A program made the position numbers and the translations under genes. A stretch of DNA of 48,677 bases from Pseudomonadota bacterium (GTDB taxonomy: Bacteria > Pseudomonadota > Gammaproteobacteria > Burkholderiales > Thiobacillaceae), in NCBI GenBank assembly GCA_030653935.1, contig JAURYL010000041.1, positions 1-48,677 of the forward strand. The letters run 5' to 3'. Shown piece after piece: positions 1-48,677 of this stretch; the first letter of the stretch is position 1, and every line of letters starts with the position of its first letter. The notes below the pieces were generated by a model, which saw only the letters and a list, made by a program, of their open reading frames with translations, had not been told where the DNA came from and ran no database searches.

Positions 1-138
1 CCGGAACACCTCGCACGGCCTATGCTTTGGGCTGGCGGATTCACCGCCTACGGCCAGGGCCGAAACCCTGGGTCAAATGCCAATGGCCACGACCTCCCGG
101 AAGACCTGGCGCCGCTGCTGGACGAGATCGAGGAATAA
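1..138 (+). CDS. C-terminal end of an unrecognised protein (partial)
   Basis: An open frame enters from the left edge and stops at TAA 136-138, giving 45 residues that end in an acidic tail (DLPEDLAPLLDEIEE). I do not recognise a family. A tyrosine-recombinase C-terminus would be attractive beside the tRNA, but I see no catalytic Tyr motif. Two intrinsic terminators follow directly, which supports this being the true 3' end of a transcribed gene rather than a chance frame. Confidence 0.45.
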   Translation, partial: PEHLARPMLWAGGFTAYGQGRNPGSNANGHDLPEDLAPLLDEIEE

Positions 139-151
139 CCCCACCTCCCTG

Positions 152-174
152 ACCGAGTGCAACACTCGGTTTTT
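152..174 (+). terminator. Intrinsic terminator 1 of a tandem pair
   Basis: An 8-bp perfect stem (ACCGAGTG / CACTCGGT) with a 3-nt loop is followed by a run of T at 170-174. It lies 13 nt after the stop codon of the upstream partial gene. Confidence 0.75.
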
Positions 175-175
175 C

Positions 176-202
176 AGCCCCGCTTCGGTGGGGCTTTTTT
201 TT
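176..202 (+). terminator. Intrinsic terminator 2 of a tandem pair
   Basis: The stem AGCCCC / GGGGCT with a short loop is followed by eight T at 195-202. It sits one base after the first terminator, so the upstream transcription unit is strongly insulated from what follows. Confidence 0.85.
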
Positions 203-223
203 GGCTGGCGAATGTGGTGAGGG

Positions 224-310
224 TGTAACCGTTACAGCCTGCCCGAGTGGGCGATTTCCTGCTTACCGTGAACGCTTACTTTTCGGCGTCCTGCTTACCA
301 TGTGCTTACC
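224..310. repeat. Cluster of GCTTACC heptamers and a small palindrome next to tRNA-Arg
   Basis: The heptamer GCTTACC occurs at 261, 293 and 304, with a one-base variant (GCTTACT) at 274, all in the same orientation. A perfect 6-bp inverted repeat with a 1-nt centre (TGTAACCGTTACA) lies at 224-236. The rest of 203-356 has no credible gene. The direct repeats are close to the 3' end of a tRNA gene, as expected for integrase arm-type sites, but this is inference. Confidence 0.45.
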
Positions 311-356
311 GTGATTTTTCCAGGCTTCCAGAAAACCGCGTAAGTGCTTGTTTTGT

Positions 357-433
357 TGGCGCGGTCGGCGGGACTCGAACCCACGACCCTCGGCTTCGGA
401 GGCCGATACTCTATCCATCTGAGCTACGACCGC
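357..433 (-). tRNA. tRNA-Arg (anticodon CCG)
   Basis: On the minus strand the sequence folds into a standard cloverleaf. The 7-bp acceptor stem is GCGGTCG/CGACCGC, the D stem GCTC/GAGT, and the anticodon arm TCGGC-CTCCGAA-GCCGA places CCG at positions 34-36. The T arm is GTGGG-TTCGAGT-CCCGC. A G discriminator is at 360 and the 3' CCA is encoded at 357-359. It reads the CGG arginine codon. Confidence 0.97.
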
Positions 434-550
434 GTTGTCTTGGTACTGCTTGGTGACCAGTTTACCTTTAGTCGCCTGCTTGACGTGGGTTCAGCGGCTA
501 CCCAAGTGAATGCCGGCGCATCAAGGCCGCGCAGAATAGCACAGCAACCT

Positions 551-579
551 TTCGGTCGGCAGGGCGTTGCTCTTATAAT
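551..579 (+). promoter_or_regulatory. Putative sigma-70 promoter of the cytochrome c5 gene
   Basis: A perfect -10 hexamer TATAAT lies at 574-579, about 38 nt before the start codon at 618. The -35 position (551-556, TTCGGT) matches the consensus poorly. Bases 434-617 contain no gene. Confidence 0.5.
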
Positions 580-617
580 CGCGCGGTTTTCTAACTTGAA
601 CAGGCCGAGACTTCGCC

Positions 618-1394
618 ATGTCCGATCACATCGTAATGACCAAAACCACGCCAAAGGATGTTTTGTTGGCTACGCTGGGCGGGTTGTTCGCGCCAGGGCT
701 GACGATTTTCCTCATTGTGATGTTGGTGTTGGGTGTACGGGCCGGCATGGGGACGCCGGATACGGCCCCGATGCTGGACAAGGCCGTGCGCGAACGCATA
801 CAGCCGTATGGTGTTTCCGTGGCGGTGGACCCGAATGCGCCGCGGGTTGAGCGCTCGGGCGAGGCGGTTTACACGGAGGTCTGTGCCGGCTGCCATGGCT
901 CGGGTGCTCTGGGCGCGCCGAAATTCCAGGAGAAGGGCGATTGGGCCAAGCGCAACGCGCAGGGCTACGCCATGCTGCTGGAGCACGCGATCAAGGGCCT
1001 CAACAAGATGCCGGCGCGTGGTGGTGACCCCGATCTTTCCGATATGGAAGTGGCACGAGGCATCGTCCATATGGCCAATGCCGCCGGCGCGAGCTTCGAG
1101 CCGGTGCTGAAGAAGGAAATTGAACCCAGCGCCGCCGACCTGGCACGCGGCAAGGTGGTGTACGCCGACAATTGTGCTTCCTGCCACGACACCGGTGTGA
1201 CCGGCGCGCAGAAGTTGAGCGACGCCGCAGCCTGGGCGCCCCTGCTCAAGCAGGGGAAGGAGTCGCTGTATGAAGCGGCGATCAAGGGCAGCTTCGGTGG
1301 TCCGGCCAAAGGTGGCAACGAGAAACTGTCGGATGCCGATACCAGAGTGGCCGTGGATTACATGGTGGCCGAGGTGAAGGCCGTCGCGAAATAA
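618..1394 (+). CDS. Membrane-anchored di-heme cytochrome c (c5 family)
   Basis: This 258-residue electron carrier has an N-terminal membrane segment at about residues 20-41. Two class-I cytochrome c domains facing the periplasm follow. Heme 1 is bound by CAGCH (89-93), with Met131 in a c5-type MPARGG loop as the likely sixth ligand. Heme 2 is bound by CASCH (186-190). The matching loop of domain 2 reads GGPAKGG, so the usual ligand Met is replaced by Gly and the axial ligand is unclear. c5-type proteins usually pass electrons to terminal oxidases or denitrification enzymes. The start is ATG 618; a second ATG at 636 is possible. A bidirectional terminator follows, so the gene looks monocistronic. 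Confidence 0.88.
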   Translation: MSDHIVMTKTTPKDVLLATLGGLFAPGLTIFLIVMLVLGVRAGMGTPDTAPMLDKAVRERIQPYGVSVAVDPNAPRVERSGEAVYTEVCAGCHGSGALGAPKFQEKGDWAKRNAQGYAMLLEHAIKGLNKMPARGGDPDLSDMEVARGIVHMANAAGASFEPVLKKEIEPSAADLARGKVVYADNCASCHDTGVTGAQKLSDAAAWAPLLKQGKESLYEAAIKGSFGGPAKGGNEKLSDADTRVAVDYMVAEVKAVAK

Positions 1395-1410
1395 GCGGGC
1401 GATACACCGA

Positions 1411-1450
1411 AAAACGCGGCCTGGGGTTTTTCCCCTCGCCGCGTTTTTTT
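1411..1450. terminator. Bidirectional intrinsic terminator between cytochrome c5 and rep genes
   Basis: AAAACGCGGC (1411-1420) pairs with GCCGCGTTTT (1438-1447), with an inner GGGG/CCCC stem. T and A tracts on the two sides serve both strands. The right arm runs into the rep stop codon (1449-1451). Confidence 0.85.
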
Positions 1451-3461
1451 ATTTCCCGAGCATGGCTTTCAGAGCGGAGAGTCGGCGGCGCCCCTCTTCA
1501 CGGCCGTCGCCATCCGCGGTTTTCGGGACGCCGGCGCGCTTGATTTCGCTCTGGTCGATCTCGCTGAGAAAGCGCGAGGGTTCGCAACTGACCATTTCGC
1601 CGCCGCGTTTGCGCTTGCCGCAATAAGTGATGACCAGGCCACGGCGGGCGCGGGTGATGCCGACATACATGAGGCGTCTTTCCTCTTCCAGGCGCGGGCC
1701 TTCAAGGCACTCCCGGTGCGGCAGGATTTCCTCTTCCACGCCGACCAGATAGACATAGGGGTACTCCAGGCCCTTGGCGGCATGCAGGGTGGAGAGGCGG
1801 ACGGCGTCGGGGGTTTCGTCCGAACGGCCTTCCAGCAGGTTCATCAGGGTAATGGTCTGGGTGAGGTCGATCAGGGTTTTGCCGTCCTCCTCGCCCTTCT
1901 TGCTCAGCCACTCGACGAATTCGCGCACGTTTTCCCATTTGGCGCGGGCGGCGCGCTCGTCTTCCGAGTCGTACAGCCATTCCTCATAGTGGATCGCGGC
2001 GAGCAGTTCTTGCAGCAATTGGCCGGCGGGTTCTTTTTCCGCGCGCTCACCGATGCGGTTGATGAAGTCGCAGAACGTCAACAGCGGTTCCAGTTGTCGT
2101 GGCGGCAGTTGCGTCTGGAACCCAGTCTCGAAGGCGGCGGTGAACAGGCTGATGTGGCGCTGTCCGGCATGGTCGCCAAGTTTTTCCAGGGTCGCGGCGC
2201 CGACACCACGGCGGGGCGTGGTGACGGCGCGGATAAAGGCGGGGTCGTCATCCGGATTGGCGATCAGACGCATGTACGCGGAAAGATCCTTGATCTCGGC
2301 CTTGTCGAAGAACGATTGGCCGCCGGAAAGCACGTAGGGAATCTTGGCTTCGCGCAGGGCTTCCTCGAACAATCGGGCCTGGTGGTTGCCGCGATACAGG
2401 ATGGCGTAGTCGGCGAAGCGGGTGCGGTACTCGAACTTGTGCGCGGAGATGCGCAGGGCGACGGATTCCGCCTCGTGGCGGTCGTCGCGGCATTGCACCA
2501 GTTCGATATGGTCGCCGAGACCGTGTTCACTCCACAGGTTCTTTTCGTGCAGGCGTGGATTGTTGCGGATGACGCTGTTGGCGGCCGCCAGGATGCGCTG
2601 GCTGGAGCGGTAATTCTGGGTGAGCGGGATGATCTTGAGGCCGGGATAGTCCTGCCCCAGGCGGCGCAGGTTCTCCACATCGGCGCCACGCCAGGCGTAA
2701 ATGGCCTGGTCGTCGTCACCCACCGCCGTGAAGCGGCCGGCTGGCCCCGCGAGCAGTTTCATCATGGCGTACTGGGCGCCGTTGGTGTCCTGGTACTCGT
2801 CCACCAGGAGATAGCGCAAGCGCCCTTGCCAGGTGGCCAGCGCTTCCGGGTGCTCCTGGAATAGTTGCACCGGCAGACGGATGAGGTCGTCGAAATCCAT
2901 CGCCTGATAGGCGCGCAGGGTGTCCTGGTAGGCCTGATAGGCGACCGCATACTGGCGTTCGGCTTCATCGGCCGCCGCTTGCAACGCGCCGCCGGGTGTC
3001 AGCAAGGCATTCTTCCAGTTCGACACCACGGCGGCGGCCTGACGCAGGCCATTCTTGTCCGTGGTTTTCAGGATGTCTGCGAGGATTTGCTGGGCGTCGG
3101 CGGCGTCCAGTACCGAGAAGCGCGGCTTGTAGCTGATGCGGCGGGCTTCATGGCGCAGGATCTGCAAGCCGAGAGAATGGAAGGTGGAGACCGTGAGCCC
3201 CTTGCCTTGCTTGCCGGGTAGCAACTCGCCGACCCGCTCGCGCATTTCCCGCGCCGCCTTGTTGGTGAAGGTGATGGCGGCGATATGACGGGCATCGATA
3301 CCGCACTCGGTGGCGAGGTAGGCGATCTTGCGTGTGATCACCCGGGTCTTGCCGGAACCGGCGCCGGCCAGCACCAGCAGCGGGCTGTCGAGATACTTTA
3401 CAGCTTCCCGCTGCTGCGGGTTGAGGTCGGCGAGGAGGTTGGAGGTCGCTAAGGGGGTCAT
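1449..3461 (-). CDS. rep: ATP-dependent DNA helicase Rep (UvrD/Rep superfamily 1)
   Basis: Rep is a 3'-5' helicase that helps replication forks past protein blocks. The product is 670 residues, close to the E. coli length. Superfamily-1 motifs are in order: Walker A (AGAGSGKT, about residue 33), Walker B with DEYQDTN (about 220), QNYRS, and C-terminal TLHAAKGLEYPYVYL and VGITRARR motifs. I chose ATG 3461; a TTG lies immediately upstream at 3464. Neither start has a clear Shine-Dalgarno sequence, because the terminator of the upstream cytochrome c4 gene ends only a few bases before them. Confidence 0.95.
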   Translation of the reverse strand: MTPLATSNLLADLNPQQREAVKYLDSPLLVLAGAGSGKTRVITRKIAYLATECGIDARHIAAITFTNKAAREMRERVGELLPGKQGKGLTVSTFHSLGLQILRHEARRISYKPRFSVLDAADAQQILADILKTTDKNGLRQAAAVVSNWKNALLTPGGALQAAADEAERQYAVAYQAYQDTLRAYQAMDFDDLIRLPVQLFQEHPEALATWQGRLRYLLVDEYQDTNGAQYAMMKLLAGPAGRFTAVGDDDQAIYAWRGADVENLRRLGQDYPGLKIIPLTQNYRSSQRILAAANSVIRNNPRLHEKNLWSEHGLGDHIELVQCRDDRHEAESVALRISAHKFEYRTRFADYAILYRGNHQARLFEEALREAKIPYVLSGGQSFFDKAEIKDLSAYMRLIANPDDDPAFIRAVTTPRRGVGAATLEKLGDHAGQRHISLFTAAFETGFQTQLPPRQLEPLLTFCDFINRIGERAEKEPAGQLLQELLAAIHYEEWLYDSEDERAARAKWENVREFVEWLSKKGEEDGKTLIDLTQTITLMNLLEGRSDETPDAVRLSTLHAAKGLEYPYVYLVGVEEEILPHRECLEGPRLEEERRLMYVGITRARRGLVITYCGKRKRGGEMVSCEPSRFLSEIDQSEIKRAGVPKTADGDGREEGRRRLSALKAMLGK

Positions 3462-3466
3462 CAATG

Positions 3467-3491
3467 AAAACGGCCCGCGCGAGGCGGGCCG
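3467..3491 (-). terminator. Intrinsic terminator after cytochrome c4
   Basis: On the minus strand CGGCCCGC / GCGGGCCG forms an 8-bp GC stem with a 5-nt loop, followed by TTTT. It lies 20 nt past the cytochrome c4 stop codon and only 5 nt before the rep start. Confidence 0.8.
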
Positions 3492-3510
3492 TCGTCAGGT
3501 GCTGTAGAGA

Positions 3511-4149
3511 TCAGCGCAGTCCGTTGACGTACTCGGCCACGGCTTTCATTTCCTGGTCGGTCATCTTCTTGGCGATGACCTGCATCATCTTGCCACCGTC
3601 ATTGGAACGGTCGCCGCTGCGGAAATTCTTCAGTTGGGTCAGCACGTACTTGGAATGCTGTCCCGCCAGGCGCGGGAACAGGGTGGGGATGCCGGCGCCG
3701 CTGGGGCCGTGGCAGGAGGCGCAAGCGGGCACGCCGCTGCCGGCATTGCCCCCTTTGTAGAGTTTCTGGCCTTCGGCGATCAGGCTGGCATCTTTGGCCT
3801 GCCTGGGCTTGGGCTGCTGAGCGCTGAAATAGGCGGCCAGGTTGAGCATGTCGTCGGCGGACAACTTGGTGACGTTGGGTGCCATGATCGCGTTCATGCG
3901 CGCGCCGGATTTGAACTCGTTCAATTGCTTGGCGAGGTATTCAGGAGACTGGCTGGCAAGGGAAGGATAGGCCGGACTGGTGCTGTTGCCGTCCGCCGAA
4001 TGGCAGCCCGCGCAGACATCGTTGACGATCTTCTGCGCCTTGGTCGCGTCGCCTTTTCCGGCGGTCGCTGGGGCGGGAGAGGTCGCCCAGCTGTTGGCCC
4101 CAAAAGTGGCGGCAAGCAGCAGGCCGGTAATCAGCGCGTGAAGTTTCAT
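3511..4149 (-). CDS. Cytochrome c4 (periplasmic di-heme)
   Basis: A 212-residue di-heme electron carrier with a cleavable signal peptide (residues 1 to about 22, ending near NSWA). Heme motifs are CAGCH (46-50) and CASCH (143-147), in two similar domains, each with candidate Met ligands (Met89 and the later GGKMM region). The start is ATG 4149 because AGGAGC lies 8 nt upstream and the signal peptide begins there; an in-frame extension to 4248 lacks these. It is divergent from engB, as in many betaproteobacteria. Cytochrome c4 usually links the bc1 complex to cbb3 oxidase. Confidence 0.93.
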   Translation of the reverse strand: MKLHALITGLLLAATFGANSWATSPAPATAGKGDATKAQKIVNDVCAGCHSADGNSTSPAYPSLASQSPEYLAKQLNEFKSGARMNAIMAPNVTKLSADDMLNLAAYFSAQQPKPRQAKDASLIAEGQKLYKGGNAGSGVPACASCHGPSGAGIPTLFPRLAGQHSKYVLTQLKNFRSGDRSNDGGKMMQVIAKKMTDQEMKAVAEYVNGLR

Positions 4150-4259
4150 CGTTGATGCTCCTGGGTACGAGTGGGTAGCATGGAAATCGCGGCATTCTAG
4201 CGGCCCGTTTGCTATCATGCCACCCTTTCGAGCGGGCTCCTGGGCCACAACATATCGCC

Positions 4260-4892
4260 GTGCTCAACGCAGCCTTCCATACTACAGTCGCGCAATTGCG
4301 CGAACTCCCCGCCGATAGCCTGGCCGAGGTCGCTTTCGCGGGCCGCTCCAATGCCGGCAAGTCCAGCGCCATCAATACCTTGTGCAACCACAAGCGGCTT
4401 GCCTTCGTCAGCAAGATGCCTGGGCGGACGCAGCATCTCAACTTCTTCCGCGTCGATGACAGCCGCTTTCTGGTGGACCTTCCCGGATATGGCTATGCGC
4501 GCGCGCCCAAGGATCAGAAGCATATCTGGCAGGCGCTGATCGGCGGTTACCTCGGTCGTCGTCCGCAATTGGCCGGGCTGGTGTTGATCATGGATATCCG
4601 CCACCCACTCACGGATCTGGATCGCTCACTGTTGGAGTGGTTTCGCCCCTCGGGTCGGCCGGTACATGTCTTGCTCTCGAAGAGCGACAAGCTGTCGCGC
4701 AGCCAGGCTTTACCGGTGTTGCGCCAGGTAAGCGCGGACCTGCTCGAATCCGGCTTCAATGCAACCGTGCAGTTGTTTTCCACACCCAAACGCGTCGGCG
4801 TCGAAGAGGCGGAAGCGGTGGTGCGCGGCTGGCTGGGCGTGCCGAAAAAAACCCCGGCCCAAGGGGAAGAGGCCGGGGCAAATTTGCCTTGA
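4260..4892 (+). CDS. engB: Ribosome biogenesis GTP-binding protein EngB/YsxC
   Basis: A TrmE-Era-EngA-EngB-type GTPase required for large ribosomal subunit assembly. G1 is GRSNAGKSS, followed by the conserved [10 protein letters not shown] switch, G3 as DLPGYGYA and G4 as SKSDKL. I prefer GTG 4260 (210 residues, beginning [13 protein letters not shown]) because this matches the usual family N-terminus. The frame stays open upstream to a TTG at 4209, which would overlap the c4 promoter region. Neither start has a strong ribosome-binding site. The 3' end of the gene contains an antisense terminator-like hairpin. Confidence 0.93.
4845..4878 (-). terminator. Terminator-like hairpin on the minus strand inside the engB 3' end
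   Basis: CCCCGGCC (4852-4859) pairs with GGCCGGGG (4871-4878). On the minus strand this is followed by seven T (complement of 4845-4851), which is the form of an intrinsic terminator. The same hairpin on the plus strand has only a weak T tract, so it may end engB less efficiently. No minus-strand gene ends here. Confidence 0.5.
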
Positions 4893-4997
4893 CCTTGCGC
4901 CAAGGCACCCGCTCAGGGAGGAGAAGCGGGAGACGAAACGATTCGTCTACCGCGATTGAGTCAACAAGACCGCGAGGGTTCCCGCTAGATTCTTTGG

Positions 4998-6155
<1,158 letters not shown>

Positions 6156-6167
6156 ATCAGGTGGTTC

Positions 6168-6328
6168 AGGAACGGGTACGAAATAACTTGACCATTCTGG
6201 CTGCACTGGCGGGCGCGCTGCCGCGTTGACGAACCCTTGCAGGGAGTGGCCATGCGGCGTGTTCGTCGTCTTGCCGCACATCCCGCCAGCACACCCATAA
6301 TTGCCCAAGTTATCCCGCACCCGTTCCT
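6168..6328. repeat. 161-bp long palindromic MITE-like element
   Basis: The ends 6168-6190 and 6306-6328 are inverted copies matching at 20 of 23 positions (shared AGGAACGGGT and ATAACTTG). Similarity of the two arms continues inward for roughly 70 nt each, around a centre near 6240. The whole element could fold into one long imperfect hairpin. It fills the hemB-PilZ gap and its right end reaches the stop codon of the PilZ gene. It has no open frame of note. Confidence 0.75.
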
Positions 6329-7062
6329 TAGATGTAGCGTGTCCGACGCTCCCGGTCGACACGGATGATGTAACGCTGAATCTCGGTTTCCACGCTCGGC
6401 GGCAGGTCAATGAACTGGCAACCCGCCCGGTGCGTGTGGCGGCCATTCTTCAATGTGATTTCGAACGTGGTGCAAACACTGAGGCTGAGCGCGAATTCAC
6501 CGGAACCAGGCAGGGAAATCCGGCAGCCGTGGAAGGTCTCTCCCGCAATCAGTTCGCCGCTTTCCTGGTAGGCCAGGATGCCGACGCCACCAATGCTGAT
6601 ATCCACCACCAGGGCTTCCAGCATGCCTTGTTCGGTATTGATCATGCATTTGACCGGATTGACCACCGAGGTGACCAGACGGTAGTACTCTCGCCGTTGC
6701 AGGCGCAACAACTCGCGCGGCATGGCGATCCGGAATGTCGGGTGATTCTCGTGGGTGGCGCGCTCGACTTGCCCGCAAGAGAATTGCACCCGTACCTGGT
6801 CGTGGGTGGTGGCGAAGGTGGCGTTGTTCGCGGCGAGAAGTTGGCTGTTCAGCTTATCATCCGGGCCGTAGCCCAGATAAATCGCGTCCTCCCTGGGTTC
6901 CACCGCGACAATGGCGGTCAACAGGAAATCCTTGCCATTCTCGCCATACGCCGCGACGATGCCTTTGTCCCGCATGACATCACGCAGGACGCGTTCGATT
7001 TCAGCGGGATGCCGCACCAGGTAGCGGTTGCTGTCCTCGCTGGTAAGTAGCTCTATCTTCAT
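6328..7062 (-). CDS. Cyclic-di-GMP-binding flagellar brake-type protein (YcgR-like, PilZ domain)
   Basis: A 244-residue cytoplasmic c-di-GMP effector. Residues 1-115 resemble the YcgR N-terminal domain. The C-terminal PilZ domain has the ligand motifs RREYYR (123-128) and DISIGG (154-159), matching RxxxR and D/NxSxxG. YcgR proteins slow flagella or act on other outputs when c-di-GMP is high. No flagellar genes are nearby. It is divergent from the N-acyl amino acid synthase cassette across 123 bp. The stop codon coincides with the end of the palindromic element 6168-6328. Confidence 0.88.
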   Translation of the reverse strand: MKIELLTSEDSNRYLVRHPAEIERVLRDVMRDKGIVAAYGENGKDFLLTAIVAVEPREDAIYLGYGPDDKLNSQLLAANNATFATTHDQVRVQFSCGQVERATHENHPTFRIAMPRELLRLQRREYYRLVTSVVNPVKCMINTEQGMLEALVVDISIGGVGILAYQESGELIAGETFHGCRISLPGSGEFALSLSVCTTFEITLKNGRHTHRAGCQFIDLPPSVETEIQRYIIRVDRERRTRYI

Positions 7063-7092
7063 GGTCGTATTGTATCGGGACGCGCGTGCTGT

Positions 7093-7121
7093 TTGAGGTC
7101 GGAAAGAATGAACTCTATACT
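7093..7121 (+). promoter_or_regulatory. Sigma-70 promoter of the FeeM-ThiF cassette
   Basis: TTGAGG (7093-7098), a 17-bp spacer and TATACT (7116-7121) make a good sigma-70 promoter pointing to the gene at 7186. The predicted transcript start is near 7128. Confidence 0.65.
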
Positions 7122-7123
7122 TC

Positions 7124-7150
7124 GTTAGGCATATTACGATTGCCTATAAC
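7124..7150. promoter_or_regulatory. Inverted repeat over the transcript start, candidate operator
   Basis: GTTAGGCA (7124-7131) and TGCCTATAAC (7141-7150) form an interrupted inverted repeat. It starts 2 bp after the -10 box and covers the predicted start site, where a repressor would block initiation. The regulator is unknown. Confidence 0.35.
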
Positions 7151-7185
7151 CACTTCAGCACACGCCATGGTAGGGAGCCGTATCA

Positions 7186-7974
7186 ATGGGAATAATGGAC
7201 CGTTTCAGATCCACTGGCCGGAGTTGGGCTAAGACTATCGTAGCCTTTGACTCGCCGCCGCGGTTGCGTGAGGTGGGGGGGCAGGTGGGTGAGCACGCGG
7301 CTGAGGCCGGTGCGCAGGTTACACGCGAGGATCAATTTAAAATCCGCTTGGCTCATAACGATGAGCGCACGAGGGACGCCAAGTTTTTTGTGGAAAAACG
7401 CTACAGTGAAGCCGGCTATCACGGCGCGGGTGCCGCGAAACGTAGCACCTGCCCGGAGAGCATCACACTGGCCACTTATCATGGCGATCACGTGATCGGC
7501 AGCATGACGCTGGGGTTTGATGTGGGCAACGGTTTGCTCGCGGACGAGCTCTACAAGGCGGAAATCGATGTGGTGCGGGCGCGTGGCGGCACGGTCGCCG
7601 AGATTACCAAGTTCGCGCTCGACACCAAGATGACCTCGAAGCGCTTCTTGGCCGCGATGTTCAATGTGGCGTATATCTATCTCTGCAACCTGTGGAGCTA
7701 TACCGATCTGGTCATTGAGGTTAATCCCGCGCATGCACCTTTTTACATCCGGATGTTGGGGTTTGAAGTGATTGGAAGTGAACGCATGTGTCCGCGAGTG
7801 CATGCGCCGGCCGTCCTGCTTTGGCTCAATCTCGTGGAGAAGCAGGAGATCATGCGCGCGGTCGCCGGGCACCATGAGCTTGCAAAGGAAAACCGCACGC
7901 TGTACCCCTATTTCTTCCCCGCTGAAGAAGAGGCGCGCATCACTGACCGCTTGCTCCGCGCGGAACCGAAGTAA
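7186..7974 (+). CDS. FeeM-like long-chain N-acyl amino acid synthase (GNAT/autoinducer-synthase fold)
   Basis: This 262-residue protein belongs to the acyltransferases that join acyl chains from acyl-ACP to an amino acid. Family features are IGSMTLGFD (about 105), GTVAEITKFALD (about 133-144, the conserved E-x-T/S-K/R-F segment) and NPAHAPFYIRMLGFEVIG near residue 190. Long-chain N-acyl amino acid synthases have been reported near PEP-CTERM/exosortase genes, and a PEP-CTERM gene lies 1 kb downstream. ATG 7186 has AGGGAG 8 nt upstream; ATG 7195 is an alternative. It is 8 nt ahead of a ThiF-like gene, so the two are probably cotranscribed. The amino acid and acyl chain cannot be read from sequence. 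Confidence 0.82.
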   Translation: MGIMDRFRSTGRSWAKTIVAFDSPPRLREVGGQVGEHAAEAGAQVTREDQFKIRLAHNDERTRDAKFFVEKRYSEAGYHGAGAAKRSTCPESITLATYHGDHVIGSMTLGFDVGNGLLADELYKAEIDVVRARGGTVAEITKFALDTKMTSKRFLAAMFNVAYIYLCNLWSYTDLVIEVNPAHAPFYIRMLGFEVIGSERMCPRVHAPAVLLWLNLVEKQEIMRAVAGHHELAKENRTLYPYFFPAEEEARITDRLLRAEPK

Positions 7975-7982
7975 GCCCGGCG

Positions 7983-8843
7983 ATGACCACCGCCTTCGAT
8001 TACGACATCGCTTTTTCCAGAAACATCGGCTGGGTTACGGAAACCGAGCAACAGCAGTTATCCAGCAAGCGCGTTGCCATCGCCGGCATGGGCGGGGTGG
8101 GCGGTTTTCATCTGCTGACGCTGGCGCGGCTGGGTGTCGGGAAATTTAACATTGCCGACCTGGACACCTTCGAGCTGGCCAATTTCAATCGACAGGCCGG
8201 CGCGGGTATGAGCAGCATAGACCAGCGCAAGGTCGAAGTCCTCGCCAGGATGGCGCGGGACATCAACCCGGACTGCGAGATCAACATATTCCCGCAAGGT
8301 GTGAATGACGCCAATCTGGTCGAATTCATGACCGGGGTCGATCTCTATGTGGATGGACTGGACTTCTTCGCCTTTCAGGCGCGTGAAGCGATGTTTCGCC
8401 ACTGCGCGGCTGCGGGTATCCCCGCGACAACCGTTGCGCCTTTGGGGATGAGTGCCGCGCTCCTCAACTTCATGCCCGGTGGCATGAATTTCGAATCGTA
8501 TTTTCAGCTTGAGGGGAGGCCGGAAATGGAGAAGGCGCTGCGGTTCCTGATCGGCCTGGCCCCCGCTCTGCTCCATCGTCCTTATCTGGCCGATGAAACA
8601 CGGGTGAACCTGAAAGCCCGCAAGGGGCCCTCGACCATCATGGCGTGCATGCTATGTGCCGGTGTGGCCGCCAGCGAAGCACTCAAGATACTGCTTGGCC
8701 GCGGCAAGGTGTGGGCGGCGCCACACGGCATTCAATTCGATGGCTACCGCAACCGGGTCGCCCATACCTGGCGACCGGGGGGAAACCGACACCCTATCAA
8801 TCGTCTTGCCATCGCGATCGCGAGACGACAACTGGGGTGCTGA
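7983..8843 (+). CDS. ThiF/MoeB/E1-like adenylyltransferase family protein
   Basis: A 286-residue Rossmann-fold enzyme of the E1-like superfamily, which adenylates the C-terminus of small carrier proteins or small acids. The nucleotide loop is GMGGVGG (35-41), followed by ADLDTFELANFNRQ (58-71) with the conserved Asp, Arg and Gln. VDGLDFF (123-129) supplies the adenylation Asp. I see one CxxC (MACMLCAG, about residue 221) but no second pair, so the structural zinc site of MoeB/ThiF is incomplete. No ThiS- or MoaD-like carrier is nearby. It follows the FeeM-like gene by 8 nt and precedes a terminator, which suggests a two-gene operon. Its substrate is unknown. Confidence 0.82.
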   Translation: MTTAFDYDIAFSRNIGWVTETEQQQLSSKRVAIAGMGGVGGFHLLTLARLGVGKFNIADLDTFELANFNRQAGAGMSSIDQRKVEVLARMARDINPDCEINIFPQGVNDANLVEFMTGVDLYVDGLDFFAFQAREAMFRHCAAAGIPATTVAPLGMSAALLNFMPGGMNFESYFQLEGRPEMEKALRFLIGLAPALLHRPYLADETRVNLKARKGPSTIMACMLCAGVAASEALKILLGRGKVWAAPHGIQFDGYRNRVAHTWRPGGNRHPINRLAIAIARRQLGC

Positions 8844-8908
8844 TCCTGGGGTGGGGTAGCCGGATTGTTGTCGGCCACAACCCGTTACCTCCAGACGTAA
8901 AAAAGACG

Positions 8909-8937
8909 AAAAAAAGCGGGCCTTTCGGCCCGCTTTT
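8909..8937. terminator. Bidirectional terminator between the ThiF-like and PEP-CTERM genes
   Basis: GCGGGCC-TTTC-GGCCCGC (8916-8933) is flanked by seven A at 8909-8915 and four T at 8934-8937, so it serves the two convergent genes. Confidence 0.88.
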
Positions 8938-8953
8938 CAATGCGGTGTGAAAC

Positions 8954-10126
8954 TTAGGCGCGCTGGCTGCGACGAGCGAGGCCCAAGCCGAGGAGGCCAA
9001 GGCCAAGCAGTGCCAGGATGCCCGGCTCGGGGACGGCCTGAGCCTGCGCGCTACCCGCAACGTTCTGCGCGAAGGTCAGTTCGTAGAAGAAATAACCATC
9101 TTGCTTACCATCGAGACCCGACAGATCGAAAATTTGCTGGAAGCCGGCGCCGGCTACGCTGGTTTTGGTGAAATCGTTACCGAACGAACGGGACAGGGAG
9201 AAGTTCAACTCGTTGCTACAATTCTGGCCATAGACGCCATTGCCATCGGTGTCACAGTTCGTGTTGCCCAGGCCGGCGTTCATTGCGGCGACTGGGACTA
9301 AGGAGGGAGGCGAACCCGTACCGGACAAGGTGTCCTGGTAGATGGTGAAGGTCACGTTACGCGAAGCCGTCGAGCCCGGATCGCCCGCATCGGTCTGCAT
9401 ATTGACGCTGTAGGAATACTTGTAATCCAACATCATCAGGCCAGTCCAGCCCAGGTTGGTGCCGTCATAGGTGCCGGCCGGATCATCGAAATCCAGATCC
9501 GTCATGTCGATGTAGCCGGTAAAGGTATTGGTCGCCTGCGAGGCATACGATACCAGGCTGGTGCTGCGGCCTTCCACGACCAGTTGGGACCGCTCACCTG
9601 CCGACTGGAGTACGTTGAAGGGGTTGAAGTTGACGCCCAGGGTGTCCATGTAGGAGTCGGCACGGGAATATTGGCCGGTCTGGCCTTTAGCCGTGAACTC
9701 ATTCACGTTCACATTGGGTACGGCGCCGGTATACGACTCGGCGGCGTCGACCGGGAACGTCCCGGGTGGCGGTACATGGCTGTTGAAAGTCTCGGATGCG
9801 TTGTGCGCATCAGCGCCACCCGCAGTGTTGGACGCGGCGGTGTTGCCGCGGAAGGTCGCGGCACGCGGATTGTACTCGTTGGAGCCGGGACGGGCCCAGA
9901 CTGTCGTCGTGCCTGTACAGGTGTCGACAAGGCAGTTGTCAAACTTGCCGTTGCCGTTGCCGTCTGTGAACAGCTGTTTCGTGTACTGGCCGAACAGGTT
10001 GATATTGTTCAGCTCGAAGTAGCTGTAGTAGTACGAATCCGCTTGGGCGCTCATCGGGGCCAGACCGATGCCTGCCGCCGCAACCAGTGCGCCGTAAAGG
10101 GCCTTCTTGTTGAATACTTGTGTCAT
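8954..10126 (-). CDS. PEP-CTERM sorting domain protein (exported surface protein)
   Basis: A 390-residue exported protein with a signal peptide (residues 1 to about 30, ending MSAQA). The long extracytoplasmic body is rich in Asn, Thr, Ser and Gly. The C-terminus is a typical PEP-CTERM tripartite signal: VPEPG, a hydrophobic helix and ARRSQRA. Such proteins are cleaved at PEP by an exosortase (XrtA type), which is not in this window. Four Cys in the body could form disulfides. No known domain was recognised in the body. ATG 10126 is chosen because AGGAGA lies 6 nt upstream and the signal peptide begins there. The gene has a sigma-54 promoter 92-107 nt upstream, an obvious target for PrsR. Confidence 0.9.
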   Translation of the reverse strand: MTQVFNKKALYGALVAAAGIGLAPMSAQADSYYYSYFELNNINLFGQYTKQLFTDGNGNGKFDNCLVDTCTGTTTVWARPGSNEYNPRAATFRGNTAASNTAGGADAHNASETFNSHVPPPGTFPVDAAESYTGAVPNVNVNEFTAKGQTGQYSRADSYMDTLGVNFNPFNVLQSAGERSQLVVEGRSTSLVSYASQATNTFTGYIDMTDLDFDDPAGTYDGTNLGWTGLMMLDYKYSYSVNMQTDAGDPGSTASRNVTFTIYQDTLSGTGSPPSLVPVAAMNAGLGNTNCDTDGNGVYGQNCSNELNFSLSRSFGNDFTKTSVAGAGFQQIFDLSGLDGKQDGYFFYELTFAQNVAGSAQAQAVPEPGILALLGLGLLGLGLARRSQRA

Positions 10127-10217
10127 TTGAATCTCCTGGAAGTTAGTCACCCGTTTGTCGGGGCGGCCGTCTGGTTACTCATTCGGGCTGGCTTGCCAGT
10201 CCTGTTGGGTTTCAATA

Positions 10218-10233
10218 AGCAACGACCGTGCCA
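10218..10233 (-). promoter_or_regulatory. Sigma-54 (-24/-12) promoter of the PEP-CTERM gene
   Basis: On the minus strand 10233-10218 reads TGGCACGGTCGTTGCT, a full match to the sigma-54 consensus TGGCACG-N4-TTGCW with exact GG-to-GC spacing. The predicted transcript start is near 10207, giving a leader of about 80 nt to ATG 10126. Confidence 0.9.
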
Positions 10234-10251
10234 TGATTTTTGATGTTATCG

Positions 10252-10264
10252 TAACCCATTGATA
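10252..10264 (-). promoter_or_regulatory. Putative IHF binding site
   Basis: The minus strand reads TATCAATGGGTTA, an exact match to WATCAANNNNTTR. It lies at about -45 to -57 from the predicted start, between the candidate enhancer and the sigma-54 promoter, in an AT-rich stretch. This is the normal position for IHF at activator-dependent sigma-54 promoters. Confidence 0.6.
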
Positions 10265-10304
10265 TTTAATGTTTAATGTGTGGAAATTGGAATGCTTGTT
10301 CATC

Positions 10305-10324
10305 GACCTGGATGCTTCCAGGTC
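10305..10324. promoter_or_regulatory. Candidate enhancer (UAS) palindrome for PrsR
   Basis: GACCTGGA-TGCT-TCCAGGTC is a perfect 8-bp inverted repeat centred about 107 bp upstream of the predicted transcript start. That is the usual distance for NtrC-family enhancers. Assignment to PrsR is inference from the nearby prsK-prsR genes; the PrsR site is not known to me. Confidence 0.45.
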
Positions 10325-10379
10325 GGGACTGTAAAAACTACCGACAGCCAGCGTGGTTCGTCTCCAGGGGGGATATCCC

Positions 10380-10533
10380 TAAGGGAGTCGGAAATTGCCG
10401 ATGTTCCGTTTTTGGTGGTGCTGTCGGGATGCAGTGCTAGGCGGGCCTGTGCCGTGTGGCTGACCACACAAGCGAGGAACAACGACGCAATGCGCCCGTC
10501 AGTGCCGCCCAAAAGGGGATATTGGCTGTTTCC
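10380..10533. repeat. 154-bp long palindromic MITE-like element
   Basis: The ends carry AGGGAGTCGGAAA (10382-10394) and its exact inverse (10519-10531). The two arms remain similar inward for about 50 nt around a centre near 10457, giving a long imperfect hairpin with no coding capacity. Size and structure recall the element at 6168-6328, but their terminal repeats differ. Confidence 0.7.
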
Positions 10534-10588
10534 GACTCCCTAACTGGCATGGCGAGACGCCACCCCTGATGATGAAACCGGAAGCCCA

Positions 10589-10657
10589 TGTAGCGCCGGC
10601 GTCTCGCCGGCGTCTTTTTGATCAGGCCCACGAAGCCGGCGAGACGCCGGCGCTACA
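10589..10657. repeat. REP-like palindrome, family A copy 1
   Basis: A 23-bp perfect inverted repeat (10589-10611 and 10635-10657) begins TGTAGCGCCGGCGTCTCGCC and surrounds 23 nt containing a T run. The outer bases TGTAGCGC match the palindrome at 43630-43695, so both belong to one repeat family with differing inner arms. Confidence 0.85.
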
Positions 10658-10919
10658 GTGGAGGCTCTGACTTGTGTTTCACGTTAAGTGCTATCGCGCC
10701 GTCCGTAATGACGTCCAGCACTCCGGTAGCTTGTCGGGATTTGGGGCTGTTGGCGGTGAAATCACAGAGATGGCGGTGGGTTACTAACGGATTTTTCCCC
10801 CATGGGACGACTATGGGGTGGCGAGTATTGGAAATCTCGTTAGAAAAATTGCGATTGTTCTGGGGTATTCTCGCCATCGACGATCAATGTCCCACTGATT
10901 AGTGGCGCCGTGTTGAGGA
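10658..10919. other. Gene-free stretch before the RND transporter stop
   Basis: No credible gene is present. There are small palindromes only: CCCCAT/ATGGGG at 10798-10818 and CCACT/AGTGG at 10892-10905. There is also a loose GGCGAG/CTCGCC pair around 10820-10874. No clear terminator for the minus-strand RND gene was found. Confidence 0.5.
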
Positions 10920-13193
10920 TCAATTCTTTGTTCGTTTCGGGCTGAGCAGGCCTCGTCGTGGGGCGTGTCTATCCCAGATTGTCAGCAAGGCGGGCAGGAG
11001 CAGCAGATTCAGGCACATCGCGCCGAACAGGCCGACCAGGGTCAACAGGCCAAAGTTTTGTGTCGGCCGGAACGACGACAACCCGAACAAGGCGAAGGTC
11101 ATGAGCAGAACCAGGGTGGTGGCGATACTGGGGCCGCCGGCGTGCCGGTAACTGATCAGCAACGAACGCACTGTGCCGTAGGCCTTGTCCTTTGCGCGGA
11201 GATAACCGGAGTAGAGGTGGATGGTGTCTTCAACTGCAACGCCGATGGCGACGGCGGCGATCAACGCGGTGGCAATGTCCAGGCGCAGGCCGAGCAGAAC
11301 CAGGATGGCGTAGGTAAACACGACTGGGGAGAGGTTGGGCAACAGGCAGATCAGGCCTGCTTTCAGGCTTCTGAACATGAGGGTGAACATCAGGAAAATG
11401 GTTAACAGCGCGCCTCCCAGGCTGTTAAGTTGGCCCCGCACCAGGAGAACTTCCTGGTCGGCCAGCAAGCGGCCGAACCCCGCGACCGTATAGGTGACAC
11501 CGGGCCTGGCCTGGCTGGCCAGATGTGCCTCCAGTTGCTTGACCAAGGCCACAACCTTGCTGGTTTCATGGACGTTTACCGACATGACGATGCGAGCGGT
11601 ATCAAAGTCGTGGTTGACCAGATCATAGAGATCGCGGCCATCGTAGAGCAGCAGGTACTGGGTGATCAGGTCGCGCTTGTCGGGAACGACGCGATAGGCG
11701 GCGTCGCCTTCGTTGAAGGCCCGGTGCATTTCCTCGACGATGTCGGAGAGCGCGATGGCGCGGTCGATTTCCGGCCGCGCTTCCAGCCATTGCCTCAGAT
11801 CAGCCATTTGCTTGAGGAGCTCAGGGTCTTTCATGGCGTCGGGGTGGTTGGCCTCAATCACGATTTCCAGGGGGGTAACCCCGGCGATCGATTGTTCGAT
11901 GGCCTTGGTGGTGCGGGTGAGTGGGTGATCCGATTTGAAGAAATTGAGCATGTCGGTATCGACGCGGATTTGTGAGATCAGCGCCAGAGCACCCGCGCTG
12001 ACCAGAACGACCGCGACGATGACCGTGCCGGCGCGACGGATGCCCCATTCCGGCAAGTGGGCGATGGCGATATCGATCCAACGCATGCCCTGGGCATCGT
12101 GCGTCATTTCTCCGCGGAACCAGCGGCCGAGAATGGGCGGCAGCAGGTGCATCACCACGAGGTAGCCGAGCGCGGCGCCCGCCGCCGCCGCCAGGCCGAA
12201 ATCGCGAATCGGGGTGATCGGAGTCAGCGCCAGCGAGGCGAGACCTAGAAACGCCATGGTTGTCGCCATCAAAGAGGGCTTACGTACCAGGGCAATGGCC
12301 CAGTCCACCGCTTCCCGTTGGCGCAGGCCGTTCTTGTGCGCCAGTCGTAGCGCGGACCAGAAGTGGATGAGCAGCGAGGCCGCGAGGGCCATGGTCAGGG
12401 GTACGACCATGGAGTCCACCATGGTATAGGGGCGCTGGAAGGCGATGAGCAGGACCACCGGCAAGGGGCTGACCACCATGATCGTGGCCAGTGTCCAGCC
12501 CACCACGCCCCAGCTTCGGAACAGCAGCCAGATGACGAACATCACCATGGCAGTGGTGAGCGGGCTGAAGGCGAGGTTGTCCCGAATCAGCGCTTCGAGC
12601 TGCGCAACATCGAGCGGCAGCGGGCCGGCCATGCCCACGACCACGGGTTCGAGCCCTTCCTCTTTGAGTACGACGTCAATGTTTCTCTGGACCTGCTGGC
12701 GGGTCAGGCTGTCGGAAAGTTTTACAGGGCGAACCATGATGCCCAGGCTCTCGCCATCGTTGCCCGCTACCGCGCGCCTGGCAAAGCGATCAGAGAGGAC
12801 GCGCTCGCGCCACTGCGCCGGTGTGCGCTGCTCCAGATTTCGCACATCGATCAGAGGTTCGACGGTAAAGCCCATGTCGTCGGCGCGGATGTGGTCAGCG
12901 CTCACCACGGACAGTACCCGTTCGATGAGTGGGTCACGTTCGATCCGTTGTACCGCCTTGCCCATGCGGCGCAAGGCATCGTGCTCATACAGATTCTTGC
13001 CACGCAGCAGGACGTAGACGAACTGGTCGTTGGGGAAGTGGTCGCGTAGTTCGCGCTCGTACTTGACTGCCGGGTTGTCCGCCGGGAAGTAGATCTCGGG
13101 GGCATTGTTGACGACGATGGCGGGCAGGAAAAAACCGGGCAGCAGGAACAGCAGGATGAACAGGACGAGCGCCGGAACTGCGGGGAGTTTCAT
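10920..13193 (-). CDS. RND/MmpL-family envelope transporter
   Basis: A 757-residue inner-membrane protein with the two-fold RND plan. It has one N-terminal helix, a large periplasmic loop (about residues 30-200) and a helix bundle, then a second helix near 390, a second loop and a second bundle. The MmpL/HpnN-like subgroup moves lipids, hopanoids or other hydrophobic molecules using proton motive force. The start is ATG 13193, with GAGGTG about 7 nt upstream; a GTG at 13202 is in frame. It is the last gene of a set with an outer-membrane barrel and a LolA-like protein, which together could move a lipid across the periplasm. The substrate is unknown. Confidence 0.85.
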   Translation of the reverse strand: MKLPAVPALVLFILLFLLPGFFLPAIVVNNAPEIYFPADNPAVKYERELRDHFPNDQFVYVLLRGKNLYEHDALRRMGKAVQRIERDPLIERVLSVVSADHIRADDMGFTVEPLIDVRNLEQRTPAQWRERVLSDRFARRAVAGNDGESLGIMVRPVKLSDSLTRQQVQRNIDVVLKEEGLEPVVVGMAGPLPLDVAQLEALIRDNLAFSPLTTAMVMFVIWLLFRSWGVVGWTLATIMVVSPLPVVLLIAFQRPYTMVDSMVVPLTMALAASLLIHFWSALRLAHKNGLRQREAVDWAIALVRKPSLMATTMAFLGLASLALTPITPIRDFGLAAAAGAALGYLVVMHLLPPILGRWFRGEMTHDAQGMRWIDIAIAHLPEWGIRRAGTVIVAVVLVSAGALALISQIRVDTDMLNFFKSDHPLTRTTKAIEQSIAGVTPLEIVIEANHPDAMKDPELLKQMADLRQWLEARPEIDRAIALSDIVEEMHRAFNEGDAAYRVVPDKRDLITQYLLLYDGRDLYDLVNHDFDTARIVMSVNVHETSKVVALVKQLEAHLASQARPGVTYTVAGFGRLLADQEVLLVRGQLNSLGGALLTIFLMFTLMFRSLKAGLICLLPNLSPVVFTYAILVLLGLRLDIATALIAAVAIGVAVEDTIHLYSGYLRAKDKAYGTVRSLLISYRHAGGPSIATTLVLLMTFALFGLSSFRPTQNFGLLTLVGLFGAMCLNLLLLPALLTIWDRHAPRRGLLSPKRTKN

Positions 13194-13256
13194 GCGAACC
13201 ACCTCATGGCAGGGTGTGGAAATTGCGCCCGGCTTCCTGATCGGCCAGCGATGCCG

Positions 13257-14567
13257 TCACAGGTCGTGACGCCATTCCAGGTAAATGAAATCGTTGTCTT
13301 TGTAGTAGCCGCCCGGGGTGCTGTCCTTGCCCGAGAACCAGTGGCCCCCGAGGCTGAGTTGCTGCGCCTCCCAGCCCGTCCAGGTGATCGAGGGATTGAA
13401 ATAATTGTCCCGTCGGTCGAGGCCGATGCTGTAGCGCAGCCGTGACTGCCAGTTGCCGTGTCCCCACTCCGAGCGTACCGAGCCGGTGAGAGCGAGGCTG
13501 TGGCTGTGGTCCAGGATATTCAGCCCGCCCTTGTCCAATTGCCGCCACGCCAACTGCATGACGACAAGGGTGTCCTTGTCGCCTGGCCACCAGTCGAGTC
13601 CGGCCACCGCTTCGTAGGCTGGAATAGTGGTGTAGTCGAGTGTGGCGTTGTTGATCGTCACCGGTTCGTCGGCGATATAGGCAAACTCGGCGCGGGTGGT
13701 GAGGGGGCCGAGTGAGGCCGCGAACTCACCGCCCAGCACAAGGCTGAATGGATGACGGCCATGGAAGGTCAGGCTGGGCAGGTCGACTGCATAGTAAGGA
13801 GCGGAACGCCGCCAGCGTTGCGCGCTAAGCGCCCAGTCGTAGCCACGCCCGTTTGTGGACAGGCGCGCGCCCCAACCGGCGCCGCCATCCGGATCGTCGA
13901 CGAAGCGGCCATTGCTGACGAGAAAGGCCATGGCCGGGTCGGGCGCGAAGCCGAGCAGCCGGCCACGTCGCTGATCGATGGGAGACCAGGCGGAATCCAG
14001 GCGAGGCATCTCGGCTTCCTTGAACCAGGGGCGCCAGAGCAGATCCAGGTTGTAGTCCTTGCCGAAGTGTTCGTAGCGCAACATGGGCAGGGCGCGGCGG
14101 CGGTCGGCGAGATCCTCGAAGGGGCGGCTCCAGTCTTCCCGTGCGACGCGGTCGACCGGAGAGATTTCGTCGGTTTTGCCCCAACGCACGATCTGATAAC
14201 CCAGGGTGGCGCGATGGCGCTCGCCGCCACGCCACTGTAGAAAAAGGGCGTCGATATCCGCTTTCTGTTCGCCGCTGCCTATCGCCGCGTTATCCCGCCA
14301 GACATCGAGACGGGCCGCGAGTTCGCCGCGCCATGCCTCATTGAATTCCGTTTCGACGACGCCATCGAGATGGGCGAAATGAGTGCCACCACCCTCGTTG
14401 AACCAGCCCGGAACCAGGCGCAGCTTGCCGCGTCGCCAGTGCCATGGGGCGTCGGCTGCTTCCACCATCGAGCCCTTGTCGGCCTGGGTGGCGTCACGCG
14501 CCGCCACGTCGGCGGAAAACGCCAGCAGCAGGCAGAGCAGGCCGCTCGCGGCAGTCAGGGTTGCCAC
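13257..14567 (-). CDS. Outer-membrane beta-barrel protein (DUF1302-like)
   Basis: A 436-residue protein with a signal peptide (cleavage after VAA near residue 23). Alternating aromatic and hydrophobic strands run through it, with many Trp and Tyr and the strand-like C-terminus FIYLEWRHDL. This is the pattern of large outer-membrane barrels such as DUF1302 proteins found with LolA-like and RND partners. The start is GTG 14567, preceded by GGAGAA. It overlaps the LolA-like gene by 13 bp, so translation is coupled. The RND gene follows after 63 nt. Its role is probably the outer-membrane end of the same lipid or hydrophobic-compound pathway; the exact family is less certain than the barrel assignment. 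Confidence 0.72.
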   Translation of the reverse strand: MATLTAASGLLCLLLAFSADVAARDATQADKGSMVEAADAPWHWRRGKLRLVPGWFNEGGGTHFAHLDGVVETEFNEAWRGELAARLDVWRDNAAIGSGEQKADIDALFLQWRGGERHRATLGYQIVRWGKTDEISPVDRVAREDWSRPFEDLADRRRALPMLRYEHFGKDYNLDLLWRPWFKEAEMPRLDSAWSPIDQRRGRLLGFAPDPAMAFLVSNGRFVDDPDGGAGWGARLSTNGRGYDWALSAQRWRRSAPYYAVDLPSLTFHGRHPFSLVLGGEFAASLGPLTTRAEFAYIADEPVTINNATLDYTTIPAYEAVAGLDWWPGDKDTLVVMQLAWRQLDKGGLNILDHSHSLALTGSVRSEWGHGNWQSRLRYSIGLDRRDNYFNPSITWTGWEAQQLSLGGHWFSGKDSTPGGYYKDNDFIYLEWRHDL

Positions 14568-15379
14568 TTCTTCTCCAGCAACTGGGCTCGGTCGATCAAC
14601 GCCTTGCGGGTGAACAGGTTCGCATCCACTGATTGGTCGGCAAGGGTGCGGACATCCTGTAAACGGGTCGAAGTGCCTGCCTGAAGATCGGTCATGGTGC
14701 GATCCGTGACCACCCAGAACTTGCCCAGTAACTCAATTTTTCCGACCAGCCAGCGTTTGACCGGGGTGGCCTGTCCACGCTCGTAATAATCCAGTCGCAT
14801 CGGCGTATAGGTAACCGGGTCGATCCAGCCGATACGCTTGCTGTAGACGGAGTTCTCCGGGTCAAGTGGGGTGCTTTCCAACTGCCACATCTTCTTGCCG
14901 TCGAGCTCGGCCTGGCCGAGTATCCGGTGTGTGTCCTTGCGCGGGTCGCGATCCCTGAGGTCTTCAAAGTAGAAATCAGAACCGAGAAATCTGCCACCCT
15001 TGCGATCAGAGGAAATGCGCCTTTCCCGGCCGGCGGCAGGCAGGTATACCCACTGGTCGCTGTCATCACTACCGGCGAAATCGTTGGTCAGCAAGCCGGT
15101 GCCCGCGATGTCGCGGGGAGAGACGAAACGAATCAGGGTGGCGGTGTCGCCGCGCCGTGTGCCGTCCAGGCGGTATTGAAACAATTCCCGCGTACGTCCC
15201 ATACCCGAGCCACTCAAGGTCATGACGCTGAAGCTCACCTGGTCGTTGGGGCGTGGGCGGTAGTGAATCTTGTTCGCCAGATCAAGCCCATCCTGGGATG
15301 CCTCCGCAACCAGCGCCGGAGCAAGGGTCAGAAGAAGTAGCACTTGCGCGAGCAGGCCGTGGGTCAACCGGTTTTTCAT
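14555..15379 (-). CDS. LolA-like outer-membrane lipoprotein-sorting protein
   Basis: A 274-residue periplasmic protein with a clear signal peptide (MKNRLTHGLLAQVLLLLTLA, ending near VAEA). The LolA_like fold family is marked by WVYLPAAGRERRISS, FLGSDFYFEDL and WIDPVTYTPMRLDYY. These proteins carry lipids or lipoproteins between RND exporters and the outer membrane. ATG 15379 is chosen because a CGGAG box and the signal peptide lie there; the frame is open upstream to 15472 without either. It is the first gene of a LolA-like - barrel - RND operon. The 191-bp gap to prsT may hold its promoter, though I found no clear sigma-54 site there. Confidence 0.85.
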   Translation of the reverse strand: MKNRLTHGLLAQVLLLLTLAPALVAEASQDGLDLANKIHYRPRPNDQVSFSVMTLSGSGMGRTRELFQYRLDGTRRGDTATLIRFVSPRDIAGTGLLTNDFAGSDDSDQWVYLPAAGRERRISSDRKGGRFLGSDFYFEDLRDRDPRKDTHRILGQAELDGKKMWQLESTPLDPENSVYSKRIGWIDPVTYTPMRLDYYERGQATPVKRWLVGKIELLGKFWVVTDRTMTDLQAGTSTRLQDVRTLADQSVDANLFTRKALIDRAQLLEKKWQP

Positions 15380-15571
15380 GATGTACTCCGTTCCGTCTCC
15401 AGTAGTCCGTGCCGCCAAACCAGGGGCATTAAATGGCGCCATTTTCCGATGATTTGGTGGAATGGGCCACATATCCAGTTATGTCGTTTGTACTCGCGAC
15501 TGGCCGCCACGTCGAGTGGTCGCGGTCGGGGGCGACGCACCGCATGCCGCCAATCGGACACCTGATGGCGC

Positions 15572-18376
15572 TTATTTACCACCAGCGCTTTCATACAAGC
15601 GTCTCGCTTCCCGCCAATTCGGGAAATATATCTGGCTGCCGAATGCGGGGCGCAAGGTGTCGATAATCTTGTTTCGTTGCCCGGTCGCGGCGTAAGCGCT
15701 TGCGAGGTGGTAGCGGAATGTGGGATTGCCTGGGGCAAGTTGCACCGCCTCCTCGAGTAGCTTGATCGCGCGGGTCTGATTGGATGTGTCCAACAGGAGT
15801 TGTCCCAGTGTATTGCGCACGTTGGCTTCACCCGGCGCGGATTGCACCGCTTTCTCGGCCAGGCTTATTGCGCGGGCCGGATCCGATCCACGTAACTGGA
15901 GGGCCAGATTGTTCAGGGCGGGGACGTTGGTCGGCATGTCCTTCAGTACAGATTCGTACAGCGTGATCGCTTCCTTGCCGCGGCCGGCTTTGGCGTGCAC
16001 TTCCGCCAGATACATGCGCAACTCGCTGACCTTGGGGTATTTTCTGATCCAGTCGGTGATGAGCTTGTCGGCTTCGGCTGCATTCTTATTGGAAGCGAGC
16101 GCCTGGTGCAGGCGGATGACCCGATTCGGCGAGGCTTCAAGGGCAACCGCCTTGCGAAGCGGCCCTACCGCCTCGGAGAAACGCCCAAGCCGCAACAAAA
16201 TCTCGCCCTCGTGGTCATGCCCGACAGCGCTGTCGGGGTGGTGAGTCGAGACATGTTTGGCATACGCCAGTGCCTTGGGAAAATTGCCAACTGTGGCTTC
16301 CAGTCTGAGTAAGCCAACGTGGAGTTGCAACTGATTGGATCCCAGCGATTTCGCGTTTTCCAGGCTGGATCGGGCTGCGTCGATATTGCCCGTGTCCAGT
16401 TGCGCCAAACCAAGCAACATGGCGGCATCAGCGGATTTCGGCGACATTGCGACGGCTTGTGCGTAGGAGGCCAGCGCGCGCTCCGTATCACCGATGGCCA
16501 TGAGCGTTTTCGCCTGGGCGATCATGGCGGCGGTGGAACCGGGGGTTGCGGTGACGGCGGCCTTCGCTTCGGCCAACGCCTGCTTCTTGTTTCCGGTCGA
16601 TAGGTGATGCTCGATCAAGCGCGACCGAAGTGGCAGTTGGTTAGGCTGTTCCTTGATGGCCTTTTCCATCCAGCTCACGTATTCGGCATGCTTTTTCTCC
16701 ATGGCCGCCAGGTTTGCAAGCGCCAGCATGGCATCGACACTGCGTGGATTGCTGCCCAGCACACTCTGGAAACGATTGCGCGCGTCGCCGATCTTGCCAT
16801 CACGGAGGTCGAGTGACGCAAGATTGGCGGCTGCGGGGTAATAGGCGGCATCCTTCCGGAGGATGTTTTCCAGGATGTTCCTGGCTTCGCCTCGTTTGTT
16901 CAGCGCCAGCAAGGCACCGGCTTTCAAGTTCATCGCGATCTGGCTATCGGGAAACTTCTTGCCGTACTGTTCCGCCGCGAGTAATGCTTTCTCGGGTTGC
17001 TTTCGTTCCAGCAGCCATTGGAACAACATCTCATCCGCAATGCCTGATTTCTTGTCGAGGTCGCTGGCAACACGCAGGCGAGCAAGGGCTTCATCCATAT
17101 TGCCGAGTGATCGCAGGGCGCGCGCTTGCAGGATCGCGATTTCCGCGGACCTCGGCGCGAGCGCGGCGGCCTTTTTAAGGATGGTCGCGCCCTCGGCGTA
17201 CTGGCCGGATGCGATTTTTGCCTCGCCGAGCAAGGTGAGCACCTTTGCGTTGTTCTGATCGGTGGCCGCGAGTTTGGCCAGTATTTCCTCCGCCAGCCTG
17301 GGTTCACCCTGGCGCAGGTGGGAACGCGCCACAATCAAGGCACTGTCAATCTGATTGGGCTCCATGGCCAGGATACGGGTAGCCGTTTTCTGGCTGACTT
17401 CATAATTCCCCAATCGTTCGTTGATCTCGGCGGATAGCGCCAGTACCTGAAGATTGTTGGGATAGGCCTTGAGTACCTGCTGGATAGAGCTGTTGGCTTT
17501 CCTAAGGTTATCCTCACCGCCCAAGCGCATCTCCAGATGAGCGCGCAAGCTTTTTGCCAACATACCACCCGGTTGCCGGCTTTCCATGTCCGCAAGCGTC
17601 TTTCCCGCGTCAGCCAGTGCGCCTTCACGAATCTGGATGTCTGCAATCGTGGCCAAGGCACGCATATCGCCCGGGCTTAATTGCTTGATGCGGAGATACT
17701 CCTTGAGCGCGGCGTCCACCTTGTCTTCGCGCAGGAACAGATTCGCCTTGATATGGAGAACCTCGGTCGAGCGGGGATTCGCCTGTTCGACACCATTGAG
17801 TATTTCCAATGCCTTGCCGGAGTCCTTGTTGTAGACAGCCAAACCTGCCTTGGCGAGTTGGATTTCCTCGAACAGGCCGACATGGCCTGCATTGGTCAGT
17901 ATCTTTTCGCCTTCCTGAATGGCTTTGCTCGCCAGCTCAGGGTTGCCCGTGGCCAGATGGGACATCGCCTGTTTGGCGAGTATCGTGGCGTAGGCGGACG
18001 AACTGATGCCGGTTTTCGGAATTTCCAGGGTGATCAGTTCCTGGAATTTGCCCTGTTTCAGTTGGGCTTGCGCGCGTAGTGGCAGTATCTGTTCTGCGGA
18101 GGCGCCATGCTTGCTCGCCTTGAGCAGTTCATCCTCGCTTGCCTGCCACTCTCCCTTTGCCTGCAACGACTGCGCCAGCAGAACCCTGGCCTCGATATTC
18201 TCGGGCTGTTTCTGCAGGGCGGTCTTCAGATAAACGATGGCCTGCTGCTGCTGCCCGGCCAGGATGTCTTTCCTGGCCATGTCGGTCAATTCTTCCGGTG
18301 TTTTGCTGTTGCATCCAAATAGCAGCGTGATCGAGAAGAGGGTCGCCAAGGTGCGGGTGTTGAGTGGCCTATGCAT
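15572..18376 (-). CDS. prsT: PEP-CTERM system TPR-repeat lipoprotein PrsT
   Basis: A 934-residue lipoprotein with the lipobox LLFGC (Cys22). Nearly the whole length after that is tetratricopeptide repeats of about 34 residues. This matches the PrsT family of betaproteobacterial EPS/PEP-CTERM loci in length and lipoprotein form. Its biochemical role is not known; TPR scaffolds usually organise protein complexes, here at the envelope. ATG 18376 has AGGGG 7 nt upstream. It is 15 nt downstream of a second TPR gene of similar size, which suggests tandem duplication within the prsKR operon. Confidence 0.9.
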   Translation of the reverse strand: MHRPLNTRTLATLFSITLLFGCNSKTPEELTDMARKDILAGQQQQAIVYLKTALQKQPENIEARVLLAQSLQAKGEWQASEDELLKASKHGASAEQILPLRAQAQLKQGKFQELITLEIPKTGISSSAYATILAKQAMSHLATGNPELASKAIQEGEKILTNAGHVGLFEEIQLAKAGLAVYNKDSGKALEILNGVEQANPRSTEVLHIKANLFLREDKVDAALKEYLRIKQLSPGDMRALATIADIQIREGALADAGKTLADMESRQPGGMLAKSLRAHLEMRLGGEDNLRKANSSIQQVLKAYPNNLQVLALSAEINERLGNYEVSQKTATRILAMEPNQIDSALIVARSHLRQGEPRLAEEILAKLAATDQNNAKVLTLLGEAKIASGQYAEGATILKKAAALAPRSAEIAILQARALRSLGNMDEALARLRVASDLDKKSGIADEMLFQWLLERKQPEKALLAAEQYGKKFPDSQIAMNLKAGALLALNKRGEARNILENILRKDAAYYPAAANLASLDLRDGKIGDARNRFQSVLGSNPRSVDAMLALANLAAMEKKHAEYVSWMEKAIKEQPNQLPLRSRLIEHHLSTGNKKQALAEAKAAVTATPGSTAAMIAQAKTLMAIGDTERALASYAQAVAMSPKSADAAMLLGLAQLDTGNIDAARSSLENAKSLGSNQLQLHVGLLRLEATVGNFPKALAYAKHVSTHHPDSAVGHDHEGEILLRLGRFSEAVGPLRKAVALEASPNRVIRLHQALASNKNAAEADKLITDWIRKYPKVSELRMYLAEVHAKAGRGKEAITLYESVLKDMPTNVPALNNLALQLRGSDPARAISLAEKAVQSAPGEANVRNTLGQLLLDTSNQTRAIKLLEEAVQLAPGNPTFRYHLASAYAATGQRNKIIDTLRPAFGSQIYFPNWREARRLYESAGGK

Positions 18377-18391
18377 GTTGTTACCCCTGAG

Positions 18392-21241
18392 TTATCGGGT
18401 CGAGCCACGGAGGGCGCGCAGTTTGTCACGCGCTTGTTCTTTTTCCGGGAAGTCGCTCTGGCTGGTCAGTAAACGGTCGAGTTCCATGACGGCCTCGTGC
18501 TTGTCGCCCGCTTGCTCGAGGGCGAGCGCCAGATGCCAGCGGATTTCCGGATTGTCCGGTGCTTGTTTGATCGCTTCCCGGAGATGGGCGACCGCGCGTT
18601 TTGGCTGCCCGGATTGCGTCAGGAGCCAGCCAAGCGTATCGAGTACGGCAGCGTTGTTGGGAGCAATCTTGTAGGCCTGCTCAGCTATTTTCAGGGCCTC
18701 CGCCTTGTTGTCCGCTCCCAGCATCCAGGCAAGATTGTTGAGCGAGACGAGGTCGCGAGGGTTGCTTTGTACGAGCGCGCGGTAATGCGAGATTGCCTCG
18801 GAATAGCGTTTGCCAGTCATGGCTACCTGCGCCAATACATGGCGCACGCCCGTGTCGGTCGGGTGAGTCCTGAGCCATTCCTCGAGTTGTTTTTCTCCCT
18901 CTCTGGCCTGCCCCCCCGCGACGTACGCCTGATGGGCGCGCAGCATCAATCTCCCCTGCTTGTTCAGTTGCGCGGACTTGACGAAGAGTTTTGCAGCATC
19001 CAGATGGCTTTTCTTGCCATGCAGAAGCTCGGCTTCCACCGCATAACCTGCTCCAGAAGTTGGAATACGGGTTTGTAGAGCACGCGCAATCTTGATGCCT
19101 TCGTCGAATTTGCCAACCTGCCCCAGCAGAAGTGCTTTGTGGATGCTGGCATCGGTATAGTCAGGGCGAAGTCCCAGTGCCTTGTCGAGTGTTTTTAGCG
19201 CGGCTTCCCGATCCTTTGCCACGGATTGCACCAGTGCAAGACGGTAGTGCGCGAGTGGATTGCCGGGGCTTGTCGCAACCCACTTCTGATAGCTTGCGAG
19301 CGCATTGGCGGTGTCATTCCGCAACAACTGGGCGGCGCCGATAACGTCCAGGAACTCCGGCCTGCCCGTGGTTTCAAGTGCGGTACGCGCCTCCACCAAC
19401 GCTTTGTCGGCGTCACGCTTGTTCAGCCAGTATTGCGCGAGCATCAAGCGCGCCGGCACTTCGGAAGGCTCGGCTTTTTTTGCCGCCTCGAGCAGACGGA
19501 GATACTCCGATTCGTTCTTGTCGAGGGCGGCAAGTTGGGCCAGGGAAACCAGCGCGCGAGCGTTCTTCGGGTCCTTTCCGAGTACCCCCTGAAAACGCGC
19601 GCGAGCGGATTTGATGTCTTTGTTGGTCAGATCAAGCCGCGCCAGGTTGCTGGCCGCCGGGAGATATCCCGGATCGATTTCCAACGCCTTGCCGAAGTGC
19701 CGGCGCGCTTTTGTCGTGTCGCCGCTGAGCAAGTGAATGATGCCACGCAGGTTTTCGGAAAGCGGCAGGCGCGGCTGCTTGGCGTCAAGTTTGGCAACGA
19801 CCTTGAGCGCTTCGTCATAACGCTTGGACTTGACATGGGTCATGACCAGGAGAACCTCGGCCTGGTGGTCCGTGTTTTCCTTCTCGGCCAGTTCGGTGAG
19901 GGATTCCACCGCGCCTCGCTCATCGCCACTGGCCATGCGACTGGCGGCCAGTTCACGAATCAACGCGGTGTTGTCGGGCGCCAGCGCGGCCGCCTTTTCC
20001 AGCTTTTTCCGCGCTTCCTTGTATTCACCCTGGCGCATGGCGATATTGCCTTGCAAGGAAAGCAGTTGGATATCGCCATCGTCATCTTTGAGATTGGCGA
20101 TCAATTCCCGCGCGCGCGCCGCCTGGCCGGATTCAAGCATGGCGGTGGCGAGCAGCTTGCGCGCCAGCGCGTGGTTGGGCGCGGCTTCGAGCACTCGGTT
20201 CAGGTGGGTGATGGCGTTCTCGCGTTTGCCCTGGCTGAGGCTGATGGCGCCCACCAGGAGGTTCGCCGGGGCGAAGTCGGGCGCGCCACGCAGGACTTCC
20301 TGCAATTTGTTGTTCGCCGCGTCAAAATTCTTGCGCCGAAATTCGATCAGGCCTTCGAGGTAGCGCCCCATCAGGTTATTTGGCGCGTGGGTATGCAATA
20401 TCTTCAGTTCTGCCTGCGCCTGGTCGAGGTTCGCCGTCCCGAGGTGGTGCTGGGCCACCGCCAGCCGCGCCGGCAGATTCCCGGGTTCAAGCGCCAGCGC
20501 CTTGCTGTAGGCGGCGAGTGCCTGGTCGCCACGCTTCAGGGCGCGAAGCAGGTCGGCCCGCATGACCAGCAGGTCGACACGTGTGCCCGCCTTGGCGATG
20601 GCTTTTTCCACCAAGGCCAGCGCCAGTGCCGCGTCTCCGCCGGTAAAGGCCATGCCGGCGCGGATCGCGAGGGTGTCGGGATGCTCCGCGACCAGTTCGT
20701 CCGCCTGGCGCAAACTGGTCTGCATGTTCTCCTGGTCGCCGGTCAGGGCGTAGGCGTGGGCGCGTAGCGCCAGTATCGTCGCGTTGCTGTCGGTGGGGGC
20801 CGATGGCAGCGCCGTGATTTCATCGAGGACTTTCTTGGGTTGGCGCGTGAGCAGCAGGGTGCGTGCCAACAGGATGCTGGCTTCCGGCGATTGATAACCT
20901 TTTTCTATTGCCAGCCGCAGTTCTTTTTCCGCATTGGTGAAATCATTGTCGGCGTAATAAGTACGGCCGAGGAGAAACCTGGCTTCGCCATTGTTCGGTT
21001 GTTGTTGCAGGGCGTTCTTGATCTCGATGCGGGCGCCTTTGCGGTCGCCGGCCGATTCCAGTTGCTTCGCGCTGGCGAGGCGTTCTTCCGGACTGGCATG
21101 GCCACGGGTCAGGTAATAGGCGCCGGCGCCGAGGCCAGTGAAAAGGATCAGGGCGGCCGGAACGAGCAAGCGTTTTTTTTCTGCCAGGCGTTGCGAGAAA
21201 GAGCGCTTGGAACGACGCGAATGATTGTTCTGGTTACTCAT
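18392..21241 (-). CDS. Second PrsT-like TPR protein, membrane-anchored
   Basis: A 949-residue TPR protein very similar in plan to the neighbouring lipoprotein. It starts with a basic cytoplasmic segment (RRSKRSFSQRLAEKKR) and a single membrane helix near residues 28-45 instead of a lipobox. About 25 degenerate TPRs follow, predicted to be periplasmic. It shares block-like segments with its neighbour, such as FQGVLGKDPKNARAL versus FQSVLGSNPRSVDAM, so the two are paralogues. AGGAAA lies about 10 nt upstream of ATG 21241. The order is prsK - prsR - this gene - prsT, with short gaps. A paralogous pair with different anchors could span inner and outer membranes. Confidence 0.85.
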   Translation of the reverse strand: MSNQNNHSRRSKRSFSQRLAEKKRLLVPAALILFTGLGAGAYYLTRGHASPEERLASAKQLESAGDRKGARIEIKNALQQQPNNGEARFLLGRTYYADNDFTNAEKELRLAIEKGYQSPEASILLARTLLLTRQPKKVLDEITALPSAPTDSNATILALRAHAYALTGDQENMQTSLRQADELVAEHPDTLAIRAGMAFTGGDAALALALVEKAIAKAGTRVDLLVMRADLLRALKRGDQALAAYSKALALEPGNLPARLAVAQHHLGTANLDQAQAELKILHTHAPNNLMGRYLEGLIEFRRKNFDAANNKLQEVLRGAPDFAPANLLVGAISLSQGKRENAITHLNRVLEAAPNHALARKLLATAMLESGQAARARELIANLKDDDGDIQLLSLQGNIAMRQGEYKEARKKLEKAAALAPDNTALIRELAASRMASGDERGAVESLTELAEKENTDHQAEVLLVMTHVKSKRYDEALKVVAKLDAKQPRLPLSENLRGIIHLLSGDTTKARRHFGKALEIDPGYLPAASNLARLDLTNKDIKSARARFQGVLGKDPKNARALVSLAQLAALDKNESEYLRLLEAAKKAEPSEVPARLMLAQYWLNKRDADKALVEARTALETTGRPEFLDVIGAAQLLRNDTANALASYQKWVATSPGNPLAHYRLALVQSVAKDREAALKTLDKALGLRPDYTDASIHKALLLGQVGKFDEGIKIARALQTRIPTSGAGYAVEAELLHGKKSHLDAAKLFVKSAQLNKQGRLMLRAHQAYVAGGQAREGEKQLEEWLRTHPTDTGVRHVLAQVAMTGKRYSEAISHYRALVQSNPRDLVSLNNLAWMLGADNKAEALKIAEQAYKIAPNNAAVLDTLGWLLTQSGQPKRAVAHLREAIKQAPDNPEIRWHLALALEQAGDKHEAVMELDRLLTSQSDFPEKEQARDKLRALRGSTR

Positions 21242-21296
21242 GGGGCGGGCTTTCCTGAGGCAATGGGTGAATGTCGGTGAGGATGATCGTGGCCGT

Positions 21297-22655
21297 CTAC
21301 TTCAAGCCGAAACGGTTCATCAGGTCATACAGCGTGGGCCGGCTGATGCCGAGCATCTCGGCGGCGTGCGCGACGTTGCCGTTGCTGCGGCCCATGGCGC
21401 CGAGCACGGCGCGTCGTTCCGCCTCATCGCGCACCTGGCGCAAATTGAGTGGCGGCTCGTCCTCCTGCGCCGACGTGCTGGCCAGGCCCAGGTCTTCCTG
21501 CGAGATGTTGGGGCCATCTGACATGATGACGGCGCGTTTGATGGTGTTTTCCATTTCGCGGACGTTGCCCGGCCAGGCATGGGCTTCTATCGACTGGATG
21601 GCTTCCGCCGCAAAACCGCGCAAGGCGCGACCTTGGGCCTGGGCGTGGCGTTCCAGGAAGGCGTGGGCGAGGAGGGATAAGTCGCCCTGCCGCTCCCGCA
21701 GGGGAGGAATGCGTATGGAAATTTCGGATAGGCGGTAAAACAGGTCTTCACGAAAACGACCGTCCTTGATCAATTCTTCAAGGTGCTGATGGGTGGCGGC
21801 GACCACGCGCACATCCACCGCGATTTCGCCGCGGCCGCCCAGGCGCTCGATCACCCGCTCTTGCAGGAAGCGCAACAACTTGGCCTGGAGCGGCATCGGC
21901 AGGTCGCCGATTTCATCGAGAAACAGGGTGCCGTGGCTGGCGTATTCGATCTTGCCTATGGTTTGTTTGGCGGCGCCGGTAAAGGCGCCCTTCTCATAGC
22001 CGAACAACTCCGATTCCAGCAGGTTCTCCGGGATGGCCGCGCAGTTGATGGCGACGAAGCGTTCCTTCACGCGTGGCGACAATTCGTGCAGGCCGCGCGC
22101 GAGCACTTCCTTGCCGGTGCCGGATTCGCCGAGCAGCAGCACCGAGGCGTCGCTCGGCGCCACTTTCTCGATGGTGCGGCAGACCTTGAGCATGGCCGGG
22201 TCGCTGGTCAGCAAGCCCTGTAGCGGCTCGGCGCGCGCGCGCGCCGAGAGCTGCCGGTTTTCCTGCTCCAACGCGAATACGCGGAAGGCGCGGGCGATGA
22301 CGATCTTGAGAATCTGTTCATCGAAGGGTTTGTTGTAGAAATCGAACGCGCCCATGCTGATCGCCTTGACCGCGTTGGCGCGATCCTGGTTGCCGGTGAC
22401 GACGATGATTTTTGTGCTCGGGCAGAGTTGCAGGATTTGCTGCAACGCCGCCAAGCCTTCGGTCGCGCCGTCAGGATCGGGCGGCAGGCCCAGGTCCAGC
22501 AGCACCACGGCCGGCTCGAACCGACGAATATGGACCAGCGCGGCCTCACGGTCGACGGCGACCAGCACTTCATAATCGTCGAGGCTCCACTTGATCTGTT
22601 TCTGCAGACCGACATCGTCCTCGACCAGCAAAATTTTCGCGGGCTTGTCGCTCAT
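21297..22655 (-). CDS. prsR: PEP-CTERM system response regulator PrsR (sigma-54 activator)
   Basis: A 452-residue NtrC-family regulator. The receiver domain (1-120) has phospho-acceptor Asp54 in LLDLGLPP and Lys109. The AAA+ domain has Walker A GESGTGKE (176-183), the sigma-54 contact loop GAFTGA (223-228) and Walker B TLFLDEIG (243-250). A Fis-type helix-turn-helix lies at the C-terminus (ISRPTLYDLMNRFGLK). It opens promoters with RNA polymerase-sigma-54. The start is ATG 22655, giving an ATGA overlap with the prsK stop; an upstream in-frame extension lies inside prsK. A likely target is the sigma-54 promoter at 10218-10233. Confidence 0.95.
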   Translation of the reverse strand: MSDKPAKILLVEDDVGLQKQIKWSLDDYEVLVAVDREAALVHIRRFEPAVVLLDLGLPPDPDGATEGLAALQQILQLCPSTKIIVVTGNQDRANAVKAISMGAFDFYNKPFDEQILKIVIARAFRVFALEQENRQLSARARAEPLQGLLTSDPAMLKVCRTIEKVAPSDASVLLLGESGTGKEVLARGLHELSPRVKERFVAINCAAIPENLLESELFGYEKGAFTGAAKQTIGKIEYASHGTLFLDEIGDLPMPLQAKLLRFLQERVIERLGGRGEIAVDVRVVAATHQHLEELIKDGRFREDLFYRLSEISIRIPPLRERQGDLSLLAHAFLERHAQAQGRALRGFAAEAIQSIEAHAWPGNVREMENTIKRAVIMSDGPNISQEDLGLASTSAQEDEPPLNLRQVRDEAERRAVLGAMGRSNGNVAHAAEMLGISRPTLYDLMNRFGLK

Positions 22656-24712
22656 AGCTCGGTATTCACGGGTAGGTGGCTGGCGGAAGGGATCAATGGG
22701 AAGCGCAAAGTGAAGCGGCTGCCCTGCCCGGGGTGGCTCTCGACCAGGATGTCGCCGCCCAGTTCCTGTGCGTAGGTCTTGCATTCATAAGCGCCAATAC
22801 CCATGCCGGTTCCCTTGGTGGAGACGAAAGGCTGGAACAGGCGCTCCCGGATAAAGGCGTCATCCATGCCGGCACCGGTATCCGCCACCTCGATTTCCGC
22901 CCACTGATCACTGGTTTTGAGTGTAACACTCACCTTTCCCGTGTAAGGCGTCGCCTCAATGGCATTCTGCACGAGGTGGCCGATTACCCGTGTGAGCTTT
23001 TCCCGCTCGGCGCGCACGCGCAGGTCAGGGGCAAGAATGTTCAACGAGGGCTTGAGGCTGAATGCGTTCTTGGAGCGGATGACCTCCTCCAGCAAGCCCG
23101 CCAGGGGGACCTCGCCGCTGCTCACGACATTCGGTTGGTCGCGCAGTTTGATCAGCATCCGGTTCATCCGGGCGACCGAGCTCTCGATGGTCGCCAGCAT
23201 GTCTTCCTGGAATGCCGGCTTGTGCTTGTGGCGCTCGGCGTTGGCCAGCAGCAGGGAAAGTTGCGCCACCAGGTTCTTGATGTCATGAACCACGAAGGCG
23301 GCGGCTCGGTTGAAGGATTCGAACTGGCGCGCCACGGTCAATGCCTCGGCGTCGCGTGCCTGGGCAAGGTGCGCGCTGGCCTGGCGCGCAGCTGTTTTCA
23401 ACAGGTCGCTGACTTCCCAATCGAACGTAACCTTGCCCAGCGAATCGGCCAGCACCATGACCCCGAGCAGATTGTCGTGCCAGAACAAAGGGATCACCAG
23501 CCAGGCTCTGGCGTTGCCGGCCAGCCAGGCGGGGGGGGTGGCTTCGCCCAGTAGTTCCGGCTGATCTTCGCATTCATGCAGGTCGAGCACCCAGTGGCTG
23601 GTTTCCAGAAATGCCGCGAAAGGGTGGTTTTCCGAGAACTGACCATCCAGATCTGACCAGTTCCAATGGGCGGCGCGGCGGAAATGGCCGTCATCCTGTT
23701 TCAGCCAGAGCGCGGCGGCCGGGCTTTCGACCAAACCCGCCATCGCTTCGAGGCTGCGCTCATGCATCCGCGCGCCGGGGCTGCCGGCGGCCAGCATGGC
23801 GGTGAAACGCAACCACTCTTCCCGGTAATCGTAGCGGTAGTGGAAGAAATGCTTGGACAGGAACACCCGCAAGCGCGCGCGCGCGACGCCGGAAAAGACC
23901 GTGACCAGCAGCAGCGCGATGGCGCCGAACAGGAACACGGTTTGCAGGACGGTGCCCCAGTCGCCGCCGACGATGCGGAGGTAGTAGCCCGCCGCCGCCA
24001 TGAGCATGAGGTAGATGCCCGCGCCGACCAGGGCGACGGAATGAAACGCCATGCGATGTGAGATGGACAGCGTTCGAGTGCCCGGGCGGCGCCGCAATGA
24101 GACCCACAACAACGGCACCAGCAGCGCGTTGACCGCGCCACGCGCCGCCCAGGTATCTGCGCCCACCCCGCTGAACAACATGGCTTCGGAATAGAGATAG
24201 AAGTCGTAGGCGAACATGCCGCCCAGCGCCAGGGAAAGAAATTTGATCCCCCAGCGTTCCTGGGGACGCGCATTGCGATAGAACTGCTCCACCAGAACCA
24301 TGCCGAAGATGGCCATCAGGTTCGGAATCAGCACATGGGCCAGCAAGCTGGTCAGCCTGCCCGGAAACAGCATCGCGGCGCCCTGGGCAACGAGGGCGGC
24401 GACCCCGAGAAACACCAGGCCTCGTCCCAGTCCGGAAAGCCCGGGCGAATCGAAGCTGTCGCCGGCGCGCAGCCGCTTCACGCCAAGCCAGAGAAACCAG
24501 AGCCAGGCCAGATTCCGGCCCATTTCCAACAGGGCGACCAATTCCAGGCCGGCACCAAAGTGGGCGTGGACGGCCGCGGCCAGTGCCCAGAGGCTGGTGA
24601 TCGCGGCGGGTCGCGACAAGCGGAACGCCGTGTTGTCGGAACGCCAGCTGGCGACGGCCAGCAATGCGAAAGCCACGGCGCCCAGGCCGTAACTCGCGCT
24701 GGCGATCAGCAT
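22652..24712 (-). CDS. prsK: PEP-CTERM system sensor histidine kinase PrsK
   Basis: A 686-residue membrane kinase. About eight hydrophobic helices fill residues 1-280, followed by a GAF-like domain (about 300-450) and a kinase core. Phospho-acceptor His476 is in VVHDIKNLVAQ, the N box is QNAIEA (Asn583), G1 is DTGAGM (611-616) and G2 is KGTGMGIG (633-640). It should phosphorylate PrsR in response to an unknown envelope or metabolic cue. It overlaps the sugar transferase stop by one base (TGATG) and the prsR start by four, so the three genes form one tightly coupled unit. Confidence 0.95.
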   Translation of the reverse strand: MLIASASYGLGAVAFALLAVASWRSDNTAFRLSRPAAITSLWALAAAVHAHFGAGLELVALLEMGRNLAWLWFLWLGVKRLRAGDSFDSPGLSGLGRGLVFLGVAALVAQGAAMLFPGRLTSLLAHVLIPNLMAIFGMVLVEQFYRNARPQERWGIKFLSLALGGMFAYDFYLYSEAMLFSGVGADTWAARGAVNALLVPLLWVSLRRRPGTRTLSISHRMAFHSVALVGAGIYLMLMAAAGYYLRIVGGDWGTVLQTVFLFGAIALLLVTVFSGVARARLRVFLSKHFFHYRYDYREEWLRFTAMLAAGSPGARMHERSLEAMAGLVESPAAALWLKQDDGHFRRAAHWNWSDLDGQFSENHPFAAFLETSHWVLDLHECEDQPELLGEATPPAWLAGNARAWLVIPLFWHDNLLGVMVLADSLGKVTFDWEVSDLLKTAARQASAHLAQARDAEALTVARQFESFNRAAAFVVHDIKNLVAQLSLLLANAERHKHKPAFQEDMLATIESSVARMNRMLIKLRDQPNVVSSGEVPLAGLLEEVIRSKNAFSLKPSLNILAPDLRVRAEREKLTRVIGHLVQNAIEATPYTGKVSVTLKTSDQWAEIEVADTGAGMDDAFIRERLFQPFVSTKGTGMGIGAYECKTYAQELGGDILVESHPGQGSRFTLRFPLIPSASHLPVNTEL

Positions 24713-25803
24713 CAGCGCACCCCTTTACCCAGAACCACGACTTGAGCCGTCTGGAGCAGGATCATGAGGTCGAGAAATAGACTGTGGTTTTTCACGTAGT
24801 AAAGGTCGTATTGGAGCTTGGACATGGCGTCTTCCACACTCGCGCCGTAGGAGAACCGCACCTGCGCCCAACCGGTGATACCGGGTTTGACGCTGTGGCG
24901 CGCATGGAAAAAAGGAATCTGGGCGGCCAGTTCTTCGACAAAAAAAGGACGCTCGGGGCGGGGGCCGACAAAGCTCATGTGGCCGAGAAATACATTGATG
25001 GTTTGCGGCAACTCGTCGATGCGCAGGCGGCGGATCAGGCGTCCGACGCGGGTGGTGCGGTCGTCGTTTTCCGCGGCCCAGACCGGGCGGCCGTCTTTCT
25101 CGGCATCGGTAAACATGCTGCGGAATTTGTAGATGGTGAAGTGCTTGCCATATTGCCCCACGCGCACCTGGGTGTAGAACAGCGGCCCCTTGCTCTCCAG
25201 ACGGATGAGCAAGCCGGTCAGCAGCATCAAGGGCAGGGTGAGCAGGAGAAAAATGCCGCTGACCAGAATGTCGAACAAGCGCTTGACCAAGTCACGGGTG
25301 ACGCCCTGGCTGAAACCGTCGGAAAAAATCATCCAGCTGGCATTGATCGCCTCCAGCGGCAGAATGCCGGTCTGGCGCTCGAAGAAGGCGGGCAGGTCGA
25401 GCACGCTGACGCCGCGCAGCTTGCATTCCAGCAATTCGGATACCGGCAGGCCTCCGCCGCGGCGTTCACGAATGGCGACCACAATTTCATCGATGGCCAG
25501 TTTATCCACCACCTCGCCGATGCTGCCGCTCTCCGCCAGCACCCGCTCATGCGGCACATAGCTATGCAGCGACCCCATCGGCAGATAGCCGACGATATCA
25601 AGACCCTGCGCCTGTCCCAGGCTGGCCAGTTCATCGATCTTGGCCGCGCGGCTGCCGGTGCCGAGCACCAGGACCCGCTTCTTGAACAGATCGACCTTGC
25701 CCCATTCGATGAACAACAGCCGTATCAGAATGATGGACAGGATGGAAATGGTCAGGGCCGAGATGAGTTCACCATCGCTGGCGAATACTTCTGGCAGAAC
25801 CAT
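24712..25803 (-). CDS. EpsB-type sugar transferase, C-terminal catalytic part (interrupted gene)
   Basis: 363 residues with a Rossmann-like domain (LVLGTGSRAAKI, about residue 45) and then a complete polyprenyl-phosphate sugar-1-phosphate transferase module. The module shows KRLFDILVSG, the LLTLPLMLLTGLLI helix, KFRSM, and FVGPRPERP, and ends in a hydrophobic segment. This enzyme would start the EPS repeat unit on undecaprenyl phosphate. It resembles the EpsB/PEP-CTERM-associated family of about 460 residues, but the N-terminal helices are missing. They are encoded just upstream in the same frame behind one TAA stop (25822-25824). ATG 25803 may allow re-initiation. The catalytic half looks intact. 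Confidence 0.85.
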   Translation of the reverse strand: MVLPEVFASDGELISALTISILSIILIRLLFIEWGKVDLFKKRVLVLGTGSRAAKIDELASLGQAQGLDIVGYLPMGSLHSYVPHERVLAESGSIGEVVDKLAIDEIVVAIRERRGGGLPVSELLECKLRGVSVLDLPAFFERQTGILPLEAINASWMIFSDGFSQGVTRDLVKRLFDILVSGIFLLLTLPLMLLTGLLIRLESKGPLFYTQVRVGQYGKHFTIYKFRSMFTDAEKDGRPVWAAENDDRTTRVGRLIRRLRIDELPQTINVFLGHMSFVGPRPERPFFVEELAAQIPFFHARHSVKPGITGWAQVRFSYGASVEDAMSKLQYDLYYVKNHSLFLDLMILLQTAQVVVLGKGVR

Positions 25804-25821
25804 GGACCCCGAGTAAAGCAG

Positions 25822-26097
25822 TTAGCCACTGATGGCAAAGCAGCCGGCCACGCGTAAAAAAAGGCTGCGCAAACCCGTGGTCCAGGCCCAGCCATAGAGA
25901 TCGAACATGGAACTGAGCAGGGTGAGCACGGCCGCGAACAACCAGGGCTTGAACAGCGTCGTCTCGGGCCGTGATAGCGGCAAGGTCGATCCATGCCGCT
26001 CGGCGGAGAAATCACTGGCAAAAAAGAACACCAGAAATTCCAGCACCATGAGGAACAGCATGCTCACGGATATGTAATGGCGGAAAAAACGGATCAT
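25822..26097 (-). pseudogene. N-terminal membrane part of the EpsB-type sugar transferase, cut by an in-frame stop
   Basis: 91 residues starting MIRFFRHYISVSMLFL, typical for EpsB-like transferases, with at least two membrane helices and ending FAISG-stop. Reading through the TAA at 25822-25824 gives LLYSGS and then the ATG of the next frame without any shift. Together they encode about 461 residues, close to the family length. I therefore interpret the two frames as one gene broken by a nonsense change or a sequencing error. ATG 26097 fits the family start; a TTG at 26112 with AGAGGA upstream is an alternative. Confidence 0.8.
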
Positions 26098-26205
26098 GGA
26101 GTCGGCGGGCAAACGTCCTCTAGCGAATGGCCGAGTATCGGCCTGTCTCCCGTGTGTGTCGGGGCGTCTGTGGATCGGCGCGCATTGTAGACGCTGGCGA
26201 GGGCC

Positions 26206-26769
26206 TCACGGAGTGGTTTCGGCAATCAGCTTTTCCAGGCGCTCCAGGGAGAGGCGTGGGGAATGGCTGTGGCGCGCGTCCCGCGTCAGCATCCGCACCT
26301 GAACATCCGCCGGCTCGGCGTAGATCAGATAGGCCATGCGGCCGCCGCGATCCTGCACCTTGAAGGGGATTTCCCGGTTGACCAGGAACTGCTCGAAATC
26401 CTTGCTGGCATCTTCGCTGATTTCCAGTTCGATCAAGCTGTGCTCGGACACGGCGCCGGAGGCTACCGCCCCAGTCAAGGCCGGCTCGAAGCGCGCGAAC
26501 ACGACCATCACTTCCCTCGCCTGCGCGCGCAGGGCAACCAGCAGGTCGGCTTGTTCCTCCGGTTCGAACAGTGCTTGCCGTTCGACCAAGGCCGCGTCGA
26601 TTTCTTCGTTGCTGGGCATGCCGTGTCCTTCCGGCAAGCCGAGTTGCCGCGCCGCCTTGCGCTTGGCCACCGCGTAGTCGCGCAGGCCATGTTCCGCCAT
26701 GAGGCGCGCCGCCAACTCCGCGACCAGGACGCGCGCCTGCCGCGCGCGCGCTTCATGGGAAGCGGTCAT
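26206..26769 (-). CDS. Conserved hypothetical protein, possibly a degenerate nucleotidyltransferase-like protein
   Basis: A 187-residue soluble protein. The N-terminal helical part (ARLMAEHGLRDYAVAKRKAARQLGLPE) is characteristic of an uncharacterised family common in betaproteobacteria. The C-terminal half (LTGAVASGAVSEHSLIELEISEDASKDFEQFLVNREIPF) resembles a nucleotidyltransferase fold. The metal-binding Asp pair is not evident; ELEIS stands where DxD would be expected. It overlaps the ponA stop by one base (TGATG), so the two are probably cotranscribed. I do not know its function. Confidence 0.65.
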   Translation of the reverse strand: MTASHEARARQARVLVAELAARLMAEHGLRDYAVAKRKAARQLGLPEGHGMPSNEEIDAALVERQALFEPEEQADLLVALRAQAREVMVVFARFEPALTGAVASGAVSEHSLIELEISEDASKDFEQFLVNREIPFKVQDRGGRMAYLIYAEPADVQVRMLTRDARHSHSPRLSLERLEKLIAETTP

Positions 26770-29186
26770 CAGTTTTTTGGTGTTGCGGGAGTGGGCGAGA
26801 CGGGAACGGGGCGAGCCTGAGCGGGTGTCGCGGCTGGCGCGCGAGCCGGGGGGGGCGCCGGCGCTTGAATCAACGGCGCTTGGGCCGGTTGCGCGGGCAT
26901 GGGCGCATCGCCGAACGGGTCCTCGTGCGTCTCGGGTTCCGTGGCGCCCGGGGCATATTCCTGGAAAAAGTACTCGGGCACGCCCTGTCCTTCCGGAGTG
27001 GTCAGTCCGGTCTTCGGGTCCACATTCACCACGACGATCCCGGCGGGCGGCGAGAACGGCATTTCTTCCACGCCTTTCAATACCTCGCCCATGTAGCGTA
27101 TCCAGATCGGCAGCGCCGTGCCGCCGCCGGTCTCGCCCGAACCCAGGGAGCGGGGCTGGTCGTAGCCCATCCAGGCCACCGCCACGCGGGTCCGCTGGAA
27201 GCCCGCGAACCAGGCGTCGCGGCTATCGTTGGTGGTGCCGGTCTTGCCCGCCAGGTCGCCGCGACCGAGCCTGAGCGCGCTGGCGGCGGTACCGTGTCGC
27301 ACCACATCCCGCAACATGCTGGTCATGATGAAGGCGTTACGCGGATCGAGCACCGGGATGGGCGCGACCGGCGCGAAGTTTTCCAGGGTATGACCGTCCT
27401 TGTCCGTCACCTTGAGCAGATGCCAGGGAACCACGCGGCCGCCGCCGTTGGCGAACACGGCGTAGCCGGCCGCCAGCGACAGCGGCGTGACCTCGCCGGC
27501 GCCGAGCGCCATGGTCAGATAGGGTGGGATGCGGTTCATGTCGAAACCGAATTTGGCGGCATGCTCATGGCCGAACTGGGCGCCCGCCGCCTGCAACACG
27601 CGGATGGAAACCAGGTTCTTGGATTTCGCCAGGGCGCCGCGCAGGGTCAGCGCCTCGCCGGTGGTGCCGTCGTAATTCTTCGGTTCCCAGGCGACACCGC
27701 CGGTTTCCGCCGGGTCCACCGTGAGCGGTAAGTCGTCGAAAACATTCGCCGGGGTGACGCCGCGTTCCAGCGCGGCGGAATAGATGAAGGGCTTGAAGCT
27801 GGAACCGGGTTGCCGCCATGCCTGAGTCACATGGTTGAACTGGCTGCGGGCAAAGGCGAAGCCGCCGACCAGGGAGCGTATCGCCCCGGTATCGGGAGAC
27901 AGGGAAACGAAGGCCGCCTCCACCTGCGGCAGGTAGGTCAACTGCCAGGGCGCCTCGGGCGACAGCCGGACCACCCGGATCACGCTGCCGCGCGCCAGGC
28001 GCTTGTCCGCCGCCTGCTTGGCGGAAAGGAAGCGCGCCGCGTACTTGAGTTCACTGGGGCCCAGATCGATGGTGTCGCCACTGCGCATGCGCGCCCGGAT
28101 GCGCGTCTTGTCCACCGAGAGCACCACACCGGGCAGGAAACCGTTCGACTCTTCCCGATCAAGCAGATCGCCTTCGATCATCTTCTCCGCCGCCGTCTCC
28201 TCCGCCGGCAACTTCAGTTGCGCCTCCGGCCCCGCATAACCGCGCCGGCGATTGAATTCCACGACGCCCTGGCGCACGCCCGCCAGCGCCGCGCGCTGGT
28301 CGCTCAGACGCAAGGTGGTGTAGACCTTCATGCCGCTGATATAGATCGCATCGCCGTATTTCTGGTGCATGCGTTGCCGCACCAGTTCCGCCAGATGCGG
28401 CGCCTCCGCCTCGAAGTTTTGCGGTGAGTACTTCACCGGCAGGCGCTGCTCCCTGGCGCGTGTGTATTCATCCGCGCTGATGTAGCCCAGCGTCTTCATG
28501 CGCCCCAGGACATAGAGTTGTCGGGACTTGGCGCGGGTCGGGTTGACCACCGGGTTGTAAGCCGACGGCGCCTTGGGCAGGCCGGCGAGCATGGCCGCTT
28601 CGGCCAGATTGATCTTGGCCAGCGGTTTGCCGTAGTAGATTTGCGCGGCGGCGGCGAAGCCGTAGGCGCGCTGTCCCAGATAGATATGGTTGAGATAGAG
28701 CTCCAGGATGTCGTCCTTGCTCAAGGCGTGCTCGATCTTGATCGCGAGCAGTGCTTCGTTGAGTTTGCGCCGCAGGGTTTTTTCCGAAGTCAGGAAGAAA
28801 TTGCGCGCCACCTGCATGGTGATGGTGGAAGCGCCTTCCTTGGCCCCCCCGGAGACGACATTGGCCAAGGCCGCGCGCAGCACGCCGATGGTATCGACGC
28901 CGCCATGCTGGTAAAAACGCTCGTCTTCCGCCGCCAGAATGGCCTGACGCAGGGCTTTGGGCGTGTCCTTGAGCCGCACCACGGCGCGCCGTTCCTCGCC
29001 GAATTCGCCGATCAGGGCACCGTCCTCGGTGAAAATACGCAAGGGTTGCTTCGGCCGGTAATCGGTCAGACTGTCCAGACTGGGCAGATTGGGGTATACC
29101 AGCGCGGCGGAAAGTCCGGCCACGGCGGTTGCCACGACGACCAGGCCAACGGCCACCGCCAGGAGAAAATGCCACCAACGGGTCAT
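26769..29186 (-). CDS. ponA: Penicillin-binding protein 1A (bifunctional glycosyltransferase/transpeptidase)
   Basis: An 805-residue class A PBP that polymerises and crosslinks peptidoglycan. It has an N-terminal membrane anchor (about 5-30). The GT51 domain has catalytic Glu87 in AAEDERFYQHGG. A linker/OB region follows, then a transpeptidase domain with S462-S-F-K465, SKN (522-524) and KTGT (648-651). The C-terminal tail after residue 750 is Pro/Ala-rich and probably disordered. It is divergent from pilMNOPQ, a gene order widely conserved in beta- and gammaproteobacteria. Confidence 0.97.
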   Translation of the reverse strand: MTRWWHFLLAVAVGLVVVATAVAGLSAALVYPNLPSLDSLTDYRPKQPLRIFTEDGALIGEFGEERRAVVRLKDTPKALRQAILAAEDERFYQHGGVDTIGVLRAALANVVSGGAKEGASTITMQVARNFFLTSEKTLRRKLNEALLAIKIEHALSKDDILELYLNHIYLGQRAYGFAAAAQIYYGKPLAKINLAEAAMLAGLPKAPSAYNPVVNPTRAKSRQLYVLGRMKTLGYISADEYTRAREQRLPVKYSPQNFEAEAPHLAELVRQRMHQKYGDAIYISGMKVYTTLRLSDQRAALAGVRQGVVEFNRRRGYAGPEAQLKLPAEETAAEKMIEGDLLDREESNGFLPGVVLSVDKTRIRARMRSGDTIDLGPSELKYAARFLSAKQAADKRLARGSVIRVVRLSPEAPWQLTYLPQVEAAFVSLSPDTGAIRSLVGGFAFARSQFNHVTQAWRQPGSSFKPFIYSAALERGVTPANVFDDLPLTVDPAETGGVAWEPKNYDGTTGEALTLRGALAKSKNLVSIRVLQAAGAQFGHEHAAKFGFDMNRIPPYLTMALGAGEVTPLSLAAGYAVFANGGGRVVPWHLLKVTDKDGHTLENFAPVAPIPVLDPRNAFIMTSMLRDVVRHGTAASALRLGRGDLAGKTGTTNDSRDAWFAGFQRTRVAVAWMGYDQPRSLGSGETGGGTALPIWIRYMGEVLKGVEEMPFSPPAGIVVVNVDPKTGLTTPEGQGVPEYFFQEYAPGATEPETHEDPFGDAPMPAQPAQAPLIQAPAPPPARAPAATPAQARPVPVSPTPATPKN

Positions 29187-29318
29187 GTTGAACTCTTGAA
29201 AGGGGCGGGAGCGGAGTGAATGAGAAAATTACTTGTGCGAAATAATGCAGTTGTTGCTAGGATTTAGCGCAGCTTATTAAAGAAGCGCTCGAACCGAGTG
29301 TATGCAAAGGGGAATTTG

Positions 29319-30395
29319 TTGAGAATCGCGTTTCCAGGCCAGAGATTCCGACCGCTGATTGGCGTCGATATTAGCTCATCGGCCGTGAAAATGCTTGAGC
29401 TCGGCCGCAGCGGCAAGGAGATGCGCCGGGTCGAGCGTTACGCCATCGTGACGCTGCCGAAAGAGGCCGTGGCGGACGGCGCCATCGCCAAACCCGATCT
29501 GGTCGAGGCCGCGTTGCGTGATTGCTGGAAGTTGCTCGACAGCAAGACACGCGATGTAGCGCTGGCGTTGCCGGCCTCGGCGGTCATCACCAAGAGAATC
29601 CTGCTCCCCGGCGGCGCCAGCGCCGCGGAAATCGACACCCAGGTGACGGCGGAAGCCAACCAGATGGCCGCTTTCTCGCTCGACGAGGTCAGTCTCGACT
29701 ATCAAGTGCTCGGTCCCAATGCCCGCACCCCCGGCGAGAACGATGCCCTGGTCGTGGTTTCCCGGCGGGATCGCGTCGAGGAGCGGGTGGCGCTGGCCGA
29801 GGCGGTGGGCTTGAAGACCGTGATCATGGATGTCGATGCCTTCGCCACCCTGACCGCCTTCGAACAGATGGCCTTTCATCTGCCGGATAACGGCAGGGGT
29901 CAGACCGTCGCCATCATCGACATCGGCGCCAATACCACCCACGTCAACGTGCTGCATGACAATCAGCCCGTCTATCAACGCGAACACAGTCTCGGCGGCA
30001 ACACCCTCACCAGCGAGATCGCGCGCCGCTTCGATCTGCCCACCGAGGAAGCGGAAGACGCCAAACGCAAGGGCTTGTTGCCGGACAGCTATGAGTCCGA
30101 AGTGCTGCAACCCTTCCTGGACACGGTCGCGCTGGAAATCGGACGCGCCTTGCAACTGTTCTTCTCCGCCAGTTCGCACCAATCCGTGGACCATATCCTG
30201 CTGGCCGGTGGCTGCGCCGCCATTCCCGGCCTCGATGACGTGGTGCACAGCAAGATGCAAACCAGCACCCTGATCGCCAACCCCTTCGCCAAGATGGCGG
30301 TATCCAGTGACGTCAAGGCCCGCCAGCTCGCTTCCGACGCGCCGGCGTTGTTTGTCGCCTGCGGCCTGGCCTTGCGCAAATTCGACCCGACATGA
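29319..30395 (+). CDS. pilM: Type IV pilus assembly protein PilM
   Basis: A cytoplasmic actin-like ATPase-fold protein of 358 residues that binds the PilN tail and links the pilus machine to the cytoplasmic side. The family signature PLIGVDISSSAVKMLEL lies near the N-terminus. Nucleotide-fold segments are VAIIDIGANTTHVNVL and ILLAGGCAAIPGL. I choose TTG 29319 because AAGGGG (29307-29312) lies 6 nt before it and the length fits PilM. GTG 29298 would include the ribosome-binding site in the coding sequence. It is the first gene of pilMNOPQ and overlaps pilN by ATGA. Confidence 0.93.
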   Translation: MRIAFPGQRFRPLIGVDISSSAVKMLELGRSGKEMRRVERYAIVTLPKEAVADGAIAKPDLVEAALRDCWKLLDSKTRDVALALPASAVITKRILLPGGASAAEIDTQVTAEANQMAAFSLDEVSLDYQVLGPNARTPGENDALVVVSRRDRVEERVALAEAVGLKTVIMDVDAFATLTAFEQMAFHLPDNGRGQTVAIIDIGANTTHVNVLHDNQPVYQREHSLGGNTLTSEIARRFDLPTEEAEDAKRKGLLPDSYESEVLQPFLDTVALEIGRALQLFFSASSHQSVDHILLAGGCAAIPGLDDVVHSKMQTSTLIANPFAKMAVSSDVKARQLASDAPALFVACGLALRKFDPT

Positions 30396-30961
30396 CGGCC
30401 ATTCGCATCAACCTCCTGCCTCATCGCCAGCTGCGCCGCGCGTATCAGCAGCGGCTGTTCGCCTTGCTCGCCGTGGTCGTGGCGGGGATTGGCCTGGCGG
30501 CCGTCGTCGCGGGTCAGGTGCAACTCAGCAACGCCAAGAGCGCGCAGGATCGGCGCAATGCCTTTCTCGGCGAGGAAATCGGCAAACTCGACAAACAGAT
30601 CACCGAAATCAAACAGTTGCGCGACAAGACCCAGGATCTGCTGTCGCGCAAGAATGTGGTGGAAGCCCTGCAAGGCAACCGCACCGAATCCGTGCGCCTG
30701 TTCGATGAACTGGCACGGCGCATGCCCGACGGGCTTTACCTGAAAAGCGTCAAACAGACTGGCGACAATCTGGAATTGAGCGGTTACGCCCAATCCAGCG
30801 CGCGCGTGTCCACCTACATGCGCGCCCTGGACGAAACCTCGCTGTTTCAGGACCCCTCCCTGGTCGAAGTCAAGGCGGCTCAGGTCGGAAATCTCCGGGT
30901 CAACGAGTTTTCCATGAATGTGAAAATCTCCCATCAGCCGCTGCGCGGGGAGAAACCATGA
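30392..30961 (+). CDS. pilN: Type IV pilus assembly protein PilN
   Basis: A 189-residue bitopic inner-membrane protein. The N-terminal cytoplasmic tail ITAIRINLLPHRQLRRAY-type segment, which binds PilM, is present (INLLPHR). A membrane helix lies at about residues 20-45, then a coiled coil (LDKQITEIKQLRDK) and a periplasmic ferredoxin-like domain that pairs with PilO. ATGA overlaps at both ends couple it to pilM and pilO. Confidence 0.94.
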   Translation: MTAIRINLLPHRQLRRAYQQRLFALLAVVVAGIGLAAVVAGQVQLSNAKSAQDRRNAFLGEEIGKLDKQITEIKQLRDKTQDLLSRKNVVEALQGNRTESVRLFDELARRMPDGLYLKSVKQTGDNLELSGYAQSSARVSTYMRALDETSLFQDPSLVEVKAAQVGNLRVNEFSMNVKISHQPLRGEKP

Positions 30962-31575
30962 ATTTCTCCGATCTCAACAATCTCGACCTCAAGGACATCG
31001 CCAATGCCCCGCTGGCGGTGCGCGCCCTCGCGCTCGCTCTGCTGCTGGTGGCCATGCTCGCCGGCGGCTGGTACCTGTTGTGGGCGGATAGCATCCAGCA
31101 ACTCAACGCCTCGCGGGAACAAGAGCAGAGCCTGCGGGAGGCCTATGTCACCAAAAAAGCACTGGCCTACAACTATGCCGCCTACAAGCAGCGGCTCCTG
31201 GATGTGGAACAGTCGCTCGCCTCGCTCCTGCGGCAGTTGCCCAATCGTTCCGAAATGGACGCCCTGCTGACCGACATCAACCAGGCCGGCGTTGGCCACG
31301 GGCTCGATTTCGAGTTGTTCCGCCCCGGCAACGAAACCATGGCCGAGTTCTACGCCACCTTGCCGGTCGCGATCAAAGTCACCGGCCGCTATCACGACAT
31401 CGCCAGCTTCGTCGGCGACCTGTCCAAGCTGCCGCGCATCGTCACCCTGCACGACGTCATCCTGGCGCCGGCCAAGGAAGGCACCCTGAACATGGATGCC
31501 CGCATTCAGACCTACCGCTATCTCGATGAGAACGAGTTGGCCGCCGCCAAGAAGCAACAGGGAGGCAAGCCATGA
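30958..31575 (+). CDS. pilO: Type IV pilus assembly protein PilO
   Basis: A 205-residue bitopic protein that forms the inner-membrane alignment subcomplex with PilN and PilP. There is a short cytoplasmic N-terminus, a membrane helix at about 18-36, a coiled coil (SREQEQSLREAYVTKKALAY) and a periplasmic domain with the family segment LLRQLPNRSEMDALL. The start and stop both form ATGA overlaps with neighbours. Confidence 0.94.
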   Translation: MNFSDLNNLDLKDIANAPLAVRALALALLLVAMLAGGWYLLWADSIQQLNASREQEQSLREAYVTKKALAYNYAAYKQRLLDVEQSLASLLRQLPNRSEMDALLTDINQAGVGHGLDFELFRPGNETMAEFYATLPVAIKVTGRYHDIASFVGDLSKLPRIVTLHDVILAPAKEGTLNMDARIQTYRYLDENELAAAKKQQGGKP

Positions 31576-32072
31576 TGAAGTTCGCCTGGTTGCTGCCGTT
31601 CCTCCTGCTGGCGGGCTGCGCCCAGGATGAATTCGCGGATTTGCGCGCATTCCTGGCCGCGTCCGGGCAAGGTACCCAGCAAAAGCTGGAGCCGTTGCCG
31701 CCGGTCAAGACGCAGGAAGCCTTCACCTACGATCCCGGCGAACTGCCCGACCCCTTCCGGCCGCGCAGCATGAAAGCCGGCAAAGGCGGAGGCGGCGTAC
31801 AGCCCGATCTCAACCGGCCCAAGGGGCCACTGGAGCAGGACCCGCTGGACGGCCTGCGCATGGTCGGCACGATAGAAAAAAACGGCAAGCTGTATGCCCT
31901 GGTACGGCGCCCGGACGGCACCCTGTACCGGGTCGAGAAGGGAGACCATATCGGCCAGAACCACGGCATCATTCTCGCCATCAGTGACGCCAATATCGAC
32001 ATCAAGGAAGTTGTCCAGGATGGCGCCGGCGACTGGACCGAATCGAAGGCCAGCATGGCCCTTCAGGAGTAA
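31572..32072 (+). CDS. pilP: Type IV pilus lipoprotein PilP
   Basis: A 166-residue lipoprotein with the lipobox LLAGC (Cys16). A disordered linker with TYDPGELPDPFRPRS is followed by a C-terminal beta domain starting LDGLRMVGTI that binds the PilQ secretin. It links PilNO in the inner membrane to PilQ. It overlaps pilO by ATGA and precedes pilQ by 5 nt. Confidence 0.94.
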   Translation: MMKFAWLLPFLLLAGCAQDEFADLRAFLAASGQGTQQKLEPLPPVKTQEAFTYDPGELPDPFRPRSMKAGKGGGGVQPDLNRPKGPLEQDPLDGLRMVGTIEKNGKLYALVRRPDGTLYRVEKGDHIGQNHGIILAISDANIDIKEVVQDGAGDWTESKASMALQE

Positions 32073-32077
32073 TTGGT

Positions 32078-34309
32078 ATGAAAGCGAAGTTCCCCTCCCT
32101 GCCCATGGCCGCCCGCCAATTGCTCTGGCTGGCCGCCATTGCACTGCTGGCGCTACCCGCGCATGCCCAAACGAATACTGAAGCCACACCCCCGGGCAAC
32201 ACGCTGAACGCGATTTCCCTATCGCGTGGCAACAACGACAGCCAAGTGATCAAACTGGTCTTCAAGAACCCGGTCGCCGGTCTGCCGATCGCCTTCACCA
32301 CCAGCAACCCACACCGTCTGGTGCTCGACTTCCCCGCCACCAGCAGCAACCTGCCGCGCGCCTCTGAAAGCCCGGACAACGCGACCATCAAGAACTGGCA
32401 GGTGGCGCGGGCGGGTGAGCGCACCCGTGTCGTGGTCAACCTGACCGGACCCGCCGCCTACGAACTCCGCCACGACCGCAACGTCGTCCTCGCCGTCCTG
32501 CGTAGCGCCGGTGTGCCGCCGGGCATCCCCACGCCCGCCCGCTTCGAAGCCGCCAGCCCGGCCAGCACCCACGCCATCCGCGACATCGACTTCCGCCGTG
32601 GCAAGGACGGCGAGTCGCGCATCATGGTCACCCTTAGCAACCCTGGCGTCGGCGTCGACATCAAGCAGCAGGGCGGCGCCATCCAGCTCGAATTCCTCAA
32701 TACCTCCCTGCCCACCCCGTTGCAGCGGCGTCTGGATGTGGCCGATTTCGCCACCCCGGCGCAACTGGTGGAAACCTTCAAGCAGGGCAAGAACACCCGC
32801 ATGCTGATCACCCCCAAGGGGAAATGGGACTATTCCGCCTACCAGGCCGGCAACCAGTTCACCCTCGAAGTGCGCTCCCTGGAAGGGCCGCAAGCGGCGA
32901 AAGAAGGCCGCGCCCAATACAGCGGCGAGAAGCTCTCGCTCAACTTCCAGAACGTCGAAGTGCGCGCCGTGCTCCAGGTCATCGCCGACTTCACCGGCCT
33001 CAACATCATCACCAGCGACACCGTCTCCGGCAACGTCACCCTGCGCCTGAAAGACGTGCCCTGGGACCAGGCGCTCGACATCATTCTCCGCGCCAAGGGC
33101 CTGGACAAGCGCACCAACGGCAACGTCATCTGGATCGCCCCCCGCGACGAACTCGCCGCCAAGGAAAAACTCGAACTCGAAGCCAAGAAATCCCTGGCCG
33201 AACTCGACGCCCTGATCACCCACTCCTACCGCCTCAACTACGTCAAGGCCAACGAGATCATGAACCTGATCAGCGGCGGCAGTCGCATGGCCAATAACGT
33301 CGCCGAGGATGCCACCTGCTCGCCCAGCGCCTCCAGCATCCGCGCCGTGGATGCCGGCACCCAGAACACCGCGCAGCAAAACGCGCAGACCAACAACCCG
33401 AATCGCATCCTCTCCGCCCGCGGCGGCGCCTCCTTCGATCTGACCACCAACACTCTGATCGTCACCGACACGCCGGACCGGCATACCGCCATCGCCAACG
33501 TCATCAAGGAAATCGACGTACCCTCGAAGCAGGTCCTGATCGAAGCCCGCATCGTCGTCGCCGACGACAAATTTGGTCGCAGCCTCGGTGCCCGGCTCGG
33601 TTTCAGCGGCAGTGGCAAGATCGGCAACACCGGCCTCGGCGCCGGCACCTTCAGCACTTCCGCCGTCAACGCCACCACCGGCCTGCCCGCCAGCGCGCCG
33701 AGCGCCAACGTCGATCTCGGCGGGCTCACCCTGTCAGGCAGCAATGCACCCAGCAGCCTCGGCATCAGCATCTTCAACGCCTCCACCGCCGCCATCCTCA
33801 GCCTCGAACTGCAAGCGATGGAACTCGACAAGCGCGGCAAGATCGTCTCCAACCCCCGCGTCGTCACCACCAACCTGCGTCCGGCCGTGATTTTGCAGGG
33901 CGAGCAGATACCTTACGCCAGCGCCAGCGCCAACACCGGTACCAACGTCCAGTTCAAGGATGCCCTGCTCTGCCTCCTGGTCGCCCCGCAAGTGCTCAAC
34001 AACGACGCCATCATCCTCAACGTCGAGGTCCAGAAAGACGCCAAGGGCGAAACCGTTCCGGGCGCCGGCCCCGCTATCAACGTCAAGCGGGTCAAGACCC
34101 AGATTCGCGTCAACAACGGCGAAACCGCCGTGCTTGGCGGCATCTTCGAACAGACTCTGCGCAACGACACGGAAAAAGTTCCGTTCCTGGGCGACATTCC
34201 CGTGCTCGGCCGCTTGTTCCGCAACGACGTCAAGCAGGATGAAAAGAGCGAACTGCTCATCTTCCTGACGCCGCGCGTACTGGTCGAAGACGAACCGCTC
34301 AGACGTTGA
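32078..34309 (+). CDS. pilQ: Type IV pilus secretin PilQ
   Basis: The 743-residue outer-membrane channel for the pilus. A signal peptide ends at AHAQ (about residue 31). Two AMIN domains that bind peptidoglycan occupy about 45-260. N0/STN (about 290-360) and N1 follow, with a Ser/Asn-rich insert (SPSASSIRAVDAGTQNTAQQNAQ). The secretin core contains VPFLGDIPVLGRLFR and ends EKSELLIFLTPRVL. In many relatives aroK and aroB come next. Here a giant Ig-repeat gene starts 66 nt after the stop. Confidence 0.96.
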   Translation: MKAKFPSLPMAARQLLWLAAIALLALPAHAQTNTEATPPGNTLNAISLSRGNNDSQVIKLVFKNPVAGLPIAFTTSNPHRLVLDFPATSSNLPRASESPDNATIKNWQVARAGERTRVVVNLTGPAAYELRHDRNVVLAVLRSAGVPPGIPTPARFEAASPASTHAIRDIDFRRGKDGESRIMVTLSNPGVGVDIKQQGGAIQLEFLNTSLPTPLQRRLDVADFATPAQLVETFKQGKNTRMLITPKGKWDYSAYQAGNQFTLEVRSLEGPQAAKEGRAQYSGEKLSLNFQNVEVRAVLQVIADFTGLNIITSDTVSGNVTLRLKDVPWDQALDIILRAKGLDKRTNGNVIWIAPRDELAAKEKLELEAKKSLAELDALITHSYRLNYVKANEIMNLISGGSRMANNVAEDATCSPSASSIRAVDAGTQNTAQQNAQTNNPNRILSARGGASFDLTTNTLIVTDTPDRHTAIANVIKEIDVPSKQVLIEARIVVADDKFGRSLGARLGFSGSGKIGNTGLGAGTFSTSAVNATTGLPASAPSANVDLGGLTLSGSNAPSSLGISIFNASTAAILSLELQAMELDKRGKIVSNPRVVTTNLRPAVILQGEQIPYASASANTGTNVQFKDALLCLLVAPQVLNNDAIILNVEVQKDAKGETVPGAGPAINVKRVKTQIRVNNGETAVLGGIFEQTLRNDTEKVPFLGDIPVLGRLFRNDVKQDEKSELLIFLTPRVLVEDEPLRR

Positions 34310-34374
34310 TCGCCAGAGACCAGACCAGCCACGCGGCCCGAGCGCCGCGCCAGATGAACCCGCAAGGAAGCACC

Positions 34375-37300
34375 ATGTCAGCAGAAACGAAAATGGGGAA
34401 TACCGCGATGTACAGCGTTAAATCGATGAAGCGCCTGCTTTTGGCCGGCATGATCGGACTGTCCGGATTGCTGGCGGGTTGCGGGGGCGGGGGCGCGGGT
34501 GGGACGAGTGGGACGACGACGCCCACAACCACAGTTACCACCACCCTCACCGGCACCGCCGCGACGGGCGCCGCGATGCCAAATACGACGGTGATTACCG
34601 TGAAAGATGCCACGGGCAAGAACGTGACGCTGCGTTCAAGTTCGTTTACAGGTGGTAGCTTCACTTTATCGTTCGATAATTCCACTACCACCGCCTACAC
34701 GGCCCCCTTCATCCTGCGCGCCGATCCGAATGGTGTACTGGACGGTGACGAGCACTACTCGATTTTGCTGAACGCCGATACGACCACTGCGAACAGCTAT
34801 CGCGTCAACATCACTCCCATCACCAGTCTGATCCTGTACGAATCAACCAAGAGCAACCTGGCATTGTGGTTCGATGCCCCGGCCAGCTACGGCGTTCCGA
34901 GTGGGACTGAACTTATCGCGGCGAGCACGATAGTTCGCGGCAAATTCAATCCCCAGCTTCCTGACATTGATTTTTTTGGTCAGTCCTTCTCCGCCAATGG
35001 CACCGATACCTATGATGCCGCGATGGACACACTTGACCTGGTCAAGATCGAGTTCACCGGCAACACTCCGACGCTTAAGAACAGCAGCAACGGGGTCATC
35101 CCATACGTTGCAACGACGCCGCTGTTTCCCATCACTGCCGTCACCGTGGCGGCCGGGAGCGCGACCCAAATCGCTGATGGCGCCAGCTTCAATCTGATCA
35201 CGGCTACCGTCTCGAATGCCACTGGTCTGGCCAAGGGCGTCAATATCAACTTCACCACCACGGCCGGTTCGATCTACGACGCCGCGAAGACCACGGTCAC
35301 CACTTCGGCCATCACGGATACGACTGGTGTCGCCAAGGTTTACCTGAAAGCCGGGGCGTGGATCGGTGGGGCGACAGTTACGGCGGAAAGTGACGACAAC
35401 GCCAAGTCGGGCAGCACCTCCGTGCAATTCATTCCCGGCGTGTCCGCCGTGATCGGTTTGAGCGCCTCTCCCAATACCGTCAACCCGGGGGGGGCAACCA
35501 CGCTGAGCGCGCTGGTGCTGGATGCCAATGGCAATCTAGTCGCCAATGGCGAGACGGTCACCTTCAAACGCGTCGTCTCCGTGGGGCCGGAAGTCCAGAT
35601 TGGCGCCCAGGCCACGACAAACGGCTATGCAACGCTGGCCTATACGGCGGGCAATACATCCGGTACGGAAACCCTCAAGGCATATACGGCGAACGGCGTC
35701 AGCCAATCCGTCGCACTGACCGTATCCCCCGCCGCGTCGGCCGTCACGAGTCTGCTGCTCACTTCCGCATCCAGCACCTTGGTCGCCAATGGCAACAGCA
35801 CGACCACCCTCAGCGCCACCGCCAAGGACAGCAATGGCAATGGCGTCTCGGGTGCCTCGATCGTATTTTCCACCTCCGCCGGCTGTGTTTTCACCACCAC
35901 AACCTGCGAGGCCACGGTGACAGCGACCACCAATTCCAACGGGGTGGCCACCGCGACACTTAAATCCAGCGCGCAAGTCCTCACCGCCGTCACCGGCGCC
36001 AGCGTGAACGGCATCACCGCGACCCGTAATGTCAGCTTTACCGCTGGCGCCGCCACGGTCGTCGGCCTCAACGCCGCGCCTACCGCCGTGAAGCCGGGCG
36101 GCACCTCCACCCTCACAGTTTCCGTACTGGACAACGGCGGCTATGCCGTGGTCAACGAGCCGATCACCCTTGCGATCTGCGCCCAGGTTCGTCTGGGTTG
36201 CTCAACATCCACCAGTGGCAATCCCAGCCTGAGCGCGGTCAACGGCACGACCAACGCGAATGGCCTGCTGCAGGTCACCTACACGGCGGGCGCCAACAAT
36301 GGCACGGATACGGTTCGCGTCATCACCAGCAATGGTGTGGTGAAAACCGTCAACATCGGTGTCAACAGCAACAACGCGGTGGTCGGCTCGGTGAGTGCCG
36401 CTGCCACCAATGCGAGCATCCCGGTCAGCACCGGTTCGAGCATCATTCGCGCCACGGTGCGCGATGCCGCCGGGCAGGTCATGCCCGGCATCACGGTGGA
36501 CTTTACCGCCAGCGCCGGCTACCTGGGCGCAACCGGCACGAGCACCACCGCTTCCGCCGCGACCGACGCCAACGGCATCGCCTCCGTCATATTGAGGGCA
36601 GGCACCATCGTGCTGACCGCGAGAGTGGAGGCCGTGAGTAACGGCTTCGCCGACATCGCCCAAGTCAACTTCATCGCCGGCGCGCCGGATGCGGTGACGG
36701 TCACGGCCGCGCCGACCGCCGTCAAACCGGGCGGAGCCTCCGCGCTGACCGTGCTGGTGACCGACGCCAGTGGCAATCCGGTTGCGGGTGAAAGCGTCGG
36801 GCTGTCCCTCAAGACCATCGGCTCCGGTGTCCCCAGCCTCAGTACCCTGACCGGCACCACCAATGCCAACGGTATCGCGGTCCTGACCTATACCGCCGGC
36901 GCCGTGAACGGTACCGATACCGTCCAGGCCGCCGCCAGCAATGGTAAAACGGGCACGATCGACATCGGCGTCGACAGCGCCAACGCGGTGGTCGGCTCAA
37001 TCAGCCTGGCCGCCGTCAAGCCCAGCATCGCGGTGAGGGACAACACCGAGATGCGCGCCACCGTGCTGGATACCGCCAATCAGCCGATCGCCGGCCGGAC
37101 GGTGAGCTTTACCACTTCCACCGGCACCTTCGGCGCGGTCAGTACCACGACCACAACGACCACGGCCGTGACCGACGCCAACGGCGTGGCGAGCGTAACC
37201 CTGACGGCGGGCAGCGTGGTGGTAGCGGCCAACATCAGCGCCAGCGCCAGCGGCTTTTCCCATTCAACCACCGTGAATTTCACCGCCGGCGCCGTGACCT

Positions 37301-40300
37301 TCGTGACCGTGATCCCGGCCCCGAATGCGGTACAGCCCTCTGGAAGTTCCACGTTGACGGTTCTGGTCCAGGATAACGACCGTAATTCGATCATCGGAGA
37401 AAACGTCGCCCTCGCCATTTCCACCATCAAGAGTGGTGCGCCCAGCCTCAATATCGCCAGCGGCCTGACCAACAGCAGCGGCATGCTCACCCTTACCTAC
37501 ACGGCGGGCGCGACCAGCGCCAGCCTGCCGGACGTCATCACCGCGACGGCGAGTAATGGCGTTGCGGGAACGGCCAACATCAGCGTCAACGGTAGCAATG
37601 CCATCGTCGCCTCGGTGAACGTGGCGGCGACCAGTGCCAGCATCCCGATCACGGGCAGTACCGTGCTGCGCGCCACCGTGCTGGATACCGCCGGACGAGC
37701 CGTGCCCGGGATTTCGGTCCACTTCGATACCGGCGCCGGCACATTCGGCGGCGCTCCCACGACCGACGTCGTCACCGATGCCAATGGCGTCGCCAGCGTC
37801 ACACTGACGGCGGGTAGCAGCGTCCTCACCGCCCAGGTACGCGCCAGCACCAACGGCTTTACCCATTCCACCTCGGTGAACTTCACCGCCGGCACGGCGG
37901 CGGCGGTCAGCCTCAACGCCACGCCCAATATTCTGGTGCCGCTCGGCACCGCCACGATCACCGTGGCCGTGGTCGACAACAACGGCAATGCGGTCGCCAA
38001 CGAACCGGTGACGCTGTCTTTGCCGAATCCGGCCAGTGGCACGCCCAGTCTGTCGGCCACCATTGGCACCACTGACGCCAATGGTTTGCTCTCGGTGACC
38101 TATACCGCCGGCGCAGGGACGGGTGCCGACCAGGTCAAGGCGGTGGTCAGCACTGGCTTCAGTGCCAGCAAGATCATCACCGTCGCGGCGGGAACGCCTA
38201 CCATTAGTGACTTGATCGTTACGGCGACCAACACCAGCGTGCCCGTGGTGACCGGCAGCAGCGTCATTCGCGCGGAGGTGAAAGGTGCCGGCTCGATGTC
38301 AGGCCTCACCGTCAATTTCGCGATCCGCAGTGGCGGCGGCACATTGTCGGCTTCGAGCGCGGTGACCGATGCCAACGGCATGGCCAGCGTTACCCTGACC
38401 GGCACCACCGTCACCGTGGCGCAGGCGGTACGGGTGGATGCCTCGGTCGGGGGATTCAATCGCTCTGCCACCGTCGATTTCGTGGCTGACAAGCCGTCCG
38501 CGATCAGTCTGGTCGCTATGCCCAACGCGGTGAAGCCTGGCGGCACCACGACCCTCGTGGCCGCCGTGGCGGATGCCGAGGGTAATCCCATGGCCAATGA
38601 GAAGGTGACGTTGTCGATCGAGCGCAATCCCGCTACCGGGCTATCGCCTAGTGGCGCCTCGGCGCTTAACTTAACCACAGGAAGTACGAGCAATAACGGC
38701 CTATTGACCGTGACCTACACCGCCGGCGCCAACAGCGGCGTCAGCGATGTCATCCGCGCGGTCACCAGCAATGGCTTGTTGACGACATTCACGACCATCA
38801 GCGTCAACAACAACAACATCGTCATCGGCTCGGTGGCGGTGAGCGCGGCCAAGTCCAGCCTCGTGGTCGGTGGCGACACCACCACCATCCGCGCCACGGT
38901 GCTGGACAGCGCGGGTGCGCCGGTGCCCAACTACCCGGTGACCTTCAAGACGTCGGCGGGGAATATCGTGACGCCCGCTAATACTGATATCAATGGCTTG
39001 GCAACGGCGACCCTGACCTCGGGGAGCAACGTGCTGACCGCCACGGTGACCGCCACTGCGGGTGGGGTGCCCGGCACGACTTCGGTAGGCTTCATCTCCG
39101 ATGTGGCTGCCACGGTAGCGGTCAGCGCAGCGCCCAGCACGGTCAATCCGGGCGTCACTTCAACGGTATTCGCCTATGTGACCGATACTGGCGGCAACCC
39201 GGTCGCTGGCGAGACAGTCACTTTTGCGATCACCGTGTTGAGCAGCGGACAGCCGACGCTTGCCATGACCTCCGCCATCACCAACCAGAGCGGTCTTGCC
39301 AGCGTGACCTACACGGCTGGCGCCGGCACCGGGACAGATACGGTCAGCGTGCTGACCAGCAATGGCAAAACGAATACGCTGGACATCGTTGTCAATGCCA
39401 GTGCAACCGTAGTCGGCTCCATCTCCCTGGTCTCCGGCGCCACCACGCTGCCCGCCGATGGCGCCACTACGGCCACCCTGCGCGCGTCCGTGCTCACAAC
39501 TTCCGGGGCGCCCGCCAGTGGGGTTACGGTGAATTTTCTCACCAGTGGCGGCAGCCTCAGCGCCACCAGCGCCGTGACCAATGCCAGCGGTATCGCGGAA
39601 GTGATCCTGACCAGCCCGACCCGCACCGGCACGGTTTCGGTCACCGCCAACGCCTCCGGTTTCCTGGCCAGCCAGGACCTCATCATCGTCGCCGGCCAGC
39701 CGGTCAGCACCAAGTTTGTACTGGTGGCCAGCCCGGCAACGGTCAATGCGGGCGGAATCTCCGCCTTGACGGCCATCGTGCTCGATGCCAACGACAACCC
39801 GGTGGTGGGCCAGACCGTGACCTTCACGATCACGACCAACACCACCAACGGCGCGCTGTCGCCGGTGACAGCGACCACTTCGTCGAACGGCATCGCCACC
39901 ACCAACTACACCGGTGGCAATGTTCTGGGTACGGATACCATCCGCGCGGCACTGGTGGGTGGGCTATCCAAGACGGCGACGGTGCAGGTCAGTGGCGGCA
40001 CATTGAATGCGCTCGCCATCGGCACCAGCCAGACCACGGTCAAGTCGAACAACAGTGAAATTGCCACGATCACTGTGACCGCGCTTTCCTCACAGAGTGT
40101 CGTCGTGCCCGGTGTCACCATCACTTTCTCGGCGGATGGCGGCCAGTTGAGTGCCGCGCAGGTGGTGACGGACGCCGCCGGCAAGGCCTCGGTAGCATTC
40201 ACCTCTGGTACCCAGGACAGGAGCAACCGTACCGTTACGATCACGGCTATTGCGACGGGTGCCAGCCAGGTGCAGATACCGGTACGCGTGGTGGATTCCA

Positions 40301-41778
40301 CTGTGGCACTGGCTACCACACTCAGTACCTTGACTGCGGGAGGCGCGGGCACAACGGTAACCGTCACCGCGCGTGATGCAAGTGGCCTGGGGATAAACAA
40401 CGTACCCGTAACCCTGAGCCAAAGTGGAACCGGGTCGTTGACGATTACCAGCGCCAGTGGCAATACGGACGTCAATGGTCAATTTACAACCACGGTAACG
40501 GGTCAGACTCAGGGGAGTCCTGTGCTGACCGCCACAGCACTGGGCGCCTCGGCCTCTCAGACATATACCGTGTTGCCTGGCAGCAGCTTCGGTATCACCG
40601 CGCCGACCAGCGATCCAGCCAGCCTGGCCACGGGCGGCACTTTGGTGTTCAACGTAACCGCCCCCAGCCCCGCAAATCGGGTTCGCTTCGCCAGCACCAT
40701 CGGCACTTGGAGCGTCTGCCCGGGTGGCAGCACCGGCGCTTCGGTCTGTATCGCGACTGCCGCTGGTAGCGCGACGGCGACTCTGACCTCGGCCAACACC
40801 GGCATCGCCAGCGTGCAGGTGGACGGGCTGGACGCCAGTGGCAATGTAACCGGTAGCGATACCCACACCGTAGCCATCACCTCGGCCGTCGCCGCCAGCA
40901 TTTCCTTGCAGGCCTCGGCGGCCAGCGTGCAACCGAGCACGGGCGGCACCAGCAATACTGTGACGCTGATCGCCACCTTGCGCGATGCCGGTGGCCAACC
41001 GGTCGGCAATGTGCCGGTCGCGTTCAGTCTGGCCAACACGACGGGTGGGGGTGAATCGGTCAGCCCCGTGATCAAACTCTCGTCCGATGGCGTTACCTCA
41101 ACCGATCCGCTTGGACAGGCGCGCGCTGTTTTCACCTCCGGTTCGCTGCCTTCCGGTCAGTCCGCTTCGAGTATCCAGGTCCGCGCCACGGTGGTCGGCA
41201 CAGCCTTCTCGGCGACTGTCAATATCGTGGTTGGTGGCACGGCCGGTTCGGTGGTGATCGGTCAGGCAACCCACATCACGGATTCCGGATCGACCACGCA
41301 ATACACCTATCCGATGTCGGTACTGGTGGCGGATTCGAACGGCAACCCGGTTCCCGCCGGTACGGTGGTTTCTTTGAGTGTCTGGCCGACGAGCTATTCG
41401 AAGGGGGTGTGGCTGGATGCCGGCACAAACACGACGGATGGTCTGGAGTGCGCGATAAGCATCACCAGCACAGCGGCCAACGAGGATGCCAACGAGAATC
41501 TGGTTCTGGATACGGGCGAGGACACCAATAGCGACGGCAGCCTCACTCCGGGCAACTCGACGGGCGGTACCTTGCCGTCATCCGTGGTGACGGATGCCAA
41601 TGGGGTGGCCAACTTCAACCTGACCTATCTCAAGTCTTATGCGGGCTGGATTACCGTCAGAATTGGCGCCAGCACCCAGGTCCAGGGATCTGAGGCCACC
41701 AGCCAGGTCGTATTCCGCCTCCCCTGGCTGAGGGCAGACTCGGACGCCTGCCTGCTCTCGCCGTCGCCCTTCAACTGA
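34375..41778 (+). CDS. Giant Ig-like repeat (invasin/Big_1-type) surface lipoprotein
   Basis: A 2467-residue protein with an extended signal peptide and lipobox LLAGC (Cys36) followed by Gly, as in outer-membrane lipoproteins. A unique region (to about 250) contains NITPITSLILYE. By eye there are about 21 Ig-like modules of 90-110 residues. The middle ones (about modules 4-14) alternate between a type with AVKPGG, GNPVAGE and VTYTAGA-GTDTV, and a type with RATVLD-AG, TDANGVASVTLTAG and NFTAG. The last module carries an Asp/Asn-rich calcium-loop-like insert (DANENLVLDTGEDTNSDG). ATG 34375 is supported by AAGGAAG just upstream. Rod-like Ig proteins act in adhesion or as surface fibres. Its position after pilQ suggests coexpression with pili, but a pilus role is inference. 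Confidence 0.85.
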   Translation: MSAETKMGNTAMYSVKSMKRLLLAGMIGLSGLLAGCGGGGAGGTSGTTTPTTTVTTTLTGTAATGAAMPNTTVITVKDATGKNVTLRSSSFTGGSFTLSFDNSTTTAYTAPFILRADPNGVLDGDEHYSILLNADTTTANSYRVNITPITSLILYESTKSNLALWFDAPASYGVPSGTELIAASTIVRGKFNPQLPDIDFFGQSFSANGTDTYDAAMDTLDLVKIEFTGNTPTLKNSSNGVIPYVATTPLFPITAVTVAAGSATQIADGASFNLITATVSNATGLAKGVNINFTTTAGSIYDAAKTTVTTSAITDTTGVAKVYLKAGAWIGGATVTAESDDNAKSGSTSVQFIPGVSAVIGLSASPNTVNPGGATTLSALVLDANGNLVANGETVTFKRVVSVGPEVQIGAQATTNGYATLAYTAGNTSGTETLKAYTANGVSQSVALTVSPAASAVTSLLLTSASSTLVANGNSTTTLSATAKDSNGNGVSGASIVFSTSAGCVFTTTTCEATVTATTNSNGVATATLKSSAQVLTAVTGASVNGITATRNVSFTAGAATVVGLNAAPTAVKPGGTSTLTVSVLDNGGYAVVNEPITLAICAQVRLGCSTSTSGNPSLSAVNGTTNANGLLQVTYTAGANNGTDTVRVITSNGVVKTVNIGVNSNNAVVGSVSAAATNASIPVSTGSSIIRATVRDAAGQVMPGITVDFTASAGYLGATGTSTTASAATDANGIASVILRAGTIVLTARVEAVSNGFADIAQVNFIAGAPDAVTVTAAPTAVKPGGASALTVLVTDASGNPVAGESVGLSLKTIGSGVPSLSTLTGTTNANGIAVLTYTAGAVNGTDTVQAAASNGKTGTIDIGVDSANAVVGSISLAAVKPSIAVRDNTEMRATVLDTANQPIAGRTVSFTTSTGTFGAVSTTTTTTTAVTDANGVASVTLTAGSVVVAANISASASGFSHSTTVNFTAGAVTFVTVIPAPNAVQPSGSSTLTVLVQDNDRNSIIGENVALAISTIKSGAPSLNIASGLTNSSGMLTLTYTAGATSASLPDVITATASNGVAGTANISVNGSNAIVASVNVAATSASIPITGSTVLRATVLDTAGRAVPGISVHFDTGAGTFGGAPTTDVVTDANGVASVTLTAGSSVLTAQVRASTNGFTHSTSVNFTAGTAAAVSLNATPNILVPLGTATITVAVVDNNGNAVANEPVTLSLPNPASGTPSLSATIGTTDANGLLSVTYTAGAGTGADQVKAVVSTGFSASKIITVAAGTPTISDLIVTATNTSVPVVTGSSVIRAEVKGAGSMSGLTVNFAIRSGGGTLSASSAVTDANGMASVTLTGTTVTVAQAVRVDASVGGFNRSATVDFVADKPSAISLVAMPNAVKPGGTTTLVAAVADAEGNPMANEKVTLSIERNPATGLSPSGASALNLTTGSTSNNGLLTVTYTAGANSGVSDVIRAVTSNGLLTTFTTISVNNNNIVIGSVAVSAAKSSLVVGGDTTTIRATVLDSAGAPVPNYPVTFKTSAGNIVTPANTDINGLATATLTSGSNVLTATVTATAGGVPGTTSVGFISDVAATVAVSAAPSTVNPGVTSTVFAYVTDTGGNPVAGETVTFAITVLSSGQPTLAMTSAITNQSGLASVTYTAGAGTGTDTVSVLTSNGKTNTLDIVVNASATVVGSISLVSGATTLPADGATTATLRASVLTTSGAPASGVTVNFLTSGGSLSATSAVTNASGIAEVILTSPTRTGTVSVTANASGFLASQDLIIVAGQPVSTKFVLVASPATVNAGGISALTAIVLDANDNPVVGQTVTFTITTNTTNGALSPVTATTSSNGIATTNYTGGNVLGTDTIRAALVGGLSKTATVQVSGGTLNALAIGTSQTTVKSNNSEIATITVTALSSQSVVVPGVTITFSADGGQLSAAQVVTDAAGKASVAFTSGTQDRSNRTVTITAIATGASQVQIPVRVVDSTVALATTLSTLTAGGAGTTVTVTARDASGLGINNVPVTLSQSGTGSLTITSASGNTDVNGQFTTTVTGQTQGSPVLTATALGASASQTYTVLPGSSFGITAPTSDPASLATGGTLVFNVTAPSPANRVRFASTIGTWSVCPGGSTGASVCIATAAGSATATLTSANTGIASVQVDGLDASGNVTGSDTHTVAITSAVAASISLQASAASVQPSTGGTSNTVTLIATLRDAGGQPVGNVPVAFSLANTTGGGESVSPVIKLSSDGVTSTDPLGQARAVFTSGSLPSGQSASSIQVRATVVGTAFSATVNIVVGGTAGSVVIGQATHITDSGSTTQYTYPMSVLVADSNGNPVPAGTVVSLSVWPTSYSKGVWLDAGTNTTDGLECAISITSTAANEDANENLVLDTGEDTNSDGSLTPGNSTGGTLPSSVVTDANGVANFNLTYLKSYAGWITVRIGASTQVQGSEATSQVVFRLPWLRADSDACLLSPSPFN

Positions 41779-41807
41779 TGGCGGCATTCCAGGCGTTTTA
41801 ATCTGGA

Positions 41808-41838
41808 CCGCGCCGCCATCAGGGCGGCGCGGTTGTTT
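41808..41838 (+). terminator. Intrinsic terminator after the giant Ig-repeat gene
   Basis: CCGCGCCGCC (41808-41817) pairs with GGCGGCGCGG (41823-41832), followed by TTGTTT. It separates the pil-Ig transcript from the small lipoprotein gene. Confidence 0.8.
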
Positions 41839-41888
41839 CATGGCGGTGTCCCGAGTTGATGGGGCGCCACGACTGATCGAGGTTATTT

Positions 41889-42113
41889 ATGTTGAAACAT
41901 TTCATCATTCTCACGGTGATGGCTTATGCCCTCGCCGCTTGCGGCAAGTCGGACAAGGAAACCGCACAGCAGGATCAACTCAAGATGCAGGCCGACAAAG
42001 CCCGCATGGAACTCCAGGAAAAGGCCGACGCCCTGGCCCGCAACCCGCCACCTGAATTGATCAAGGCCGCTCAGGAACAGGCTGCGGCCGCCGCCAAGGC
42101 GGGCAAGCAGTAA
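41889..42113 (+). CDS. Small lipoprotein
   Basis: A 74-residue protein with a signal peptide and lipobox ALAAC (Cys18). The rest is a highly charged helix (KETAQQDQLKMQADKARMELQ) that may form a coiled coil, with an Ala/Lys-rich tail. GAGG lies about 8 nt before ATG 41889. The function is unknown; it resembles small helical Lpp-like lipoproteins in design, not in recognisable sequence. Confidence 0.75.
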   Translation: MLKHFIILTVMAYALAACGKSDKETAQQDQLKMQADKARMELQEKADALARNPPPELIKAAQEQAAAAAKAGKQ

Positions 42114-42121
42114 CTACATCG

Positions 42122-42214
42122 CGCGTAGGGCGGATGAGCCGGCGGGGCCGGCGTTGTCCGCCGAATGCCAACATCCATTGGTCGGCGTATACCGCCGTTT
42201 TTCCGCCCTACGCG
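42122..42214. repeat. Palindromic intergenic repeat (CGCGTAGGGCGGA type)
   Basis: CGCGTAGGGCGGA (42122-42134) is inverted exactly at 42202-42214. A smaller GC palindrome (GCCGGC...GCCGGC, near 42138-42152) lies inside. Similar GTAGGGCGGAT repeats are common in proteobacterial intergenic DNA. Its right end abuts the barrel remnant that follows. Confidence 0.75.
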
Positions 42215-42322
42215 GGCTTCAAACTCGGCGCCGGCTACAACTTCACCGATTTCTCCGACGACCTCACCGACGTCTCCTACCGCTCCCACGGCTGGTTCAT
42301 CAACCTGATCGGCAAGATGTGA
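42215..42322 (+). pseudogene. C-terminal remnant of an outer-membrane beta-barrel gene
   Basis: 36 codons (GFKLGAGYNFTDFSDDLTDV, continuing to GWFINLIGKM and TGA) look like the last two strands of a large outer-membrane barrel protein: alternating hydrophobic residues and an aromatic-rich end. No matching upstream barrel coding sequence is present; a palindromic repeat occupies that position. I interpret it as the leftover 3' end of a deleted gene. Confidence 0.6.
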
Positions 42323-42338
42323 CGGCGTTTTTTCCTCC

Positions 42339-42358
42339 CCCCCCTTTGGAAAGGGGGG
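42339..42358. repeat. Perfect 9-bp palindrome CCCCCCTTT/AAAGGGGGG
   Basis: The palindrome has a 2-nt centre and lies just after the barrel remnant. T runs lie upstream of it, not downstream, so it is not a good terminator on either strand. The following stretch 42362-42530 shows no gene. Confidence 0.55.
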
Positions 42359-42530
42359 TAAAGGCATCAGCCACGCCCGTTGTCGCATCCTGTCGTCGTC
42401 AAATGTCGGTAAAGCAACTTTCGGTTCGGTTAGCTCCTCCTCCTTGTTGCTGCCCAGGGATAGACGTAGTGCGACCATGGTAATAGTGTTTGAGGCCTTA
42501 TTCCGCGCGGCTTGTAAACGACTTGATGTC

Positions 42531-42547
42531 GGTATATTTTCCATACC
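42531..42547. promoter_or_regulatory. Candidate operator/promoter of the brnT-brnA operon
   Basis: GGTAT (42531-42535) and ATACC (42543-42547) form an inverted repeat with a 7-nt centre ending at the base before the brnT start. It contains the -10-like TATATT (42532-42537). BrnA antitoxins autoregulate by binding palindromes in this position. Confidence 0.4.
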
Positions 42548-42811
42548 ATGCATATGTTCGAATTTGACGAGACGAAGAACCAGACAAACCTGCTCAAGCA
42601 CGGAATCGACTTTATTGACGCGCAGGGCCTATGGGATGACCCAAGGCTGTTGGAAATTGCGGCAAAAACAGAAGACGAGCCCCGATATTTGGTGATAGGG
42701 CTTATCAACGGCAAGCACTGGTCCGCCGTTGTGATCTACAGGGGGGCGAATATTCGGCTCATTTCTGTCCGTCGATCACGAATCGAAGAGGTGGCACTGT
42801 ATGAAAGCTAA
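42548..42811 (+). CDS. brnT: BrnT family toxin (type II toxin-antitoxin)
   Basis: An 87-residue protein of the BrnT/DUF497 family, RelE-like ribonucleases. Family features are FEFDETKNQTNLLKHGIDF at the N-terminus and the central DEPRYLVIGLINGKHWSAVVIYRG. The C-terminal strand-helix IRLISVRRSRIEEVALY contains the usual Arg residues. ATG 42548 is first; ATG 42554 is possible. It overlaps the antitoxin gene by 11 bp. Confidence 0.92.
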   Translation: MHMFEFDETKNQTNLLKHGIDFIDAQGLWDDPRLLEIAAKTEDEPRYLVIGLINGKHWSAVVIYRGANIRLISVRRSRIEEVALYES

Positions 42812-43040
42812 AGCGTTCGATCAAAAATTTGATGAAGGTGGTGACATTACCGCTTTCCTGGAGTTGTCCAAGGCGAAGCGAGTGTTGCAGAAGCAACGCC
42901 GCGTTAACGTTGATTTTCCTACGTGGATGATTGAGTCGTTAGATCGAGAAGCCGGAAAACTCGGCATCACCCGGCAATCCATCATCAAGGTTTGGCTCGC
43001 GGAGCGCCTTGAAGCGTCCGCAAATGGGCATGGCACCTGA
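42801..43040 (+). CDS. brnA: BrnA/CopG-type antitoxin
   Basis: A 79-residue antitoxin. The N-terminal acidic part (AFDQKFDEGGDITAFLEL) probably wraps the toxin. The C-terminal ribbon-helix-helix (RVNVDFPTWMIESLDREAGKLGITRQSIIKVWL) binds DNA and should repress the operon. Toxin first, antitoxin second with overlap is the normal order for brnTA. Confidence 0.9.
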   Translation: MKAKAFDQKFDEGGDITAFLELSKAKRVLQKQRRVNVDFPTWMIESLDREAGKLGITRQSIIKVWLAERLEASANGHGT

Positions 43041-43072
43041 AGGAGTTATGGGATTAACGTGAAACACGTCCC

Positions 43073-43142
43073 GTAGGAGCGTCCGCTTGCGGCGCGAAAA
43101 CGAGCGTGCGTGAATTTTCGCGCCCCACGCGCACGCTCCTAC
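43073..43142. repeat. Palindromic repeat of the GTAGGAGCG type
   Basis: GTAGGAGCGT (43073-43082) is inverse to ACGCTCCTAC (43133-43142), and GGCGCGAAAA (43091-43100) to TTTTCGCGCC (43115-43124). The two arm pairs nest into one long hairpin lying 33 nt after brnA, where it might also stop transcription. Confidence 0.8.
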
Positions 43143-43223
43143 CGCTTTGTTTCATCATCAGGGGTGCTGGCTGTACCTCCGCATGAAAGTTAGGCAACGT
43201 ATCCTGTTTCAGCAGAAAAACGC

Positions 43224-43529
43224 TCAACAAGCGAGTCCATGCAGCCCACACAGGTACCGCTTCGCTAACGCCAGCGCGAGCCACAGCCAGAGCAACAGGA
43301 AGAAAGCCAGGATTGGTACATGAGCATCGAGGATGCGGCGTGGCGTGAGGCGTCGCACCGCTTTCACGACCGGCGCGGTGATGATGACCAGGATTTTGTA
43401 GAAGACGTTGGCGTGCCGCTGTTCCCTCGTCAGCAGGGCCAGCAGGCCCTGGCCGAGGAGGGCGAAGCCGGCGACTTCGACCAGCGCGCGCGCGGCGCTG
43501 ATCAGGAGAAGGTCGAGGTGCATGAGCAT
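43224..43529 (-). CDS. YggT-like small membrane protein
   Basis: A 101-residue protein with two hydrophobic segments (about 10-33 and 66-90). Between them lies FYKILVIITAPVVKAVRRLTPRRI, which resembles the loop of YggT-family proteins (P-V-x-K-x-x-R-R-x-x-P). The exact function is unknown; YggT proteins have been tied to osmotic or division functions. ATG 43529 or ATG 43523 may start translation. Confidence 0.65.
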   Translation of the reverse strand: MLMHLDLLLISAARALVEVAGFALLGQGLLALLTREQRHANVFYKILVIITAPVVKAVRRLTPRRILDAHVPILAFFLLLWLWLALALAKRYLCGLHGLAC

Positions 43530-43629
43530 TCAAGGTTTGCCGTAACGGCACGAGTTTAGAGGGTGGGCTGTTCATCGTTGGCGAAGTCGCCATGAATACC
43601 GGCGACTCGCGTCAAGCTCACGGCAAGGC

Positions 43630-43695
43630 TGTAGCGCAGGCTTCCAGCCTGCCCACCGCTGGCGACGAGCATGCAGGCTGGAAGCCTGCGCTACA
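43630..43695. repeat. REP-like palindrome, family A copy 2
   Basis: A 23-bp perfect inverted repeat (43630-43652 and 43673-43695) begins TGTAGCGCAGGCTTCCAGCC around a 20-nt centre. It shares the outer TGTAGCGC with the palindrome at 10589-10657. The remaining parts of 43530-43767 contain no credible gene. Confidence 0.85.
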
Positions 43696-43767
43696 CAAGG
43701 CGGCCGCTTTCACGGGGGCACTTGTTTCACGATGACCAGCGGCGGGCGACAGCGGTGCTCGCCAGTC

Positions 43768-43796
43768 TTGTCGTCAGCTCTCTTGTCGTTTACATT
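43768..43796 (+). promoter_or_regulatory. Putative sigma-70 promoter upstream of leuA
   Basis: TTGTCG (43768-43773), a 17-bp spacer and TACATT (43791-43796). The predicted start lies near 43803, leaving a leader of about 165 nt before leuA. Confidence 0.5.
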
Positions 43797-43803
43797 CGGG
43801 CGC

Positions 43804-43887
43804 ATGCGCGAATCATTTCACCCCGTCTCGCTCAGCTTTCTTATGCGGTATGCCACTCGGCTGCTGCTGCCCCGGCGCGGGCACTGA
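43804..43887 (+). CDS. Possible leucine leader peptide upstream of leuA
   Basis: A 27-codon frame ends MRYATRLLLPRRGH-stop and has three consecutive CTG leucine codons (43861-43869) six codons before the TGA. An internal ATG at 43843 would give a 14-residue peptide. Before leuA this is the form of a transcription-attenuation leader. A hairpin CGCCCA/TGGGCG (43931-43947) follows, but it has no T tract and lies next to the leuA ribosome-binding site, so control of translation is also possible. Neither ATG has a clear ribosome-binding site. Confidence 0.4.
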   Translation: MRESFHPVSLSFLMRYATRLLLPRRGH

Positions 43888-43968
43888 TTTCTTACCTCCC
43901 CCTGCTGTACCCCCATTCGTTATCCGTTTACGCCCAGAATCTGGGCGGGTGAACCATTGGAGTGCGTC

Positions 43969-45519
<1,551 letters not shown>

Positions 45520-45534
45520 GTTTTTAGAAGCCAC

Positions 45535-45574
45535 AATGCAAAACGGGCGACCATCTGGTCGCCCGTTTTGCATT
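45535..45574. terminator. Strong bidirectional terminator after leuA
   Basis: A 19-bp perfect stem (45535-45553 with 45556-45574) with a 2-nt loop contains AAAACGGGCGACCA and its inverse. A and T tracts are built into the stem, serving leuA and the convergent heme protein gene. Confidence 0.9.
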
Positions 45575-45587
45575 CAGCTCGGGGTGT

Positions 45588-46355
45588 TTAGCGGATGCAG
45601 GGGATCTCGCCTTCCTCGTTGACACCTGCCGGTACTTTGCCTAGCCACATCTGGTACATGGAGGTGAACCACATGATGGTGAAGGCGGTACCCATCAAGG
45701 CGCCGGAGAGGATAACCACCCAGGCGAAACCGCTCCAGACCTTGGTCAGATACCAGGACGCGACGTCGGTGATCAGGGTCAGGAAGGGGATGGCGATGAC
45801 CACGCACTTCACCCAGGTCGGACGCACCAGGGCATGGGTGAAGATGTAGCCGGTGATGAAGAAGATGAAGGTAATCGAGAACAGGTGGATGTGAGAGACA
45901 CGCACCAGGGTATGAATGGTCATGCCTTCATCCTTGGCGGTGACTTTGGCGATGCCGTCAGCGGAGGTGAAGTTGGGCAGATGCGGATTGGCTTCGGGGC
46001 TGTGGCAGGCGATGCAGTGCTCCTGCATGATCGGGTCGATCTTGGTCGCGATGTCCTCGGCGTTGGCGCCGGTATGCAGCCAATCGAAAATGACCTGGCG
46101 CTTTTCCGCCGGCAACATGTCCGCCATCGAGCCGCGCAGCGCGGTTTCCAGCTTGGTGCCCTCGGGGTTGCCGCCGTAGGCGATCATCAAGTCCTTGCCG
46201 GAGAGCATCGGGTCACCATCCTTGCCGGCGTGGTTTTCCCAGACCTGGAACATGGCCATGCAATAACCCAGGCCGAAAACCAACAGCACCATGCTGAACA
46301 GAACTCGTACCGACATCGGTAGAAATTTGAAGTGCACGTTATTCATTTTGGACAT
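45588..46355 (-). CDS. Multi-pass membrane protein with one c-type heme site
   Basis: A 255-residue protein. There is one N-terminal membrane helix (about 15-37), a periplasmic domain with one heme motif CIACH (about 114-118), then three or four helices. The first of these contains RVSHIHLFSITFIFFITGYIFTHA, whose His-x-His may ligate a metal or heme. I do not recognise a characterised family; similar proteins occur in betaproteobacteria and are often misnamed in databases. AGAGGAA lies 7 nt before ATG 46355. It has its own promoter and looks monocistronic. A role in quinol or periplasmic electron transfer is plausible but unproven. Confidence 0.72.
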   Translation of the reverse strand: MSKMNNVHFKFLPMSVRVLFSMVLLVFGLGYCMAMFQVWENHAGKDGDPMLSGKDLMIAYGGNPEGTKLETALRGSMADMLPAEKRQVIFDWLHTGANAEDIATKIDPIMQEHCIACHSPEANPHLPNFTSADGIAKVTAKDEGMTIHTLVRVSHIHLFSITFIFFITGYIFTHALVRPTWVKCVVIAIPFLTLITDVASWYLTKVWSGFAWVVILSGALMGTAFTIMWFTSMYQMWLGKVPAGVNEEGEIPCIR

Positions 46356-46382
46356 GATGATTCCTCTAGAAAGTGTCGGGCG

Positions 46383-46411
46383 AGTTTATAAGCGGACTCT
46401 AATGTCGTCAA
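46383..46411 (-). promoter_or_regulatory. Sigma-70 promoter of the heme-c membrane protein gene
   Basis: On the minus strand TTGACG (46411-46406), a 17-bp spacer and TAAACT (46388-46383). An overlapping TATAAA gives a 15-bp spacer alternative. It lies 28 nt before the start codon at 46355. Confidence 0.6.
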
Positions 46412-46448
46412 TTCGGCGCCTGGAGACAAGCGCCAGCTTTGACCAAGG

Positions 46449-46786
46449 TCAACTTCTTGGGTTTAAGCGGGCGTACCAAGCCGCCGTGATGAAAAAAACC
46501 AGGGAAAGTGCCACCTCGATCAGGGCAAGTGTTGCGGAATTGCCACTGTCCGACCAGGCGCGCACGCTGCCTTCGGTGAAGTAGAGCCAGATCAACAGGG
46601 TGGACCAGCGATAGGTATAAACGCGGCCGTGCAGGATGCCGAACAGCGGCAGCAGCAGCGGCAGGACTTTCAACACCAGCCAGGAGCCCCCGGGGCGCAG
46701 CGGCGCCAGCCAGAGCTCCCAGGCGACGCACAAGGCGATCAGTCCGATCAGGCTGGCCGAGGCCAGGTTGCGCAATAGCGCCGGGC

Positions 46787-46790
<4 letters not shown>
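46449..46790 (-). CDS. DUF2069 family membrane protein
   Basis: A 113-residue protein with four predicted helices and the DUF2069 signature LPLLLPLFGILHGRVYTYRWSTLLIWLYFTEG. The function is unknown. GTG 46790 starts within the stop of the HugZ-like gene (GTGA overlap), so it is the last gene of a wrbA - hugZ-like - DUF2069 operon. Confidence 0.85.

Positions 46791-48677
<1,887 letters not shown>

Follow-up and report, generated by a model that had tools for sequence, protein, structure and literature searches.

The window, i.e., the whole 48,677-nucleotide stretch of DNA analyzed here, carries on its minus strand a gene for a 390-residue PEP-CTERM protein (8954..10126). The protein matches PF07589 with 25.7 bits (cut-off 20.7), which bears out an earlier note on this DNA, made from the sequence alone; by eye it starts with a signal-peptide-like N-terminus, and it ends in a VPEP...RRSQRA C-terminus. 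It has no family-level name, the EDSAP-1 model giving 73.9 bits against a cut-off of 100, and no ortholog was found in 60 relatives at E ≤ 1e-10. The minus strand also encodes PrsR (21297..22655), an NtrC-like response regulator (TIGR02915, 735 bits, cut-off 502.6) that contains a GAFTGA motif and a Fis-type HTH and whose start was set at an internal ATG (MSDKPAK), as well as PrsK (22652..24712), the XrtA/PEP-CTERM system histidine kinase (TIGR02916, 777.9 bits, above cut-off). Both genes lie 11 kb from the promoter described below, in the same gene block, just as the earlier note had stated for PrsR. Further minus-strand genes encode an EpsB_2 glycosyltransferase of the XrtA/PEP-CTERM system (24712..25803, TIGR03013), the TPR protein PrsT (18392..21241, TIGR02917, 741 bits) and a second PrsT-like TPR protein (15572..18376, TIGR02917, 537 bits). 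The two prsT-like genes thus stand side by side (15572-21241), both above the TIGR02917 cut-off. Elsewhere in the window, two small overlapping ORFs at 42548-43040 resemble what we take to be a BrnT/BrnA toxin-antitoxin pair.

The promoter region of the PEP-CTERM gene spans 10218-10346. Read on the minus strand toward the gene, it consists of a 17-nt dyad TGTCGGTAGTTTTTACA (10346..10330), which is the candidate PrsR box and predicted PrsR binding site, 4 bp, a 22-bp palindrome CGACCTGGATGCTTCCAGGTCG (10304-10325) with 9-bp arms CGACCTGGA-N4-TCCAGGTCG, an IHF consensus TATCAATGGGTTA (10264..10252, minus strand) that exactly matches WATCAANNNNTTR, a sigma-54 -24/-12 site TGGCACGGTCGTTGCT (10233..10218, minus strand) with a predicted +1 near 10207, a leader of ~92 nt between the -12 element and the start codon, and the ATG at 10126. 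The distance from the box to the GG of the sigma-54 site is 97 bp; the IHF consensus lies 65 nt downstream of the box and starts 32 nt ahead of the GG. The earlier note had found three of these elements correctly, i.e., a consensus-perfect sigma-54 site, an exact IHF consensus upstream of it and a perfect palindrome, although the palindrome arms are 9 bp rather than 8 bp long and the fourth element, the 17-nt box, was missed. Its distance of about 107 bp between the palindrome and the “start” holds when counted from the predicted +1; the ATG is 178-199 bp away, so the “start” must have meant the predicted transcription start near 10207. Farther upstream, a MITE-like element of ~168 bp (10377-10544) with inverted ends AGGGAGTCGGAAA...TTTCCGACTCCCT starts ~30 bp upstream of the box, and among the matches listed it has copies on five other contigs (C9, C33, C44, C12 and C121) with 81-95% identity. 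It is followed by a REP-like palindromic repeat GTAGCGCCGGCGTCTCGCCGGC... (10586-10659), of which more than 30 copies occur in the genome, 40 of 234 first-look candidates having been scored.

In the text of Haft et al. 2006 (PMC1569441), 99 of 167 proteobacterial PEP-CTERM genes are described as preceded by a 17-nt motif 1 with TTTACA at its 3′ end, which is followed, after a spacer of 62.8 (SD 10.6, range 32-92), by a sigma-54 motif 2; PrsR was predicted there to be the protein that binds motif 1. The window box, TGTCG-N6-TTTACA, fits motif 1 in its length of 17 nt and its TTTACA 3′ end, as far as the textual description of that motif allows comparison. Since both the box and the sigma-54 site fit the 2006 description, the promoter class is already known, and the window promoter is, as judged from its sequence elements, a further member of it. 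Across the genome, TGT-N8-TTTACA has nine matches as compared with three for the reversed control, and eight of the nine read TGTCG-N6-TTTACA. This box together with a sigma-54 core stands before four of the six PF07589 genes of the genome, with gaps of 53, 64, 88 and 97. These observations suggest that the box at 10330-10346, not the palindrome, is the likely PrsR site. In contrast to the box-bearing promoters, the PF07589 gene on contig C41 has a near-perfect sigma-54 site TGGCACGGTAAGTGCT without a box; over the 110 positions scanned, the best match differs from the box by 4 mismatches. Another activator may therefore act on some PEP-CTERM genes, and the C41 gene is a candidate for control by another enhancer-binding protein. 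For the PF07589 gene on contig C73, no box with at most one mismatch was found on the contig, and only loose GG/GC matches lie upstream.

Apart from the PF07589 genes, a 216-aa ORF is a possible PrsR target, having upstream of it a one-mismatch box at C133:29578 and, after a spacer of 51, a sigma-54 site; the ORF shows no evident PEP-CTERM tail, and its first 70 residues have no Pfam match above cut-off. Other matches to the box were discarded. Those at window positions 3386 and 12710, inside long frames of the opposite strand, are attributed to chance, no promoter-like sigma-54 core being present, and those in C25 and C77 likewise lack such a core, with the C77 match near the contig end. The genome scan for the perfect sigma-54 consensus proposed in the earlier note does return two sites, yet the reversed control also returns two, and the consensus alone is not significant. 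The second site lies ahead of what is presumably a FlgB-like flagellar gene, and its contig contains no box with at most one mismatch.

The arrangement of box and sigma-54 core recurs widely in other genomes. It occurs with a gap of 41-71 in 73 of 117 family genomes and with a gap of 72-102 in 75 of 117, with no match in the reversed control in either range, whereas gaps of 10-40 and 103-133 are represented in only 4 (reversed control, 1) and 10 (reversed control, 0) family genomes, respectively. It is the box combined with the sigma-54 site, not the sigma-54 consensus alone, that places the arrangement above chance. From the matches listed, 325 in number, 306 distinct promoters were obtained and 304 were read after two had been left out, 216 from the family genomes and 88 from a second collection of genome contigs, which was scanned for gaps of 72-102 only and with TGGCACG required. 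All were found by exact patterns with one box per promoter, and box variants thus fall outside the set. In loci chosen by the true inner spacing of the core, N7, there are 306 matches with N7 as compared with 3, 3, 2 and 1 with N5, N6, N8 and N9, respectively. By likeness of the downstream proteins or sequences, the 304 promoters group into 135 clusters, the largest of which holds 39. A PEP-CTERM-like product, as recognized by a regular expression rather than a profile, is encoded by 80 of the 106 complete downstream ORFs of the cluster representatives, a further 29 ORFs being incomplete.

The palindrome behaves differently. The earlier note had proposed that GACCTGGA-N4-TCCAGGTC is the PrsR enhancer and should recur ahead of other PEP-CTERM/sigma-54 promoters. 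The element does have features that would suit such a role, as it is a perfect 9-bp dyad ~70 bp from the TGG, within the published spacer range; in a post hoc test, only 0.01 such inverted repeats are expected in the 251-bp intergenic stretch; and its pattern with up to three mismatches occurs at 21 places in the genome versus 7 for the reversed control, which points toward a shared palindrome. Half of the element is present in the spacers of two other promoters. However, no other copy with fewer than two mismatches exists in the 3.8-Mb genome, the nearest match having two; the contigs that carry the other five PF07589 genes contain no match even when three mismatches are allowed; and with up to two mismatches, a search of 315 loci (1.12 Mb) that contain PrsR-type promoters recovers just the window's own copy. 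Moreover, the regulon-wide box lies only 4 bp away. The palindrome is thus rejected as a PrsR site, being unique in the genome and without recurrence in the 315 loci, and we consider its role as PrsR enhancer very improbable. What stands of the proposal is its other part: the promoter is of the sigma-54/IHF type and very probably a PrsR target.

Nor do inverted repeats in general appear to be a loop element of these promoters. The window as a whole contains 16 perfect inverted repeats with arms of at least 9 bp and loops of 3-12, versus ~4 expected. In the 304 promoters, 7 inverted repeats with arms of at least 9 bp are found versus 0.8 in shuffles; this excess is due to related promoters, since it vanishes when one promoter is taken per cluster (1 of 135 versus 0.3). 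With arms of at least 7 bp, the spacers of 7 of 135 clusters contain an inverted repeat versus 5.5 in shuffles, i.e., there is no enrichment. A general loop element is therefore rejected, the excess being gone after related promoters are collapsed. The palindrome could instead be bound by some other protein, such as a regulator specific to this gene, or act as a structural element that modulates this one promoter. It is unusual for its location, and proteins bound within the loop can modulate looping, as described for synthetic enhancers in the text of PMC4740811; yet to find one inverted repeat with 9-bp arms in 135 loops is unremarkable (0.3 expected in shuffles), the palindrome does not recur in the 315 loci, and the gene has no ortholog in the 60 relatives in which conservation could be seen. 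We regard such a private site as unlikely. Most likely, the palindrome is incidental loop sequence.

The distance from box to core follows the DNA helix. Among 300 matches listed (150 per gap range), the spacings form a comb with R=0.72 at a period of 11.3 bp. With one promoter per cluster (135), R rises to 0.75 at 11.3 bp, as compared with a maximum of 0.31 in 2000 draws of a jittered null. The class means are 52.7, 63.9, 75.2, 86.4 and 96.9 bp, i.e., ~11.2 bp per turn, and 124 of the 135 clusters lie within 2 bp of their class median, where ~45% would be expected under a uniform distribution. When clusters are bootstrapped, the phase analysis yields a period of 11.14-11.56 and regression one of 10.93-11.39. 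Loops in vivo have larger effective helical repeats, and a period exceeding 10.5 would be in line with this. The window promoter, at 97 bp, sits on this ~11.2-bp grid, three turns beyond the 64-bp class. The spacing also appears to change in steps: among 704 pairs with homologous downstream proteins, which are not independent of one another, the difference in spacing is 0-3 bp for 563, 4-7 bp for 11, 8-13 bp for 96 (88 of them at 10-12) and at least 14 bp for 34 (29 of them at 32, 35 or 42-46). With increasing loop length, the standard deviation of the spacing within a class goes up from 0.7 to 1.9 bp (Brown-Forsythe p 0.027); this is no more than suggestive that long loops are positioned less tightly, which is the behavior expected of a twist spring.

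Such quantized spacing might be artefactual, produced by the inclusion of related promoters in the sample or by the search pattern. Many of the promoters are indeed related, with 39 of 304 in the largest cluster, the family spacings derive from 150 matches listed per range, and the genome-contig collection covers gaps of 72-102 only. However, the comb persists at one promoter per cluster and in each of the two separate collections taken alone (83 family clusters and 59 genome-contig clusters, R 0.76 each). It is also present in loci picked by record title as alphaproteobacterial (13 loci, R 0.82; R 0.79 without two from Asaia) and gammaproteobacterial (8 loci, R 0.79). In addition, the search pattern permits every gap within its range, and the jittered null stays far below the observed value. 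An artefactual origin of the comb is hardly credible.

IHF-like sites are enriched in the loops and occupy phased positions. Exact WATCAANNNNTTR is present in 18 of 304 spacers in one orientation and in 31 of 304 in the other, while the reversed patterns yield 0 and 0; allowing one mismatch, the counts are 62 and 83 by orientation versus 16 and 18 for the reversed patterns. Consistent with this, AATCAA/TTGATT emerges de novo as the most enriched 6-mer (33 of 135 clusters versus 11.3 expected). Counted from the box, sites in one orientation (48 clusters, R 0.89) lie near 20, 31, 42 and 53 nt, and those in the other (30 clusters, R 0.60) mainly near 33, 44, 54 and 65 nt; none of 5000 random placements matched these R values. 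In the orientation and spacing class of the window promoter, 5 of 12 IHF sites with at most one mismatch, the window's own included, are at 65 nt from the box, which is the commonest slot; measured from the other end, the same 12 sites start 33 nt before the GG in five cases and 32 nt in two. No IHF-like site with at most one mismatch was found in 66 of 135 cluster representatives, or in 57 of 135 clusters if any member counts. Phasing is seen as well in the clusters that lack an IHF-like site (R 0.71-0.75), and IHF as its sole cause is therefore rejected.

From the elements observed, their recurrence in different genes and species, the phased spacing and the enrichment of IHF-like sites, we infer that 10218-10346 very probably belongs to the PrsK-PrsR regulon as an enhancer-dependent promoter, with PrsR at the box and an IHF-bent loop in helical register. 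PrsR and IHF occupancy, looping, promoter activity and signal input via PrsK are predicted steps of the following mechanism. Sigma-54 polymerase would wait at the -24/-12 site in a closed complex. Once activated by PrsK, PrsR would bind the 17-bp dyad 97 bp upstream of the GG, and IHF would bend the DNA between box and promoter where its site exists. The AAA+ ring of PrsR could then reach the polymerase on the correct helix face and open the complex, and one PEP-CTERM surface protein would be switched on. Loops of 53-97 bp are short and stiff in bending and twist, and the box must therefore face the promoter; longer loops would be tolerated when whole turns are added. The window loop, three turns longer, is still in phase because the ~11.2-bp grid accommodates both its length and its IHF slot. 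One box was sought per promoter, while activators of the NtrC type usually occupy two dimer sites.

Alternatively, the promoter may use sigma-54 yet respond to a different enhancer-binding protein, with the box and its phasing inherited and unused. PrsR at the box is a prediction from sequence, and the C41 gene has a sigma-54 site and no box. On the other hand, the box is common to other PEP-CTERM promoters and is in phase, prsR is located in the same gene block, and a PEP-CTERM gene of Zoogloea is reported in the text of PMC9012009 to be under PrsK-PrsR control. Activation by a different protein is distinctly improbable, and PrsR acting at the box remains the preferred reading. At the level of the regulon, we consider it probable that the PrsR promoters are natural, cross-class, torsionally gated enhancers, with loops at integer turns (53/64/75/86/97 bp), IHF sites in phased slots in either orientation, and loops evolving mainly by whole turns, such that genomes record an effective helical repeat of looped DNA of ~11.2 rather than 10.5 bp.

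IHF-assisted sigma-54 promoters of the NifA/NtrC type carry an activator site, an IHF site and a -24/-12 promoter in that order. The window promoter has the same order of elements, yet its activator and box are different. It also resembles the promoters of Haft et al. 2006 (PMC1569441), which, by the description there, share motif 1, sigma-54 motif 2, a PEP-CTERM gene and the presence of prsR, prsK and prsT. With motif 2 taken to start at the TGG, the window spacer is ~96 nt, which would be slightly above the published range of 32-92 and falls inside the range of the 135 clusters. The main text of that paper contains no mention of IHF, integration host, periodic or phase. Another relative is the pepA promoter of Aquincola tertiaricarbonis RN12 (PMC9850573, 2023), for which the text gives a mapped start, a TGGCAC/CTGCTT -24/-12 site and RpoN1 dependence by experiment; the likeness to the window lies in the PEP-CTERM gene, the -24/-12 site and a predicted enhancer upstream, and the main text does not mention IHF, integration host, helical or spacing.

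The phasing principle itself is not new, since 61 natural LuxO/sigma-54 enhancers of Vibrio qrr genes are reported to have loops of ~80-120 bp clustered ~11 bp apart (Brunwasser-Meirom et al. 2016, PMC4740811, as described in its text). Those enhancers, however, belong to one genus and one small-RNA gene family, whereas the PrsR promoters precede different genes, mostly PEP-CTERM-like, in several proteobacterial classes, with loops of 53-97 bp and IHF-like sites in phased slots. A helical comb with IHF slots in PrsR promoters was not found in print in the open-licence literature searched. The comb covers more promoters and a wider bacterial range than the one precedent found, the 61 Vibrio enhancers, and it offers a direct in vivo test of torsion and IHF constraints on short activating loops. 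For PrsR binding tests, the element to use is the box rather than the palindrome. The arrangement also yields a genome-searchable rule, i.e., TGTCG-N6-TTTACA, then ~53/64/75/86/97 bp, then GGY-N7-TTGC, often with a phased IHF-like site. Such a rule would define the PrsR regulon, which reports on Zoogloea and Aquincola link to the surface proteins that these bacteria need to form flocs.
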